From Streptomyces sp. TLI_105 (GTDB lineage Bacteria; Actinomycetota; Actinomycetes; Streptomycetales; Streptomycetaceae), in the NCBI RefSeq assembly GCF_900105415.1, contig NZ_FNSM01000001.1, positions 434,001 through 498,000 of the forward strand: 64,000 nt of DNA, written 5' to 3'. The position numbers and the translations under genes are program-made. The notes below the pieces were generated by a model that was not told the origin of the DNA, ran no database searches, and saw only the letters and a program-made list of their open reading frames with translations. Shown piece by piece: positions 1 to 64,000 of the stretch. Every line of letters begins with the position of its first letter. Positions within the stretch are counted from its first letter, which is position 1.

Positions 1-229
1 CCTGGGCCTGCTGCCGGAGCCGCTCCCCGGCGGGTGTCAGCGTCAGCCCCCGGCCGCGCCGGCGGATGAACAGCTGCACCCGCAGGTCCTGCTCCAGGTT
101 GTGGACGGCCGTGGACACGGCGGACTGCGCGATGTGCAGCTCCGCCGCCGCCTCCGTCATCGAGCCGCGTTCGGCGGCGACGAGGAAGTAGCGGAGCTGG
201 ACGAGTGTGAAACCGACTGGTGACGTCAT
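1..229 (-). CDS. LysR-family transcriptional regulator (partial, N-terminus only)
   Basis: The first 76 residues are visible and the rest lies beyond the window edge. They form a typical LysR winged helix-turn-helix: a QLRYFLVAAERGSMTEAAAEL segment shortened here to its core LRYFLVAAERGSMTEAA, then IAQSAVSTAVHNLEQ and a conserved LTPAGERL wing. LysR proteins sense a small ligand through the missing C-terminal domain and usually control nearby catabolic genes. The gene lies 78 bases downstream of the aspartase gene on the same strand, so it is probably the local regulator of that catabolic operon. That link is inferred from position only. Start ATG is at 229. Confidence 0.85.
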   Translation of the reverse strand, partial: MTSPVGFTLVQLRYFLVAAERGSMTEAAAELHIAQSAVSTAVHNLEQDLRVQLFIRRRGRGLTLTPAGERLRQQAQ

Positions 230-307
230 GCGTGGCCCTCGCGCCTGGTGGTCCGGTCGGCTCCGACCCTATGCGGCCCCGGCGACGGACACGACGCCGT
301 GGGGTGC

Positions 308-1746
<1,439 letters not shown>

Positions 1747-1750
<4 letters not shown>

Positions 1751-2928
1751 CGGGTTCCTTCGGTCGTCGGGATGCCTCCGGCGGGCCCGGCTCGGTCCAC
1801 TCCGGTCCAGGCCAGGGCGATCGCCCCGTCGAGCAGGGCCCGTTCGGCCGTCCCGCCCACGCAGTGCGCGGCGAACTCGTGCTGGTGGTTGGTCGCGGGC
1901 AGGGAGCCGATGCCGATGTACGGGTGGATGGCCGGCACCACCTGGGAGACGTTGCCCATGTCGGTGGAGGCGCGGTTCATCCGTGCGGCCTGCCCCGGCG
2001 GCGCGAACTCCCTGCCCAGCGCGAGGGCGTTCGCACGGTAGTGGCCGAGGGCGGTCCCGTCCGTGCGGAACTCCGCGTACGGCTTGCTCTCCGGCTCGAT
2101 CCGGAGCTCGCAGCCCGTCGCGAGGGCGCCGGCCTCGAAGGCCCGCATCACGCGCGGTTCGAGGGCGGCCAGTTCGGCGAGCGTCTCCGCCCGTACGTAC
2201 CACCGTCCGGTCGAGCGCTCCGGGATGGCGTTGGGGGCGTCGCCGGCGTGGGTCACCACGCCGTGCACCCGGGCCGAGGCCGGCAGCTGCTGGCGGAGCA
2301 GGCCGATGGCGACCTGGGCCACCGTGAAGGCGTCGGCCGCGTTCACCCCGGCCTCCGGATAGGCCGCGGCGTGCGCGGACCTCCCGGTGTAGGAGATCTT
2401 GGAGTGGCTGACGGCGAACGGGCGGGCCTCGGCGACGTCGACCGGCGCCGGATGCACCAGCATCGCGAGGTCCACGCCGGCGAAGGCACCCCGGTCGAGC
2501 AGCTCGATCTTGCCGCCGCCGCCCTCCTCGGCCGGGGTGCCGCAGACCTCGACGGTCAGGCCGACGTCGTCGGCGACGGCCGCGAGGCCGAGCGCGGCTC
2601 CGACCGAGCTCGCCGCGATGAGGTTGTGCCCGCAGGCGTGGCCGAGGCCGGGCAGGGCGTCGTACTCGGCGCACAGGGCGATCCGTACGGGCCCGCTGCC
2701 GTACCGGGCGTGGAACGCCGTCTCCAGGCCCAGGTAGGACGAGGTGACGTCGAATCCTGCCCGGTCGAGGAGCTCCGGGACGGCGGCCGCGGCCCGGTGT
2801 TCCTCCCAGGCGGTCTCCGGATCGGCGTGCAGCCGCTCGGAGAGGCCGATCAGCTCCTCGGCCCGGCGGTCGACCGCCTGCCGGGCCGCCTTCTTCAGCG
2901 CGCCCGTCGCTTCCCGCGCGGCCCTCAC
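1747..2928 (-). CDS. M20 family metallo-amidohydrolase (AbgB/ACY1L2-like)
   Basis: A 393-residue zinc-dependent amidohydrolase that would cleave an amide bond of an N-acyl amino acid or dipeptide. Metal-ligand motifs are visible: GHACGHN near residues 96-102 and a Glu pair in TPAEEGGGG near 133-140. A dimerisation (lid) domain follows with the SHSKISYTGRSAHAA stretch. Overall it resembles the p-aminobenzoyl-glutamate hydrolase/peptidase M20 branch. The start is GTG at 2928, overlapping the DUF1028 stop (GTGA). With aspartase directly downstream, an N-acyl-aspartate substrate is a reasonable inference, but nothing in the sequence fixes the substrate. Confidence 0.85.
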
Positions 2929-3599
2929 AGGTCGCCCGGGACGCCGTACGAGGGTGCGGTGGCGGGGTCGAGTCCGCGCCGCACGTAGTCGTCGCGCTGC
3001 GGCAGCCAGACGTCGAGGAGTTCGCCGAGCCGGTCCACGGGCTCGTCGGCCCAGTCGACCCGCAGATCGGTCACGCGCCAGCCGACGTCCGCGACGACCG
3101 CCAGGCCGGCGGAGTGCACCGGGCCCTCCTCGCCGCCGGCCGCGACGGCGGCCCTGAGGGCGGCGAGGAGACGCTCTTCGAGTTCTCCGCCGGCCGAGGC
3201 GTAGGCGTCGAGGAGCACGCCGGGGATGTGGGGGCCGGACAGCATGTTGCCGGCGGCCACCGCGCCGTCCGTGGTGGCCGAGGCGTACGTGCCGAGCGTC
3301 CGCGCGCCGCTGTGGGCGAAGCCGGGGCCGGAGCGGCCGAGGACGGTCAGCTGCCGGTACTCGATGGTCTCGGCGTTGCGGACGGCGCCGGTGACGTCGG
3401 TCAGGGCGCGCTCCGCGTCCGAGTGCTCCGCGAGGCCCGCGAGGAGGCTCGTGCCGAGGGTGGGGTCGGTGATGTTCTGCGAGGTGGCGGCGCCGACGCC
3501 GGGCCGCAGATGGGCGACGCGGGCGAAGACCGCCGGGCTCGACGAGCAGGCCACGACGCCGAACCGCCCACCGTCGCGCACGACGAGGGAGAAGGTCAT
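2925..3599 (-). CDS. DUF1028 family protein (Ntn-hydrolase-like)
   Basis: A 224-residue protein starting MTFSLVVRD, with the characteristic GVVACSSSPAVFARV and GVGAATSQNITDP segments and a glycine-rich GNMLSGPHIP motif of the DUF1028 family. The family is believed to adopt an Ntn-hydrolase-like fold and its activity is not established. The Met at 3599 is chosen because the open frame above it is a low-complexity Arg-rich run and because it overlaps the RidA stop as ATGA. DUF1028 genes often sit with RidA and amidohydrolases, as here, which suggests a role in handling an unstable amine or amide intermediate. Confidence 0.82.
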   Translation of the reverse strand: MTFSLVVRDGGRFGVVACSSSPAVFARVAHLRPGVGAATSQNITDPTLGTSLLAGLAEHSDAERALTDVTGAVRNAETIEYRQLTVLGRSGPGFAHSGARTLGTYASATTDGAVAAGNMLSGPHIPGVLLDAYASAGGELEERLLAALRAAVAAGGEEGPVHSAGLAVVADVGWRVTDLRVDWADEPVDRLGELLDVWLPQRDDYVRRGLDPATAPSYGVPGDL

Positions 3600-4063
3600 G
3601 CCGGGTCCTCCTCGGCGCGGGCGGGGACGACGGCGATCGCGTCGATCTCGCACAGCCACTCGGGGCGGGCGAGCGCGGACACCACCAGGCCCGTGGAGAC
3701 GGGGTGCACGCCCTTGGTCCAGCGGCCCACCGTGCGGTAGACCGCCTCGCGGTAGCGCGGGTCGATCAGGTAGATCGTCAGCTTGACCAGGTGCTCCATG
3801 CGGCTGCCCGCCTCTTCGAGCAGCATCTTGATGTTGGCCATGGCCCGCTCGGCCTGGGCCTCGGCGTCGCCGATGCCCACGGACTCGCCGGTGTCGAGGT
3901 CCTGGCCGATCTGGCCCCGGACGTACACCGTGTTCCCGGCGACGACGGCCTGGCAGAGGTCGTTGTCGAGGTTCTGCTCGGGATAGGTCTCGCGGGTGTT
4001 GAACGGGCGGACGCGGGTGTGTCCGCCGGCGACGATCGGGGCCTTCGGGGTCGTGGAGGTCAT
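3596..4063 (-). CDS. RidA/YjgF family protein (enamine/imine deaminase-like)
   Basis: A 155-residue cytoplasmic RidA-type protein. RidA enzymes hydrolyse reactive enamine or imine intermediates to ketones and ammonia. The family pattern is clear: VYVRGQIGQDLDTGE, then AEAQAERAMANIKMLLEEAG, KLTIYLIDPRYREAVYRT and the C-terminal strand CEIDAIAVVP preceded by an Arg. The N-terminal extension of about 20 residues suggests a pathway-specific Rid subgroup rather than the housekeeping one. It is coupled by ATGA to DUF1028 and lies 10 bases after the monooxygenase, so it probably detoxifies a product of that oxidation step. Confidence 0.9.
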   Translation of the reverse strand: MTSTTPKAPIVAGGHTRVRPFNTRETYPEQNLDNDLCQAVVAGNTVYVRGQIGQDLDTGESVGIGDAEAQAERAMANIKMLLEEAGSRMEHLVKLTIYLIDPRYREAVYRTVGRWTKGVHPVSTGLVVSALARPEWLCEIDAIAVVPARAEEDPA

Positions 4064-4073
4064 GATCCGCTCC

Positions 4074-5348
4074 TCAGTTCTTCCGGTCGGTGGGTGCGTA
4101 CGCGAGATAGCCGCGCTGCCTCGCGATGTGGTCGGCGACGTACCGGGCGTCGTGCCAGACGCCCCAGAGGAAGCTGGATCCGCGGCGGGACAGCCAGGGC
4201 AGGCCCAGGAAGTAGACGCCGGGTTCGGCGGACACTCCGCGTCGCTGGTCGGGGCGGCCGTTCTCGTCGAACGCGTCGACGTCGAGCCAGCCGTAGTCGG
4301 TGGCGAAGCCCGTCGCCCACACGATGGAGGTGACGCCGGCCTCGTTCAGGTCGAGCTCGGGGCGGGGGCGGGTCACGCACTCCGGGTCCGGTCCGAGGAC
4401 GTGGGCCTCCGGCTCCTCGGGGAGGTCGAGTCCGTCGCGCTCGACGTAGGCGTCGGCGGCCCGGAGGAATTCCAGGTACTTGGCGTCGCCGAAGGCGATG
4501 TTGGCGGCGAGGTCCGGCGCGAAGCGCAGGACGCCGTCGGCGTAGGACGTGGTCATGCCGACGAGTTCGATGCCGCTCGCGGCGAGGTCCCGGAAGTCCA
4601 CGGTGTGGCCGCCGTGCGCCCCGCTGACCGCGATGGTGACGTGTTCGGCGCCCTGGGGCGGGGTCTGCGCGTCCCAGGTCCCGAGCACGCCGAGCCACCA
4701 GCAGAAGTCACGCCCGCGGTACGCGCGGGGCGGACGGTCGTGCGGGCCGACGGAGAGGAGGACCCGGCGCCCGGACCGGCGCAGTTCGTCGGCGATCTGC
4801 ACCCCCGAGGAGCCGGCCCCGACGACGAGGACGGCGCCCCCGGGCAGCTGCTCCGGGTTGCGGTACCCACTGGAGTGGATCTGCGTGGGGACGGCGCCGT
4901 CCGGCACGAGCGGCGGGATCACGGGCCGCTGGAACGGTCCGGTGGCGGCGACGACGAAGCGCGCGTCGATCGTGCCCTGCGAGGTCTCGACGCGGAAGCC
5001 GGGCCGGCCGGCGCGCCTGCGCACCGAGGTCACCTCGACGCCGCTGCGGATCGGGGCGCCCGTCTTCTCGGCGTACGCCACGAGGTAGTCGGCGACCCGC
5101 TCCTTCGGCACGAAGGCGTCGGGGGTGAGGGCGGGATCGATATCCGTGAACTCGAGGCCCGGGAAGCGGTCGTGCCACGCGGGCCCGTTCGCCACCAGGG
5201 AGTCCCAGCGTTCCGTACGCCACCGCTCGGCGATCCGGTGCCGTTCCAGGACGAGGTGCGGGATGCCGTGGGCGCCCAGGTGCTCGCTCATGGCCACGCC
5301 TGCCTGGCCCGCCCCGACGACGACGACTTCGGTCTCTTCATGCGGCAT
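4074..5348 (-). CDS. FAD/NADPH-dependent flavin monooxygenase (FMO/BVMO-like)
   Basis: A 424-residue single-component flavoprotein. Two Rossmann nucleotide-binding motifs are visible: VVGAGQAGVAM near residues 10-20 for FAD and VVGAGSSGVQIADEL in the middle for NADPH, with the late VWATGFATDYGW motif common to flavin monooxygenases. Such enzymes oxygenate amines, indoles or ketones. The start ATG at 5348 is chosen because the upstream open frame has no family similarity. It is the first gene of the operon leading to RidA, DUF1028, M20 and aspartase, and its promoter faces that of xdhA. The substrate is unknown. Confidence 0.87.
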   Translation of the reverse strand: MPHEETEVVVVGAGQAGVAMSEHLGAHGIPHLVLERHRIAERWRTERWDSLVANGPAWHDRFPGLEFTDIDPALTPDAFVPKERVADYLVAYAEKTGAPIRSGVEVTSVRRRAGRPGFRVETSQGTIDARFVVAATGPFQRPVIPPLVPDGAVPTQIHSSGYRNPEQLPGGAVLVVGAGSSGVQIADELRRSGRRVLLSVGPHDRPPRAYRGRDFCWWLGVLGTWDAQTPPQGAEHVTIAVSGAHGGHTVDFRDLAASGIELVGMTTSYADGVLRFAPDLAANIAFGDAKYLEFLRAADAYVERDGLDLPEEPEAHVLGPDPECVTRPRPELDLNEAGVTSIVWATGFATDYGWLDVDAFDENGRPDQRRGVSAEPGVYFLGLPWLSRRGSSFLWGVWHDARYVADHIARQRGYLAYAPTDRKN

Positions 5349-5415
5349 GTGTGCCTCCACTCGGGCGGTAGGCCATGTGGGCGTCTCGTCGACTGCGCTA
5401 CCGCACGGCACATCC

Positions 5416-5441
5416 TTGGACGCCCCCGTGAAACTGTCCAA
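5416..5441. promoter_or_regulatory. Candidate operator dyad TTGGAC-N14-GTCCAA
   Basis: A 6-bp inverted repeat with a 14-base spacer, 68 bases upstream of the flavin monooxygenase start. It could be an operator for the minus-strand operon. Dyads this short arise by chance, so this rests mainly on its position in the divergent control region. Confidence 0.3.
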
Positions 5442-5487
5442 CAGATGTTTTCGTTGACAGCGATCGAATTTACAGATGCACGAGGGC

Positions 5488-5525
5488 CCGAGGTCTTGAC
5501 CTCGGTGATCGTCGGCCACTAACTT
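5488..5525 (+). promoter_or_regulatory. Candidate xdh promoter with overlapping operator dyad
   Basis: TTGACC (5496-5501) and TAACTT (5520-5525) with an 18-base spacer form a good vegetative-type promoter pointing at the leader ORF and xdhA. The -35 box sits inside a perfect dyad, CCGAGGTC-TT-GACCTCGG (5488-5505), with 8-bp arms. A repressor bound there would block RNA polymerase, so substrate-relieved repression of the xdh operon is a reasonable inference. The cognate protein is not identified. Confidence 0.5.
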
Positions 5526-5571
5526 GCGCTCAGCATCGCCCCGTGACGACCGAGAGGAGGCGACCCCCCGG

Positions 5572-5649
5572 ATGAACACCAGCTCCGACCTGAGTCGCCT
5601 CGCCCACACCACGGTCTGGGTTCCGGGTCGCATCGCCCACGGCTGCTGA
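5572..5649 (+). CDS. Putative leader peptide upstream of the xdh operon
   Basis: A 25-codon ORF beginning MNTSSDLSRLAH and ending GRIAHGC then TGA. A clear Shine-Dalgarno (GAGAGGAGG) precedes it, about 40 bases after the predicted transcription start. The terminal His-Gly-Cys codons would stall ribosomes when the matching aminoacyl-tRNA is scarce. Segments that can pair in two alternative ways follow at 5664-5730, so an attenuation role is plausible. It lacks the RRHVD motif of the other two leaders in this window and could be a different leader class or a chance ORF. Confidence 0.5.
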   Translation: MNTSSDLSRLAHTTVWVPGRIAHGC

Positions 5650-5663
5650 CGACGCCGTCCTCC

Positions 5664-5730
5664 CGTGCCCGCTCGCGGCACGTCCCGGTCTTCCCCTCAC
5701 CCTTTTCCGGCACGCCGCCGTCGCGTGCCG
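5664..5730 (+). promoter_or_regulatory. Possible attenuator: alternative hairpins before xdhA
   Basis: Four segments are mutually complementary: CGTGCC (5664-5669), GGCACG (5677-5682), CGGCACGC (5708-5715) and GCGTGCCG (5723-5730). The first two form a 7-base-loop hairpin and the last two an 8-bp hairpin, but segment 1 can also pair with 3, and 2 with 4. This is the logic of an attenuator placed right after a leader ORF. No U-tract follows the last hairpin, so a classical intrinsic terminator is not present. Confidence 0.35.
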
Positions 5731-5834
5731 TCCCGCGCCCGCACCTGTGACGCGGCGCGTCCGAGCACAGAAAGCTGCCCGACATTGGCGAACATGATGA
5801 ATCGACCCATCGCGCACCGAAACGAGGGCCCGTC

Positions 5835-7300
5835 ATGGTAGCGGCGCACATCACCGTCAACGGAGAAGAAGCACCGATCTCACCGGCCCCGGCCCACACC
5901 ACGGTGCTGGACTTCCTGCGCGAGCGGGGACTCACCGGCACCAAGGAGGGCTGCGCCGAGGGTGAATGCGGCGCCTGTTCGATCCTGGTGGCCCGCCCCG
6001 GCGTGGACAAGCCCACCGACTGGGTGGCGGTCAACGCCTGCCTGGTCCCGGTGGCGGCGCTCGACGGTCAGGAGGTCGTCACCTCCGAGGGCCTCGCCAC
6101 CGCCGGCGCACCCGGCACGCCGCCCGCCCTGCACCCCGTGCAGGAGGAGATGGCGGTCCGCGGCGGCTCCCAATGCGGCTACTGCACACCGGGGTTCGTC
6201 TGCAGCATGGCGGCCGAGTACTACCGTCCCGGCCGCTGCGCGCACGCGGACACGGACGCGGCCCCGGGCACCGACGCCGAGCACGGCCCCAACGGTTTCG
6301 ACCTGCACGCCCTGAGCGGAAACCTGTGCCGCTGTACGGGCTACCGCCCCATCCGCGACGCCGCCTTCGCCGTCGGCACGCCCACCGACGAAGATCCGCT
6401 GGCGCGGCGCCGCGAGCAGGCCCCGCCCGCACCGGTCGCCACCGCGTACGTCCAGGACGACAGCGCGTTCCTGCGGAAGAGCACCCTGCCCGAGACGCTG
6501 CGGCTGCTGCGCGAGCGGCCCGAGGCGGTGGTGGTGGCCGGCTCCACCGACTGGGGCGTGGAGGTCAACATCCGTGCCCGGCGGGCCGGTTGCGTGGTCG
6601 CCGTCGACCGGCTTCCCGAACTTCGGGAGCTGCGCGTCGATTCCGACTCCCTCGAGATCGGCGCGGCCCTGACCCTCACCGAGATCGAGCGCCGTCTCGA
6701 CGGCGAAGTCCCGCTGCTCGCCGAACTGTTCCCCCAGTTCGCCTCCCGTCTCATCCGCAACGGCGCGACCCTCGGCGGCAACCTGGGCACCGGCTCCCCC
6801 ATCGGCGACAGCCCGCCGGCGCTGCTCGCCCTTGAGGCGTCGGTGGTCCTCGCCGACGCCGACGGCGAGCGCGAGGTCCCCCTCGCCGCGTACTTCACCG
6901 GCTACCGGCAGAGCGTGCGCCGCCCCGACGAGCTGATCCGCTCGGTGCGGATCCCGCTGCCCCTGTCGCCGGTCACGGCCTTCCACAAGATCGCCAAGCG
7001 GCGCTTCGACGACATCTCCAGCGTGGCCGTCGCCTTCGCGCTCGACGTCGAGGGCGGGGTCGTCCGCAAGGCGCGGATCGGCCTGGGCGGCGTCGCCGCC
7101 ACCCCGATCCGCGCCCTCGCCACCGAGGCGGCCCTGGAGGGCAGGCCGTGGACGGCGGAGACCGTCGAGGCCGTGGCGCCGGTGCTGCGGGACGAGGGCA
7201 CGCCGATGGACGACCACCGGGCCAGCGCCGCCTACCGCTCCGCGATGCTCGGCCGGAGCCTGCTGAAGCTGTACACGCGAACCACCGAGGCGGTGCCGTC

Positions 7301-7304
<4 letters not shown>
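5835..7304 (+). CDS. xdhA: Xanthine dehydrogenase-type small subunit, fused 2Fe-2S and FAD domains
   Basis: A 489-residue electron-transfer subunit of a molybdenum hydroxylase. The N-terminal ferredoxin-like domain has plant-type 2Fe-2S cysteines at 40, 45, 48 and 69 (EGCAEGECGAC). The helical domain carries the second 2Fe-2S set at 114, 117, 165 and 167 (QCGYC and NLCRCTGYRP). From about residue 210 an FAD-binding domain follows with VVVAGSTDWG and the GATLGGNLGTGSPIGD FAD loop. A GAGGG Shine-Dalgarno stands 8 bases before the ATG. The gene overlaps xdhB as ATGA. Electrons would flow from the Mo centre through both clusters to FAD and then probably NAD. Confidence 0.93.
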
Positions 7305-9676
<2,372 letters not shown>

Positions 9677-9677
9677 C

Positions 9678-10487
9678 ATGACGTGGTTCGCCGCGGTCGC
9701 GCGGCTGCGGGAACGCCGGGAGTCCGGCGTGCTCGTGACCGTCGCGACCGTGCGCGGCCATGCCCCGCGCGACGCCGGCGCGAAACTCGTGGTCGGCCGG
9801 ACCGAGACCTGGGGCTCGATCGGCGGCGGCAACGTGGAGGCCGTGGCGATCGACCGGGCCCGGGAGATGATCGGCGCGTCCCGGCCGGAGCCGGAGCTGC
9901 TCGATTTCGCCCTGAACGACAAGGTGACCAACCAGCACGGTGTGCAGTGCTGCGGCGGCACGGTGTCGGTGCTGCTCGAACCGCTGCCGGTGGTACGGGC
10001 GGTGGCGATCTTCGGGGTCGGGCACGTCGGGCTCGAACTGGCGCGCATCCTGGCCCGCCAGGACCTCGACCTCCATCTGATCGACACGCGCGCCGACACC
10101 CTCGCCGAGCGGCGGCTCGACGTGCTCGCGGACGCGGTGGCGCGCGTGCGCGTGCACCACACGCCGCTGCTGCCCGAGGAGGTCCTCGAGGAACTCCCGC
10201 ACGGCACGCACGTCCTGATCATGACCCATGACCACGCCGAGGACGCCGCCCTGTGCGACGCCGCCCTGCGCACGGCGCACCTCGGTTCCATCGGGCTGAT
10301 CGGGTCGGCGGCCAAGTGGGGGCGGTTCCGCAAGCGCCTCGCCACCGAGGGGGGTCACGACGATGCCGTCATCGACCGGATCAAGACCCCGATCGGTCTT
10401 GCCGACATCACCGGCAAGGAACCCGCGACGATCGCCGTGAGCGTCGCCGCGGACCTGCTGCGCACCTTCGAGGCCGAAGACGCCTGA
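9678..10487 (+). CDS. xdhC: Molybdenum cofactor insertion/sulfuration chaperone XdhC
   Basis: A 269-residue XdhC-family protein that binds molybdenum cofactor, helps its sulfuration and inserts it into XdhB; it is not part of the mature enzyme. It has the N-terminal XdhC/CoxI domain (TVRGHAPRDAGAKLVV, SIGGGNVE, the CCGG motif in VQCCGGTV) and a C-terminal Rossmann domain (AIFGVGHVGLELARIL, then IGLIGSAAKWGRF). The ATG follows the xdhB stop by one base, consistent with co-translation. A strong hairpin directly after the stop ends the operon. Confidence 0.92.
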   Translation: MTWFAAVARLRERRESGVLVTVATVRGHAPRDAGAKLVVGRTETWGSIGGGNVEAVAIDRAREMIGASRPEPELLDFALNDKVTNQHGVQCCGGTVSVLLEPLPVVRAVAIFGVGHVGLELARILARQDLDLHLIDTRADTLAERRLDVLADAVARVRVHHTPLLPEEVLEELPHGTHVLIMTHDHAEDAALCDAALRTAHLGSIGLIGSAAKWGRFRKRLATEGGHDDAVIDRIKTPIGLADITGKEPATIAVSVAADLLRTFEAEDA

Positions 10488-10492
10488 GGCAC

Positions 10493-10530
10493 CCGCACGA
10501 GTCCGTCGCGAAGGTGACGGACTCGTGCGG
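10493..10530 (+). terminator. Rho-independent-type hairpin after xdhC
   Basis: Perfect 15-bp stem (10493-10507 pairs with 10516-10530) with an 8-base loop, starting 5 bases after the xdhC stop. There is no strong T-tract, as is usual in this genus. It most likely terminates the xdh operon. Confidence 0.8.
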
Positions 10531-11017
10531 ACGGCCCTCGATGAGGGGGGCCGACGGCGCGTTCGCCGCCGCGGCGCCGCTGGATGACGACGGCGAGGGC
10601 GCCGCGGCGTCCGGGCTGCAGGCCGCCGGTGAACAGCAGCCTGTCGGGCGTTCTCGGGCTGACGTCGGTCAGCAGGTCCTTCGTGGCGTTGTCGTCGAGC
10701 CGGCGTCCTGCGCCGTGAGAGGGCCGAGCAGACCGAAACGCATCCGTGTGACTCCAGGGCTCGGTGGATCGGGTGACCGCGTACGTCGGTGCACGGGGCG
10801 GTCACAGGTGGTACGCCACACATCACGCCCCAGGCGAACCGGGTACGCGTTCGTGTCCGGAACGCGCTTTCACGCGTGAGGAGTTCGGCGACCCGACGGC
10901 GCGCCTGCCCGTCCCGCGTCGCCCGACGGCGACGATCGTCCGGAGGGGGATCCGCGGTGTCGCCCGTCGCCGCCGTACGACCTTGTCCGTGTGTCACGAG
11001 ATGCCAGGAGACCCAGC
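10531..11017. other. Intergenic stretch without an intact gene
   Basis: Apart from a possible regulator remnant at 10668-10742 on the minus strand, I see no supported gene here. Open frames in this stretch lack family similarity or clear ribosome sites. A CAGGAG Shine-Dalgarno at the right end belongs to the VOC gene. The relatively long gap fits a region that has lost a gene. Confidence 0.5.
10668..10742 (-). pseudogene. Possible remnant of a SARP/AfsR-type regulator
   Basis: On the minus strand a GGAG ribosome site precedes an ATG that opens MRFGLLGPLTAQDAG, which closely resembles the conserved N-terminus of SARP/AfsR pathway activators. The frame then loses similarity and stops after 24 residues. 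No further SARP domain could be recognised in the other frames down to the xdhC terminator. This suggests a decayed or deleted regulator, though an 11-residue match is thin support. Confidence 0.3.
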
Positions 11018-11458
11018 ATGACGATCAAGCGGATGGACAACGTCCTCATCGTGGTCGAGGACCTCGACGCCGTCGTGGCGTTCTTCGTCGAGCTCGGCAT
11101 GGAAGCAGAGGGGAGGATGCCCGTCGAGGGGCGGTGGGTGGACCGTGTCATCGGGATCGACGGATCCCGGCAGGAGGTCGCCATGCTGCGGACCCCGGAC
11201 GGTCACGGCCGGATCGAGCTGGCGAAGTTCCACACGCCGAAGGCGATCGGCGGCGGGCCGCGGGACGCGCCGGTGAACACGCCGGGGATCCGGCGGGTCA
11301 TGTTCGCCGTCGACGACATCGACGAGACCGTCGCCCGCCTGCGCGCCCACGGCGGCGAACTCGTCGGCGAGGTGGTGCGGTACGAGGACGTCTACCGGCT
11401 CTGCTACCTCCGCGGTCCGGAGGGCATCGTCGTCGGACTGGCCGAGGAGCTCACCTGA
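11018..11458 (+). CDS. VOC (glyoxalase/bleomycin-resistance) superfamily protein
   Basis: A 146-residue vicinal-oxygen-chelate protein. It shows the paired beta-alpha-beta-beta-beta modules: an N-terminal module with DNVLIVVEDLDAVVAFFVELGM and a C-terminal module starting GIRRVMFAVDDIDETVARLRAHG and ending with the metal-ligand-type EGIVVGLAEEL. VOC members include lyases, dioxygenases and drug-binding proteins, so the specific role cannot be called. A CAGGAG Shine-Dalgarno precedes ATG 11018. It appears to be a single-gene unit. Confidence 0.83.
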   Translation: MTIKRMDNVLIVVEDLDAVVAFFVELGMEAEGRMPVEGRWVDRVIGIDGSRQEVAMLRTPDGHGRIELAKFHTPKAIGGGPRDAPVNTPGIRRVMFAVDDIDETVARLRAHGGELVGEVVRYEDVYRLCYLRGPEGIVVGLAEELT

Positions 11459-11560
11459 AACAAACCGGACGGTCTTGATCCGCTACGTGGCCCAGCGCGC
11501 ATCCCCCGTGCGAGGGCGAACGAACGTTTCCCTTGTTCCCGACCCGCGACGCACCAAGCG

Positions 11561-12421
11561 ATGATCACTGCCCCGCCGGAGCCGCCCGAGGCTCCCGGCT
11601 GCTCCCGGAGGTGTCCTCTCGTGGTCCTCGTCATCGTCGTCGCCGTACTGGCCCTGCTCGCAGGCCTCGCCGCCAATCGCTGGCTGCGGCCGAGGCTGCT
11701 CAGCGAGGACGACGACACGGGCATGGCCGTGAAGGACCTCGTCGGCCCGCTCCTGACGCTGACCGTCCTGCTGCTGGCCTTCGTCCTCGTCACGGCCAAC
11801 GGTTCGTACGGCAAGGCCGAGGTCGCCTCCCGCGGCGAGGCCCGCGCCCTGGACCAGCTCGTGGAGACCGCCGAGTACGCCCCCGAGGCCCAGCGGGCCC
11901 GGATCCAGGCCGACGCCGTCTGCTACGCCCGCGCGGTGCGCACCCAGGAGTGGCCGGCCATGGCCGACGGCAAGGGGTCACCGGCCCCCAGCGTGTGGTC
12001 GACGGACTTCCGGCAGACCTTCCGCTCCCTGGAGGGCAAGCCGGTCTTCGGCATGCTGATCGCCGCCGACAACAAGCGCTCCGACGAACGCGAGGAACGC
12101 CTCACCCAAGCGACCGCCAGCATCCCCAGCGCCATCCTCTGGTTCCTGCTCGCCACCCTTGCCATCACCGTCGTGGCCCTCGGCGTCTGTCTGCCCCGCA
12201 GGAACAACCGCGGCCAGCTGATCACCCTCGTCGTGATCACCGCACTGCTGACGACGGCGCTGTGCATCATCCGCGACGTCGACCGCCCCTTCGGCGGCAT
12301 CATCGACGTACAGCCGACGGCGATCACCGAGGCCGAACGACAGGCCCACCGCGACTTCCTCGCCCACAGCCCGGCCTCCGAACTCCCCTGCGACGACCGG
12401 GGCGACCGCCGGGCCGTCTGA
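11561..12421 (+). CDS. DUF4239 (bestrophin-like domain) membrane protein
   Basis: A 286-residue integral membrane protein. Hydrophobic segments lie near residues 20-38 (PLVVLVIVVAVLALLAGLAA), 62-80 (VGPLLTLTVLLLAFVLVTA), about 189-210 and 218-236. Between them is a soluble part with the GKAEVASRGEARALDQLVETA helix and a conserved RxQADAVCYARAVRTQEWP stretch typical of DUF4239. The family is distantly related to bestrophin-like channels, but transport has not been shown. It stands alone, followed by a hairpin. Confidence 0.78.
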   Translation: MITAPPEPPEAPGCSRRCPLVVLVIVVAVLALLAGLAANRWLRPRLLSEDDDTGMAVKDLVGPLLTLTVLLLAFVLVTANGSYGKAEVASRGEARALDQLVETAEYAPEAQRARIQADAVCYARAVRTQEWPAMADGKGSPAPSVWSTDFRQTFRSLEGKPVFGMLIAADNKRSDEREERLTQATASIPSAILWFLLATLAITVVALGVCLPRRNNRGQLITLVVITALLTTALCIIRDVDRPFGGIIDVQPTAITEAERQAHRDFLAHSPASELPCDDRGDRRAV

Positions 12422-12427
12422 GTCCCC

Positions 12428-12462
12428 GCCGCCCGCGCCACCGCTCCGGCGGCGCGGGCGGC
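12428..12462 (+). terminator. Hairpin terminator after the DUF4239 gene
   Basis: A 12-bp GC stem (12428-12439 with 12451-12462) and an 11-base loop begin 6 bases after the stop codon. No T-tract follows. Confidence 0.7.
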
Positions 12463-12504
12463 CATCACTGGCGCCACACACCGGAGTTGTGTTTTCCTGA
12501 ACCC

Positions 12505-12573
12505 ATGAGCCTTCTCGTGACGCGCCGACACGTGGACTACGTGCGCGTCACGACCATGGCGTGTTTCCGCTGA
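12505..12573 (+). CDS. RRHVD-type putative leader peptide upstream of DUF1684 gene
   Basis: A 22-codon ORF that starts MSLLVTRRHVDYVR and ends MACFR then TGA. The TRRHVD core followed by a near-terminal Cys is the signature of the short actinobacterial putative leader peptides found before sulfur-related genes, where a Cys codon is thought to report cysteine supply. It lies 195 bases before the DUF1684 gene on the same strand. This links that gene to sulfur status by inference. The ORF is too short for ordinary gene calling. Confidence 0.75.
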   Translation: MSLLVTRRHVDYVRVTTMACFR

Positions 12574-12767
12574 CACCGAGGCCTCGACCCGGCGTCCGGA
12601 CACCGACGCGCTCGCCCCGACGGCTCCTGGGCGCCTCCTGACGGCCTCGTTCTGCCCCGCGGTCCGTTCCCTCCGCCTTTCCCGCCCCCGCCTTCGGGCT
12701 CGGCGGCCCCCGGCGACGGACACGCGACCGCGCCCACCCCACCGTCCCTCACCGCAGGAGGAGAAGC

Positions 12768-13592
12768 ATGAGCGCCCGTGACACATCCGTATCCGACCCG
12801 GAGGTCTTCGCCAAGGAGTGGGAGGCCTGGCACCGGGACAAGGACGCCCGGCTCGCCTCTGAACACGGCTTCCTCGCGATCACCGGCCTCCACTGGCTCT
12901 CCGACGAGCCCCAGGCGTTCCCCGGCGTGCCCGGGACCTGGTCGACGGGGCCCGAGGGCGTCGTCGTGGAACTCGACGAGGGCACGGAACTCGTCGTCGA
13001 CGGCACGGTGGTGCGGGGCCGGTACCTCTTCGGCGTCATCCCTGAGCGCGGCGGCGTCGACGCCGTCTGGGGCGACACCGTGATCGAGGTCGCCAAGCGC
13101 GGTGGCCACGACGTGGTCCGGCCGCGCCACCCCGGCCACCCGCTGCGGGTCGCCTTCGCCGGCACGCCCGCGTACGAGCCCGATCCGCGCTGGGTGGTCA
13201 CGGGCCGGTACGAGACCTTCGACGAGCCGCGCCCGACCACGGTCGGCGCCTCCGTCGAAGGACTCCGGCACGTGTACGACGCTCCCGGCCGCGTCGTCTT
13301 CCGGCTGGACGGACAGGAGTTGAGCCTGACCGCCTTCAACGGGCACACGCCCGGCAGCCTCACGGTGCTGTTCACCGACGAGACCTCGGGCGTCACCACG
13401 TACGCGGCCAACCGGAACCTCGGGGTGGCGGCCCCGGGGCCCGACGGCACGGTCGTGCTCGACTTCAACCGCGCGACCAATCTGCCCTGCGCCTACACCG
13501 ACTTCGCGACCTGCCCGCTGCCGCCGGCCGAGAACCGGCTGCCCGTCGCGGTCGAGGCGGGGGAGAAGATCCCCCACGAGCGCCTCTCCTAG
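12768..13592 (+). CDS. DUF1684 family protein
   Basis: A 274-residue cytoplasmic protein of the DUF1684 family, with the conserved AITGLHWLSDEP, the mid-protein RYETFDEP and the C-terminal signature LDFNRATNLPCAYTDFATCP followed by PPAENRLPV. The function is not established; the fold has no obvious hydrolase motif by eye. A GGAGGAG Shine-Dalgarno precedes ATG 12768. The upstream leader peptide suggests control by sulfur or cysteine availability. Its stop overlaps tail-to-tail with the stop of the convergent permease gene, sharing bases of a CTAG. Confidence 0.85.
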   Translation: MSARDTSVSDPEVFAKEWEAWHRDKDARLASEHGFLAITGLHWLSDEPQAFPGVPGTWSTGPEGVVVELDEGTELVVDGTVVRGRYLFGVIPERGGVDAVWGDTVIEVAKRGGHDVVRPRHPGHPLRVAFAGTPAYEPDPRWVVTGRYETFDEPRPTTVGASVEGLRHVYDAPGRVVFRLDGQELSLTAFNGHTPGSLTVLFTDETSGVTTYAANRNLGVAAPGPDGTVVLDFNRATNLPCAYTDFATCPLPPAENRLPVAVEAGEKIPHERLS

Positions 13593-14995
13593 GCAACACC
13601 CGGGCGGCGCCCCGTGCGGTCCGGCGCGTCTCGGTCGGCCCGTGCGGGCGGGTCGGCCGACGGGGAGGGGGCGTCGCTCCCCCGGCCGGACCGGCCGAGC
13701 AGCGCGGTGAGGAGGACCGCCGTCAGGGTGCCGGCGACGACGCCGCTGCCGAGGATCGTGCGGGCCCAGCCGGGGAACCCCGCGTACAGGTCGGGGCTGA
13801 GCAGCGGCAGCAGTCCCGCGGTGAGCGCGAGGGCGGCCGTCAGCGAACCCGTCCCCGTCCCGGACAGATCGGCCCGGCGGAGCATCTCGACGCCCATGAC
13901 GGCGATCACGGCGTAGACGACGAGGGCGGAGCCGCCCACGACGGCCTCGGGTATCCCGGCCAGCGCCCGGGAGACGGGCGCGGCCAGGCCGAGGACGACC
14001 AGGAGCGCTCCGGCGCCGGCGGTCACGAAGCGGCTGCGGACCCCGGTGAGCCGGCCGATGCCGATGTTCTCGGCGCTGGTGACCATGAGGGAGGTGCCGA
14101 AGAGCGCGCCGGCCAGGGACACCAGGGCGTCGGCGCGGGCGACGCGGGGAACGTCGCGCTCGGGAGCGGGCTTCCGGCCGACGGTCTCGCTGTTGAGGAC
14201 GGTCTGCCCGGTGATCTCGGCGAGCGTGGTGAGGCTGAAGACGAGCAGCGGAAGCGCGGCGACCAGGTCGAACCTCGGTGTGCCGAAGGGCAGGAACACG
14301 GGCAGCGCGAAGCCGCTTCCGGCCGCGGGGGCGAAGGAGCCGAGGCCCGTCCCCACCCCGAGGGCGGTTCCCGCCGCCATGCCGATGAGGACGGACGTCT
14401 GTCGCCAGACGCCGCGCAGGAACACGTACGCGGTGACGGTCGCCGCCACGGTGAGGGCGGCGAGGAGCACCGCGCGCGGCTCCCCCGTGCCGTCCGGGCC
14501 GGTGACGAGCCGGGCGGCGACCCGGATCATCGCGATGCCGATGAGCAGCACGGTCACGCCCATGACCAGTGGGGGGAAGAGCCGTACGACACGGGCGTAC
14601 AGGGGAAGCACGGCGAGCAGCAGGGCGGCCGCGAGGAGGACGGCGCCGGTGGCGGTGGCCGGCCCGTGTTCCTGGGCGATCTGGAGGAACAGCGCGGTCG
14701 CGGCGCCGCCGGGCAGCATGACGAACGGCAGGCGTCCGCCGATCCGCCAGACGCCGAGCGACTGGAGCAGGGCGCCGACGCCGCACAGCAGCAGGACGGT
14801 GCTGAGCAGCGAGGCCGTCGCACCGGGCGACATCTTCAGGGTGCCGGCGACGAGGAAGACGGTGGAGACCGGGGCGGCGATCATCGCCAGGACGTGCTGG
14901 GCCGCCAGCGGTGCGAGGCGCCGCCAGGGGACCCGCGCGTCGACGGCCTCGACCGGACGGACGGCGGCGGGGGCCGGGCGGGGTGTGGTCGTCAT
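13589..14995 (-). CDS. NCS2 family nucleobase permease (uracil/xanthine-type)
   Basis: A 468-residue polytopic membrane protein with about 12-14 hydrophobic segments, starting with PLAAQHVLAMIAAPV as in NCS2 carriers. The QH pair and the later SLTTLAEITGQTVLNSE stretch, containing the conserved acidic residue of the substrate site, support proton-coupled nucleobase uptake. The C-terminal 40 residues are a polar cytoplasmic tail. ATG 14995 overlaps the stop of the arylsulfotransferase gene (ATGA). The permease is the second gene of that operon, under the divergent XRE-cupin regulator. The actual ligand is not determined. Confidence 0.85.
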   Translation of the reverse strand: MTTTPRPAPAAVRPVEAVDARVPWRRLAPLAAQHVLAMIAAPVSTVFLVAGTLKMSPGATASLLSTVLLLCGVGALLQSLGVWRIGGRLPFVMLPGGAATALFLQIAQEHGPATATGAVLLAAALLLAVLPLYARVVRLFPPLVMGVTVLLIGIAMIRVAARLVTGPDGTGEPRAVLLAALTVAATVTAYVFLRGVWRQTSVLIGMAAGTALGVGTGLGSFAPAAGSGFALPVFLPFGTPRFDLVAALPLLVFSLTTLAEITGQTVLNSETVGRKPAPERDVPRVARADALVSLAGALFGTSLMVTSAENIGIGRLTGVRSRFVTAGAGALLVVLGLAAPVSRALAGIPEAVVGGSALVVYAVIAVMGVEMLRRADLSGTGTGSLTAALALTAGLLPLLSPDLYAGFPGWARTILGSGVVAGTLTAVLLTALLGRSGRGSDAPSPSADPPARADRDAPDRTGRRPGVA

Positions 14996-16116
14996 GCCGT
15001 CGCCTCCAGCCACGGGATCTCGGCCGGGGCGTAGCGGTAGGCGCGGAAGACGGCGTTCGGCTGCGACGGGAAGAGGTCGCGGACGTCGCTCTCCTCGTAG
15101 CCGGCGAAGTACGGGACGACGTACTCCCAGCACAGGTAGCCGTCCTTCGTCACCTCGAACAGGCGGCCCGACGGGGAGTCGGTGACGAGCGTGTTGCCGT
15201 TCGGCAGGCGCTGCGCGGAGCCCATGAAGGGCGCGAAGAAGAACTCGCGGGCGGGGTCGTGGTACTCCCACGCGATGTCGCCGGACGCCCGGTCGATCTC
15301 GATGACGCGGGAGTGGGGGACGTCGTGGCCGGGCCGGAAGACTCCGTTGTCGAAGACGAGGAACCGGCCGTCGTCGAGTTCGGTGGGGTCGTGCTGCTGG
15401 CTGACGGTGCCGGGGCGGCTCCGCCAGAGGATCTCGCCGGTGTCGCGACTGATGACGACGACGGCCGAGACGCTGCGCAGGCTGGCCAGGATGTTGCCGT
15501 CCCGCAGGGGCGTGACGCTGTTGATCAGCGGCCAGTGCTCACGGGCGTAGGCCTCGTGCAGCGGGTAGGAGTCGCGGTCGAGGTGGTCGGCGGCGCGCCA
15601 GGACCACAGGAGTTCGCCGTCCGGGCCGACCTCCTTGATGGTGTCGGCCCAGACCACGCCGCCCGTGGCTTCGGAGCCGGGCACTCCGCCCCGTACCGCC
15701 GCGGCGTCGGCCCCGGCGAGGGGTTCGAGGGCGGTGTAGAGGATGCGGCCGTCGTCGAGGTGGTGGGCGTCGTGGTGCTGGAGGGGGTCGCGGTGCTCCC
15801 GCAGCACGGTCCCGTCGGGCGCCGCGTGGAGCATGACGCCGCCCCGGTACTTGTGCCACATCGGGAAGAGGGCCCGCTCTCCCGGGAGTACGCCGTTGTA
15901 GGCGAGGGTTCCGTCGGCGAGGAGTCGGGCGTGGCGGCCGGGGCGGTAGGGGAGGTCCCAGCGGTGGACGCTGCGGCCCTGGAGGTCGATGAGGTACACC
16001 TCCCCGGTGCCGGTGAGCGGCGCGTAGAGGGTGTAGCCCTCGGACGCGGCCGTCTCGTCGAGGGCGATGAGGCCGGTGGGACGTCGGCGGCGTGAGTTCT
16101 GGTCGATCGTGGGCAC
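14992..16116 (-). CDS. Arylsulfotransferase (ASST) family protein
   Basis: A 374-residue beta-propeller-like protein of the arylsulfotransferase family, with repeated WEY/WSW blades: RSVHRWDLPYRPGRHARLL, LQHHDAHHLDDGRILYT, SVSQQHDPTELDDGRFLV-like repeats and a C-terminal GNTLVTDSPSGRLFEV. His-rich segments (QHHDAHH, QQHD) could be catalytic or metal sites. No signal peptide is visible, unlike the periplasmic ASST of enterobacteria, so it probably acts in the cytoplasm and may not be a sulfotransferase. The start is GTG 16116 after a GAGGAGC ribosome site. It is coupled to the permease. Confidence 0.75.
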   Translation of the reverse strand: MPTIDQNSRRRRPTGLIALDETAASEGYTLYAPLTGTGEVYLIDLQGRSVHRWDLPYRPGRHARLLADGTLAYNGVLPGERALFPMWHKYRGGVMLHAAPDGTVLREHRDPLQHHDAHHLDDGRILYTALEPLAGADAAAVRGGVPGSEATGGVVWADTIKEVGPDGELLWSWRAADHLDRDSYPLHEAYAREHWPLINSVTPLRDGNILASLRSVSAVVVISRDTGEILWRSRPGTVSQQHDPTELDDGRFLVFDNGVFRPGHDVPHSRVIEIDRASGDIAWEYHDPAREFFFAPFMGSAQRLPNGNTLVTDSPSGRLFEVTKDGYLCWEYVVPYFAGYEESDVRDLFPSQPNAVFRAYRYAPAEIPWLEATA

Positions 16117-16132
16117 GTCGGAGCTCCTCGCT

Positions 16133-16147
16133 TCAAACTTTCTTTGA
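16133..16147. promoter_or_regulatory. Candidate operator TCAAA-CTTTC-TTTGA
   Basis: A 15-bp dyad, unusually AT-rich for this genome, lies between the ASST gene (start 16116) and the XRE-cupin gene (start 16307). It is a reasonable binding site for the XRE-cupin protein, which would then repress the permease operon. This rests on sequence symmetry and position only. Confidence 0.4.
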
Positions 16148-16306
16148 TGAGAACAACCGACTTTGACGGTAGGCGCGTTGTGTGACGGGCGTGTGTCGGG
16201 AGTACGAAACCGTCTCCGGGCTTCGGCCGAGCGGCGCGTAAGGTGCGGTCATGCGCCGTGGAACAGGGCGGACGGCGGCGCGGGGCGGGAAGGGACGGGA
16301 CCATCG

Positions 16307-16861
16307 ATGGAGACCGCGAACACACCACGGGTGGGCGCCGCCGTGCGCCGCCGGAGACGGGCGCTCGACCTGACGCTCGCCGAGGTGGCACGGAGCAGCG
16401 GGCTCTCCTCGCCGTTCCTCAGCCAGATCGAGAACGACCGGGCGCGCCCCAGCATGCGGTCGCTGCAGCGGATCGCCGACGCCCTCGGGACCACGGCGGT
16501 GCAACTGCTCGCGGCCTCCGACGAGACCCGTACGGTCGACGTGGTGCGGGCGGACGACGACAGCGGCCTCGACCGGGAGGCGCGCGTCCGGCCGGTGGTG
16601 CGCGGCCGTCATCAGCTGCACGCGCTGGAGTTCGTCGGTGCGCACGAGGCGGACCGCGAGTTCCGGCACCGGAACGACGAGCTGCTGTACGTGGCGGACG
16701 GCTCGGTGGAGGTGGAGGCCGACGGCCGCGTCCACCGGCTGGGCCGCGGGGACACGCTGCTCCTGTCCGGCGGCGTCCGGCACCGCTGGCGCACCACCGA
16801 ACCGGGCTCGCGGGTCCTGGCCGTCGCGGTCGGCGACCACGTGGAGGTGTTGGAGACCTGA
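16307..16861 (+). CDS. XRE-family regulator with C-terminal cupin sensor domain
   Basis: A 184-residue regulator. Residues 8-65 form an XRE helix-turn-helix (LTLAEVARSSGLSSPFLSQ, then SMRSLQRIADALGTT). Residues 110-180 form a cupin beta-barrel with HRNDELLYVADGSVEVEADG and GDTLLLSGGVRHRW, which would bind the effector. Such proteins commonly sense small catabolites and repress adjacent transport or catabolic genes. It is transcribed away from the ASST/NCS2 operon, across the candidate dyad at 16133-16147. Its TGA overlaps the ATG of the DinB gene by one base. Confidence 0.88.
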   Translation: METANTPRVGAAVRRRRRALDLTLAEVARSSGLSSPFLSQIENDRARPSMRSLQRIADALGTTAVQLLAASDETRTVDVVRADDDSGLDREARVRPVVRGRHQLHALEFVGAHEADREFRHRNDELLYVADGSVEVEADGRVHRLGRGDTLLLSGGVRHRWRTTEPGSRVLAVAVGDHVEVLET

Positions 16862-17391
16862 TGACATGGACGGCACCGCCGGTGAAACGCTCCCGACACC
16901 TGGCCGGACTCGGCACGGTGACCGAACGGCAGATGCTGGAGGGGTGGCTGACCTGGCACCGGGAGACGCTGCTGGCCAAGTGCGCCGGGCTCGACCCGGC
17001 CCGGTTGGCGCGCGCGACGGTGGAGCCGTCGAACCTCACCCTCCTCGGCCTGGTCCGGCACATGGCGGAGGTGGAGCGGTCGTGGTTCCGGCGCGGGTTC
17101 GCGGGTGAGACCGTCGGCGAGGTCTTCACCGGGCCGTCGGACGGCGACGAGGGGCTCGACGGGGTGGACGCCGCCGAGGCGGAGAGGGACTTCGGACTGT
17201 TCCGGGCGGAGGTCGAGGCCTGCGACGCGGCGGTGGCCGGGCGCGACCTCGACGAGACCTTCCTGTCCTCACGCGGGGTCGCCCTCAGCCTGCGCTGGGT
17301 CTACATGGTGATGATCCAGGAGTACGCCCGCCACAACGGCCACGCCGACTTCCTGCGGGAGCGTACGGACGGGGTGACGGGGGACGGCTGA
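16861..17391 (+). CDS. DinB family (DUF664-type) protein
   Basis: A 176-residue four-helix-bundle protein of the DinB superfamily. A conserved helix TERQMLEGWLTWHRETLLAK opens the fold, with the LLGLVRHMAEVERSWF motif (metal-type His) and the terminal YARHNGHADFLRE motif carrying a His triad residue. Actinobacterial members include mycothiol-dependent transferases, and others have unknown roles. The ATG at 16861 overlaps the stop of the XRE-cupin gene (TGATG), so the two are co-translated, suggesting a shared function in the same response. Confidence 0.84.
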   Translation: MTWTAPPVKRSRHLAGLGTVTERQMLEGWLTWHRETLLAKCAGLDPARLARATVEPSNLTLLGLVRHMAEVERSWFRRGFAGETVGEVFTGPSDGDEGLDGVDAAEAERDFGLFRAEVEACDAAVAGRDLDETFLSSRGVALSLRWVYMVMIQEYARHNGHADFLRERTDGVTGDG

Positions 17392-17442
17392 CGTCCGGTA
17401 CGGCCGTGGGGTCGCCGTACCGGACGGGCGGGCAGCCGGGTC

Positions 17443-19329
17443 TCAGGCTTCGCGGGCGCCCTCGTACATCGCCTCGACGAGCTCGGCGTACTCACGCTCC
17501 ACGACGGGCCGCTTCACCTTGAGGCTCGGGGTGAGTTCGCCGTGCTCGACGTCGAGGTCGCGCGGCAGGACCGAGAACTTCTTGAGCGTCTGCCATCGTT
17601 GGAGGCCGCCGTTGACGCGCTGGACGAAGCCGTCGATCAGCGCGTGCGCCTCCGGCGAGGAGACGACCTCGGCGTAGGAACGGCCGCCGAGGCCGTTCGA
17701 CGCCGCCCAGGGCATGATCGCGCTCTCGTCGAGCGCGATCAGGGCGGTGCAGTAGTTGCGGCCGTTGCCGATGACCAGGACGTTGCTGACGAACGGGCAG
17801 GCGGCCTTGAAGCGGCCCTCGATCTCCGTGGGCGCCACGTACTTGCCGCCCGACGTCTTGAACAGGTCCTTCTTGCGGTCGGTGATCCGGACGAAGCCCT
17901 CCTTGTCGATCTCGCCGATGTCACCGGTGCGGAACCAGCCGTCGCTCTCCAGGACTTCGGCGGTCTTCTCCGGAAGGTTGTGGTAGCCGCGCATGATGCC
18001 GGGCCCCCTCAGGAGGATCTCCCCGTCCTCGGCGATGCGGACCTCGGTGCCGGGCAGGGGCCGGCCGACCGTGCCCACCCGGTAGTCGTCGACCGGGTTG
18101 ACGGTGCAGGCCGCGCTGGTCTCCGTCAGGCCGTAGCCCTCCAGGACGGGCACGCCCGCGCCGGCGAAGAAGTAGCCGATGTCGGGGGCGAGCGCGGCGC
18201 TGCCCGAGGCGCTGCCGCGGAGCTCTCCCCCGAACGCCGCCCGGATCTTGCCGTAGACCAGCTTGTCGGCGAGGGCGTGCTGGGCGCCGAGCCACAGGGG
18301 CACCTTGCGGCTTCCCGTCGCCACCAGGCTCTCCTGACCGGTCCTGGCGTGGTCGCGGGCGACCTTCGCCGCCCACCGGAAGATCTTGTACTTGGCTCCG
18401 CCCTCGGCCCGCGCCTTCGCGGCGATGCCGTTGTAGACCTTCTCGAAGACCCTCGGCGCGGAGGCCATGACGGTGGGACGGACGACGGGCAGGTTGGTGA
18501 CGATGCGGTCGACGCGCCCGTCGATCGCCATCACGTGTCCGGTCTGCACCTGGCCGGAGATCAGGGCCTTGCCGAAGACGTGGGACAGCGGCAGCCAGAG
18601 GAACTGCACGTCGTCGGGGTGCAGCAGTCCGCTCGCCTCCTGCGCGACGCCCTGGTAGGACCAGCAGTCGTGCACCAGGCGCACGCCCTTCGGGCGGCCG
18701 GTCGTCCCGGAGGTGTAGATCAGGGTGGCGAGCTGGTCGCGCCCGATGGCCCCCACCGTCGTGTCGATCGCGTCCGGATGGTCCTGGAGGTACGCCCTGC
18801 CGCGCTCCTCCAGCTCGGCGAGGCTCAGTACGTCCAGTCCCTCGACGCGGGGGAGGTCCGCCTCCGGGTCGAAGAGGATCGCGTGGCCGAGGCCGGGCAG
18901 GCGGTCCGCGTGCGCGACGACCTTGGCCAGTTGGGCGGCGTTCTCGACGAAGACGGCCCGGCTGTCGGAGTCGGCGAGGATGTACGCCGTCTCGTCGGCG
19001 TCGGTGCTCGGGTAGACGGCGGTCGCGGCGGCGCCCGCGCACATCACGCCCAGATCGGCGAAGATCCACTCCACCCGGGTCGAGGAGGAGATGGCCACGC
19101 GCTCCTCGGTCCGCAGCCCGAGGGCGAGCAGACCGGCGGCGATCGCCGTCACGCGCTCGGCGGCCTGGGCCCAGGTCAGCGAGCGCCACTCCTCGGCGCC
19201 GGGGGCGCCCTGACCGGCCGGCACGGGGTAGCGGTAGGCCTCCCGGTCGGGTGTGGCCTCGACCCGTGAGAGGAAGAGGTGCGCCACCGAGTGCGGCCGG
19301 TTTTCGAGCAGGTACTGCGCGGAACTCAT
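17443..19329 (-). CDS. Long-chain fatty acid-CoA ligase / AMP-dependent synthetase
   Basis: A 628-residue adenylating enzyme that would activate a fatty acid with ATP and CoA. The P-loop-like LIYTSGTTGRPKG sits near residue 205, the A5-type motif VLEGYGLTETSAACT in the middle, then GWFRTGDIGEIDKEGFVRI and the hinge RKKDLFKTSGGKYVAP. The C-terminal Lys of the SLKVKRP segment fits the catalytic lysine. The length and insertions resemble FadD15-type long-chain ligases. It has no adjacent beta-oxidation gene and is probably monocistronic. ATG 19329 was chosen over upstream frames that lack family similarity. Confidence 0.9.
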   Translation of the reverse strand: MSSAQYLLENRPHSVAHLFLSRVEATPDREAYRYPVPAGQGAPGAEEWRSLTWAQAAERVTAIAAGLLALGLRTEERVAISSSTRVEWIFADLGVMCAGAAATAVYPSTDADETAYILADSDSRAVFVENAAQLAKVVAHADRLPGLGHAILFDPEADLPRVEGLDVLSLAELEERGRAYLQDHPDAIDTTVGAIGRDQLATLIYTSGTTGRPKGVRLVHDCWSYQGVAQEASGLLHPDDVQFLWLPLSHVFGKALISGQVQTGHVMAIDGRVDRIVTNLPVVRPTVMASAPRVFEKVYNGIAAKARAEGGAKYKIFRWAAKVARDHARTGQESLVATGSRKVPLWLGAQHALADKLVYGKIRAAFGGELRGSASGSAALAPDIGYFFAGAGVPVLEGYGLTETSAACTVNPVDDYRVGTVGRPLPGTEVRIAEDGEILLRGPGIMRGYHNLPEKTAEVLESDGWFRTGDIGEIDKEGFVRITDRKKDLFKTSGGKYVAPTEIEGRFKAACPFVSNVLVIGNGRNYCTALIALDESAIMPWAASNGLGGRSYAEVVSSPEAHALIDGFVQRVNGGLQRWQTLKKFSVLPRDLDVEHGELTPSLKVKRPVVEREYAELVEAMYEGAREA

Positions 19330-19390
19330 GGCGTCCTCCGAGCCCAGTGCGCCGTCAACGTTGTTGACCGGCAGGTAACTTGCGCGCAGA

Positions 19391-19417
19391 GGCGAGGCTA
19401 AGGGGAAACCCCTCGCC
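19391..19417 (-). terminator. Possible terminator after the HxlR gene
   Basis: GGCGAGG (19391-19397) pairs with CCTCGCC (19411-19417), and an alternative inner stem AGGGG-AAA-CCCCT (19401-19413) overlaps it. It lies just downstream of the HxlR stop and upstream of the ligase start. The strength is uncertain. Confidence 0.4.
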
Positions 19418-19427
19418 GTGTAAGGGG

Positions 19428-19952
19428 TCAGCCCTGACCCGTCTCGTCCGTCTTCCCCCGTGCCGCGATCAGCGGGCCCAGGAGGCGCGTACCAGGGCCC
19501 ACCCGGCCGCCGGGGCCGGGCAGTTGGGTGGTGTCGGCCACCCCGAGCGGCTCCCGGCAGGCCCCGCAGGCCACGACCGGGGTGGTGACGTGCCCGCAGG
19601 CGTCGTGCCGGATCCGGGTGGGCGGACCCGCGGTCCCGGCGTACCACTTGTCCCCCCACGCCATCAGCGCCAGCAGGACGGGGTAGAGCTCCCGGCCCTT
19701 CTCCGTGGGCACGTACTCCTCGCGCGGCGGACTGTCCTGGTACCGCTCGCGCGTCAGCACGCCCTCCTCGACGAGCCGCGCGAGGCGTGCGGCGAGGACC
19801 TTGCGGGAGAGGCCGAGATCCTCCGCCAGCTCGTCGAAGCGGCGGATGCCGACGAGGACGTCACGCATGATCAGGGCCGTCCAGGCGTCGCCGAACAGAT
19901 CGGTCGCGCGGGCGATCGAGCACGCGACGTCGGAGAGGGGGGTGCGGGTCAC
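19428..19952 (-). CDS. HxlR-family winged-helix transcriptional regulator
   Basis: A 174-residue regulator with a MarR-like wHTH of the HxlR type: CSIARATDLFGDAWTALI with the N-terminal Cys11, then RRFDELAEDLGLSRKVLAARL and LTRERYQDSPPREEYVPT for the wing. A C-terminal CGHVTTPVVACGACREP tail contains three cysteines in zinc-finger-like spacing, common in this branch. HxlR proteins often sense electrophiles through cysteine. The start is GTG 19952. It is divergent from the methyltransferase gene, with symmetric sites between them, so autoregulation and control of that gene are likely. Confidence 0.88.
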   Translation of the reverse strand: MTRTPLSDVACSIARATDLFGDAWTALIMRDVLVGIRRFDELAEDLGLSRKVLAARLARLVEEGVLTRERYQDSPPREEYVPTEKGRELYPVLLALMAWGDKWYAGTAGPPTRIRHDACGHVTTPVVACGACREPLGVADTTQLPGPGGRVGPGTRLLGPLIAARGKTDETGQG

Positions 19953-19974
19953 GCCCTCATGCTATCCGTGTCGG

Positions 19975-20019
19975 GTTCCCTCAGGGAACTGTAGGCTGCT
20001 AGGTTTACTCGGGGAACCT
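19975..20019. promoter_or_regulatory. Candidate HxlR operator pair
   Basis: A dyad GTTCCC-TCA-GGGAAC (19975-19989) and a second element AGGTT-N9-AACCT (20001-20019) lie between the divergent HxlR and methyltransferase genes. Both contain GTT/AAC half-sites. They are the obvious candidates for binding by the adjacent regulator. Confidence 0.5.
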
Positions 20020-20042
20020 GACCCGATCGTCGAGGAGCCGCC

Positions 20043-20810
20043 ATGCCCGTCGCCCCGCACATCGCACTCGACTCGGCCGGGCCCGCGGCCGTCGACGGCC
20101 GTCACATCCGGGCCCTCACCTTCCAGTCCGTACGCCTCGACTACCTGCGGCGCGTGCTCTCGGAGCTGAGCCTCCCGGCGGACGGCGGCCGGGCCCTCGT
20201 CGTCGGCAGCGGGCGCGGCCTACTGGCCCGCGGCCTCGCGCGGCTCGGCTTCGAGGTCGTCGCCGCCGATCCCTCCCCCGCCGCGACGGCCCTCGCCGTG
20301 GCGGCGGACGACGGCGCCGGCGTCACCTACCTGACCTCTCCCGCGGAGGAACTCGACCTGCCGAGCCGCTCGTTCGACCTCGTGTACTGCGCCGACACTC
20401 TGGAGATCACCGAACGGCCGGACGCGGTCCTCGCGCAGGCCGCGCGCGTCCTGCGCCGCGACGGGGCCTTCGTGTACGACACGGTGAACCGCACCCCCGT
20501 GTCCCGCCTCATCTACCTCGGGGCCTTCCAGGCGTTCCCCGGCACCCGCATCATGCCCCGCGGCCGCTACGCCGCACACCGGCTGCGCCGACCGGCAGAG
20601 CTCGCCGAGGCCCTCGACCGGGCGGGGCTGTCCGCGCGGGACGTGTCGTCGTTCAAGCCGCGTGACGTACGGAGTCTGGTGCGGGCGACGCACGGGCGCA
20701 GGCGCGGCACACTGACCGACGAGCAGCTGCCGGCCCTGGTCGACATGGTGCTCCAGCCGGACGGCAGCCCGGTGGTGACGTACCTGGGGTACGCGGTCCA
20801 CCGGGCCTGA
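20043..20810 (+). CDS. Class I SAM-dependent methyltransferase (UbiG/COQ3-like)
   Basis: A 255-residue methyltransferase. The SAM-binding motif I is ALVVGSGRGLLARGLARLG near residue 48, with acidic VVAADPSPAA at motif II and FDLVYCADTLEITERPDAV at the motif IV/post region. The closing DTVNRTPVSRLIYLGAFQ and PRGRYAAHRLRRPAEL stretches resemble UbiG-like O-methyltransferases. No ubiquinone pathway is expected here, so the substrate is unknown. An AGGAG-like site precedes ATG 20043. It is divergent from, and probably controlled by, the HxlR regulator. Confidence 0.85.
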   Translation: MPVAPHIALDSAGPAAVDGRHIRALTFQSVRLDYLRRVLSELSLPADGGRALVVGSGRGLLARGLARLGFEVVAADPSPAATALAVAADDGAGVTYLTSPAEELDLPSRSFDLVYCADTLEITERPDAVLAQAARVLRRDGAFVYDTVNRTPVSRLIYLGAFQAFPGTRIMPRGRYAAHRLRRPAELAEALDRAGLSARDVSSFKPRDVRSLVRATHGRRRGTLTDEQLPALVDMVLQPDGSPVVTYLGYAVHRA

Positions 20811-20816
20811 GCGGCT

Positions 20817-20893
20817 TTCCCGCACACCCGCCCGCGCGCAGCCGGGGCCGGGCCGCCTCTTCCCGCACACCCGCCCGCGCGCAGCCGGGGCCG
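20817..20893 (+). repeat. Two-copy 34-bp direct repeat
   Basis: A 34-bp unit beginning TTCCCGCACACCCGCC occurs at 20817-20850 and again at 20860-20893, a 43-bp period, with a degenerate third start at about 20902. It fills the space between the convergent methyltransferase and serine hydrolase genes. It looks like a local tandem duplication and no function is visible. Confidence 0.75.
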
Positions 20894-20914
20894 AGCCACC
20901 CCTTCCCGCCCCCT

Positions 20915-22195
20915 CTACGGCCGGGAACCCCAGGACCCCGGCCCCGAGTCGCCGAGCAGCGCACAGACGAACCGCTCCTCGGTCGCGCGCAGTCGGGCGA
21001 GCAGGGCCGGGTTCGTCGTGACCTGGCTGGTGACGGAGACCGTCACCGTGCGTCGGCCGTCCCGCGCGGCGGCGGCGAACTGCGTGTAGCCGGGGGTGTT
21101 GCCGGTGTGGCCGAGGACCGTGCCGCAGCGGGTGGTGTACCGGAAGAGGCCCAGGCCCGCCGCGTTGGCGCCGGGGCCGGCCGGTTCGGAGGCGCCGCCG
21201 GGGAGGAAGTCCTGCTGGGCGTGGCGGGTCATGGGGGTCAGCAGCTCCGGTCCGGCGTAGCCGCCGATGAACCTGCTCAGGTCCGCCGGGGTGGAGACGA
21301 TGCCGCCCGACGCCCAGGCGCCGGAGGCGCTGACCGCCTCGCTCACGTCCTCGGGCACCTCGCCGGGGACGGTGAAGTAGCCGTGCAGGAAGGGGCGGGG
21401 AAGCCGGTAGCCCTGCGGGAGGCTGGTCTCCGTCAGGTCGAGCGGGCGGTACACGAGCTGCCGCAGCAGCGACTCGTACGAGCGGCCGGTGGCCTGCTCG
21501 GCCATCAGGGCGACCGCGATGTTGTCCGAGTTGGAGTAGGCGTAGCGGCTGCCCGGCTGGAACCCCAGGGGCCGGTCGGCCACGAAGTCGAGGAGGCGGC
21601 GGGAGTCGAAGTGGTGGCGGGGGTCGGCGCGGACGATGTCCTGGAACGCCTTGCTCTTGCTGAAGTCCGGAAGTCCGCTGGTGTGCCGGAGCAGTTGACG
21701 GAGCGTCACACCGTGCCAGGCCTCGGGCAGGTGGGGCAGGCGCTTGCCGATCGTGTCGTCCAGGCGCAGGGCCTGCCGGTCCACGAGGCTCAGCGCGACC
21801 GCCCCGCTGAAGGCCTTGGCCACGCTGGCGATGCGCATGTGGTCGTCGGGCCGGGGCGGACGCCGCGTGCCCACCTCGGCCGTGCCGGCCCGGTAGACCT
21901 GGCGTACGCCGTCCCGGGTCAGGACCGCGATGGCCCCGGGCGGGCCGCCGGGCGCCGCCACCAGGTCGGCGAGGGCCCGCTGGAGGGCCGGGTCGCCGTG
22001 GCCGGGGCCGTGCGGCGCCGGGGCCGTCGGGACGGCCGCGACCGGTGCGGTCGCGGCGCCGCTCAGGACGGCGGCCGCCACCACCGCCCCGACGGCGGCC
22101 GCACCGAATCCGCGCCTCGGGCGGGGTCCGGTACGGGCACGGGCGGAGCTCGTGGAATTCCGGCCGTCGTACGCGGCGGGGACACGTCGGGGCAT
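20915..22195 (-). CDS. Secreted serine hydrolase (beta-lactamase/DD-peptidase family)
   Basis: A 426-residue penicillin-binding-type serine hydrolase. An N-terminal signal segment (GFGAAAVGAVVAAAVLSGAA after an Arg-rich start) indicates export. The catalytic SxxK is SVAK with Ser124 and Lys127, the second motif YSN is at 220-222, and the third KTG-like motif is HTG in GHTGNTPGY. These fit the class C beta-lactamase/D-Ala-D-Ala carboxypeptidase-like group (esterases and peptidases such as the R61 type). Wall remodelling is possible. It is a separate unit downstream of the MFS gene, with about 200 bases between them. Confidence 0.85.
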   Translation of the reverse strand: MPRRVPAAYDGRNSTSSARARTGPRPRRGFGAAAVGAVVAAAVLSGAATAPVAAVPTAPAPHGPGHGDPALQRALADLVAAPGGPPGAIAVLTRDGVRQVYRAGTAEVGTRRPPRPDDHMRIASVAKAFSGAVALSLVDRQALRLDDTIGKRLPHLPEAWHGVTLRQLLRHTSGLPDFSKSKAFQDIVRADPRHHFDSRRLLDFVADRPLGFQPGSRYAYSNSDNIAVALMAEQATGRSYESLLRQLVYRPLDLTETSLPQGYRLPRPFLHGYFTVPGEVPEDVSEAVSASGAWASGGIVSTPADLSRFIGGYAGPELLTPMTRHAQQDFLPGGASEPAGPGANAAGLGLFRYTTRCGTVLGHTGNTPGYTQFAAAARDGRRTVTVSVTSQVTTNPALLARLRATEERFVCALLGDSGPGSWGSRP

Positions 22196-22400
22196 GCGCT
22201 ACCTCCTCGGCTACGGGACCGGGAAGGGCGGACGGTGCCCCCGGCCCGGCGCCGGTCTGACGACCGGACCTTCCGGGCCCTGGCCGGCCACCGGACCGCC
22301 CTGTCCCAGGGTCAGGCCACCGTCTCGCGGCCCGGGCTCCCCCGCGCGTCGCCTGCGCCATCCGGCCCACACGGCGCGCACGGGGCGTCCCGGCGGCCGC

Positions 22401-23852
22401 TCAACGGGTCGGCGCGGCCCCGGCGCCGGGTCGCCGCCCGGACGCGCTCCGGTAGCCGAGGGTGACCACGACCGTGGCCACCAAAACGACCGTGCCCACC
22501 GTGCGCAGCGCCGGGCTCATCGCGTCGGCGAAGGACGCCGTGCCGGCGCCGGCGCCGTGCGCGGCGAGCACGGTGCCGGTGACGGCCACGCCGAGGGCGG
22601 CACCGATCTCCCGGGCCGAGGTGCCGAGGCCGGAGCCGAGGCCGGCCTGGTGGGCGGGGAGGGAGGCGACGACGCCGACGGTCAGGGCCGGCATGCACAG
22701 GCCGGTTCCCGCCGAGATGACGAGCAGCCGGCAGGCGTACAGCCCGTAGGGCGTGGCCGCGTCGGCGGTGGAGGCGCCGAGGAGTCCGGCGCCGATCAGG
22801 AACAGGCCGGTGGCGACGGCGGGGCGCGGGCCGGAGGCGGCCTGCCAGCGGGTCGCGACCTTGGGGAAGAGGGCCATGCCGATCGTGAGCGGGACGATGG
22901 CGAGTCCGGTGACGGCGGGGCCGTACCCCTTCACGTACTGCAGGTACTGCGAGTTGGCGTAGAACAGCGAGAAGAGGCCGAAGAAGCCGGTGGCCGTGCC
23001 CAGGAGGGCGGCGCGCAGCCGCCGGGAGCGGAAGACCCGCGGGTCGAACAGCGCGGCCGGTGAGCGGAGCGCGTACCAGGTGAACAGGCCGGTCAGCGCC
23101 GCGCCCACCGCGAAGAGGGCGAGGATGCGGGGCGAGGTCCAGCCGTGCGCCGGGCCTTCGATGACGCCCGCGAGGAGGGCGACCAGGGCCGCGACGAGCA
23201 GCAGGGTGCCGCGCGGGTCGGGTCGCCCGTGCGGGGAGCGCTCGGTGCGCGGCACGGTGACCGCGACGGCCCAGGCGAGCAGCGCGGCCAGGGGGACCAT
23301 CAGCCAGAACAGGGCGCGCCAGGAGAGGAACTGGCCCGCCGCTCCCCCGCCGACGTTGCCCGCGAGGCCGCCGAGGCCCGCGGAGAGGGTCCAGGAGGCC
23401 AGGGCCCGGGCCCGGCCTTCCGGTCCGGCGAGCTGTACGAGGATCGACATGGTCGCGGGCATGATGCAGGCGGCCCCGGCGCCGGACACCCCGCGGCCGG
23501 CGATCAGCAGCGCGGGCGACGCGGCCAGGGCGCTCAGCGCCGCCCCGGCGGCGAACAGCGCGAGACCGGCGAGCAGCACGCCCTTGCGGCCCCGGCGGTC
23601 GCCCAGGGCTCCGGCGGGGACGAGCAGTCCGGCGAAGACGATGACGTAGGCGTCCACCGTCCACAGCAGCTCGGTGGAGGACGGGTGGAGCGAGGAGGCG
23701 GCCAGTTGGGGGACGAGGAGGTTGATGGCGGCGACCATGCCCTGCGCCACCAGGACGCAGGCGCACAGGGCGAGCAGGGTCGACCGCCCGAGCGGGCTCG
23801 GCGCGGTGCCGGCCGGGGCGGAGGGGGGCGGTGAGAGGGCAGCGGAAGACAT
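22401..23852 (-). CDS. MFS transporter, DHA2 (14-TM drug efflux) family
   Basis: A 483-residue polytopic carrier with about 14 hydrophobic segments. The motif A equivalent GALGDRRGRKGVLLAGLALF lies after TM2 and the antiporter motif C equivalent (RGVSGAGAACIMPATMSI) appears in TM5. These mark a proton-driven drug or metabolite exporter of the QacA/EmrB type. ATG 23852 is used; the longer open frame upstream is not conserved. It is divergent from a LysR regulator that probably controls its expression. Confidence 0.9.
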   Translation of the reverse strand: MSSAALSPPPSAPAGTAPSPLGRSTLLALCACVLVAQGMVAAINLLVPQLAASSLHPSSTELLWTVDAYVIVFAGLLVPAGALGDRRGRKGVLLAGLALFAAGAALSALAASPALLIAGRGVSGAGAACIMPATMSILVQLAGPEGRARALASWTLSAGLGGLAGNVGGGAAGQFLSWRALFWLMVPLAALLAWAVAVTVPRTERSPHGRPDPRGTLLLVAALVALLAGVIEGPAHGWTSPRILALFAVGAALTGLFTWYALRSPAALFDPRVFRSRRLRAALLGTATGFFGLFSLFYANSQYLQYVKGYGPAVTGLAIVPLTIGMALFPKVATRWQAASGPRPAVATGLFLIGAGLLGASTADAATPYGLYACRLLVISAGTGLCMPALTVGVVASLPAHQAGLGSGLGTSAREIGAALGVAVTGTVLAAHGAGAGTASFADAMSPALRTVGTVVLVATVVVTLGYRSASGRRPGAGAAPTR

Positions 23853-23923
23853 GGCTCCTCCGGGGAGCGTCGTGGTGAGGGGGTGTGCGCTCACCGTAGG
23901 CTCGGCCCGTGGATTACTTCCAG

Positions 23924-23936
23924 TGCATCTTTTGCA
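23924..23936. promoter_or_regulatory. LysR-type T-N11-A box between MFS and LysR genes
   Basis: TGCA-TCTTT-TGCA fits the T-N11-A LysR consensus with interrupted dyad symmetry. It lies 15 bases before the LysR start and about 72 bases before the MFS start, the usual place for an autoregulatory LysR site. Confidence 0.55.
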
Positions 23937-23950
23937 AGGGGTGAGTGCGC

Positions 23951-24871
23951 GTGACGCAATCCGTGGACGCCACCGGTCTCGACCTGAACCTTCTCCTCGC
24001 CCTCGACGTCCTTCTGGAGGAACAGAGCGTGCGGGGAGCGGCCCGGCGGCTGCATCTGTCCGAGCCGGCCACCAGCCGCACCCTGGGCCGGATCCGCAAG
24101 GCGCTCGGCGATCCGATCCTGGTGCGCGCCGGGCGCGCGATGGTGCCGACGCCGTACGCGCTGTCCGTACGGGCGGAGGTGGGCGCGGTCGTGGAGCGGG
24201 CCAGGGCCCTGTTCGCGGCCTCGGGCCCCATCGATCTCCGTGCCGTCGCACGCACGTTCACGGTGCTCGGCCAGGACTCCCATCCCGCCCTGCTCGGCCC
24301 CGACCTGCTCGCGCGTGCCGCCCGCGAGGCCCCGCGGGTACGGCTGCGGTTCCTGAACGAGAGCCACATCGACGCGCCGACGCTGCGGGAGGGGGTCGCC
24401 GACCTCGAGATCGGTGTCATCGACACCGTCCACCCCGAGGTGCACACCGAGCACGTCCTCGACGACCGCATGCTCGCGGTCGTCCGGGCGGGGCACCCCC
24501 TCCTCCAGGGGCGCCTGACCCGGCGGAGGTTCGCGACGGACGCGGACCATCTGGTCGTCTCGCGCCGGGGACGGCTGCAGGGTCCCGTCGACACCGCGCT
24601 GGCCGAGCACGGCCTGCGACGGCGGGTCGTCGCGAGTGTCGGCACGTACCCGGCGTCGCTGTTCGTCCTCCGCGACACCGACCTCGTCGGCCTGATCAGC
24701 GCGCGGAGCCGCTCGCTGGCCGCGGCCCTCGGCCTGGTCACCTTCGACGTCCCCCTCGACCTGCCGCCGCTGCCGGTCGGCCTCGCCTGGCATCCGCGCC
24801 ACGACGCCGACCCGGCGCACGCCTGGCTGCGCGGCTGCGTACGGGACCTGCTGCTCGGCCGGCCCGGCTGA
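23951..24871 (+). CDS. LysR-family transcriptional regulator
   Basis: A full-length regulator of 306 residues. The N-terminal HTH reads LDLNLLLALDVLLEEQSVRG and ARRLHLSEPATSRTLGRIRK, then the effector domain contains DLEIGVIDT and the LVGLISARSRSLA stretch. It resembles the NahR/LinR-like LysR group. GTG 23951 is preferred over GTG 23945 because it stands 9 bases after AAGGGG. It is divergent from the DHA2 exporter, suggesting induction of the pump by its ligand. A shared hairpin follows the stop. Confidence 0.9.
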   Translation: MTQSVDATGLDLNLLLALDVLLEEQSVRGAARRLHLSEPATSRTLGRIRKALGDPILVRAGRAMVPTPYALSVRAEVGAVVERARALFAASGPIDLRAVARTFTVLGQDSHPALLGPDLLARAAREAPRVRLRFLNESHIDAPTLREGVADLEIGVIDTVHPEVHTEHVLDDRMLAVVRAGHPLLQGRLTRRRFATDADHLVVSRRGRLQGPVDTALAEHGLRRRVVASVGTYPASLFVLRDTDLVGLISARSRSLAAALGLVTFDVPLDLPPLPVGLAWHPRHDADPAHAWLRGCVRDLLLGRPG

Positions 24872-24877
24872 TCCCGT

Positions 24878-24909
24878 CCGTCCGCCCCCCCGTCACGGCG
24901 GGCGGACGG
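24878..24909. terminator. Bidirectional hairpin between LysR and FGE genes
   Basis: CCGTCCGCC (24878-24886) pairs with GGCGGACGG (24901-24909), in the 40-base gap between the convergent LysR and formylglycine-generating-enzyme genes. It could serve both. Confidence 0.65.
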
Positions 24910-24911
24910 CG

Positions 24912-25808
24912 CTATGCGGGGTCGGCGGCCACCCGGAAGCCGATGTTCCCGGTCGAGCTGTCGGGTGTGTTGGAGCTGCGGGCGGCCACCCGGTACCGGT
25001 TGCAGTAGGAGTCGTGGCACAGGTACGAGCCGCCGCGCATCGCGCGCGCGGTCTCCTCGCCGGGGGCGAACCGGTCCGCGCACCACTCCCAGACGTTGCC
25101 GACCGTGTTGTAGAGGCCGAAGCCGTTGGGCCGGAAGGACTTCGCGGGGGCCGTGCCCGCGTGGCCGCCGTCGGCGGGGAGGTCGGGGAAATCGCCCCGC
25201 CAGATGTTGCACAGGGGACGGCCGTCCGATGTGAGCTCGTCGCCCCACGGGTAGCGGCGCTGCTCCAGGCCGCCACGGGCCGCGTACTCCCACTCGGCCT
25301 CGGTGGGCAGGCGGGTGCCGGACCAGGCGCAGTAGGCCTGGGCGTCGTGCCAGGACACATGGACGACGGGGTGGTTCTGCCGGTCGGTGACGTGGGAGCC
25401 GGGGCCTTCGGGCCGGCGCCACGAGGCGCCGTCCACCGTCCGCCACCACGGGACGCCCGGCACGGGCGGGGACACGGCCGCGACTTCCTCCCCCAGGAAG
25501 GCCCCGAACGTGAAGGAGAAGCCGAAGCGCTCGGCGTCGGTGACGTGTCCGGTGGCTTTGACGAAGGTGGCGAACTGCGCGTTCGTCACCGTCGTGGCCG
25601 CGATGCGGAAGGGCTCCACGGTCACCTCGCGGACCGGGCCCTCGGCGTCGGCGGGGAAGCCCTCCGGGTCGTCGGTGCCCATGAGGAAGCGCCCTCCGGG
25701 CAGGGAGAGCAGCTGCCGGGCGACCCGGGAGGGGCGGGCCGGGGGTCGGGGCGGGGCGAGGGTCATGACGGGGAGGGGGGCGTGACCTGGGGTGCAGCAC
25801 GAGGGCAT
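24912..25808 (-). CDS. Formylglycine-generating enzyme (sulfatase-activating)
   Basis: A 298-residue FGE/SUMF1-family protein that oxidises the Cys of CxPSR in sulfatases to formylglycine, using copper and oxygen. The active-site pair is Cys264 and Cys269 in CHDSYCNRYRVAARSSN, identical in arrangement to characterised FGE. Other fold motifs are VHVSWHDAQAYCAWSGTRLP, TEAEWEYAARGG, PNGFGLYNTVGNVWEWC and the final GFR. The start at 25808 is preferred because CCGGAG lies 6 bases before it, whereas the inner Met at 25766 has none. It lies directly downstream of the sulfatase it would activate, though a hairpin separates them. Confidence 0.92.
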   Translation of the reverse strand: MPSCCTPGHAPLPVMTLAPPRPPARPSRVARQLLSLPGGRFLMGTDDPEGFPADAEGPVREVTVEPFRIAATTVTNAQFATFVKATGHVTDAERFGFSFTFGAFLGEEVAAVSPPVPGVPWWRTVDGASWRRPEGPGSHVTDRQNHPVVHVSWHDAQAYCAWSGTRLPTEAEWEYAARGGLEQRRYPWGDELTSDGRPLCNIWRGDFPDLPADGGHAGTAPAKSFRPNGFGLYNTVGNVWEWCADRFAPGEETARAMRGGSYLCHDSYCNRYRVAARSSNTPDSSTGNIGFRVAADPA

Positions 25809-25838
25809 GACGACTCCGGCGGAATCGGAAGGGTGGGC

Positions 25839-25872
25839 GGCCGGCCCCGCGCGTCGCGGCGCGGGGCCGGCC
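25839..25872 (-). terminator. Strong hairpin between sulfatase and FGE genes
   Basis: A perfect 14-bp GC stem (25839-25852 with 25859-25872) with loop GTCGCG. It lies 20 bases past the sulfatase stop, so much of the sulfatase transcript may end here, with FGE made at a lower level by readthrough or its own promoter. Confidence 0.75.
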
Positions 25873-25891
25873 GGCAGTGCGGTGGCGCGGG

Positions 25892-27295
25892 TCAGGCCAC
25901 GCGGTCGGCGGCGAGCTGCGCGGCCAGGGCGGGGATGCCGAGGGCCTGCTCCTGGGCCGGTGTGGCCTGGTAGAGCTTGTTGGTCAGCTGGTAGGGGTCG
26001 TTCACCAGGTCGTAGTACTCGCGGAACTTCACCTGTCCGGTGCCGGACACCGTGCCGTTCCCGTCGGTCGTCAGGTCGTAGTACTCCGTGTACTGCTCGT
26101 CCTTGGCCACGTACGAGGACCAGGTGGGCGCGCCTCCGGCGGTGGTGCCCTGCTTCCACCATTCCACCAGGAGGTGGTCGCGGCTGTAGGAGGAGAGCAG
26201 GGACCGGCCGTCCTGCGGGGCGCTCGGGGTGATGCCGGCGGCGTCGAGGATGGTGGGGGCGATGTCGATGTTGGCGACGATGCGGTTGTCCTGGGTCCCC
26301 GCGCCGAGGCCGCCGGCCGGCCAGGAGAGGTAGAACGGCACCTCGTGCGCGGGGCGGTAGGGCACCGACTTCGCGGTCCAGCCGTGGTCGCCCCAGCTGA
26401 ATCCGTTGTCGCCGATGTAGATGACGAGGGTGTTGTCGAGCTGGCCCAGGGCCTGGAGCTTGTCCTTGAACGCCTGTACGGCGTCGTCGACGGAGAGCAG
26501 GGTGCGCAGCTGCTCGGCGCGGATGGTCCGGCCGTCGGCGAGGGTGCCGGTGGCGTTCTTGATGTAGCCGGGCTTGTCGCTGCGGTCGTTCTCGGGGACC
26601 GAGGGACGGCCGTTCCAGTCGGGCACGGGGGTGTCGGCGTACTTCGCCTCGGGGGTGCGCGGGCCGTGGGAGGCGTAGGGCGTGACGTACGCGAACCAGG
26701 GCCTGGTGTCGGTGGCGGCCTTGTCGAGGAATTTCAGGGTGCGGTTCTTGACGATGGTGGTGGTGTAGCCGTTGATCGTCTGGACGGTGCCGTCGACGTT
26801 CCACTGGGCGTCGACGTACCCGGGCTGGAGGAGGGCGAACTCCTCGAAGTGCGGCGGATTGTCCGCCAGGGTCCAGGAGTTGAGGTACTTGCCGAACAGG
26901 CCGGTGCGGTAGCCCGCCTGCTTGAGGTACTTCTGCACGGTGGTGCTCTGGTCCAGCGCGTGGGAGGCGCCGTTGTTGCGCACGCCGTGGTTGTGGGCGT
27001 GACGGCCGGAGAACACGCTGGAACGCGAGGGCGCGCACAGCGGGGTGGTGACGTGGCCGTCGGTGAACCTCACGCCCTGGTCGGCGAGCCAGGCGACGGT
27101 CTTGGGCAGGGCCCATTCGGTGTGCTTGGGCTGGTCGTCGGTGACGATCAGCAGGATGTTCGGCCGGCCGGCGGCAGCGGCGGGGCCGGCCGCGGCGACC
27201 TGCGCGAGGGCGGGTACGGCGGTCGCGGCCGCGACGGCGGCGGCGCCGCCGAGGAAGCCTCGTCGGCTCACCTGCGGGCGTCGGTTCTCGCTCAT
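25892..27295 (-). CDS. Tat-exported type I sulfatase
   Basis: A 467-residue alkaline-phosphatase-superfamily sulfatase. The N-terminus MSENRRPQVSRRGFLGG is a twin-arginine signal followed by an Ala-rich core, so it is exported folded. The formylglycine motif is CAPSR (Cys87) followed by SVFSGRH. Metal residues include the TDD pair at 53-54 and the IGDNGFSWGDHG segment. Start ATG 27295 lies 8 bases after GGAGGA; an in-frame ATG 9 bases upstream is too close to that site. Substrate unknown (sulfated carbohydrate or choline-type ester). A leader peptide lies upstream and FGE downstream. Confidence 0.92.
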   Translation of the reverse strand: MSENRRPQVSRRGFLGGAAAVAAATAVPALAQVAAAGPAAAAGRPNILLIVTDDQPKHTEWALPKTVAWLADQGVRFTDGHVTTPLCAPSRSSVFSGRHAHNHGVRNNGASHALDQSTTVQKYLKQAGYRTGLFGKYLNSWTLADNPPHFEEFALLQPGYVDAQWNVDGTVQTINGYTTTIVKNRTLKFLDKAATDTRPWFAYVTPYASHGPRTPEAKYADTPVPDWNGRPSVPENDRSDKPGYIKNATGTLADGRTIRAEQLRTLLSVDDAVQAFKDKLQALGQLDNTLVIYIGDNGFSWGDHGWTAKSVPYRPAHEVPFYLSWPAGGLGAGTQDNRIVANIDIAPTILDAAGITPSAPQDGRSLLSSYSRDHLLVEWWKQGTTAGGAPTWSSYVAKDEQYTEYYDLTTDGNGTVSGTGQVKFREYYDLVNDPYQLTNKLYQATPAQEQALGIPALAAQLAADRVA

Positions 27296-27444
27296 GATGT
27301 CCATTCCTCCGGGTGCGACTGCACGAGGGACACGGCGGACGGAGGCACGGGGAGACGTGCCGTCGGGCCGCGGTGGGGAAGGGGAAGAGACGGGAGTCAG
27401 GCGGGGGCGCCAGGTGGGGATCCCGTGGGGGGGAAGGGGCGCGT

Positions 27445-27531
27445 TCAGCGCGCCGGGGCGACCGTACACAGGGCGCTCGCCAGGTGCCCTTGGTCGACGT
27501 GGCGGCGCGCAGTGAGGATTCCTGCTGCCAT
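27445..27531 (-). CDS. RRHVD-type putative leader peptide upstream of the sulfatase
   Basis: On the minus strand a 28-codon ORF starts MAAGILTARRHVDQGH and continues to a SALC motif before TGA. The TARRHVD core with a downstream Cys matches the same leader family as at 12505-12573. It ends 149 bases before the sulfatase start. Sulfatases release sulfate for cysteine synthesis, so cysteine-responsive control is a coherent reading. The ribosome site is weak and no attenuator hairpin was resolved. Confidence 0.62.
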   Translation of the reverse strand: MAAGILTARRHVDQGHLASALCTVAPAR

Positions 27532-27551
27532 GGCCACGACAGTATGCGGAG

Positions 27552-27567
27552 TGGAACCGCGGTTCCA
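27552..27567. promoter_or_regulatory. Perfect 16-bp palindrome TGGAACCGCGGTTCCA
   Basis: An uninterrupted 16-bp palindrome lies 21 bases upstream of the sulfatase leader ORF and 172 bases upstream of the crotonase gene. This position fits an operator for a dimeric repressor on the sulfatase transcript. The protein that binds it is not in view. Confidence 0.55.
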
Positions 27568-27591
27568 TGTACGGCGGATGAAATGGCGGCC

Positions 27592-27677
27592 GCCGTGCTC
27601 ATCCACGACTGCCGTACTCACCTGTGCCCGCCGTGCTCACCCACCACCGCCGTGCTCACCCCGCCTCCGTGCTCACC
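27592..27677 (+). repeat. Five-copy iterated GCCGTGCTCACC repeat, 19-bp period
   Basis: Copies of GCCGTGCTCA (one with A for G) begin at 27592, 27611, 27630 and 27649, exactly 19 bases apart, and a fifth at 27666. The spacers differ in sequence. The block lies 60 bases upstream of the crotonase gene. It may be a microsatellite-like expansion or iterated protein-binding sites. Confidence 0.6.
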
Positions 27678-27738
27678 CCGCCTTCGCGCCGGGCTCCCCG
27701 GTCTGGCCGTCGGGCCACGGCCACGTGAGAATGCCCCC

Positions 27739-28539
27739 ATGACCGATGCATCAGCGACACCGGCGGAGCAGGACGCCGTCCGCGTCGAGCGCGACGGGCC
27801 CGTGACCACGGTGGTCCTGTCCCGGCCCGCCGCCCGCAACGCCGTGGACGGGCCGACGGCGCGGCGACTGGCCGACGCCTTCCGGGCGTTCGAGGCCGAC
27901 GAGGAGGCCTCGGTCGCGGTGCTGTGGGGCGAGGGCGGCACGTTCTGCGCGGGCGCCGACCTCAAGGCCGTCGGCACCGAGCGCGGGAACCGGGTGGCGC
28001 CCGACGGCGACGGCCCGATGGGGCCGACCCGGCTGCGCCTGACGAAACCGGTCGTCGCGGCCGTCAGCGGCCATGCGGTGGCCGGCGGGCTCGAACTGGC
28101 CCTCTGGTGCGATCTGCGCGTGGTCGAGGAGGACGCGGTCCTCGGGGTGTTCTGCCGCCGGTGGGGCGTGCCCCTGATCGACGGCGGCACGGTCCGGCTG
28201 CCCCGGCTGATCGGCGAGAGCCGCGCCATGGACCTGATCCTGACCGGCCGGCCGGTCGCGGCCGCCGAGGCGTACGAGATCGGGCTCGCGAACCGTCTCG
28301 TACCGCCGGGCCGGGCGCGGGCCGCGGCGGAGGACCTCGCCCGGGAGATCGCCGCGTTCCCCCAGCTGTGCCTGCGCCACGACCGCCTGTCCGTCCGGGA
28401 GCAGCACGGCCTGCCCGAACCCGAGGCGCTGGCGGTCGAACTGCGGCACGGCATGGTGCCCCTGTCGGCCGGCGAGACCCTCAGCGGCGCCGCGCGCTTC
28501 ACGGCCGGGGCCGGCCGGCACGGCTCGTTCACCGCCTGA
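27739..28539 (+). CDS. Crotonase/enoyl-CoA hydratase family protein
   Basis: A 266-residue crotonase-fold protein. The oxyanion-hole motifs are visible: GTFCAGADLKAVG and VSGHAVAGGLELALWCDLRV, the second containing the first catalytic Glu. The region that normally carries the second catalytic Glu reads FCRRWGVPLIDGGTVRLPRL; by eye the Glu position is a Cys, with an Asp nearby in LIDGG. So the exact reaction on an acyl-CoA (hydration, isomerisation or hydrolysis) is uncertain. ATG 27739 was chosen; iterated repeats lie upstream. It is apparently monocistronic. Confidence 0.85.
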   Translation: MTDASATPAEQDAVRVERDGPVTTVVLSRPAARNAVDGPTARRLADAFRAFEADEEASVAVLWGEGGTFCAGADLKAVGTERGNRVAPDGDGPMGPTRLRLTKPVVAAVSGHAVAGGLELALWCDLRVVEEDAVLGVFCRRWGVPLIDGGTVRLPRLIGESRAMDLILTGRPVAAAEAYEIGLANRLVPPGRARAAAEDLAREIAAFPQLCLRHDRLSVREQHGLPEPEALAVELRHGMVPLSAGETLSGAARFTAGAGRHGSFTA

Positions 28540-28585
28540 GCCGTCCGGGCCACGGCGAAGGCGCCGGTCTCGTCGGGAGCCGGTG

Positions 28586-28810
28586 TCAGTCGCGTGTCCG
28601 GTAGAGCCTGATGTCCCGGTTGACGAAGAGGTGGACGTAGCCGCACGACCAGCAGATCAGTCCGGTCGCCGACTCGTTCGCCCAGGCCATGTTGAAGAAC
28701 TCCATCCCCGTGCTGTTCAGCTTCACCTCCCGCTCGCGGAAGGTGTCGTTGTCACACACCTGGCAGCGGATCGACTTCTGTCCGATCGCCGCGTGCACCG
28801 GCTTGGCCAT
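28586..28810 (-). CDS. Small zinc-ribbon protein
   Basis: A 74-residue protein with two CxxC knuckles, Cys16/Cys19 (RCQVCD) and Cys53/Cys56 (CWSC), separated by 33 residues, as in a structural zinc ribbon. The central part LNSTGMEFFNMAWANESATG is rather conserved-looking and the tail is basic (DIRLYRTRD). It overlaps the 3' end of the big ATPase gene by 59 bases in another frame, on the same strand, so the two are probably co-expressed. Its role may be nucleic-acid or protein binding with the ATPase. I know no demonstrated function. Confidence 0.8.
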   Translation of the reverse strand: MAKPVHAAIGQKSIRCQVCDNDTFREREVKLNSTGMEFFNMAWANESATGLICWSCGYVHLFVNRDIRLYRTRD

Positions 28811-31800
28811 GCCGTCTCTCTCTTCCTCCGTCGGTTCCGGCGGTGTTCCGGGGCGGGTGGGGCGCGTCCGTCGCGCGGGTGATCGCCTTCTCGACGGCCG
28901 TGATGCGGTCGGCGAGCAGGCCGAGGGCGGCGACCGCGCGGGCCAGGGGGTCGTCTCCGGAGTCCCCGAGCGCGCGGGCGCGGGTGCGGGCGGCGTTCAG
29001 CTCCGTGCGGCGCGCGGACTGTGCCGGGGTGAGGGTGCCGCGCAGGGCGGCGAGTTCGAGGAGGTTGGCCTCGGCTTCGGTGGTCAGCGTCTGGGCCTCG
29101 GCGGTGTAGTGGTCGTCGATCAGGGCGGCGAGTTCGGCGTCGTCCATGACGGGCGAGATGCGGGCCGTGATCTTGCTCATCGTACGGTACGACCCCTGGA
29201 GCCGGAACGGCGCTGCGGTGCGGGCCTCGTCGGCGGTGGCGGCGGAGGCGATGTACGCCTCGTTGACGGCGAGGACGGTCTCCCGGGCGGTGAGGAGACG
29301 GCGGAGGACGGCGAGGACCTGGTCGAGTTCGGCCGGGGCGTAGGGGTGGGTGAGCCGGTCGCGGCGTGCGGCCGGGTCGCCTGCGGCCAGCCGGGTGAGG
29401 AGCTCCAGGTCGGCGCGGTCGCGCCCGGCGAGCGGGGCGAGGAGCGGGTGGGAGGTGAGGGCGTTCTCGACGAAGCTGAACGCGAAGGCCTCCTCCTTGC
29501 CGGTCAGCACGTCGCCGAGGTTCCACACGTCGGCCCGGCTGGCGAGCATGTCCGGCACGCGGAAGGCCCGTCCGGACTCGGTGTACGGGTTTCCGGCCAT
29601 GCAGACGGCGAAGCGTTTTCCGCGTAGGTCGTGGCCGTTCAGGGTCCGGGTGGCGTCGCAGAGGGGGATGAACTTCTGCAGGAACTCCGGGGAGGTGTGC
29701 TGGATGTCGTCCACGTACAGCAGGACGTTGTGGGCGGCGGCCAGGGCGAAGGCGATCTTCTCCAGCTCCCGGCGGGCGGTGGCGTCGGGTGCCGCGGCGG
29801 GGTCGAGGGAGGTCGTCCGCCGGCCGAGGGCGGGGCCGTCGACCTTGACGAGCAGCAGGCCGAGGCGTTCGGCGACGTACTCGACGAGGGTGGTCTTGCC
29901 GTAGCCGGGCGGGGAGAGGAGCAGCAGCAGCCCGTGGGAGTCGCCGCGCTCGGCGGTTCCGGCGGCGCCGAGCTGCTTGGCGAGGTTGTCGCCGAGGAGC
30001 GGGAGGTAGACCTCGTCGACGAGCCGGTTGCGGACGAAGGACGACATGACGCGGGGGCGGTACGCGTCCAGGCGGAGGCGGGCGCGCTCGGCGGTGAGGA
30101 GTTCCGTCCGCTGCCGCTGGTGGGCGCGGAAGGCCGGCGCGTCGACGGCGGCGAAGTGCCGTGTCCTGGCGAGGAACTCGTCGAGTCGCAGTTCCAGCGA
30201 GCGTGCCCGCACCCGGGGGTGGTCGCCGAGGAGCCCGGTGATCGTGGCCGTGGTCGGGGCGTCGACCTCGTAGCGGTCGAGCCCCGGGCAGAGCTCGACG
30301 GCGACGGCCTCGGCGAGCACGCCCGGGTCGTACGGCTCCCCGGACGCCGACGCGTACGAGGTGAGCCAGGCCTCGACGAACCGGCGTCGCGCGTCCGGCT
30401 CGGTGAGGGCGGCGAGGGCGTCGTCGTAGGCGGAGGCGCCGACGGTGCGGCGGAAGGCGGCGAGGAGGGCGCGCGCCGCGCCGGAGACGGCGAAGCCCGC
30501 CGGGCCGGAGGCGAGTTCGTCCGTCAGGTACGCGGCCGCCGCCGGGTCCCCGGTCGCTTCGGCGAGCTCCTCCCTCAGCCCGTCGAGGGCCGAGTCGGTG
30601 CCGAAGAGGTCACGGGCCCGGGTCAGCGCGACCGCCTGGTGGGTCCACTGCGCGCGGGCCCCGTCGGTGGTGGACGCCCAGAAGAGCTGGGCGGTCGCGC
30701 GCGCCGCCCCGGTGTGGCGCAGCGGTCCGGCGCCTTCGTCCAGCTTCAGCACCGCTTCCAGGATCAGCGCCGCGTCGTGGTCGTGGACGCCGCGCTCGTG
30801 GCCCTCGTCGTAGGCGGCCTCGGCCGCCTGCCGGGCGAGCGCGCCGAGGTCCGCTCCGGCGAGGCCGTCCGTGCCGTGCTCGGCCAGGAGGCGTGCCGCC
30901 AGGTGCTCGGCCCGGTAGACCTCGGGCGACTCGGAGGGCAGGGTCCGGTCCCAGAGGTGACGGGCGGCGGTGAGGGCCGGGTGGGTGACGGGTTCGCGGT
31001 AGTCGGTTCCCGTCAGGGCGAGGACGAGGGCGCCCCCGCCCGAGCCCCCGCCCGCGTCCTCGTGCGGGACGAGGGTCAGCTCGGGGGCCTGCCGGGTGAC
31101 GGCGAAGCGGTGCCGGCCGAGGCGGATCGTGTCGCCGCCGTCGGAGAAGAGCTCGGCGCGGTCCCGCAGTGCCCGCCCGGCCTCCTGGCGGGCGGCGCCG
31201 AGGCGGCTCTCCAGCTCCTCCGCCCGTGCCCGGTCGCCGAGCTCCCGCAGTTCCTCGCCGAGGCGCCGGACCCGGGTGACCATGGGGTCGGAGGCGAAGT
31301 AGGTGTGCACCTCGTCCAGGTCGGTCAGGCCCGCCGCCCGTCGGGCGATGGTTTCCAGGACCCGGCCGGCCGAGCCGGCGAGGCGCGCGGCGCGGCGGGC
31401 ACGGGCGTCCTGGAGGGCCTGTCCGCGTGCGGTGAAGGCGTCGTGGATCTCGGTGCGCCGCTCGGCGACGGCGGCGAGGAAGCCGTCGTGCCCGGTGAAG
31501 CGGGATTCCAGGTTCTCCAGCTGGAGCAGGAGCCGGCCGAGCTGTTCGTCGCAGCGGTCGGGGGTGCCGGCTGCGGCCAGGGCGCCGGTGACGGCCTGGC
31601 CGAGCAGGGCGAGCTCGGCGGCGAACTCGGCCCGGCCCTCCTGCTCCAGGAGTTCGGTGCGGCGGGCGGCGAGATGGGCCCGGGCGCGGTTGAGCGCGCC
31701 CAGGACGTCGGCGACGCGCGCCAGGATCGAGGCGCGGACGGTGGCGTCGCCGACGTCGAGACCGGCGATGACCTCGCCGAGGGTGCGCAGCTCGTGGGTG

Positions 31801-33659
31801 CGGGCGTCGATCCGTTCGCCGACCGGCCCGGTCTCGGCGACGGTGGCGAGTGCCCCGGCCTCGGTGGCGAGGCGTTCGGCCTCGGTGTGGTGGGCGGTGA
31901 AGGCGTCCTCGCCCCGGAGGAACGCGACGGCCCGCCGGGCGGCGGAGACGATGTCGGCCCCGACGTCCGCGGCGAGGGCGTCGATGGCCGCCGTGTCGGC
32001 GTACCGCATGTCCCTGAGGGTCACCAAGCGCCCTTGTGCCGTGCGGAGTTCGGTGATGCGGGCGATCCACTCCCCGGCCGTGGCGGGCGCCTCGCCCCGG
32101 ATGCGCCGGACGAGGCGGCCGATCTCCTGGGCGGAGTCGGCGAGGGCCTCGGCCGCCTGCCGGGTGAGCGCCGTGACGGTGCCGAACTCGTCGAGGACCT
32201 GCGCGGCGGTGGCCCGCAGTTCGGTCAGGGGTGTGCCCAGGTCGCCGGTGTCCGGGTCGCCCAGCCAGTGGTGGACGTCGCCCGCGCGCACGCAGGCGGC
32301 TACGAGCGCCTCGTACACCTCGGTGGTGGGTGTGGGCTCGGTGGCCTGCCGGGCGATCGACAGGCAGTCGGCGATCCCCCGGACGAGGTCGGCGTTGCCG
32401 ATGCGGGCCAGGGGGCCGGTCCCCGCGGGGCGCCGGTGGGTCTCGGAGACGTACGGCGTGCGCCAGATCTGCACCGGGTGGGTCCGGCCCGGCTCGCCGG
32501 ACTCGCCGCGGAGCACGGCCATCGTCCCGTCGTCGAGCAGGGCGTATCCGCGGCAGAGGAGCGGGGTCGCGATCTCCTTGCCGATGGGGTCGTACGGGAG
32601 GAGCAGGGTCCGGCCCTCCGTGCGGGCGCGGAAGACGAAGAGGAGGTGCTCCCCGTCGGGCGAGCGGACCGTCCGGTCGAAGGCCTGTCCCGCCGTGTCG
32701 GTCTCGAAGGTCCTCACGGCGCCTGAGGCGAGGCAGTAGCCGCCGGGGAACACGATCCCCTCGTCCTCGGGCAGCCGCAGGCACGCCTGTCCGATGGCGT
32801 CGAGCCTGACGGCGGCGCCGGTCAGGGTGTTGAAGACGAGGTGCCGGCGGACGTCCTCCTTGTAGGGGCGGACGCGCACCAGGATCAGTGCGCCCACGAC
32901 GGCGTGGGCCACCTCGGCGTCGGCGAGGGACTGCAGCGGCTCGTCGACCGGCTCCGTGTGGACGCTCCCGGCCGTGTCGGTGTCGTCGTCGGTCCTGACC
33001 GTCAGCGTCCCGCCGACCGTGGAGACGAACAGGCGGCCGCCGAGCGAGATGTGCGGGTGCCGGCCGGGTACGTGGTCGTCGCGGGTCGTCTCCACCCATG
33101 CGAGGTCGTCGGAGGGAGGCAGGACGTGGTCGCGTTCGCCCCGGGCGTCGAGGAACCGCATCTCGCCGGCGGGTCCGACGGACCAGCGCAGGACCCGCAG
33201 GTCGTCGTTCTGCTCCCCCGTCCGGAAGACGGCGAGGAGCCGGCCCTCGACGCGTCGCAGCCGGATCAGGCGCGCGCCCCGGTAGTAGCGGTGCAGCGCG
33301 GAGAACTCCCGTACGAAGGCGGGGTCGTCGAGGAGTCCGGGCACCGCCCGCGCGGGCAGCGCGTTCAGGTCGCGGTCGTGGAGGGTGAGGACGTCGGCGA
33401 CCGAGACCTCGGAGAGCCCCGTGCCGGAGGGCTGGGAGCCGAGGAGCAGGACGTCGTCGCCGACGGCGACGACGTCCTGGGGCACGCAGGCGCGCTCGGT
33501 GTCGATGCGGCGGGTGTCGGCGAGCGCGAGCTCGCCGGAGCCGAAGGCCGCGATCCGCTCCTCGTCGAGGGCTCCGGCGCGCCTGGCCAGCTCGGCGGCC
33601 CGTGCCGCGAGCCGGTCGCGCAAGACCGTGTACGTGTCCTCGTCGATTCCGGCACCCAT
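28752..33659 (-). CDS. Giant DUF3686-AAA ATPase (annotated elsewhere as DNA repair ATPase)
   Basis: A 1635-residue cytoplasmic protein. The first 500 residues form a beta-rich region with blades such as LLLGSQPSGTGLSEVSVADV and LVFNTLTGAAVRLD, matching the DUF3686 region that accompanies this ATPase. Residues about 500-1150 are long, Glu/Ala/Arg-rich helices likely to be coiled coil. A C-terminal AAA module has Walker A SPPGYGKTTLVEYVA (Lys1255) and Walker B LLYVDDIQ (Asp1317-Asp1318). The start ATG 33659 has AAGGAG 9 bases upstream. It lies 96 bases after the flotillin gene on the same strand. The DNA-repair label is an annotation habit; activity is unproven. Confidence 0.85.
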   Translation of the reverse strand: MGAGIDEDTYTVLRDRLAARAAELARRAGALDEERIAAFGSGELALADTRRIDTERACVPQDVVAVGDDVLLLGSQPSGTGLSEVSVADVLTLHDRDLNALPARAVPGLLDDPAFVREFSALHRYYRGARLIRLRRVEGRLLAVFRTGEQNDDLRVLRWSVGPAGEMRFLDARGERDHVLPPSDDLAWVETTRDDHVPGRHPHISLGGRLFVSTVGGTLTVRTDDDTDTAGSVHTEPVDEPLQSLADAEVAHAVVGALILVRVRPYKEDVRRHLVFNTLTGAAVRLDAIGQACLRLPEDEGIVFPGGYCLASGAVRTFETDTAGQAFDRTVRSPDGEHLLFVFRARTEGRTLLLPYDPIGKEIATPLLCRGYALLDDGTMAVLRGESGEPGRTHPVQIWRTPYVSETHRRPAGTGPLARIGNADLVRGIADCLSIARQATEPTPTTEVYEALVAACVRAGDVHHWLGDPDTGDLGTPLTELRATAAQVLDEFGTVTALTRQAAEALADSAQEIGRLVRRIRGEAPATAGEWIARITELRTAQGRLVTLRDMRYADTAAIDALAADVGADIVSAARRAVAFLRGEDAFTAHHTEAERLATEAGALATVAETGPVGERIDARTHELRTLGEVIAGLDVGDATVRASILARVADVLGALNRARAHLAARRTELLEQEGRAEFAAELALLGQAVTGALAAAGTPDRCDEQLGRLLLQLENLESRFTGHDGFLAAVAERRTEIHDAFTARGQALQDARARRAARLAGSAGRVLETIARRAAGLTDLDEVHTYFASDPMVTRVRRLGEELRELGDRARAEELESRLGAARQEAGRALRDRAELFSDGGDTIRLGRHRFAVTRQAPELTLVPHEDAGGGSGGGALVLALTGTDYREPVTHPALTAARHLWDRTLPSESPEVYRAEHLAARLLAEHGTDGLAGADLGALARQAAEAAYDEGHERGVHDHDAALILEAVLKLDEGAGPLRHTGAARATAQLFWASTTDGARAQWTHQAVALTRARDLFGTDSALDGLREELAEATGDPAAAAYLTDELASGPAGFAVSGAARALLAAFRRTVGASAYDDALAALTEPDARRRFVEAWLTSYASASGEPYDPGVLAEAVAVELCPGLDRYEVDAPTTATITGLLGDHPRVRARSLELRLDEFLARTRHFAAVDAPAFRAHQRQRTELLTAERARLRLDAYRPRVMSSFVRNRLVDEVYLPLLGDNLAKQLGAAGTAERGDSHGLLLLLSPPGYGKTTLVEYVAERLGLLLVKVDGPALGRRTTSLDPAAAPDATARRELEKIAFALAAAHNVLLYVDDIQHTSPEFLQKFIPLCDATRTLNGHDLRGKRFAVCMAGNPYTESGRAFRVPDMLASRADVWNLGDVLTGKEEAFAFSFVENALTSHPLLAPLAGRDRADLELLTRLAAGDPAARRDRLTHPYAPAELDQVLAVLRRLLTARETVLAVNEAYIASAATADEARTAAPFRLQGSYRTMSKITARISPVMDDAELAALIDDHYTAEAQTLTTEAEANLLELAALRGTLTPAQSARRTELNAARTRARALGDSGDDPLARAVAALGLLADRITAVEKAITRATDAPHPPRNTAGTDGGRERRHGQAGARGDRTEVDPLPGV

Positions 33660-33755
33660 CTCGTCCCGCTCCTTGTACGGTGGTGAGTACGGGTCCGGTG
33701 CCGCCAACTCCCCCGTTTGCCGGCGCCGGACCCTCTGTGACCGCTCCCCGTGCGG

Positions 33756-35825
33756 TCAGTTCTTGGCGGCGCCGTTCAGCGCGGTCGTCTCCGCCGCGGG
33801 CGCCGCGGCCGGGGCGGGAACCTGCGCGTCGAGCACCCCGTCGAGCACCCCGGAGTTCATGACCTTCGCGAGGAACGCGGAGACCCCGAGGTTCTGCACG
33901 TCGGTCGTGGACAGCGAGCCCAGCACCTTGGTCAGGTCCTCCGTGAAGGAGCCCGAGCCGTTCAGCCACGGCCCGGCGAGCGCCTGCGCGGTCTGTGAGT
34001 GGTCCACGAAGCCGTCGACGGACTTGCCGAGCGCGATGGACTGGACGAGCCGGTCGAGGAAGACCGAATCCCCGCCGACGATGTTGATGTCGGCGTGCTC
34101 CAGACCGGTCGCGAGGACGGTGGCCTGCGCCTGGGCGACCTGCCGCTGGACGTCGAGCCCGGCGAGCCGGATCTCCTTCTCGGCGGCCAGCCGCAGCCGG
34201 TACTCCTCGTGGGTGCGCGAGGCCCCGTCCAGCGCGGCCATCGCGGCCGCCTTCTCGGTCAGACCTGCCGCCTCGGCCTTCAGCTTCTCGCCGATCGCCG
34301 TGGCCTCGGCCAGCGCCTTCTCCCGCGTGCCGGCCGCCTCGGCGAGCGCCTTCTCGCGGACACCGGCCGCCTCGGCGCGCAGCCGGGCCTCGGTGGCCTC
34401 CGCCTCGGCGCGGCCGGCCTTCTCGATGACGTCGGCCTCCATGTCCCGTACCCGCACGGCCGCGAGGCCCTCGGCGGCGGCCTCGGCCTGGACGCCCTCG
34501 GCGAGGCGGATCTTGGCGCGGGCGTCCATGTCGGCCGCCTTGTTGCGGGCCTCCGCCAGGGTGAGCTCCTCCGCAGCCCGGTGGACGGCGGCCTGCTCGG
34601 CCGCCTCCGCCGCCTTGATGTCCTTGACCAGCTTCTCCTGCGCCTCCGCCTCGGCCGCGATGACGACGGCCTGCCGGGTGCGCTCGGCCTCCTCGACCAT
34701 GCGCAGCCGCTTGATGGACTCCTCCTGCTCGGCGACCGTGCGGTCCACCACGACCCGCTCCCGGATCACCTCGGCGATCTCGCGGCGCTCGGCCTCGACC
34801 TCCTTGTCGGCGGCGATGCGGGTCAGCTGGGTCTCCCGGTCGCGGGCGATGACCTCCAGGAGGCGGTCCTTCTCGATCCGCTCGTTCTCGACGGCGATGA
34901 CCCGCTCGCGGTTCTTCTGCGCGACCGCCACCTCGCGGGCCTGGTTCTCGCGCTGGACGCCGAGGTGCTCCTCGGTCCTGAGGAAGGCGCTCTGCGCCCG
35001 CAGCCGCTCCTCCTCCACCACGCGCGCGGTCTCGGCCTCCTCGCGTGCCCGCGAGGTGTCGATCTCCCGCCTCTGCTTGATCTCCGCGTCGGCCTGACGC
35101 CGCTCCAGCTCCAGGATGGCCTCGCGGGCGTCGACGTTCTGGCGGGTGATCTCCTTCTGCTCGTTCTGCCGGTACTCGTTCGTCCGGACGTTCTCCACGG
35201 CCGTCAGCTCGGTGATCTTGCGGATGCCCTGGGCGTCGAGGATGTTGCCGGGGTCGAGCTGGCTCAGCGGCGTCTGTTCCACGTGGTCGATGGCGGCGTC
35301 CTCCAGGTGGTAGCCGTTGAGGTCGATGCCGATGAGCTCGATGATCCGGAACCGCAGTTCCTCGCGCTTGGTGTAGAGGTCGGTGAAGTCGAGCTGCTTG
35401 CCGACGGTCTTGACGGCCTCGGAGAACTTGGCGTGGAACAGCTCCTCCAGGGTCTCCTGGTGGCTGGCCCGGGCGGTGCCGATGGCCTGCGCGACCTTGA
35501 TGACGTCCTCCACGGTCTTGTTGACCCGGATGAAGAACGAGATCCGGATGTCGGCACGGATGTTGTCCCGACAGATCAGCCCGTCCCGGCCCATCCGGGA
35601 GATCTCGAAGGTCTTCACCGAGATGTCCATGACCTCGGCCTTGTGCAGGACGGGCAGGACGATCTGCCCCGTGAAGGTGACGTCGACCTTGCGCGTCCTG
35701 GAGACGATCAGCGCCTTGCCCTGCTCCACCTTGCGGAACAGCCGGCCGACCACGAGGAGCAGAGCGACGGCGATGAGCAGGACGACGGCGATCAGCACGC
35801 CGGCGCCTCCGGTGACGACATCCAT
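33756..35825 (-). CDS. Flotillin-like SPFH/band 7 membrane scaffold protein
   Basis: A 689-residue flotillin homologue. One N-terminal transmembrane segment (GVLIAVVLLIAVALLLVVGR, residues 9-28) anchors it with no cleavable signal. The SPFH domain covers about residues 40-235, including KTFEISRMGRDGLICRDN and RFRIIELIGIDLNGYHLED. A long charged Ala/Glu/Arg coiled coil runs from about 235 to 590, then a C-terminal domain with VGGDSVFLDRLVQSI. Flotillins oligomerise into membrane microdomains and recruit partners. It is the first gene of a unit with the giant ATPase and zinc ribbon, suggesting that it docks the ATPase on the membrane. The start Met is chosen next to the TM. Confidence 0.9.
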   Translation of the reverse strand: MDVVTGGAGVLIAVVLLIAVALLLVVGRLFRKVEQGKALIVSRTRKVDVTFTGQIVLPVLHKAEVMDISVKTFEISRMGRDGLICRDNIRADIRISFFIRVNKTVEDVIKVAQAIGTARASHQETLEELFHAKFSEAVKTVGKQLDFTDLYTKREELRFRIIELIGIDLNGYHLEDAAIDHVEQTPLSQLDPGNILDAQGIRKITELTAVENVRTNEYRQNEQKEITRQNVDAREAILELERRQADAEIKQRREIDTSRAREEAETARVVEEERLRAQSAFLRTEEHLGVQRENQAREVAVAQKNRERVIAVENERIEKDRLLEVIARDRETQLTRIAADKEVEAERREIAEVIRERVVVDRTVAEQEESIKRLRMVEEAERTRQAVVIAAEAEAQEKLVKDIKAAEAAEQAAVHRAAEELTLAEARNKAADMDARAKIRLAEGVQAEAAAEGLAAVRVRDMEADVIEKAGRAEAEATEARLRAEAAGVREKALAEAAGTREKALAEATAIGEKLKAEAAGLTEKAAAMAALDGASRTHEEYRLRLAAEKEIRLAGLDVQRQVAQAQATVLATGLEHADINIVGGDSVFLDRLVQSIALGKSVDGFVDHSQTAQALAGPWLNGSGSFTEDLTKVLGSLSTTDVQNLGVSAFLAKVMNSGVLDGVLDAQVPAPAAAPAAETTALNGAAKN

Positions 35826-35900
35826 GAGAAACCCCGTCCGTTTTCTGTCTCCCGGCATCGGGCCGACGCCCATGCCCTCCGGTGGGGCCATCCTGAGACA

Positions 35901-35933
35901 GGATCACCCGTCGGGCATTGCCGTGATCCGGCA
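35901..35933. promoter_or_regulatory. Overlapping dyads between flotillin and PucR-type genes
   Basis: GGATCAC-N15-GTGATCC (35901-35929) overlaps a second dyad TGCCG-TGATC-CGGCA (35919-35933). Both are in the 208-base divergent intergenic region. They are candidate sites for the PucR-type protein acting on the flotillin-ATPase unit. Confidence 0.45.
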
Positions 35934-36033
35934 GTCTTCGAGGTCTCCTCCATGCCGGTCGCACACCCCGGGGGACGGCATGTCACTCTTGATCGCCGCG
36001 TGTCGGGGACGCGTCGGGAGACGGGGAGGGACC

Positions 36034-37095
36034 ATGACGGAGAGGGAGCCGGCCGAGGAGTACCTGGAGGGGTACGCCGAGATACTGGCGGCGGTGTGCG
36101 CGACCCGCCGCAGGCTCACCCGGGAGGAGCGCGAGGCCCTGGGCGCGCTCGGGGAGCGGTCCGCGGAGGCCGGCATCGGACTGCGGGCCCTCGTCCGGGC
36201 CCATCTCTCCGCCGCCCAGCGGGTGCGTCCCGGTCTGTCGCAGACGGCCGCCGAGCACCTCCTGAGCGCCGTCGAGCAGGCCGTGGACGCCTTCGCCGAG
36301 GGGCACGAGCGGGCCCAGCACCTGGCGGTGCGTCAGGAGGAGGCGGCGCGGCGCGAGTTCATCGACGACCTGCTCCACGGCCGCAGCGATCTCGGCCGGC
36401 TGGCGGAGCGGGCCGAGCGCTTCGGACTGCTCCTCTCGCACGCCCACGCCGTCGCCGTCGCCCAGGGCCCGGAGCCGTACAGCGACGGCTACGCGGTCAC
36501 CCGGAGCGTCGAGTCCTCGCTCGTCGCCCGCTTCGGCAATCGCCGCATCCTGCTCACCACCAAGGACGGGCGGCTCATCTGCGTCGCCCCGGCCGACGAG
36601 CCCGAGGTGCTCACCCACTTCGCCAAGCAGGCGTACGCGGCGACCGACGGCGGCCGGGTGGCGATCGGCCGCGCGCATCCGGGGGCGGGCGGTGTCGTCC
36701 ACTCCTACGAGGAGGCGCTCAACGCCCTCGCCCTCGCCGCCCGCATGGACCTCACCGATCCGGTCCTGCACGCCGCCGACCTCCTCGTCTACCCCGTGCT
36801 CACCCGCGACCGGCAGGCCATGGCCGAGCTCGTGGGCACCGTCCTCGGCCCGCTCCGCCAGGCCCGGGGCGGTGCCAAGCCCCTCCTGGACACCCTCACG
36901 GCGTACTTCGACACCGGCTGCGTCACCGCCCAGGCGGCCCGCAGCCTCAGTCTCAGCGTGCGGGCCATGACGTACCGCCTCGACCGCATCCACCGTCTGA
37001 CCGGCGCGGACCCCGGCGATCCCGTCCAGCGCTACACCCTCCAGACGGCCGTCATCGGCGCCCGGCTCCTGGACTGGCCCGACCAGCCGCTGTGA
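36034..37095 (+). CDS. PucR/CdaR-type helix-turn-helix regulator
   Basis: A 353-residue regulator. The N-terminal half is helical (RATRRRLTREEREALGALG and the AQRVRPGLSQTAAEHLL stretch) and resembles the RsbR-like helical N-domain of this group. The C-terminal PucR HTH is clear: LLDTLTAYFDTGCVTAQAAR then SLSVRAMTYRLDRIHRLTGA. Such proteins activate or repress adjacent genes in response to metabolites. It is divergent from the flotillin gene, with dyads between. ATG 36034 follows GGGGAGGG. It probably controls the flotillin-ATPase unit, by position. Confidence 0.87.
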   Translation: MTEREPAEEYLEGYAEILAAVCATRRRLTREEREALGALGERSAEAGIGLRALVRAHLSAAQRVRPGLSQTAAEHLLSAVEQAVDAFAEGHERAQHLAVRQEEAARREFIDDLLHGRSDLGRLAERAERFGLLLSHAHAVAVAQGPEPYSDGYAVTRSVESSLVARFGNRRILLTTKDGRLICVAPADEPEVLTHFAKQAYAATDGGRVAIGRAHPGAGGVVHSYEEALNALALAARMDLTDPVLHAADLLVYPVLTRDRQAMAELVGTVLGPLRQARGGAKPLLDTLTAYFDTGCVTAQAARSLSLSVRAMTYRLDRIHRLTGADPGDPVQRYTLQTAVIGARLLDWPDQPL

Positions 37096-37147
37096 CGTGT
37101 CTGGCGCCGGTCGCCGTAAGGTCCGTTCTGCTTCGCGAGTGAACCCG

Positions 37148-37168
37148 AACTGATCGCTGATCTCAGTT
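37148..37168. promoter_or_regulatory. Candidate operator AACTGA-N9-TCAGTT upstream of terpene synthase
   Basis: A 6-bp inverted repeat in a comparatively AT-rich stretch, 114 bases before the terpene synthase start. The spacer also holds TGATC half-sites. It may be an operator; no regulator is adjacent except the PucR-type gene upstream. Confidence 0.35.
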
Positions 37169-37281
37169 AGTTGAACGGTTTCCGGCCGTCTCTGGTGGGC
37201 AGGTTTGCAGAGCCGTGGACCGGGCATCGTCCGGCCTCGCGGCACAGCGATGCGGGCCGGAGTGAGAAGGAGGTCGGTCCC

Positions 37282-38313
37282 ATGACCGTGCGTGCCGTCG
37301 AGCTGCCGCAGTTGTGGATGCCCTACGCGCTGCGGGTGAATCCGTATCTCCCGGCTCTGCACGAGGAGAGCGAGACCTGGGCGCGCGGCATGGGGATGCT
37401 GGACGGCGGCCGGTGGCCCTCGGCGCGTACCGCGATCTGGACGCGGTCGAAGTTCCACGCCATGACCGTCGACCAGCTGACCGCCTGGACCCTTCCCGAC
37501 GCCTCGTTCGAGGCCTTACGGCTCAACCACCGGTTCAACATCTGGGCCCTCGCCTGGGACGACTACTTCGCCTCCGCCTTCAAGCAGACCGGCGACCTTC
37601 CCGGCGCCCGGGCCTTCACCGCCCGGCTGCACGCCTTCCTGCGGCCCGAGCGCGGTGCCCGGCTGCCCGAGCCGACGAACGCCGTGGAGCGGGGGATCGC
37701 CGATCTGCAGCAGCAGCTCTTCCCGCCGAGGCTGGCGCACTGGCGGGTGGAGTTCAACCGGGCCCTGGTGCGGTACGTCGACGCGGGAGTCGAGGAACTG
37801 GCCAACAGCCGCAGCGGCCGCATTCCCCATCTGATCGACTACGCCCCGTTCCGCCGGGAGAGCTTCGCCGCCTATACCGCCCCCTATTCCGTCGAATTGG
37901 CCACCGGCGCGCGCATACCCGAACAGATACGGCACACCCGTACCGTCCGCGCCCTGCTCGACGCCTTCATGGATTTCATGGGGCTGGCGAACGACATCGC
38001 GTCCTACGAGAGGGAGGTGCACGAGGAGAAGGACGTCAACAACCTGGTCCTGGTCGTCGGGACGTCCCTGGGCATCACCCTCCACGACGCCGTGCCCGCC
38101 GCCCTGAACCTGGTGAACGCCCGGCTGCGGGACTTCGAGCACCTCCGGCAGAGCGAACTACCCCCGCTCGTCCGGCACTTCGCCCTCGACCGCGACGAGC
38201 GGACCGAACTGGAGACCTGGCTCGAAGGAGCCTGCGGCTTCCTCTCCGGCCTCCACGCCTGGTACACCGGAGCACCCCGCTACGCCTCCGGGGACGTCCC
38301 GTTCCCGGGGTGA
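37282..38313 (+). CDS. Class I terpene synthase
   Basis: A 343-residue all-helical terpene cyclase that would ionise a prenyl diphosphate (probably farnesyl or geranyl) with Mg. The Asp-rich motif is WDDYFAS (Asp93-Asp94), which lacks a third acidic residue. The NSE motif is complete: NDIASYERE (Asn237, Ser241, Glu245). A KYE-like RDFEHL follows. The Leu79 codon is TTA, so translation depends on the bldA tRNA and production would be tied to development. Start ATG 37282 has AAGGAGGT upstream. The gene converges on the conservon P450. The product cannot be predicted from sequence. Confidence 0.88.
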   Translation: MTVRAVELPQLWMPYALRVNPYLPALHEESETWARGMGMLDGGRWPSARTAIWTRSKFHAMTVDQLTAWTLPDASFEALRLNHRFNIWALAWDDYFASAFKQTGDLPGARAFTARLHAFLRPERGARLPEPTNAVERGIADLQQQLFPPRLAHWRVEFNRALVRYVDAGVEELANSRSGRIPHLIDYAPFRRESFAAYTAPYSVELATGARIPEQIRHTRTVRALLDAFMDFMGLANDIASYEREVHEEKDVNNLVLVVGTSLGITLHDAVPAALNLVNARLRDFEHLRQSELPPLVRHFALDRDERTELETWLEGACGFLSGLHAWYTGAPRYASGDVPFPG

Positions 38314-38340
38314 GGGCAGCGGGGTCGCCCCGACGCGGGC

Positions 38341-39783
38341 CTACCTCCTGCGCAGAAGGCGCTTGACGCGCGTCAGCCAGGAGGCGCGGGGCTCGGGCCG
38401 TCGCGCCGCCCCGGGAACGGGCACCGGCGGGGGCGGCACGGGCCTGCCGGTGCTCTGGGGCGGCGGGGCCGGGAGCGGGGCCGGAAGGTCGTCGGACTGG
38501 GGCGGGCGCGCGGCGAAGGTCACGGGCAGGGCCGTCAGGTGCCGGGCCCAGGTGGAGGAGCGCCAGCTGAGGCTCTCCTCGGGGACGGCCAGCGCGATGT
38601 CGGGCAGCCGGGTGAGCAGGATGTCGATGCCCGCGTCGGCGATGATGCGGCCGATGTCCTGGCCCGGGCACTCGTGCGTGCCGGCGCTGAAGGACAGGTG
38701 CGCGCGGTTGTGGTGCACGGGGGTCACGGAGTCCGGGCGGATCGCCTGGTCGACGTTGCCCGCGGCCAGACCGAGCAGGAGCATGTCCCCCGCCTTGATC
38801 TGCTGTCCCCCGAGGGTCGTGTCGCCGTTGGCCCAGCGGCCCGGGCACACCATGAGCGGCGGCTCGTCCCAGAGGACCTGCTCCACCGCCTCGGGCAGCG
38901 TCATCTGACCGCCCGCGAGCGAACCGCGGAACCGGGGGTCGGTGACGACCATGCGCATGACGTTCGACATGAGGTTCGCGGTCGTCTCGTAGCCGGCGAG
39001 CAGGATGAGGCGCAGGTGGTGCTGGACCTCCTCGTCGGTGAGTCCCGCGGGGTGGGCGAGGAGCGCGGAGGCGATGTCGTGCCCCGGCCGGGCGCGCTTC
39101 TCGGCGACGAGCTGTTCGAGGCACTCGAGCACGTAGGCGTTGCTGGCGAGCGAGGTCTCGGTGGCCTTGAAGAGGTCACGGGCGGCGTGCACGAGCTTGG
39201 GCGCGGACTCGTCGGACATCCCGAGCAGATGGCTGAGCGTGAGCATGGGCACGGCCTCGGTGAACTGCTCCACCAGCTCCGCCTCGCCGCTCTCGCAGAA
39301 GGTGTCGATCACCTGGTGGGCGAAGCGGGTGATGTGGCGCCGGACGCCCCGGTGGTCGAACTGGCTGAGGCCGGCCGTGACCGCGCCGCGCAGCCGCTGG
39401 TGCTCCTCGCCGTCCGCGCAGACGCAGTCGGGGCGCCAGCCGATCATCGGAATGAGCGGGGAGGTGGCGGGGTCGATCTCCCCGCTGCGCCAGCCGTGCC
39501 AGACGCGGGGGTCACGGGAGAACTGGGTCGGGCGGCTGGCCACGTCGCGGTTCTCCAGGTACCCCAGGACGAGCCAGGCGCGTACGTCGCCGTCGAGCAG
39601 GACGGGCGCCACCGGGCCGTGGGCGGCGCGCAGCTTCTCGTACAGGCCCATGGGGTCCGTCTCCGCGGCGGGGCCGTAGAGCCGGGTGGCTCCGCCGGGG
39701 CCGTCGGCGATGTGGGCCGGGCAGCCCGGGGGCGGGACGGCCCCGGGCTGTGCGGTGGCGTGTTCGGTGGGCGGGACGGTCAT
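38341..39783 (-). CDS. cvnE: Cytochrome P450 of the conservon (CYP157-like, no ExxR)
   Basis: A 480-residue P450. The haem loop FSAGTHECPGQDIGR supplies Cys372 and the I-helix reads LILLAGYETTANL. The K-helix position that should read ExxR is EQVLW (Glu301-Trp305), so the otherwise universal Arg is absent, as known for the CYP157 family. The C-terminal 50 residues are Pro-rich and then basic (LTRVKRLLRRR), perhaps for membrane contact. ATG 39783 overlaps the GTPase stop (ATGA). It is the last gene of the cvnABCDE unit. A role in modifying the terpene from the convergent gene is possible but unproven. Confidence 0.92.
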   Translation of the reverse strand: MTVPPTEHATAQPGAVPPPGCPAHIADGPGGATRLYGPAAETDPMGLYEKLRAAHGPVAPVLLDGDVRAWLVLGYLENRDVASRPTQFSRDPRVWHGWRSGEIDPATSPLIPMIGWRPDCVCADGEEHQRLRGAVTAGLSQFDHRGVRRHITRFAHQVIDTFCESGEAELVEQFTEAVPMLTLSHLLGMSDESAPKLVHAARDLFKATETSLASNAYVLECLEQLVAEKRARPGHDIASALLAHPAGLTDEEVQHHLRLILLAGYETTANLMSNVMRMVVTDPRFRGSLAGGQMTLPEAVEQVLWDEPPLMVCPGRWANGDTTLGGQQIKAGDMLLLGLAAGNVDQAIRPDSVTPVHHNRAHLSFSAGTHECPGQDIGRIIADAGIDILLTRLPDIALAVPEESLSWRSSTWARHLTALPVTFAARPPQSDDLPAPLPAPPPQSTGRPVPPPPVPVPGAARRPEPRASWLTRVKRLLRRR

Positions 39784-40403
39784 GCGGTCTCCTGGGCGGC
39801 GGCGAGGGTGCACAGGTAGCCCATCAGCGAGAGCAGGGCGTCGCGGCAGGACGCCCGGTCCCGTGCGTCACAGGTGACGATGGGCACGGTTTCGCTGAGG
39901 GCCAGAGCGGTGCGCAGGTCTGCTAGGGGGTACTTCGGGGCCTCCGGGAAGGCGTTGACGGCCACGACGAACGGGACGCGGCGGTCCTCGAGCCGGGTGA
40001 TGACCTCGAAGGAGACCTCGATCCTGCGGGTGTCGACGAGGACCACCGCGCCGAGCGCGCCTTCGAAGATGCCGTTCCACAGGAACCAGAAGCGCTCCTG
40101 TCCGGGAGTCCCGAACAGGTAGAGGATCAGCTCCTCGTTGATGCTGATCCGTCCGAAGTCCATCGCGACGGTCGTGGTCTTCTTGTCCTTGGCGCCGGGG
40201 TTGTCGTCGATCCCGACGCCCGCCTGCGTCATGGTCTCCTCGGTGGTCAGGGGCGGGATCTCGCTCACCGCCCCGACCATCGTGGTCTTGCCGACCCCGA
40301 AGCCGCCGACGACGACGACCTTCACCCCCCTGGCGCCGTGGGGCAGCAGCAGGTCGGCGTCGCGCCGGCCGGCATCGAGTACGTCAGAGCTTGCGTAGTC
40401 CAT
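39780..40403 (-). CDS. cvnD: Conservon GTP/ATP-binding protein CvnD
   Basis: A 207-residue Ras/Gbp-like GTPase of the MglA-related conservon type. The G1 loop is GGFGVGKTT (residues 33-41), the switch region holds a conserved Thr, and the G3 equivalent is LFGTPGQERFWFLW. The NKxD specificity motif is replaced by NAFPEAP, so nucleotide selectivity is unclear. In conservons it interacts with the roadblock and DUF742 partners at the membrane-bound kinase. ATG 40403 overlaps the DUF742 gene end by 20 bases, and it overlaps cvnE as ATGA. Confidence 0.92.
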   Translation of the reverse strand: MDYASSDVLDAGRRDADLLLPHGARGVKVVVVGGFGVGKTTMVGAVSEIPPLTTEETMTQAGVGIDDNPGAKDKKTTTVAMDFGRISINEELILYLFGTPGQERFWFLWNGIFEGALGAVVLVDTRRIEVSFEVITRLEDRRVPFVVAVNAFPEAPKYPLADLRTALALSETVPIVTCDARDRASCRDALLSLMGYLCTLAAAQETA

Positions 40404-40740
40404 GGATCACCGCCTCCAGTAGGCCGCGTTCGGGGTAGGCCGCCACGGGGACGGGCGCGATGGCCTCGACCCGCTCCTCTTCCACGAGTTTGGAGAGCAG
40501 CACGGTGACGACGCTGAAGGGGAGGCTGAGGTATGCGGAGACCTCGGCCACCGAGAGCGGGTACGAGCACAGGGTGAGGATGGCCGCGTGCTCGGGCTGC
40601 ATGGCGGGGTCGGGCTCGGCCCTCGTCGCGATGAGGGTGACCAGGTTGAAGCTCTTGGCCGCGGAGTCCGGGCCACCGGTAATGACGTAGAGCGGGACGG
40701 GTGTGCCTTCATTCCAGGGGTCCTGGTTCTCCGATGTCAC
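40384..40740 (-). CDS. cvnC: DUF742 conservon protein CvnC
   Basis: A 118-residue DUF742 protein, a winged-helix-like fold unique to actinobacterial conservons. Conserved patches are VPLYVITGG, the EHAAILTLCSYPLSVAEVSA stretch and the closing LLEAVIHGLRKL. It acts with CvnA, CvnB and CvnD in a membrane-associated signalling complex resembling a eukaryotic G-protein system. The start is GTG 40740, overlapping the cvnB stop (GTGA). It is not expected to be enzymatic. Confidence 0.92.
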   Translation of the reverse strand: MTSENQDPWNEGTPVPLYVITGGPDSAAKSFNLVTLIATRAEPDPAMQPEHAAILTLCSYPLSVAEVSAYLSLPFSVVTVLLSKLVEEERVEAIAPVPVAAYPERGLLEAVIHGLRKL

Positions 40741-41144
40741 ATCGCCTGCCCGACGTCCTCACGGGGAGGGCTGGTCATGTGCTGGCCGATCCGGATCACC
40801 AGCGTCCGCATGCGGTCGCCGAGGAGTCCGGCGTCCACCTCCTGGTCGGCGAGGACCGCGAGATAGGCCCCGGGGCCGGCCGCCATCAGGGAGAAGTAGC
40901 CGCCGTCGGCCTCGATCCCGACCATCCGCGTCGATCCGTCCCCCTGCGGGAACATCTGGGAGATGGCCCGCGCCAGGCTCTGGATGCCGGAGCAGGCGGC
41001 GGCGATCGCGTCGGCGGTGTCGGGGGCCGTGTTCGCCTGCCCGATGCACAGGCCGTCCGACGACAGGACGACCACGTGTCGCACGTACGGGACGCTGCTC
41101 ACGAGCTCCGTGAGCATCCAGTCCATGTTCGGCAGTGGCTGCAT
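40737..41144 (-). CDS. cvnB: Roadblock/LC7 domain conservon protein CvnB
   Basis: A 135-residue roadblock/LC7 protein beginning MQPLPNMDWMLTELVSSVP, with the strand VVVLSSDGLCIGQANTAPD and the acidic DAIAAACSGIQSLARAISQ helix. Roadblock proteins serve as GTPase-activating or scaffolding partners of MglA-like GTPases, here CvnD. ATG 41144 is chosen because GAGGA lies 9 bases upstream and it follows the cvnA stop directly (TAACATG); an upstream Met at 41159 has no ribosome site. Confidence 0.92.
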   Translation of the reverse strand: MQPLPNMDWMLTELVSSVPYVRHVVVLSSDGLCIGQANTAPDTADAIAAACSGIQSLARAISQMFPQGDGSTRMVGIEADGGYFSLMAAGPGAYLAVLADQEVDAGLLGDRMRTLVIRIGQHMTSPPREDVGQAM

Positions 41145-41145
41145 G

Positions 41146-42684
41146 TTACTCGTCCTCATCTGACGGCTCGCTGGGGGAAGGGGAGGGTTCGGCGACCGCT
41201 CTCTTGTCGCCTCGCTTGTCGCCGTTGAACGCCTCCCACATCAGACCCGGCTGGCGGGTGCCGGCGGAGGTGCCCCGGGAGGCCGCCGGATCGGCGGGCG
41301 TGGGCCCGGTCTGGACGACCGGGGTGGGGACGGGCGACTCGCGTCGTCGCTGCGGGAGCACGGGAGACTCCCGTCGTCGTTGTGGGAGTCCGTTGGCGGT
41401 CTTCCTGACCTCGCCGGAGCCCGCGGTGGCGTCGGGTGCCGGTGTCGGGCGGGGCAGGAGGGGGCCGCCGCCGGCACGCCTCCGAGCGGCGTCCGGGATC
41501 CGCAGGGCGGACTGCGGGACCGTGGTGATCAGACGGCGGGGGACGAGGATCACGGCCCGTACGCCTCCGTAGGCGGAGGTGCGCAGGTCGACCTCGCAGC
41601 CGTGCTCGCGCGCCAGCCGGCTGACGACCGGGAGACCGAGCTGGGTGAGCTCGCCGAGGCCCGACAGGTTGATTCCGGTCTGCGACTGCGCCATGACGCG
41701 CTCGACCCGCTGCCGGACCTCTTCGGTGAGTCCCACGCCGCGGTCCTCGATCTCGATGGCGATGCCGGAGGGCACCTCGCTCGCGGTCACCTCCACGGGG
41801 GTGTGCGGCGGCGAGAACGTCGTGGCGTTGTCGAGGAGTTCGGCGAGCAGGTGCATCAGCGGCTCGGCGCCGGGGCCGATCACCGCCACCTCCGTCACCG
41901 ACTGCAGCTTGACCCGGGGGTAGTCCACGATGCGAGACATGGCCCCGCGCAGGACGTCGTAGAGCGGGATCGCCTTCGACCACTGGCGGCCGGGCCGGGC
42001 GTCGCCGAGGACCGCGATGCTGGCCGCGAGGCGGCCGATCAGGGCGTTCCGGTGGTCGACGTTCTGCAGGCCGCGGGAGACCACGAGGTCCGTGCCGTGC
42101 AGGATCTGCATGGCGTGGAGGTCCTTGGCGAGCTGGTGCACGATCGCCTGGACCCGGCGCGCGACCGCCACCAGGGCCCGCTGGGAGGCGTCCCGGGTGT
42201 GCTCCTCGGCCTCCACGGCCTCCAGGAACGTCCGCAGGGCTCCCTTGAGCGCCTCGGTGTAGTCGGGGTCGAGGTGCTTCCCGAAGGTGACGGCCCCCAG
42301 GATCTCCGAGGAGGGGTCGCCCTTCTGCAGACGGGCGACGGTCGCGGGCAGGAGTTCTTCGGCGAGCCAGACGACGGTGGCCCGCTGGTCGGCCAGGCGT
42401 CCGAGCAGCTCGGCCTCGCGCTGGGCGTGCCGCTCCGCCGCCTCGGCGCTCGCCCGTGTGTGGCGGTCCGCTTCCGCCGCACGGGTTCGACGCACGGCGA
42501 TGGCGGAGGTGAGGGCCGTCAGGAGGACCGCGGCGAGTCCGCACCAGGCGACCGGTGCCCGTATCCCCGCGGGGCAGAGCAGCAGCGCTATGGCGGAGGC
42601 CGCGGCCAGAACTCCGGGAGGGAGGAGCCATACCCGGGCGACGGCGGTCGGCCGGGGTCTGGAAATTGAACCTGCACGAACCAT
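41146..42684 (-). CDS. cvnA: Conservon sensor histidine kinase-like protein CvnA
   Basis: A 512-residue membrane-bound histidine-kinase-like protein. Two hydrophobic segments near residues 17-55 (LLPPGVLAAASAIALLLCPA, then WCGLAAVLLTALTSAIAV) anchor it. A helical region follows with few phosphoacceptor features. The HATPase domain is clear, with N box AELLDNATTFSPPHTPV, G1 IEDRGVGLTEE and GLPVVSRLAREHG. The C-terminus is disordered and has a tandem LPQRRRESPV repeat. It heads the cvnABCDE operon; the long upstream open frame is not conserved. Confidence 0.9.
   Translation of the reverse strand: MVRAGSISRPRPTAVARVWLLPPGVLAAASAIALLLCPAGIRAPVAWCGLAAVLLTALTSAIAVRRTRAAEADRHTRASAEAAERHAQREAELLGRLADQRATVVWLAEELLPATVARLQKGDPSSEILGAVTFGKHLDPDYTEALKGALRTFLEAVEAEEHTRDASQRALVAVARRVQAIVHQLAKDLHAMQILHGTDLVVSRGLQNVDHRNALIGRLAASIAVLGDARPGRQWSKAIPLYDVLRGAMSRIVDYPRVKLQSVTEVAVIGPGAEPLMHLLAELLDNATTFSPPHTPVEVTASEVPSGIAIEIEDRGVGLTEEVRQRVERVMAQSQTGINLSGLGELTQLGLPVVSRLAREHGCEVDLRTSAYGGVRAVILVPRRLITTVPQSALRIPDAARRRAGGGPLLPRPTPAPDATAGSGEVRKTANGLPQRRRESPVLPQRRRESPVPTPVVQTGPTPADPAASRGTSAGTRQPGLMWEAFNGDKRGDKRAVAEPSPSPSEPSDEDE
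41330..41389 (-). repeat. 30-bp tandem repeat inside cvnA
   Basis: Two 30-bp units (41330-41359 and 41360-41389), differing at a few positions, encode two LPQRRRESPV decapeptides in the disordered tail of CvnA. Copy number could vary between strains. Confidence 0.8.
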
Positions 42685-42982
42685 CAAGGGGTCCCTAAAC
42701 CGTCTGAAATGAACGGACTGAGGTGATGCGATGCGCCGACGGGTCGCTTCGAGATCGCGTCGATGGCCGCTTTCCCCGCAGCCGCGCTCCGTCCGTGCGC
42801 TCGCAGCGTTCATGACTCGCTGTGAGCGCTCCGCAACACATCGGGGAGCATAGTCAGTTCGGGTTCGCCGTGTGACCTTGCTGGAAGGACAGCCTCCACC
42901 GAGCATTCCATGCAGATAAAAACGACCAACCACCGCATGGAAAACGCAATGAACCGATCACGTTCTGGCTTCTGCGACACAA
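42685..42982. other. Intergenic, AT-richer stretch upstream of cvnA
   Basis: No supported gene. It must contain the cvnA promoter on the minus strand. Around 42900-42960 the sequence is the most AT-rich in the window and holds the dyad TTCCATGC (42906-42913) and GCATGGAA (42935-42942) with a 21-base spacer, which could fold as a hairpin or bind a regulator. Confidence 0.5.
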
Positions 42983-43024
42983 GGGAGTGGCCGCCACCCG
43001 GACGTCCGGGTGGCGGCCACTCCC
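42983..43024 (-). terminator. Perfect 42-base palindromic hairpin
   Basis: Two 21-base arms (42983-43003 and 43004-43024) are perfectly complementary without a spacer. It lies 23 bases past the stop of the secreted-protein gene and is its probable terminator. A transcript would fold to a long stem with a tight loop. Confidence 0.75.
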
Positions 43025-43047
43025 TGCCGAGGACAGCGCCTCGATGG

Positions 43048-43602
43048 TCAGGCGGAGATACGGGCTCCCCTCGCGCGTCGACGCAGCCGGACCGCCCCGG
43101 CCGCCACGGCACCGGCCAGCAGGACGCCGCCCAGGGCGAGCGGGGTGCTCGTGAAGTCCGTCGCGGCCTTCTCCGCAGGGGCCGCCACGGCCTTTCCGAC
43201 AGGGCCCGCCGCGCCGGCCGCCCAGCCGAAGCCGGCCTCGACGCCGCCGTGGGGCCGGCCGGAGATGCGGTACGTGACGGTCTGCTTGATCCGCGGCGGG
43301 CACTTCAGGGTGACCGTGTCCGTGCCGGAGACGGCGTCCTGCGGGACGACGAACTCGCCCACCAGGACACCCGACCGGTCGCCCGGCAGGAGGTGGAACC
43401 GGCCGCCCGCCTCCGACTCCCCCTTGCCGTAGGTCTCCTTGCCGCACGCGGTGGTGGAGACGGTGACGGTGGTGCCGGGCGAGGCGTTCTGGGGGGTGAT
43501 GCGGACGTCGGATTCCCCGGGCGCGGCGAGTGCCGTGGGGGCGGACAGGACGACGGCGCCAACGATCAGGCCGACCTGCAGACCGGTACGTGCGCGACGC
43601 AT
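43048..43602 (-). CDS. Secreted, C-terminally membrane-anchored protein of unknown function
   Basis: A 184-residue protein I cannot assign to a named family. Residues 1-27 form a Sec signal (MRRARTGLQVGLIVGAVVLS then ALAAPGE). The exported part is beta-rich, with SDVRITPQNASPGTTVTVST and two cysteines (TACGK and LKCPP) that could form a disulfide, as in an Ig-like domain. A C-terminal hydrophobic helix (LALGGVLLAGAVAAGAV) followed by RLRRRARG anchors it with the domain outside. There is no LPxTG sorting motif. GAAGGAGA precedes ATG 43602. It is monocistronic. Confidence 0.75.
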   Translation of the reverse strand: MRRARTGLQVGLIVGAVVLSAPTALAAPGESDVRITPQNASPGTTVTVSTTACGKETYGKGESEAGGRFHLLPGDRSGVLVGEFVVPQDAVSGTDTVTLKCPPRIKQTVTYRISGRPHGGVEAGFGWAAGAAGPVGKAVAAPAEKAATDFTSTPLALGGVLLAGAVAAGAVRLRRRARGARISA

Positions 43603-43925
43603 GCTTCTCTCCTTCGGTGGAGCTTTCCGGCCGGCTCCATCGCGCGGCATCCTGTGCTGTGCTCCGTGCACGAGGCAAAGGCCCGTACGCGGCCCCCGCA
43701 ACACGGGGAGCGCGTTCGGCCGTCCTCCGCTCGGGCTCACGACCACCGCCGGCCGCACCCGTCGCAGCAGGTCACCGTGGTGGGAGTACCGCCCCACGGG
43801 TGATCCCGCCCCGCACACGAACGGCCCAGTGTCGGCACGCCCGCCCGCCGGGGCCCTCCGTCGGCCCCGGCCCGGCCGGGGGATCAGCGGTGGCGGGCCG
43901 GAACACCCACTCATAACTTCGCGAT
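43603..43925. other. Intergenic region between divergent secreted-protein genes
   Basis: I see no supported gene. It separates the anchored protein (minus) and the beta-helix protein (plus), so it holds both promoters. A frame continuing upstream of the minus gene is GC-driven and not conserved. CACTCATAACTTC just before the beta-helix gene is the most AT-rich part and may contain its promoter -10. Confidence 0.45.
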
Positions 43926-44990
43926 ATGACGAAACGACAGATCGCCCTCCTGGCGTGCACCGCGGCCCTCACCGCCTCGGGGCTCGGCGCCGCCGCGCCG
44001 TCGGCCCACAGCTGGTCGGTGCACCGGGTGAAGCCGGGCGAATCGATCCAGCAGGCCGTGGACTCCGCGCGCCCCGGCGACACGATCCTCCTCGCCCCGG
44101 GCACGTACCGCGAGAGCGTCCGCATCACCACCCCGCACCTGACGCTCCGCGGTTCGAGCGTCTTCCCCACCGTCATCGTGCCCGCGAGCACCCCCGGCGC
44201 CGACGCGTGCGCCCAGGCCGGCAACGGCGTCTGTGTCACCGGCACCGAGGCCCGTCCCGTCGAGGGCGTGACCGTGCGCTCGCTGACCCTCCGGGGCTTC
44301 GCCAAGAACGGCCTGTGGGCCAAGTGGACCGACCGCCTGCGCGTCCAGGGGGTCACCGCCGAGTCCAACGGCACCTGGGGCATCGCCCAGGAGCGTTCCG
44401 TACGCGGCGTGCTGCGGCACAACGTCGCCAGGAACAACGGGGACGCCGGGCTCTTCCTGGCCAACACCGTCACCGAGGAGGGAGGAGCGACCGACACCCA
44501 CGGCACCGTCGTCAGCGGCAACCGCGTGTCCGGCAACCGGATCGGCATCACCGTGCGGCGTCTGCGGAACCTGACCGTCGACCACAACGAGGCGACCGGC
44601 AACTGCGCCGCCGTGTTCGTCGTGGGCGACGAGTCCACACCGCGCGCCGGGGCGATGACCGTGCGCCAGAACGACATCCACGAGAACAACAAGCTGTGCC
44701 CGAAGACCCCCCGCCTGCCCTTCCTCCAGGGCTCGGGCATCGTGGTCACCGGCGCCGAGGACACGGTCGTCGCGCACAACCGGGTCGAGGACAACGTGGG
44801 CAGCTCGCCGCTGTCCGGCGGCATCGTGCTCTTCAAGAGCTTCGTGGGCGTCCCCAACGAACGGATCGAGATCCGCGACAACGTGGTGCTGCGCAACGGC
44901 ACCGCCGACCTGGCGAACCGGGACATCGGCAAGACCAACACCTTCCGTCACAACACCTGCGGCGTCTCCGAGCCCGCGGGCATGTGCTGA
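43926..44990 (+). CDS. Secreted right-handed beta-helix repeat protein (NosD/pectate-lyase-like fold)
   Basis: A 354-residue exported protein. Residues 1-28 are a Sec signal (MTKRQIALLACTAALTASGL). The start of the mature part, VKPGESIQQAVDSARPGDTI with LAPGTYRESV, is the classical cap of parallel beta-helix proteins. About ten coils follow, with repeats such as NGLWAKWTDRLRVQGVTAES and VSGNRVSGNRIGITV. The fold is shared by polysaccharide lyases, NosD-like and adhesive proteins; no lyase catalytic set is evident. It precedes the O-methyltransferase gene by 53 bases and may be co-transcribed with it. Confidence 0.82.
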   Translation: MTKRQIALLACTAALTASGLGAAAPSAHSWSVHRVKPGESIQQAVDSARPGDTILLAPGTYRESVRITTPHLTLRGSSVFPTVIVPASTPGADACAQAGNGVCVTGTEARPVEGVTVRSLTLRGFAKNGLWAKWTDRLRVQGVTAESNGTWGIAQERSVRGVLRHNVARNNGDAGLFLANTVTEEGGATDTHGTVVSGNRVSGNRIGITVRRLRNLTVDHNEATGNCAAVFVVGDESTPRAGAMTVRQNDIHENNKLCPKTPRLPFLQGSGIVVTGAEDTVVAHNRVEDNVGSSPLSGGIVLFKSFVGVPNERIEIRDNVVLRNGTADLANRDIGKTNTFRHNTCGVSEPAGMC

Positions 44991-45043
44991 CCCTCCCCCT
45001 CCCCCACCCGTACGAGCACGACAGCAAAGGCAAGGCGAAACAG

Positions 45044-46072
45044 ATGACGACCGTCGATCCCGCTCCCCCGCCGCCCATGCGGCTGAGAGAACTCGTCTTC
45101 GGCGCGGCGTGCGCCGCCGCCGTGCGCGCGGCCGCCCGCCTGGGCGTGGCCGACGCCCTGGGCGACACGCCCATGACCGCCGAGGACCTCGCGGCCGCGG
45201 TGAAGACCGAACCGCGGACCCTGCGGCGGCTGCTGCGCGCCCTGTCCTGCCAGGGCGTCTTCACCGAGCAGCCCGACGGCACCTTCGCGCACACGGAGAT
45301 GTCCCGGCTGCTGCGCGAGGACGACCCGCACAGCCTGCGCTACATCGCGCTGTGGTGCACCGAGCCCTGGACCTGGGACGTCTGGCCCAAGCTCGACGAG
45401 GCGGTGCGCTCCGGCCGGAACGTCTTCGAGGACGTGTACGAGCGGGAGTTCTTCTCGTACCTCAACGAGGAGGCGCCCGAGTCCGCGTACGTGTTCAACC
45501 GGGCCATGACGACGTCGAGCAGGCAGTCGGCCGAGGACGTCGCCGAACTGCTCGACCTGGGCGGGGCCTCCTCCGTCGTGGACATCGGCGGCGGCCAGGG
45601 CCACGTCCTGGCGAGCCTCCTGGAGAGGCACCCCGCGCTGCACGGCACGCTGCTCGACCTGCCGGCGGTGGTCGGCAACGCCGATCCCCGGCTGCGGGAG
45701 GGCGGCTCGCTCGCCTCCCGGGTCCGGATCGAGCCCGGTGACTGCCGGGAGGACATCCCGGTCCGGGCCGACGTCTACATCATCAAGAACATCCTGGAGT
45801 GGGACGACGACAGCACGCGCAGGACGCTGGCGAACGTCCGGAAGGCGGCGCGGCCCGGAGCCCGCGTCGTCGTCATCGAGAACCTCGTGGACGACACCCC
45901 GTCGATGAGGTTCACGACGGCCATGGACCTGCTCCTGCTGCTCAACGTCGGCGGCGCGAAGCACACCAGGCAGAGCATGGTGGACCGGCTCACGGACGCC
46001 GGGCTCGTCATCGGCGAGATCCGTCCGGTCAACGCGTACCTCCACGCCTTCGAGTGCACCGTCCCGGCCTGA
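45044..46072 (+). CDS. SAM-dependent O-methyltransferase (plant/TcmN-type)
   Basis: A 342-residue methyltransferase with an N-terminal dimerisation wHTH (FGAACAAAVRAAARLGVADA, then LRRLLRALSCQGVFTEQ) and a C-terminal SAM domain with motif I VVDIGGGQGHVLASLLERHP. The late DVYIIKNILEWDDDSTRRTL motif holds the catalytic region. This is the architecture of aromatic polyketide O-methyltransferases. It converges on the whiE-type operon across a shared terminator and may methylate the spore pigment. That is inferred from proximity. ATG 45044 follows a weak ribosome site. Confidence 0.87.
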   Translation: MTTVDPAPPPPMRLRELVFGAACAAAVRAAARLGVADALGDTPMTAEDLAAAVKTEPRTLRRLLRALSCQGVFTEQPDGTFAHTEMSRLLREDDPHSLRYIALWCTEPWTWDVWPKLDEAVRSGRNVFEDVYEREFFSYLNEEAPESAYVFNRAMTTSSRQSAEDVAELLDLGGASSVVDIGGGQGHVLASLLERHPALHGTLLDLPAVVGNADPRLREGGSLASRVRIEPGDCREDIPVRADVYIIKNILEWDDDSTRRTLANVRKAARPGARVVVIENLVDDTPSMRFTTAMDLLLLLNVGGAKHTRQSMVDRLTDAGLVIGEIRPVNAYLHAFECTVPA

Positions 46073-46084
46073 CCGGGCCGGGAG

Positions 46085-46135
46085 AACCCGAGGCCGCCCG
46101 CTCCGCGTCTGACGCGGGGCGGGCGGCCTCGGGTT
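46085..46135. terminator. Strong bidirectional terminator
   Basis: A 17-bp stem (46085-46101 with 46119-46135), flanked by AA and TT, sits between the convergent O-methyltransferase and spore-pigment cyclase genes. The loop itself can form a short inner stem. Confidence 0.85.
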
Positions 46136-46151
46136 TCACCGGGTTCCCGGC

Positions 46152-46484
46152 TCAGGAGCCGGCGTCCCGCTCCCAGCGGTAGAAGCAGTGCGCCATGGCG
46201 TCCTTGGGGCTGCGCCAGGTCGTCGGGTCGTACGCGCTGACGTACGCCGACAGACGCTCGCTGACGCCGCGGAACTCGGGGTGTCCGGCCAGCCTGGCGA
46301 CGTTCGGCGCCGGGTCCTGCTCGGACTCGATGAGGTGCAGGTAGACGTCGCCGAACTGGAACAGGCTGCGACGGGCGACCCCCACCAGGTGCGGCAGCTC
46401 GCCGCGGTCGGAGTCGGCGAACACGTCCGCGATCGCGGGCGCCGAGCCGGGCGCCATACGGGCGACGATCAGTGCGTGGTGCAT
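46152..46484 (-). CDS. TcmI-type polyketide cyclase (WhiE ORFVII-like)
   Basis: A 110-residue TcmI-family cyclase, a ferredoxin-like dimeric fold. Family features are HHALIVARMAPGSAPAIADV, the SLFQFGDVYLHLIE strand, ESEQDP and the C-terminal CFYRWERD. It would guide a late ring closure of the spore-pigment polyketide. ATG 46484 is used. It is the seventh and last gene of the operon, ending just before the bidirectional terminator. Length and position match the whiE order. Confidence 0.9.
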   Translation of the reverse strand: MHHALIVARMAPGSAPAIADVFADSDRGELPHLVGVARRSLFQFGDVYLHLIESEQDPAPNVARLAGHPEFRGVSERLSAYVSAYDPTTWRSPKDAMAHCFYRWERDAGS

Positions 46485-46520
46485 CGGTTTCCTTCCTCGG
46501 ATGGTCCTGCCCGGCGTCCG

Positions 46521-47259
<739 letters not shown>

Positions 47260-47285
47260 GTGTGTTCCTCCTTCGCCGCCCGGTC

Positions 47286-48536
47286 CTACCGGGCGAGTCC
47301 GCCACCGCGGCGCACGACGAGCGCCGCGTTGGATCCCATGAGTCCCCTGCTGAGGACGAGGGCCGTGCGCAGCTCGGCGGGCCGAGCGCGGGACATCACC
47401 ACGTCGAGGTCGCAGTCGATGTCGTACACGTTGGGGGTGGGGGGCACGAGGCCGTGTTCCATGGCGAGCACGGCGGCCGCGGTGTCCAGTACGGATGCCC
47501 CGCAGTAGGCCCGGCCGTAGCCGGTCTTGGGTGCCGTCACCGGGACGCGCGTGGCGTGCGCGCCCAGCACGTCGGCGAGCGCCAGGGCCTCGGCGCGGTC
47601 CGCCTCCGGTACGCCGAGGGCGTCGGGGAAGACGACGTCGATCTCCTCCGGGGCGCAGCCGGCCTCGTCGAGGGCGACCCGGATGGCGTGGGCGAGTCCC
47701 TCCCGGGACTCCTTCCAGCGGGAGGCGCCGGTGAAGGTGGCGCCGTGGCCGGCGACGGTGGCCCGTACGGTCGCGCCCCGGTCGAGGGCGCGGGCCTCGT
47801 CCTCGACGAGGAGCATGGCGCCGCCCTCGGCGGGGACGAATCCGCAGGCCTTGGCCGTGAAGGGGCGGTAGGCGCGGTCCGGGTCGTCGACGGTGCTCAG
47901 CTCCGGATATCCGAGCTGGCACACCATCGAGTACGGGGCGAGGGGGGCCTCCGCGGCGCCGACGACCACCGCGCCGGTCCCCCGCCGGACCGTGCGTGCG
48001 GCGTGGGCGAGGGCGTCGAGGCCGCCGGCCTCGTCGCTCGCGACCACCCCGCAGGGACCCTTGAAGCCGTGCCGGATGGAGATCTGGCCCGTGCTCGCGG
48101 CGTAGAACCAGGCGATGGACTGGTACGGGCCGACGAACCTGGAACCCTGTCCCCACAGCTTCTGCAGCTCGCGCTGGCCGAACTCGCCGCCGCCCGATCC
48201 GGCGGCGGTGACGACGCCGACGGAGAAGGGGTCCTCGACCCCGTCCTCGTGGACCAGGCCGGCGTCGTCGAGGGCGAGCGCGGCGGCCGCCATGGCGTAG
48301 TGGGTGAACCGGTCGGTCTGGACGAGGAAGCGCTCGTCGATGAGGGCCGAGGCGTCGAAGCCCTCGACCTGGCCCGCGACCTTGAGGGGCAGGTGCTCGC
48401 AGCCCTCGCGGGTGATCCGGCCGAGAACGCCGAGGCCTTCCCGGACGGACTTCCAGTACGCGTCGGTGCGCAGTCCGTTGGGGGCGATCACACCGATGCC
48501 GGTGACGACCGCCCGCCGTGGACGCTGTGTGCTCAT
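47286..48536 (-). CDS. Chain-length factor, KS-beta (WhiE ORFIV-like)
   Basis: A 416-residue KS-beta subunit. The KS fold is complete ([35 protein letters not shown]), but the active-site Cys is missing. The position equivalent to Cys169 of the KS-alpha partner reads [12 protein letters not shown], with Glu169 instead of the Gln seen in most chain-length factors. KS-beta pairs with KS-alpha and sets chain length. ATG 48536 overlaps the KS-alpha stop (ATGA), giving equimolar synthesis. Confidence 0.93.
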
Positions 48537-49801
48537 CGTGTCCTCCCGCCCGGCCCGGTCAGGAGCACGGCGGACTGGAAGCCGCCGAAGCCGCTGCCGA
48601 CGGAGAGCACGTTCCTCAGCTTCCGGGGGCGGGCGGTGCGCGGCACGTAGTCCAGGTCGCACTCGGGGTCGGGGATCTCGTAGTTGGCGGTCGGGGGCAC
48701 CACCTGGTGCTTCAGGGCGAGCACGCAGGCGGCGACCTCTATCGCGCCGATCGCCCCGAGCGAGTGCCCCACCATGGATTTGATGGAGCTCATGGGCGTG
48801 TCGTACGCGTGGGAGCCCAGGGAGCGCTTGACGGCGGCGGTCTCGTGCCGGTCGTTCTGGCGGGTGCCCGAGCCGTGCGCGTTGACGTAGTCGATCGCCG
48901 TGGGATCGAGCCTGGCCTGGTCGAGCGCGGTGTCGATCGCCCGGGCCATCTCCAGTCCCTCGCCGGTCAGTCCGGTCATGTGGTAGGCGTTGCCGTAGGT
49001 GGCGTAGCCGCTGATCTCGCAGTAGATGTGTGCGTCGCGGGCCCTGGCGTGCTCGTACTCCTCCAGGACGAGGACCGCCGCGCCCTCGCCCATGACGAAG
49101 CCGTTGCGGCGGTCGTCGAAGGGCTTGGAGGCGTGCTCGGGGTCGTCGTTGTCGGGCGACGTGGCTTTGATGGCGTCGAAGCAGGCCATGGTGATCGGGG
49201 AGATCGGGGAGTCCGACGCCCCGGCTATGACGACGTCCGCCCGGCCTTCCTCGATGGTGTGGAAGGCGTAGCCGACGGCGTCGAGGCCGGAGGTGCAGCC
49301 GGTGGAGACGGTCTGCACCGGGCCGTGGGCCCCGAACTGTTCGGCGACCACCGCGGCGAGCGTGCTGGGCGCGAACGCCAGGTGCAGCTTCGGGTCGGCG
49401 GCGCGGTGGTCCACGTCCCACCGTCGCCCGCCCCCGCTGACCAGGACGTAGTCGTGCTCCAGGCGGGTGGTGCCGCCGACGGCGCTGCCGAGGCTGACGC
49501 CGACGCGCCAGGGGTTCTCGGTGGCGGTGTCGAGCCCGGAGTCGCGTACGGCCTCTCCCGCGGCGACCGCGGCGAACTGGACGTAGCGGTCGTTGTGCTC
49601 GCTCAGTTCCGGAGGCAGGCCGTGGGCGTACGGGTCGAAGTCGCACTCGGCGGCGATGCGGGAGCGCAGGCCGACGGGGTCGAACAGGGTGATGCCCCGG
49701 GTCGCCGTCCGCCCTTGGGAGAGGAGGTCCCAGAACGCCGCCGTGCCGGCGCCGCCCGGCGCGACCACGCCGATGCCGGTGACGGCCACGCGCCGGGTCA
49801 C
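48533..49801 (-). CDS. Ketosynthase KS-alpha (WhiE ORFIII-like)
   Basis: A 422-residue beta-ketoacyl synthase that elongates the polyketide with malonyl-ACP. The nucleophile is Cys169 in [13 protein letters not shown], and the His residues are in [14 protein letters not shown] and the [14 protein letters not shown] motif. These match type II aromatic PKS KS-alpha proteins, with the whiE operon order around it. The start is GTG 49801, overlapping the cupin stop (GTGA). It works as a heterodimer with the KS-beta encoded next. Confidence 0.94.
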
Positions 49802-50253
49802 TCGAGCGCCCCCTCCCGCTCGAGCGCCCGTCCATGGTCGCCGTCGCAGGAGTGCGGTTCCGTCGCGGCCGTCTCCTCGGTGTCGACGTGGCCGAGGCTC
49901 GGGTGCGGGGCGAGGGGACCCAGGTGGAAGACCATGCGGGCCTCCACGTCGCCGACGTTGCGGAACCGGTGCCGGACGTCGATGGGGATCAGCAGCCCCT
50001 GGTCCGGCAGGAGCTTGTGCGTCTCGCCGTCCAGGTCCACTTCGAGCAGGCCCTGGACGACGTACACGAACTCCTCGGAGTACGGGTGGTAGTGCTCGCC
50101 GATGCGGTCGCCCGGCTGGATGATGGCCAGCCCCATGAAGCCGCTGGTGGAGCCCACGGTGGCGGGTGTGAGCATGGCCCGCAGGTCACCCCCGCGTCTG
50201 CGGTTGGGTTCCGTGTCGCTCAGGTTCACGATGCGCGGACGCTGCTGGAGCAT
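49798..50253 (-). CDS. Cupin-domain cyclase-type protein (WhiE ORFII-like)
   Basis: A 151-residue cupin. The barrel motifs are [18 protein letters not shown], the metal-binding His/Glu set, and [20 protein letters not shown]. The C-terminal tail ([16 protein letters not shown]) is acidic and not conserved. In whiE-type clusters this protein is associated with pigment tailoring or cyclisation, though its exact reaction is not settled. ATG 50253 is used; a frame extending upstream is GC-driven. It is the second gene of the operon. Confidence 0.9.
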
Positions 50254-50305
50254 GGTTGATACCTCCGGGTGTGGCGATGACGTGTGACGCACGGTCGGGC
50301 GCGGG

Positions 50306-50349
50306 CCCACCGTGGGGGCCGGGGGGCGAGGACCCACGGTGGGGGCCGG
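50306..50349 (-). repeat. 17-bp direct repeat between WhiE ORFI and ORFII homologues
   Basis: CCCACCGTGGGGGCCGG (50306-50322) recurs with one change at 50333-50349, a 27-bp period, within the 112-base gap. Each half contains a short CCCAC/GTGGG inverted repeat. Confidence 0.5.
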
Positions 50350-50365
50350 GCCTGGGACCGTTCCC

Positions 50366-51487
50366 TCAGGAGTCGGCCGCGCGACGGTCGGTGACGGGCA
50401 GCATGTCGGCGTGCGACAGGAGCCGGTTGAGGTTGCGCTCGGTGTCCAGGGATCCCTCGACGCCGATCGCGGCGCCGTCGAGGAGACGTTCGAGCACCTT
50501 GGCCTTCCGCTCGCCCTTGACGCCGAGGGCGGCGACGGGATCGAGGTCGAGGTCGCCCTCGACGTCGATGAGGCGCACCACGACGTCGTCGCGCTGGAAG
50601 ACGGTGCTGCCGTACACCGGGCTGTCGGGGTCGACCGCCGCCTCCGCGTCCTGCTGGGCGAGCAGCCGCGCCAGGTCCGAACCGCGGCCTTCCTTGGCCG
50701 GGTAGTACAGGGCGTGGCGCCGCAGGCCGGCCGGTTCGGGGCGGGCGGAGACCACGTGGTGCACGGCCGGGAGGGCCGCCCGGGTGAAGAAGACGCGGGC
50801 CGACTCGGGGTCGGTGAGGTCCCGGTCCTGCTCCAGGTAGGGGTTGATGGCCTCCTCGACGGCCCGGACCCCGGGCTGCCGTGCGACGTGTCGCAGCGCG
50901 GACAGGAGGTCGCCCTCCACCTCGACGGCCCGCACGACACGGTTGCCGTGCATGAACAGCGAGGTGCGGCGCAGTCGCGTGTTCTCGTCGACCTGGGCCT
51001 CGGGCGACTCGTAGCCGGCCAGGAGCTCCGCGACCTTCGACTCGGAGCCGGGCTTGACGGTGAAGGTGAGCGCGTGGCGGGTCACTCCGTCGCCCACGCG
51101 GGCCGCCACCTGCTCGCCCGAGGCGGTCTCGGGCGTGAGCGGTCGCTGTGCGCCGGTCTCCCGGAGGATGCTGTAGCGCATGGACCGGGTGTCCCGGACG
51201 CAGCTGTGCATCGGCTTGACCATCTCGACGTGTTCCTCGCTGTTCACCCAGGCGAGGAAGGGCGGGGCGCTCTCCCATTCGCTGGTGATCAGCCACTGCG
51301 AGGGGTTCTCGATGGACTGGCACAGTTGGTCGCTGATGTGGCCGGGGACGCCGGCCACCTGCTTGCGCATGACCTCGTACGCCTCGAGGAACTGCTGCTG
51401 GGCTCCGTCGTACAGGTCGAGCAGCAGGATCACCCGCAGCCTTGACCCGTCGAACACCGACTGCGATATGCGTGGCGTGGTGGTCAT
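50366..51487 (-). CDS. SchA/CurD-like protein (WhiE ORFI-like)
   Basis: A 373-residue protein of the SchA/CurD group that opens spore-pigment operons. The N-terminal half has an ABM-like ferredoxin fold ([20 protein letters not shown], the [20 protein letters not shown] strand), and the C-terminal half repeats related strands ([33 protein letters not shown]). Its role in pigment formation is required in whiE systems but biochemically unclear. ATG 51487 follows AAAGAGGTG. It is the first gene of the seven-gene operon. Confidence 0.9.
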
Positions 51488-51691
51488 CCGGTGCACCTCT
51501 TTCTCGTCTGCGAGAGCGGGAAGGGACCGCCTGACCGGGAAGGCCGGGGTCGTCATGTACCGAACCTTCACGCGGCCCCGACGTCCACGCGAGCCCCACG
51601 GGGCGGATGAGTGAACCGCGCGTCATTCGGGTGGCCCTCGCGCACGGTCCCGGGCTCGGCCGGGCAGGCATGTGCATCCCATCCCCGACCC

Positions 51692-51707
51692 GCGTCACCG
51701 GTGACGC
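51692..51707. promoter_or_regulatory. Perfect 16-bp palindrome GCGTCACCGGTGACGC before WhiE ORFVIII homologue
   Basis: An uninterrupted palindrome ending 12 bases before the FAD-oxygenase start and partly over its ribosome site region. It may be an operator or a 5'-UTR hairpin. It does not match the spaced BldD consensus I know. Confidence 0.45.
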
Positions 51708-51719
51708 TGGAGGCCATCG

Positions 51720-53378
51720 ATGAACCGAAGCGAAGCGACCGGTGAGATCGGACACCGCACGCCCGTCCTCATCGTGGGCGGCTCCCTGGTGGGCCTGTCC
51801 ACCTCGCTCTTCCTGGGACGTCTCGGCGTGCCGCACACGCTCGTCGAGCGTCATGCGGGCACCTCGATCCACCCGCGCGGACGCGGCAACAACGTGCGCA
51901 CCATGGAGGTCTTCCGTGGCGCCGGAGTCCGGTCGCGCATCCACGAGGCCGCGAAGGTCCTGTCGGCGAACAACGGGATCCTGCAGACGCCGACCCTGGT
52001 GGGCGATGCCGGCGAGTGGCTGTTCCGGCACATCGACCCGGGTGGTGGCCTGGCCCGGTTCAGCCCCGCCGAATGGTGCCTGTGCAGCCAGAACGACCTC
52101 GAACCCGTGCTCCTGGCGAGCGCGCGGGAGCTGGGCGGGGACCTGCGGTACTCGACGGAGCTGATGTCGTTCGAGCAGGACGACGAGGGGGTGACGGCGC
52201 GGGTCAAGAGCCGGGAGACCGGCGAGCACACCACCATCCGGGCGGACTACCTCGTCGCGGCGGACGGCCCTCGCAGCCCGATCCGCGAGCAGCTCGGCAT
52301 CGGGCAGACCGGCCCGGGCGACCTCTTCCACAACGTGAGCATCACGTTCGAGTCGCGCGATCTCGCGGCCGTCGTCGGCGACCGCCGCTTCATCGTCTGC
52401 TATCTCACGAGCCCGGAGGGGGACGGGGCGCTCCTGCCGGTGGACAACGCCGAGCGGTGGGTCTTCCACGCCCCCTGGCACCCCGAACTCGGCGAAACCC
52501 TGGAGGAGTTCACCGACGAGCGGTGCAGGGAGCACATCCGGCGCGCCGTGGGCGTGCCGGACCTGCACGTGGAGATCACGGGCAGGGCGCCCTGGCACGC
52601 GGCCGAGCGGATCGCCGAACGGTACGCGGACAGGCGGGTGTTCCTCGCCGGCGACTCGGCCCACGAGATGCCGCCCACGGGGGCCTTCGGCTCCAACACC
52701 GGCATCCAGGACGCGCACAACCTCGCCTGGAAGCTCGCCGCGGTACTGGGCGGCTGGGCCGGCCCCGGTCTGCTCGCTTCCTACGACGCGGAGCGCCGGC
52801 CGGTCGCGGAGGCGACCAGCGCCCGCGCCTCGTCGCGTTCGGTCGAGCACAGCCACCCGGGGTACGCCCCCGAGCCGGGGGCGGGCGGCCCGGGCGGGAA
52901 GCGGGGCGGCATCCTCAACGTCGCGCTGGGCTACCGCTACCCGCGCGGCGCGGTCCTGGGCGCGGACCCGGCGGTGCCGATCGTCCCGGACGGGCTGCGG
53001 CTGACGGGCGAGCCCGGCAGCCGCGCGCCGCATCTGTGGCTGGACCGCGCGGGTGAACGGATCTCCACCCTGGACCTGTACGAGCGGTCCCTCGTGCTGC
53101 TGAGTTCGGCGGGGGCCATCGGCGGCTGGCACACGGCGGCGGCGCACGTCGCCGAGCGCCTGGCGGTGCCCCTCGACTCGTACCGGATCGGCGACGGGCC
53201 CGACGCGGAGCTCTCGACCGCGGACGGCGAGGACTGGGCGGAGGCCCATGGCGTCACCGTGAACGGTGCGGTGCTGGTCCGCCCGGACGGATTCGTCGCC
53301 TGGCGGTCCGAAGGGACGTCGGAGGACCCGGAATCGGCCCTGCGGGCGGCCCTCACGGCCGTACTCGCCCTGGACTGA
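51720..53378 (+). CDS. FAD-dependent aromatic hydroxylase (WhiE ORFVIII-like)
   Basis: A 552-residue class A flavin monooxygenase of the TetX/PgaE kind. The FAD Rossmann motif is IVGGSLVGLSTSLFLGRLG (residues 18-36), the DG motif is VAADGPRSPIREQLG and the GD motif is FLAGDSAHEMPPTG. The C-terminal thioredoxin-like extension is present. It would hydroxylate the pigment aromatic system with NADPH and oxygen. It is transcribed divergently from the seven-gene operon, exactly as in whiE. ATG 51720 follows GCTGGAGG. A terminator stands downstream. Confidence 0.92.
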   Translation: MNRSEATGEIGHRTPVLIVGGSLVGLSTSLFLGRLGVPHTLVERHAGTSIHPRGRGNNVRTMEVFRGAGVRSRIHEAAKVLSANNGILQTPTLVGDAGEWLFRHIDPGGGLARFSPAEWCLCSQNDLEPVLLASARELGGDLRYSTELMSFEQDDEGVTARVKSRETGEHTTIRADYLVAADGPRSPIREQLGIGQTGPGDLFHNVSITFESRDLAAVVGDRRFIVCYLTSPEGDGALLPVDNAERWVFHAPWHPELGETLEEFTDERCREHIRRAVGVPDLHVEITGRAPWHAAERIAERYADRRVFLAGDSAHEMPPTGAFGSNTGIQDAHNLAWKLAAVLGGWAGPGLLASYDAERRPVAEATSARASSRSVEHSHPGYAPEPGAGGPGGKRGGILNVALGYRYPRGAVLGADPAVPIVPDGLRLTGEPGSRAPHLWLDRAGERISTLDLYERSLVLLSSAGAIGGWHTAAAHVAERLAVPLDSYRIGDGPDAELSTADGEDWAEAHGVTVNGAVLVRPDGFVAWRSEGTSEDPESALRAALTAVLALD

Positions 53379-53412
53379 CGGGCCGGTCCGCACAGCCGCG
53401 ACGCCCACCGGG

Positions 53413-53482
53413 ACGGGCGGGGCGGTCCGCGTTCCCACGGGAGCGGACCGCCCCGCCCGTCGGTGTCGGCGTCGGTTTTTTT
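53413..53482 (+). terminator. Hairpin plus T-tract after the FAD oxygenase
   Basis: A perfect 18-bp stem (53413-53430 with 53443-53460), a 12-base loop, and a run of seven T at 53476-53482, 15 bases beyond. It is among the clearest terminators in this window. Confidence 0.85.
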
Positions 53483-53557
53483 GGGGGGGCGGCGGGCCGA
53501 CCTGCACCGACCTGGGCCGTTCCGAGGCCGCGCGTTAGGAGCTGTTTGAGGTTCGGA

Positions 53558-54190
53558 TCATGTGGCTGCAGTGATGTGCTTCAGCCACATGATCGATCCT
53601 CGGAGGTGAAGCCCTGCCGCGTAGCTCTCGGGGGACTTGTCGTAGCGGGTGGCGATTCCGCGCCAGGCCTTGAGCTTCTGGAAACAGCGTTCCACGGTGT
53701 TGCGCTGCCGGTACCGGTGCGGGTCGAAGGCGACGGGGCGGCCGCCGGCCGAGCCCCTCTTCCGCCGGTTGGCGGCCTGGTCGGACTTCTCCGGGATGAC
53801 GGCGGTGATTCCGCGCCTGCGCAGGTAGACGCGGTTGGCCTTGGACGAGTACGCCTTGTCCGCGGCCACCGCCGCAGGCCGGGTGCGCGGCCGGCCCAGT
53901 GGGCCCGGGACCCGGATCCGGCCGAGCACCGTCTGGAACTGCGGGCTGTCCGCGCCCTGCCCGGGGGTCAGAACGAACACCAGCGGCAGTCCCGCCGTGT
54001 CGACCGCGGCGTGGATCTTGCTGCTCAGTCCGCCTCTGGACCGGCCGAGTTCGGCCGCCTTCGCCCGTGCCCGGCGACGCCGACGCGCCGCGGCACGGTC
54101 CCGGTCCGCCTCCTCTGCGGGGCCCGCGCCGGCTCTGGCCTGCGGTGCCTCACCCGCAAGACCGGTCCCTGCTCCGGCAGCGGAACCCCC
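53558..54190 (-). CDS. IS5-family transposase, C-terminal half (orfB, frameshifted)
   Basis: The second part of the transposase, about 211 codons read from the -1 frameshift at A_AAG_GGG (54193-54187) to the TGA at 53558. It includes the GGLSSKIHAAVDTAGLPLVF strand, the second catalytic Asp in VAADKAYSSKANR and the catalytic Glu in RQRNTVERCFQKLKAWRGIA. The classic IS5 Y-(2)-R-(3)-E-(6)-K spacing is recognisable. It has no good own start; expression should be as a fusion with orfA. Confidence 0.87.
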   Translation of the reverse strand, partial: GGSAAGAGTGLAGEAPQARAGAGPAEEADRDRAAARRRRRARAKAAELGRSRGGLSSKIHAAVDTAGLPLVFVLTPGQGADSPQFQTVLGRIRVPGPLGRPRTRPAAVAADKAYSSKANRVYLRRRGITAVIPEKSDQAANRRKRGSAGGRPVAFDPHRYRQRNTVERCFQKLKAWRGIATRYDKSPESYAAGLHLRGSIMWLKHITAAT

Positions 54191-54576
54191 TTTTCCTCGG
54201 TCAGGGCCTGTTCAAGGGCGTCCAGGGTCTCCCCGGCGATCGCCAGTCCGGCCGATTCGTGATGGGCACGTACCACCGTGGAATCCACACTGACCAGTTC
54301 CAGACCAACCTGCCCACGGGTCGCGGCCTCCGCGACCAAGGCATCCATCAGCGCCTGGAACACCCCGGCCTTCGCCCAGGTGTTGAACCGCGAGTACACC
54401 GTCGACCAAGCCCCGTAACGCTCCGGCACATCACGCCAGCCGCAGCCGGTGCGAAACCGCCACAACACCCCGTTGAACTGGTCTCGCACCCGCCGGGGCA
54501 GCGGACCGGTCGCCGCCACCGGCAGGCACTCCTCGATCAAAGCCCACTCGGCATCCGTCACATCAAAACGCGCCAC
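54025..54576 (-). CDS. IS5-family transposase, N-terminal half (orfA)
   Basis: A 183-codon frame from GTG 54576. It carries the DUF4096-type N-terminal domain (DVTDAEWALIEECLP, then VLWRFRTGCGWRDVPERYG) and the first catalytic Asp in LELVSVDSTVVRAHHES. After about residue 129 the zero frame is nonsense (RHRRPEPARAPQRRR) because the true product continues in the -1 frame. The slippery heptamer A_AAG_GGG at 54193-54187 marks the switch point. Confidence 0.9.
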   Translation of the reverse strand: MARFDVTDAEWALIEECLPVAATGPLPRRVRDQFNGVLWRFRTGCGWRDVPERYGAWSTVYSRFNTWAKAGVFQALMDALVAEAATRGQVGLELVSVDSTVVRAHHESAGLAIAGETLDALEQALTEEKGVPLPEQGPVLRVRHRRPEPARAPQRRRTGTVPRRVGVAGHGRRRPNSAGPEAD

Positions 54577-54656
54577 ATGCGAGTTCTACCAGCCCGAGCC
54601 CGTACACCATCGAGCCTCATGAAGATCCGAACTTCGTACAGCTCCTAGGGTGTGGG

Positions 54657-55361
54657 GTGCTTCCGCGAACCCTTCTCACCGGCCCGTCGCTCGCCGACGC
54701 CGCGCTCCTCCCCCAGGTGGAACAGGGCCGGGAGTGGCCGCTCCTCGTGTGGGCCCCGGGTCCGGGCGTCCGCATGGTGTCGAGCGCCGTCCTCGGCGGA
54801 GGCATCGGCGAGCGTCAGTGGGTCGTCAACGCCCAGGTCCCGCCCGGCTACGCCCGGCTCGACCCCGTCGCCCACCTCCGTGACCTGGCCTCCGGGGCCG
54901 GCCTCGAAGGGGCGGGCGTGGGGCTCATGACCGCGGCGTCGGTCGCGGACCGGCGGCACGCCGTGGACGGCGGCGCGCAGGCCCTGGTCACCGCCGGGGT
55001 CGGCGTACGGGGCTGGGCCGCGGCTCCGGGAGCCGGCAGCGTGGCGGCGCCGCGACCCGGCACGATCAACATCGTCGTGTCCCTGCCGGTGCCGCTCACG
55101 GACGCCGCGCTCGTGAACGCGGTCGCCACCGCCACCGAGGCCAAGGTGCAGGCCCTGGTCGAACTGGGCGCCGACGCCTCCGGCACGCCGACGGACGCGG
55201 TCTGCGTGGCCGCGCCCTCGCCGGCCGCCGGCGCCGGGAGCTCCGTCGAGTCGTTCGCCGGACCGCGGTCGCTGTGGGGCGCGCGGCTCGCCCGCGCCGT
55301 GCACGCGGCGACGCGGGCGGCCTGTGCGGGGCTGCTCGCCTCCCCGGCCGGCTCCCGCTGA
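54657..55361 (+). CDS. cbiZ: Adenosylcobinamide amidohydrolase
   Basis: A 234-residue CbiZ-family protein, which hydrolyses the aminopropanol amide of adenosylcobinamide to give adenosylcobyric acid in corrinoid salvage. The hallmark stretch is VRMVSSAVLGGGIGERQWVV followed by NAQVPPGYARLDP, and later GVGLMTAASVADRRHAV and GTINIVVSLPVPL. GTG 54657 is the likely start, but it lies only 10 bases beyond the IS target duplication. The insertion therefore separates the gene from its old upstream region and could have cut its promoter. Confidence 0.88.
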   Translation: MLPRTLLTGPSLADAALLPQVEQGREWPLLVWAPGPGVRMVSSAVLGGGIGERQWVVNAQVPPGYARLDPVAHLRDLASGAGLEGAGVGLMTAASVADRRHAVDGGAQALVTAGVGVRGWAAAPGAGSVAAPRPGTINIVVSLPVPLTDAALVNAVATATEAKVQALVELGADASGTPTDAVCVAAPSPAAGAGSSVESFAGPRSLWGARLARAVHAATRAACAGLLASPAGSR

Positions 55362-55390
55362 CCCGGGCGCACGCGTTCCCCTCCGCCCCT

Positions 55391-55450
55391 GTCCGTCACC
55401 GTCCCTTCCCGTCCGTTCCCGTCCGTTCCCGTCCGTTCCCGTCCGTTCTC
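55391..55450 (+). repeat. 10-bp tandem repeat (GTCCGTTCCC) array
   Basis: Three perfect GTCCGTTCCC copies (55411-55440) are flanked by diverged ones, giving about six units from 55391 to 55450. The array lies between convergent cbiZ and the alpha/beta hydrolase and runs onto the hydrolase stop codon. Slippage could alter its length. Confidence 0.85.
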
Positions 55451-56096
55451 AGCCGTGCGAGAGCAGCGCCGCGGTGAGTTCGGCCGCGCGTCGGTGCCAG
55501 AGGTCCGCGCCCCGGAGCATGGCGTGTCCGCCGGTCGGCATGGGAATGCCCGCCGCGTCGGCGCCCGCCTCCCGGGCCCGGCGGACGAACTCCCAGGACT
55601 GACGGGCCGAGGTGACCCGGTCGGTCTCGTCGTGGAGCAGGTAGAGGCGCCGGCCGCCGAGGTGGTCCACGGGCTCGTCGGCGGGGCACCACGGGGCGAG
55701 CGCGACGACCCCGCGCACGGTGGGGTCGCCCGCCACGCGGAGGGCGGCCCGGCCGCCCATGGAGTGGCCGAGGAGCACGACGGGCACGGGTCCGGCCCGC
55801 TCCCGGAGCCGTCCGAGGGCGGCCTCGGCGTCCCGGGCGGCGTCGGCTCGGGCGCCGTTCCAGCCGCGGTGGCGGTAGCGCACCTCGGCGATCAGCACCG
55901 CCCGGCCCCGGACGGCCCGGGTCACGGCGGCGGCGAAGGGGCGCATGCGCAGGGCCGGCAGGTTGAGCGCGGGCGGCGGCTCGGGGCCGTCGGCGCGGCC
56001 GCCGTGGAGCAGCAGCACGGCTGCGGTGGGCACGGCGGGCGCGCTGCGGACGACGAGCGCGGTCGGATCGGCGCGCCGGGTGGGGCACAGGTTCAT
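55449..56096 (-). CDS. Alpha/beta hydrolase (dienelactone hydrolase-like)
   Basis: A 215-residue alpha/beta hydrolase. The nucleophile elbow is GHSMGG (VVLLGHSMGGRAALRVAG), the oxyanion strand is VLLLHGGRADGPEP, the Asp lies in LLHDETDRVTSARQ and the catalytic His in PTGGHAML. It is likely a small esterase or lactonase with unknown substrate. ATG 56096 is chosen because it overlaps the stop of a 20-codon upstream ORF (ATGA), which has the strong ribosome site; the hydrolase's own site is weak. Confidence 0.83.
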   Translation of the reverse strand: MNLCPTRRADPTALVVRSAPAVPTAAVLLLHGGRADGPEPPPALNLPALRMRPFAAAVTRAVRGRAVLIAEVRYRHRGWNGARADAARDAEAALGRLRERAGPVPVVLLGHSMGGRAALRVAGDPTVRGVVALAPWCPADEPVDHLGGRRLYLLHDETDRVTSARQSWEFVRRAREAGADAAGIPMPTGGHAMLRGADLWHRRAAELTAALLSHG

Positions 56097-56155
56097 CGCG
56101 TCGCCGTCCCGCTCGTGCGGGCCCTGCGGGCCGTGTGACCGGGCCGCTGCGCCAT
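56093..56155 (-). CDS. 20-codon upstream ORF coupled to the hydrolase
   Basis: The ORF starts at ATG 56155 with GGAGG 7 bases upstream and encodes MAQRPGHTARRARTSGTATR. Its TGA overlaps the hydrolase ATG as ATGA. The arrangement suggests that ribosomes load here and re-initiate at the hydrolase gene, so it may tune expression rather than make a functional peptide. Confidence 0.45.
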   Translation of the reverse strand: MAQRPGHTARRARTSGTATR

Positions 56156-56453
56156 GGGTGCCTCCAGGAATCGCTTGCCGTCTGAGGGCCGAAGTCTGCC
56201 AGGCCTCACCGGTCGTCAGATACACCGCGCCCCCCGCCGACGGACTGTCCGCCGCGGGCGCCCCGGGCAGCCCGCCCCACGGGACCCGGCTCGGCTCGCA
56301 CCCTCGAATCGAACGCACGCACCCGCAAGGATGAGCGCCGTCGGTCCTCCGGCTCCGCTTGCTCGGCCGGAGGCGCGGGGCGTCGGAGAGTGATCGCGCC
56401 GGGGCCGCTCAGAGACAGGGTCCGGCCGTCGTCCCGTTCGAGCAGGGAGCCAG
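56156..56453. other. Intergenic region between hydrolase and GH89 genes
   Basis: No supported gene. The stretch separates divergent genes and so carries both promoters. I see no convincing -35/-10 pair and no long dyad. GCAGGGAG just before 56454 is the ribosome site of the GH89 gene. Confidence 0.5.
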
Positions 56454-58694
56454 ATGGGCAGCCGCCTGATCCGTCGTTGCCGCAACACCCTCGTCGTCGC
56501 GGTGCTCGCCGTCGTGACCGCCGCCACCCCCGGCGTGCCGGCTCCGCCGGGCGGCGCCGCCTCCGCCGCCGTGCCCCCCTTCGACCCGGGCCCGGCCCGG
56601 GCGGCGCTGAAGCGCCTGCTGCCGTCCCGGGCCGCGCAGTTCACCCTGATCCCCGTGGAGGAACCGGGCTCCGGGGACTACTTCTCGGTCTCCGGCAGGG
56701 CGGGGGCGATCCGGGTGCGGGGCACCTCGCCGGCCACGCTGCTGACCGGCGTGGGCTGGTATCTGGAGCGGGTCGCGGGGGTCGACATCGGGTGGCCGGG
56801 CGACAGTGTCGGCCGGCTGCCGCTCACGCTCCCCGCGGTGCCCGGGACGCTCACCCGATCGGCGAACGTGCCGCACCGCTACGCCCTGAACGACACCGAC
56901 GAGGGCTACTCCGGCGCGTACCGCGACTTCGCCTCGTACCGGCGCGACATCGACCTGATGGCGCTGCACGGCGTGAACGAGGTCTTCGTGCCGACCGGGG
57001 CCGAGTACCCGTACTACCGGGCCCTCCAGGGGTTCGGCTACGACGCGGCGGAGCTGCGCGCCTGGATCCCCGGCCCCGCGCATCAGGCCTGGTGGCTGCT
57101 GCAGAACATGTCGGGCTTCGGCGGGCCGGTGTCGGAGTCGCTGATCGAGGCCCGGGCGGCACTGGGTGGCCGGATCGCGAAACACCTGCGCGCGTTGGGG
57201 ATGACGCCCGTCCTGCCGGGCTTCTTCGGCACGGTGCCACCGGACTTCGCCGCCCGGAACCCGGGCGCGGTCACCGTCCCGCAGGGCAGGTGGGTCGGGT
57301 TCGCCCGGCCCGACTGGCTGGATCCGACCGGACCCGTCTTCGCCGAACTGGCCGCCGCCTACTACCGGGTGCAGCGGCACCGGTTCGGTGACAGCGACAT
57401 GTTCAAGATGGACCTGCTGCACGAGGGCGGCACCCCCGGACCGGTCGACGTCGCACGGGCGGCAGGGGCCGTGCAGCGGGCCCTGGACACCGCGCGTCCC
57501 GGGGCCACGTGGGTCATGCTCGGCTGGCAGAACAATCCCTCCGCGGCTCTCCTGAGCGGTGTGGACCGGAGCCGGGTGCTGATCGTCGACGGCCTCTCCG
57601 ACCGGTACGAGGGACTCGACCGCGAGGCGCAGTGGGGCGGTGCGCCCTACGCGTTCGGCTCGATCGCCAACTTCGGCGGGCACACCAGCCTGGGCGCCAA
57701 CACCGGCGTGTGGACGGACCGTTTCCACGCGTGGCTGACCCGGTCGGACAGCGCGCTGCGCGGCATCGCCTACCTCCCGGAGGGCACCGGCGGGAACCCC
57801 GCCTCGTTCGACCTGCTCACCGAGCTCGCCTGGGAGCCTGGCCCGGTCGACCAGCGCGCCTGGTTCGCCGCGTACGCCGCCCGGCGCTACGGCGGCGCCG
57901 ACCCGCACGCGGCCGCCGCGTGGGAGCAGCTGCGCCTCGGCCCGTACAGCGGCGCCTCCGGTACGTGGAGCGAGCCGCAGGACAGCCTCTTCACCGCGCG
58001 GCCGAGCCTGACGGCGGTCAAGGCGGCACGCTGGAGCCCGACCGCCATGCGGTACGACGCCTGCACGGTGGAGCGCGCCCTGTCGGAGCTGCTGGAGGTG
58101 GCCCCGGCGCTGCGGAGCTCGGACGCGTACCGCTTCGACCTGGTGGACGTGGCGCGCCAGGCGCTCACCAACCGCGGCCGTCTCCTGCTGCCGCGGATCA
58201 GGGCGGCGTACGAGGCGAAGGACCTGGAGGGCTTCCGGGCACTGGTGCGCGAGTGGAACGCCGCGGAGGAGCTGCTCGGACGGCTCGTCGCCTCCGACCG
58301 TCGCTTCCTGCTGGGCCCGTGGCTCGCCGACGCCCGCTCCTGGGGGGCCGACGCGGAGGAGAGCGACCGGCTCGAGTACGACGCCCGCTCGATCCTCACC
58401 ACCTGGGCCGACCGGGGGCCGAGCGAGAGCGGCGGCCTGCACGACTACGCCAACCGCGAGTGGGCCGGTCTCGTCCAGGACGTGTACGGGCCGCGCTGGG
58501 CGGACTACTTCGCGAGCCTCGACACGGCGCTCGTCCGGGGCGCGCCCCCGGTCGCCGTCGACTGGTTCGCCAGGGACGACGCCTGGGCCCACGGACGGCA
58601 GGCCTATCCGACGTCGCCGACCGGTGATCCGGTCGCCCTGGCGGGCGAGGTCGGCGCGGCTCTGGCCGTGTCGTCCACGGCCGCGCACCGGTGA
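56454..58694 (+). CDS. Secreted alpha-N-acetylglucosaminidase (GH89, NAGLU-like)
   Basis: A 746-residue exported GH89 glycosidase. A Sec signal covers about residues 1-38 (LVVAVLAVVTAATPGVPA). The NAGLU pattern follows: N-domain with VRGTSPATLLTGVGWYLERV, the central (beta/alpha)8 barrel with RYALNDTDEGYSGAYRDF-type strand, DIDLMALHGVNEVFVPTG, PVLPGFFGTVPPDF and the TWVMLGWQNNPSAAL strand, then an all-helical C-domain. It would remove terminal alpha-GlcNAc from glycans such as heparan-type or mucin chains outside the cell. A strong hairpin spans the stop codon. Confidence 0.9.
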   Translation: MGSRLIRRCRNTLVVAVLAVVTAATPGVPAPPGGAASAAVPPFDPGPARAALKRLLPSRAAQFTLIPVEEPGSGDYFSVSGRAGAIRVRGTSPATLLTGVGWYLERVAGVDIGWPGDSVGRLPLTLPAVPGTLTRSANVPHRYALNDTDEGYSGAYRDFASYRRDIDLMALHGVNEVFVPTGAEYPYYRALQGFGYDAAELRAWIPGPAHQAWWLLQNMSGFGGPVSESLIEARAALGGRIAKHLRALGMTPVLPGFFGTVPPDFAARNPGAVTVPQGRWVGFARPDWLDPTGPVFAELAAAYYRVQRHRFGDSDMFKMDLLHEGGTPGPVDVARAAGAVQRALDTARPGATWVMLGWQNNPSAALLSGVDRSRVLIVDGLSDRYEGLDREAQWGGAPYAFGSIANFGGHTSLGANTGVWTDRFHAWLTRSDSALRGIAYLPEGTGGNPASFDLLTELAWEPGPVDQRAWFAAYAARRYGGADPHAAAAWEQLRLGPYSGASGTWSEPQDSLFTARPSLTAVKAARWSPTAMRYDACTVERALSELLEVAPALRSSDAYRFDLVDVARQALTNRGRLLLPRIRAAYEAKDLEGFRALVREWNAAEELLGRLVASDRRFLLGPWLADARSWGADAEESDRLEYDARSILTTWADRGPSESGGLHDYANREWAGLVQDVYGPRWADYFASLDTALVRGAPPVAVDWFARDDAWAHGRQAYPTSPTGDPVALAGEVGAALAVSSTAAHR

Positions 58695-58716
58695 GGTGCG
58701 CGGCCGTGGACGACAC
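58668..58716 (+). terminator. Perfect 22-bp hairpin spanning the GH89 stop codon
   Basis: Arms 58668-58689 and 58695-58716 pair perfectly around the loop GGTGA, whose TGA is the GH89 stop. Termination would therefore fold from the very end of the reading frame. The convergent TerD-like gene lies 53 bases beyond and may use it too. Confidence 0.85.
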
Positions 58717-58769
58717 GAGGGGGGGAGCCGCCGCGGTGACGCGACGCCCCGACGGCGGTGTCCCGCAGG

Positions 58770-60293
58770 TCACCCCCGGCCGCGCGAGAACCAGTTCTTC
58801 CGCGGAGTGGGCTCGGCCTGCTTGTCCGGCCACGTCGGGTCGCCGGGGGCGGCGAAGGGGACAGGCGCCGCCGCGCCCGGCGGAGCCTGGGGCAGGGGCC
58901 GGGTCGGCGGCTGCAGGCGCTTCAGCCGCGCCCGCCACGGGCCGTCCGCCATCTCGAACTGGACGACGAGCGGCCCCTCCGGCAGCGGAACGGTCTCGCG
59001 CCGCTTGCCGATCTCGTTGACCACGTTCTCGTACTGCGGCAGGGCCGTGTGGTCGTCGTGCCCCGCGAGTTCGTAGACGTGGACGATGAGGTTGTCGTCG
59101 CCACGGTAGTGGACGGCCATGTCGGCCACACCTCCCGTGTGCAGCAGCACCTCGGGGCCGCGGAACTCCGCTTCCTCCTCCGTCAGGCGACGGGCCGCCG
59201 CCAGCGGCGACACGACGATCTGCCAGGGCCCCTCGGCCTGCAGTTTCAGGCGCAGGGTCCCGTGCCCAGGGACCGTGGCGAGCACGCGGCCCCGGAAGTC
59301 CTCCTCCGTGCTGTTGACGAGATTGTCCTCCTCCTTGTTGCGCCGGTTGAGCACCCAGAGGCCCGTGTACCCGTCGCCCCTGACGTCGAGCTGGACCACG
59401 ACCGGCCCCGGCGGGAGCCCGCCCACGGTGATCACGTCGTTGTCCCGGCCCGTCTCCGTGTACGGCTCGAAGACGGGCCCGTACGTCCACCGGTCGGCGC
59501 CGCCGGGAGGGACGGGGGTCATGGGCGGGGCCGCCGCGGGAGGGACAGCGGCGGGAGGCGTCGCCACCGGAGCGACCGCCACGGGCGGAGGTGCGAAACC
59601 GGGCGCGGGAGCCTGCCCTGCCGGCGGAGCCGCGATGCCCGGGGCGGGTGCCGGAACCGCGGCGGCGGACGGAGGCGCGAAGCCCGGGACCGGCGCGGGG
59701 GCCACTGCGGCAGGCGGAGGTGCGAATCCCGGCGCGGGCGCAGGAGGAGCCACGGCCCGCGCCGGCACGCCACCGCCGGGCGACGCTCCGTTCCCTCCCT
59801 CATCAGCCACGTCCACGCCGTGGTCCGTGGCCAGGCCGGCGAGACCGCTCGCCCATCCCTGGCCCACGGCGCGGAACTTCCAGCCGCCCGCCCGCCGGTA
59901 GAGCTCGGCCAGCACCATCGCCGTCTCCCCGGCGGCGTCCGTGACGTCGTACCGCGCCACCGAGGTGCCGTCGGGGGCGAAGGCCTCCACCGACAGCCCG
60001 GCGGCGTCGCGCATCGCGCCGCGCTCCGTCGAACCGACCACGAGGACACGGGTGATCTGCTCCTCGACGGTGGCGAGGCCGACCTCCAGCCACGCCGTAC
60101 CGGCCTGCCCCGGCACCGCCTCCGTCAGCCGGACGGCCCCGGAAGGGTGCACCGGGGCGCCGTGGAAGACGACGTCCCCGTCACCCCTGACCGTCCCGGT
60201 CTCGCCGAGCAACAGTGCCATGGCGTCCACACCACCGCGCACGGCGATCCTCAACGGCACCGACGGAACGAATCCGTTGCTCCCCTTGGTCAT
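58770..60293 (-). CDS. TerD-like domain protein with Pro/Ala linker and C-terminal domain
   Basis: A 507-residue protein. Residues 1-170 resemble the TerD stress domain (MTKGSNGFVPSVPLRIAV; ETAMVLAELYRRAGGWKF; AVGQGWASGLAGLATDHGVD), but the DLD and DDN Ca-binding acidic motifs look degenerate. A disordered linker of PAPAPGFAPPP-type repeats follows (about 185-255). The C-terminal half is a second beta-rich domain (NDVITVGGLPPGPVVVQLDV; VVQFEMADGPWRARL), possibly another lipid or metal-binding barrel. It is divergent from the DUF4139 genes with 183 bases between, suggesting joint control. The start is ATG 60293. Confidence 0.82.
   Translation of the reverse strand: MTKGSNGFVPSVPLRIAVRGGVDAMALLLGETGTVRGDGDVVFHGAPVHPSGAVRLTEAVPGQAGTAWLEVGLATVEEQITRVLVVGSTERGAMRDAAGLSVEAFAPDGTSVARYDVTDAAGETAMVLAELYRRAGGWKFRAVGQGWASGLAGLATDHGVDVADEGGNGASPGGGVPARAVAPPAPAPGFAPPPAAVAPAPVPGFAPPSAAAVPAPAPGIAAPPAGQAPAPGFAPPPVAVAPVATPPAAVPPAAAPPMTPVPPGGADRWTYGPVFEPYTETGRDNDVITVGGLPPGPVVVQLDVRGDGYTGLWVLNRRNKEEDNLVNSTEEDFRGRVLATVPGHGTLRLKLQAEGPWQIVVSPLAAARRLTEEEAEFRGPEVLLHTGGVADMAVHYRGDDNLIVHVYELAGHDDHTALPQYENVVNEIGKRRETVPLPEGPLVVQFEMADGPWRARLKRLQPPTRPLPQAPPGAAAPVPFAAPGDPTWPDKQAEPTPRKNWFSRGRG
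59577..59750 (-). repeat. Four ~15-residue Pro/Ala repeats in the TerD-like protein
   Basis: The linker encodes four degenerate units of the form PAPAPGFAPPPAAVA. The DNA repeats are imperfect but obvious (GGCGGAGGTGCGAA recurs). It is a flexible spacer prone to copy-number change. Confidence 0.75.
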
Positions 60294-60476
60294 CTCCCCC
60301 ACGACGTCCGCCCCTTCCTCGTCGTATCCCCACCCGAGACCCTCACGAAGAAGATCTTGCAGCCGCCGGCGCCCCTGGGACAAGGTCCCGGCCCTGTGGT
60401 GTCCTCGGCGCCCCGGAACCACCGAACCGGTCCGGCGTAGGCTTCCCTCGACACGGACGGGGCAGAGGGGGGCCGC

Positions 60477-62543
60477 ATGACGGTCGGTACGGTACCGAGG
60501 TGGGGGTCGAGCCTCGACTCGGTCGTGGTGTACGCGCGGGGCGCGCTCTGCCGGCGCCTGGCCCGGGGCGTCGTGCCCCCGGACGGCCGGGTGCGGGTGA
60601 CGGGGCTGCCGCGCGCGCTGGACCCGGGTTCGCTGCGGGCCCGGGTGCTGGGCGCCTCGGGGGCGCGGGTCACCGAGGCGCGGGTGGAGGTCGAGGCGGA
60701 GCCGGGCGCCGGCGGCGTTCCCGACGGCCTGCGGCGCGAGGTCGACCGGCTGCACGAGGCACGCGCGGCGGCGGAGGCGCGTCGCGACCGGCAGCGGGCC
60801 CTGATCGAGGAGGTCGGCGGTCTGCGCCCGGTCCCGCCCGGCCGCAAGCGCGAGGACCCGCACCGCCGCACCCCGGTCGACGCGTGGCTGGAGCTGGCCG
60901 ACTTCGTCGACGAGCGGCTGGCGGGGCTCCACGCCCGGCTCGTCGAGCTGGACGAGGCGCTCCGGATCGCCGAGCACGAGCTCGAAGTGGCCTGCGACAG
61001 GCTCGACCGTGCCTCCACCGCCGCGTCGTCGGGTCATGTCGAGACCTCCGTCTGCGCCGTGCTGGCCCTCCACGGCGCCGAGGAGGCGGAGGAGGTGGAG
61101 CTGGAGCTGGAGTACGGCGTGCCGGGTGCCGTCTGGGTGCCGACGTACCGCCTCACCCATCGTCAGGGCGACGGCAGCGGCCGGCTGGTGCTGCGCGCCT
61201 CGGTCGCGCAGCGCACCGGCGAGGACTGGACCGGGGTGCGTCTCGCCCTGGCCACGGCCGACCTGGGGCGCCGCACCGACCTGCCGGCGCTCCGCTCGAT
61301 CCGGATCGGACGCCGCCAGCCCGCACCCGCGCCGTCCGGCTGGCGCGAGCCCCCGGCGGGGCTCGCCGACCTGTTCACCGGGTACGAGGCGGCGGGCCCG
61401 GCGCCTTCCCGCGGCGGCTTCGCGATGGGCGGCGGTGCGCCGGGCTCCGCGGCCGGGGGCGCCGTGGCCGTTCCCGTGGCGATGCCCACCTCCGTACCGG
61501 CACCGGCGCCGGTTCCGCCCCCGGCGTTCGCCGGGCCACCGCAGCCCGGTGGCGCGTACGGCTCCGCTCCGGAGGCCTTCGGCATGGCACCGCCTGCGGC
61601 CCCGCAGCCGCCGGGCGGCCGGCCGCGTGCCGGTGGCGCGGCCTTCGTCGGAGCCCCCGCGCCCCGGGCTCCGGGCGCGGCGGCACCGCCACCGCCGCCG
61701 GTGGGTCCGCCGCAGCCGAGCGGCGCCGAACTCGACTACGCCGCCCTGGTGCTGTCCGGCCCCGAGGAGCCGGGCGGTCGCCGCGGCCGGCTGTTCCCCG
61801 GCTCCTCCTCCGACGCGGTGGCGGCCGAGTACCGCCGCCGCGCCGAGGCGGTCGCCGCGCTGCCGCTGCCCGAGCACGCCGTGCGCCCCCGGGAGTCGGC
61901 GGGCTCGTTCGACCACCGCTTCGACGCGGCCGCCCGCGCCGACGTCCCCTCGGACGGCACCTGGCACACCGTCACCGTCGGCGAGATCCCGGTCGGTCTG
62001 CGCACCGAGCACCTGTGCGTGCCGTCCGTGGAGCAGACGGTGTACGCGACGCTCGCGGTCTCGAACGCCACCGATCAGGCGCTGCTCGCCGGCCCGGTGG
62101 AGGTCACCGTCGACGACGACTTCCTGCTGACCGCCGCGCTGCCCACGCTCGCGCCCGGCGGTGTCCGCCGGCTGGGCCTCGGTCCCGCCGAGGGCGTCCG
62201 CGTCACCCGCCGCACCCATCTGAAGGAGTCGACGGCGGGCCTGCGGAACAACGTGACCGTGCTCGACCACCGCGTCCACGTGGAGCTGGCCAACCGCCTC
62301 GCGGGGCCGGTCACCGTCGAGGTCCACGAGCGGGTGCCGGTCTCCTCCGAGCCGGACGTCCGCATCGAGGAACGCGCCGACTGGACGGCGCCCGAGGACG
62401 GCGCCGCACCGGAGCGCCACGCCCCGGGCACCCGCGTCTGGCGAGTGGAGCTGCCCGCCGGCGGCACCGCCGTGCTCGACGGCGGCTACGAGATCCGCAT
62501 ACCGGCCGGCAAGGCCCTGGTCGACGGCAACCGCAGGAGCTGA
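60477..62543 (+). CDS. DUF4140/DUF4139 (mucoidy inhibitor MuiA-like) protein, copy 1
   Basis: A 688-residue MuiA-family protein. The N-terminal DUF4140 strand SVVVYARGALCRRLARGVV is followed by a helical hairpin (EVDRLHEARAAAEARRDR to ELEVACDRLDRAS). The C-terminal DUF4139 beta-propeller-like part includes PGAVWVPTYRLTH, QRTGEDWTGVRLALATADLG and the terminal VELPAGGTAVLDGGYEIRIP. A Gly/Pro/Ala-rich insert of about 150 residues (about 285-430) breaks this part. No signal peptide is seen. The function is unknown; the family name comes from an old mucoidy phenotype. It is divergent from the TerD-like gene and in tandem with copy 2. Confidence 0.85.
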   Translation: MTVGTVPRWGSSLDSVVVYARGALCRRLARGVVPPDGRVRVTGLPRALDPGSLRARVLGASGARVTEARVEVEAEPGAGGVPDGLRREVDRLHEARAAAEARRDRQRALIEEVGGLRPVPPGRKREDPHRRTPVDAWLELADFVDERLAGLHARLVELDEALRIAEHELEVACDRLDRASTAASSGHVETSVCAVLALHGAEEAEEVELELEYGVPGAVWVPTYRLTHRQGDGSGRLVLRASVAQRTGEDWTGVRLALATADLGRRTDLPALRSIRIGRRQPAPAPSGWREPPAGLADLFTGYEAAGPAPSRGGFAMGGGAPGSAAGGAVAVPVAMPTSVPAPAPVPPPAFAGPPQPGGAYGSAPEAFGMAPPAAPQPPGGRPRAGGAAFVGAPAPRAPGAAAPPPPPVGPPQPSGAELDYAALVLSGPEEPGGRRGRLFPGSSSDAVAAEYRRRAEAVAALPLPEHAVRPRESAGSFDHRFDAAARADVPSDGTWHTVTVGEIPVGLRTEHLCVPSVEQTVYATLAVSNATDQALLAGPVEVTVDDDFLLTAALPTLAPGGVRRLGLGPAEGVRVTRRTHLKESTAGLRNNVTVLDHRVHVELANRLAGPVTVEVHERVPVSSEPDVRIEERADWTAPEDGAAPERHAPGTRVWRVELPAGGTAVLDGGYEIRIPAGKALVDGNRRS

Positions 62544-62551
62544 CACACACC

Positions 62552-64000
62552 ATGTCCACGGAAACCGAGCCGATCGCCCTTCCCGTCACCGCCGTCACCT
62601 GTCTGGAGGACCGCGCGCACGTCGAGCGCACCGCCGTCCTCGACCTGGAGGCCGGCGTCCAGCGCCTGCGCCTCGGGCCGGTGAGCGCGCTCGCCGTCGA
62701 CCGCACCCTGCACGCCGAGTTGACCTCCGGACACCCGGCCACCGTCCTCGACGTGCGGCTCGTCCGCGACTGGACGCCGCGCGGACCGGTGCCGCCCGCC
62801 GAGGGCGACTCCGCGCTCCGCCACCGGGCCCACGCCCTCGAAGAGGAGCGCCGCTCCGTGGAGCAGCGCCGCGACCGGCTGCGGGCCCGCCTCGACCTGC
62901 TGGGCCGACTCGCCGCCGACCTGCTGCGGGAGATCGGCGAGGGCGCCGGTTCCGGGGAGTCCGAAGGGCCCCGCTGGAGCCGTGAACTGGACCGGGTGGA
63001 CGCCGAGCGCGACACGTACGGCGAGGAGCTCCGCGCCGCGGAGGCGCGCCTGACCGCCCTCCGCGCCGAACTCTCCGAGGTCCGCCGGACCATGGAGCTC
63101 ACCGAGGAGGAGCCGGCCGAGCTCGTCGCCCATGTCGAGCTGACCGTGGAGGCCACGGCCCCGGGGGCCGCACGGCTGCGGCTGAGCCACCTCACCCCGT
63201 GCGCGCTGTGGCGGCCGGCCTACCGGGCCGTGCTCGACGGGGAGTCCCTGACGCTGGAGACCGACGCGGTGGTCTGGCAGCGCACCGGCGAGGACTGGTC
63301 GGACGTGCGGCTGACGCTGTCGACCGCGAGGTCGGCCCTGGCCGGCGATCCGCCACGGCTGGTCGAGGACCGGCTGACGCTCAAGGACCGGGCGCCGGCG
63401 GAGCGCCGCACGATCGACGTCGAGGTGCGCGAGGAGGAGATCTCGACGCTCGGTCCGGCCCCGGTGCTCGGTTTGCCGGGCGTGGACGACGGCGGCGAGG
63501 CGCGGGTGCTGCACTCCCCCGCGCCCGTCTCCGTGCCGGGCGACGGCCGCGCCCACCGGGTGCCGCTCTCGGCGTTCACGACGGCCGCCGGCAGCGAGTA
63601 CGCCTGCTCGCCCGAGCTTTCCCCGCTGGTCACACAGGTGGTGCGGTTCGACAACCTGTCCGGCCACGCGCTGCTCGCCGGCCCCGTGGACCTCGTCCGG
63701 GGCAGCGGATTCACCGGCCGCGGCGCGCTGGACTTCACGGCTCCCGGCGCCGCCGTCGAGCTCGCCTTCGGCAGCCGTGACGACCACCGGGTGGTCCGGC
63801 ACGCCGAGGAGTCCCGCGACACCACGGGCCTCACCCAGCGGACCGTGATCACCCGCACGGTCCGGCTGCACCTGTCCCGGTTCTCGCCGCCCGGGGAGCG
63901 GGGCGACCGGGTGGTCGTCCTCCGCGAGCGGATCCCCGTCTCCGAGGTCTCGGCGGTGGAGGTGCGCCTGCGCAAGGAGGCCTGCTCCCCCGCCCCGGAC
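62552..64000 (+). CDS. DUF4140/DUF4139 protein, copy 2 (3' end outside window)
   Basis: An open frame of 483 codons runs off the window edge without a stop. ATG 62552 follows copy 1 by 8 bases, so both are co-transcribed. The N-terminus PVTAVTCLEDRAHVERTAVL is a DUF4140 strand, then helices (LEEERRSVEQRRDRLRARL) and the DUF4139 part with CALWRPAYRAVLDGESL and WQRTGEDWSDVRLTLSTA, matching the same motif in copy 1. It lacks the Pro/Gly-rich insert of copy 1. Two diverged paralogues side by side suggest a heteromeric complex. Confidence 0.85.
   Translation, partial: MSTETEPIALPVTAVTCLEDRAHVERTAVLDLEAGVQRLRLGPVSALAVDRTLHAELTSGHPATVLDVRLVRDWTPRGPVPPAEGDSALRHRAHALEEERRSVEQRRDRLRARLDLLGRLAADLLREIGEGAGSGESEGPRWSRELDRVDAERDTYGEELRAAEARLTALRAELSEVRRTMELTEEEPAELVAHVELTVEATAPGAARLRLSHLTPCALWRPAYRAVLDGESLTLETDAVVWQRTGEDWSDVRLTLSTARSALAGDPPRLVEDRLTLKDRAPAERRTIDVEVREEEISTLGPAPVLGLPGVDDGGEARVLHSPAPVSVPGDGRAHRVPLSAFTTAAGSEYACSPELSPLVTQVVRFDNLSGHALLAGPVDLVRGSGFTGRGALDFTAPGAAVELAFGSRDDHRVVRHAEESRDTTGLTQRTVITRTVRLHLSRFSPPGERGDRVVVLRERIPVSEVSAVEVRLRKEACSPAPD

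Follow-up and report, generated by a model that had tools for sequence, protein, structure and literature searches.

A conserved SPFH-giant ATPase gene pair and its frequent ion-transport neighborhood in Streptomyces

The SPFH (flotillin-like) gene and the giant AAA ATPase gene studied in this work form a real, conserved two-gene pair with near-constant linkage and gene order, and in Streptomyces this pair frequently sits in neighborhoods of monovalent-cation and proton transport genes. Such a neighborhood is a hint that the pair acts in ion or membrane stress and not in DNA repair. The pair itself is of a known kind, because Ravi et al. 2024 (PMC11237479) describe it and plasmids show its full forms; new here are the ion-transport linkage and the apparent likeness of the ATPase to MoxR activases.

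The pair was found in the window, i.e. the whole 64-kb stretch of DNA that was analyzed. The initial annotation had combined three genes at 28586-35825 into one membrane-linked unit, and this interpretation as a whole is partly supported: the three genes are real, the SPFH-ATPase linkage holds, and the third gene, a Zn ribbon, does not belong to the conserved unit.

Genes of the window and their predicted proteins

All three genes are open frames on the minus strand, and a divergent gene of the PucR type lies opposite, as had been annotated (Table 1). The SPFH and ATPase genes are separated by 96 nt, and the ATPase and Zn-ribbon genes overlap by 59 nt; by eye, a purine-rich sequence resembling a ribosome site is found 5' of both the ATPase and Zn-ribbon genes. 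An Rfam search over 27000-38000 gave no match at the gathering score. The source genome (8.88 Mb) contains one DUF3686 gene. Among the 120 homologues listed for each of the SPFH protein and the ATPase, every named protein is from Streptomyces, and the names given are 'flotillin family protein' or YqiK for the former and 'DNA repair ATPase' for the latter.

Table 1. Features of the SPFH-ATPase region in window coordinates
Feature	Position	Strand	Description
SPFH/flotillin (YqiK-like) gene	33756..35825	-	689 aa, ATG/TGA, open frame, one N-terminal TM segment
DUF3686-DUF7902-AAA ATPase gene	28752..33659	-	1635 aa, ATG/TGA, open frame, Pfam
Beta-propeller part of DUF3686, residues 41-402	32454..33539	-	Predicted
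DUF7902, residues 585-669, inside long-helical region	31653..31907	-	Pfam E 5e-24; helices in structure model
AAA core and lid, about residues 1203-1542	29034..30053	-	AlphaFold2 model
Walker A SPPGYGKTT, residues 1249-1257	29889..29915	-	Lys1255 invariant
Walker B LLYVDDIQH, residues 1313-1321	29697..29723	-	Asp1317-1318 invariant
Zn-ribbon gene	28586..28810	-	74 aa, CxxC-x33-CxxC (Cys 16, 19, 53, 56), ATG
Divergent PucR-type regulator gene	about 36034..37095	+	Pfam GGDEF_2 + HTH_30

The description of the first gene as SPFH with one TM helix was confirmed: hydropathy reveals a single hydrophobic segment, near the N terminus, and the Band_7 model passes with E 4e-9 on a homologue (P0169) that is 88% identical, as it does with E 9e-11 on the pQBR103 protein, which is 42% identical. 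On the window protein itself, whose sequence is by eye repetitive and rich in Ala and Glu, Pfam does not call Band_7 even at E 10. Since the call is also missing on the SPFH homologues of three other loci (L184, L185 and L145), Band_7 is near the Pfam detection limit in this family. The sole PDB match of the SPFH profile, QmcA, had an E of 0.029 and fell outside the SPFH part, and was not used.

The ATPase was likewise correctly assigned. DUF3686 (PF12458) matches it with E 2e-170 and 567 bits against a cut-off of 25, and the AAA model matches its C-terminal part with 23.6 bits against a cut-off of 21.2. The invariance of Lys1255 and Asp1317-1318 holds in alignments of 9 and of 56 homologues. 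Asn1357 and GSYR, which we take to be the sensor-1-like and sensor-2-like elements of the AAA core, respectively, are intact in the window protein together with both Walker motifs. An AlphaFold2 model of residues 836-1635 has a mean pLDDT of 85.6, with values below 50 in the final 37 residues. The predicted architecture is a beta-propeller, a helical region and an AAA core; the annotated 'long coiled coils' are seen only as long predicted helices in the structure model. By hydropathy, there is a marginal hydrophobic stretch at residues 245-263, within the propeller. In structure searches, the top 10 VIA-align matches listed were all CbbQ/NorQ, and RuvB chains occupied Foldseek ranks 2-11; the predicted AAA fold appears to be nearest to the MoxR activases. 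No nuclease, SMC hinge, DNA-binding or protease domain was found in the ATPase by Pfam at E<=10, in agreement with the initial annotation, which had noted that the first two are missing.

Linkage of the pair and its partners across genomes

A phylum-wide set of 296 genomes has homologues of the ATPase (PF12458) in 8, belonging to 2 of 198 genera; among 121 Streptomyces genomes they occur in 63, with 62 over the cut-off, and in another phylum (that of locus L147) in 53 of 329. The SPFH gene lies upstream of the ATPase gene in 78 of 80 GTDB loci, with the two misses starting at contig ends; these 80 loci are the best of at least 532 confirmed relatives, and close relatives dominate among them. 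The linkage was also found in each of 52 further stretches from Streptomyces, 8 of which are near-identical to earlier loci, in 9 of 9 other loci, and in 18 of 20 loci of the other phylum. It extends to five distant records (L183-L187) from Pseudomonas, Hymenobacter, Deinococcus, Proteus and Vibrio, the Hymenobacter assignment being based on 40% identity to a gene annotated as hypothetical. In every locus where both genes were found (113 of 113; 117 examined), SPFH is on the same strand and upstream, and in two genomes with two ATPase copies each (G128 and G182) it lies beside each copy.

In two loci of the other phylum (L200 and L202), the ATPase gene seemingly stands alone, with no SPFH neighbor detected. 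The SPFH match is split in two in L016 and the ATPase match in L018, and the ATPase open frame of L012/L002 has just 622 aa; in L012, L016 and L018, this possibly reflects gene decay or faulty sequencing. The genomes of L012 and L016 (G128 and G182) each have a second copy as well. In a plasmid collection of 72,556 records, 12 contain the ATPase, some of these being as large as a chromosome; the ATPase matched none of 50,697 phage records, on which ground a phage-borne module was rejected.

The usual third gene of the module is YqiJ, which encodes a 3-TM, NfeD-like protein and lies upstream of SPFH. A YqiJ-like frame with at least two hydrophobic segments precedes SPFH in 70 of the 85 evaluable loci among 91, a count made by a hydropathy rule and not by homology. 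Gene clustering places YqiJ in 59 of 107 Streptomyces loci, and 15 of the 20 loci of the other phylum have a YqiJ match. No such frame was found by hydropathy upstream of SPFH in the window (35826-36033), and in the source genome PF07290 had no match and an actinobacterial YqiJ profile reached a best E of 0.11. Judging from these sequences, YqiJ appears as if it were being lost, since it is missing in the window and short (157 aa) in the nearest relative by the ATPase tree, L071.

The 74-residue CxxC-CxxC protein is present as annotated and matches Zn_ribbon_13 weakly, below the cut-off (E 0.0016). Its gene lies beside the ATPase gene in 1 of the 80 GTDB loci, in 0 of the 52 further Streptomyces stretches and in 0 of the 9 other loci, and these counts rule it out as a core member of the module. 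The initial annotation had proposed a neighborhood survey of the ATPase homologues, taking rare co-occurrence with either neighbor to speak against its three-gene unit; when the survey was run, the SPFH link held, but the Zn-ribbon half failed on exactly this point. Among the 121 Streptomyces genomes, 15 have a member of the Zn-ribbon family, and in two of these, that of the window and G402, it adjoins the ATPase. Beyond the window, the two genes are neighbors in L071, which is one of the 80, and in L058 of G402, which is outside the 9 and the 52 because it was fetched on account of its Zn ribbon. Eleven of the 15 genomes also contain the ATPase (expected 7.7, P 0.06). In L071, the Zn-ribbon gene lies clear of the aligned end of the ATPase. 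We conclude that the Zn ribbon is a local, unrelated or optional addition to the pair. The loci L059-L068 show that its family is scattered in Streptomyces with varied neighbors, and L059 lies near a Na+/H+ exchanger gene.

A divergent PucR gene is found within 2.5 kb of the pair in 26 of 78 GTDB loci. The PucR cluster is present in 70 of 107 Streptomyces loci and in 0 of 40 controls, and no PucR gene lies beside the pair in 26 non-Streptomyces loci.

The full operon forms (PspA/YjfI or Tir/YqiJ) are found on pQBR103 and on a Hymenobacter plasmid. According to the accessible part of PMC11237479, CesT/Tir-PspA operons also contain genes for YqiJ/YuaF, for a TM-band7-coil-flotillin protein and for an AAA+ ATPase that carries a fused coiled coil and propeller repeats; abbreviated operons, with SPFH and YqiJ and sometimes also the ATPase, occur more widely. 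The window shares with the system of Ravi et al. a TM-band7 protein encoded beside an AAA+ protein with an N-terminal propeller and long helices, but it is without YqiJ, has neither PspA nor CesT/Tir nearby, and has PucR and the Zn ribbon. Because the 3-TM partner YqiJ/YuaF was not found, we call the window pair a reduced relative rather than a full member. The claim that the system is poorly described is only half true, as Ravi et al. had described it. The name DUF3686 appears in no paper of the open-licence literature searched. The main text of PMC11237479 contains none of the words MoxR, antiporter, sodium, TrkA and Streptomyces, and the open-licence literature searched yielded no report of an antiporter linkage or a MoxR assignment.

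Other known systems resemble the pair in part. The window ATPase differs from the MoxR-type CbbQ/NorQ in its 1635 aa with propeller and helices and in its SPFH neighbor. MoxR ATPases are normally paired with VWA proteins. The FloA/NfeD, FloT/YuaF and YqiK/YqiJ operons share the SPFH protein with the pair, but to our knowledge they have no giant ATPase. Their SPFH proteins usually have an NfeD/YqiJ-like partner, as far as the accessible part of PMC2636767 goes. FtsH-HflK/C, an SPFH cage with an AAA+ protease (PMC13086221, accessible part), is similar in combining an SPFH membrane partner with an AAA+ motor, whereas the window ATPase has a propeller, no Pfam protease domain and only a marginal hydrophobic stretch. 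The same part of that paper, a survey of P. aeruginosa SPFH proteins from 2026, reports that most deletions had little effect and that the proteins are largely dispensable in laboratory conditions. P. aeruginosa has a DUF3686 ATPase, and cluster P0243 comprises 3222 member sequences; the word ATPase is absent from the survey. In Shewanella, a knock-out of SO1377, a YqiK-family gene that adjoins a DUF1449 gene, had iron, mutation and peroxide phenotypes (PMC1468410), and the word ATPase is absent from that paper.

Ion-transport genes around the pair in Streptomyces

Clustering of the genes around 91 loci and the window gave, as the commonest clusters after SPFH, ATPase, YqiJ and PucR, TrkA_N and ABC ATPase (15 loci each), NhaA (11 loci) and Na+/alanine symporter (10 loci), and the next clusters included, among others, Na+/H+ exchangers, CBS and CitMHS/NhaD-like genes. 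In 107 Streptomyces loci, TrkA_N (30 loci) and NhaA (21 loci) are the top non-core clusters, and both are absent from 40 controls.

For the transport test, eleven cation-transport proteins were used as tblastn queries, with thresholds of E<=1e-15 and half length. Cation/H+ transport genes were found in 26 of 54 GTDB loci of the discovery set that their record titles assign to Streptomyces, as against 0 of 40 random 20-kb stretches, whose positions in 21 genomes with the module were set by hand to round coordinates; they were also found in 6 of 10 sampled loci and in 1 of 26 non-Streptomyces loci. Because the queries themselves derived from discovery loci and a single plasmid (L188), they were then fixed and 52 fresh loci were tested. 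Eight of these, at least 97% identical over at least 3 kb to a discovery locus, were dropped, and 30 of the remaining 44, all of the same genus as the discovery loci, had such genes, compared with 0 of the same 40 controls (Fisher 4e-12, a value that, like the Poisson values of the linkage test, ignores relatedness and uneven gene distribution); among all 52 loci, the number was 31. Two comparison families were not enriched, namely MFS (3/54 vs 6/40) and ABC (5/54 vs 3/40). Two others were: Usp (7/54) and CBS (5/54), each against 0/40, so that the pair loci may be general stress islands.

When NhaA was located by its Pfam model, unconnected to the loci, at least 12 of the 64 module copies had it within 10 kb, as against 0.25 expected, and at least 18 within 25 kb, as against 0.62 expected, where distances are between match starts, module-bearing genomes have 1.6 copies, and 8.4 Mb was assumed for each. 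In NhaA copies per genome, the genomes that carry the module (1.63) are not different from those lacking it (1.49; P 0.39).

When the loci with any such gene (61 rows) are labeled on an ATPase tree with 111 rows, this label requires 23 changes, as compared with a mean of 36.5 and a minimum of 26 in shuffles, which indicates that the transport linkage is partly inherited and consists of many separate arrangements. NhaA requires 15 changes for 21 rows and one exchanger family 11 for 12 rows; all these changes also include losses and rearrangements. In the 64 kb of the window, tblastn found none of these transport genes. The two nearest tree neighbors of the window, L071 and L273, have four kinds of transport gene each, and the third nearest, L295, has none in its stretch. 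Since the window and L295 have none and only one non-Streptomyces locus has any, the link to ion transport may be particular to Streptomyces. Outside this genus, a flotillin is induced by alkali in B. halodurans, as cited in the accessible part of PMC4453477.

Proposed role of the pair and alternative explanations

Our preferred reading, whose chances we judge to be about even, is that the pair is a membrane-anchored remodelling machine acting on membrane-linked clients under ion, pH or envelope stress, with YqiJ absent and the Zn ribbon an add-on. Like other SPFH proteins, this one would build a cage or platform at the membrane, the propeller and the long helices might dock the ATPase to SPFH or to the client, and ATP hydrolysis would remodel, activate or extract membrane-linked client proteins. 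The clients could perhaps be ion transporters or respiratory complexes, of which ion transporters are the boldest guess, and the trigger would be ion, pH or envelope stress. A platform with client remodelling is proposed because of the analogy with MoxR activases, with flotillin, which holds unfolded proteins (PMC11222466), and with the B. subtilis SPFH protein that links PspA to the membrane (PMC8581546), as reported in the accessible parts of both papers. Weighing against this reading are the RuvB chains in the Foldseek list, the two loci of the other phylum with a seemingly solitary ATPase, the unchanged NhaA copy number, the absence of transport genes from the window, the Usp and CBS enrichment, the mild outcome of most SPFH deletions in P. 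aeruginosa, and the VWA partners that are usual for MoxR ATPases. The membrane platform and remodelling ATPase for membrane stress suggested in the initial annotation agree both with the ion-transport neighborhood and with the accessible part of PMC11237479.

A more specific version is offered tentatively: the pair may be a dedicated monovalent-cation/proton homeostasis machine, in which a flotillin cage and a propeller-tethered MoxR-type activase would assemble, activate or clear Na+/H+ and K+ transport proteins, the SPFH platform would replace the VWA adaptor, and the pair would, in Streptomyces, repeatedly have become linked anew to transporters of different families.

Rather doubtful, in our view, is a PSP-type, ESCRT-like function, in which the pair would help PspA, encoded elsewhere in Streptomyces, by remodelling PspA polymers on damaged membranes. 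On pQBR103 and on the plasmid from Hymenobacter, the pair does adjoin PspA and CesT/Tir or YjfI, a PspA-linked role is proposed in the accessible part of PMC11237479, and the source genome has two PspA-family matches; however, these lie megabases from the pair, so PspA is unlinked to it in the window, and tblastn, with its limited sensitivity, found no PspA/YjfI match in the 20 loci of the other phylum. It is improbable that in Streptomyces the pair merely travels in general stress-adaptation islands and is not directly tied in function to ion transport. The Usp and CBS enrichment would fit this explanation, as would the clusters in 12-17 loci that by eye resemble TerB, an LLM-type oxidoreductase and tryptophanyl-tRNA synthetase, and the one plasmid copy near TerD and CopC genes, but TrkA_N and NhaA rank first among the non-core clusters, and the transport genes lie on either side and strand of the pair.

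Anti-phage defense, which the initial annotation had also suggested, would have the SPFH platform sensing membrane damage and the ATPase as effector or sensor; we consider it very unlikely. The patchy distribution in Streptomyces and the plasmid-collection records noted above are in its favor, but PADLOC gives only a weak match to IetA, over 29 residues at the P-loop (E 0.003), and no other evidence was found; moreover, the commonest annotated non-core clusters are transport genes, and the phage records contain no match, although this says little on defense. Finally, a DNA repair ATPase acting in RuvB-like branch migration, as the label implies, is scarcely credible. In its favor are weak RuvB P-loop matches in the AAA core, all below the cut-offs (about 48 residues; RuvB_N 21.3 vs a cut-off of 27, NCBIfam RuvB 21.3 vs 282 and 20.2 vs 299), the RuvB chains in the Foldseek list, and the rise in spontaneous mutation after loss of SO1377, which its authors attribute to iron leakage (PMC1468410, accessible part). 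Against it, the best VIA-align matches among those listed are protein-remodelling activases, Pfam found no nuclease, SMC hinge or DNA-binding domain in the ATPase, and the SPFH partner carries a TM segment.

The objection that the initial annotation raised to the DNA-repair label stands despite the weak RuvB-like sequence and fold matches, which are perhaps the source of the label. If the ion-homeostasis link is true, the label 'DNA repair ATPase' misleads annotation, and two fields, those of flotillin scaffolds and MoxR activases, are joined. Database proteins matching the giant ATPase number 2676 of 7988 and 5868 of 7998 scored, and many of them carry this name.
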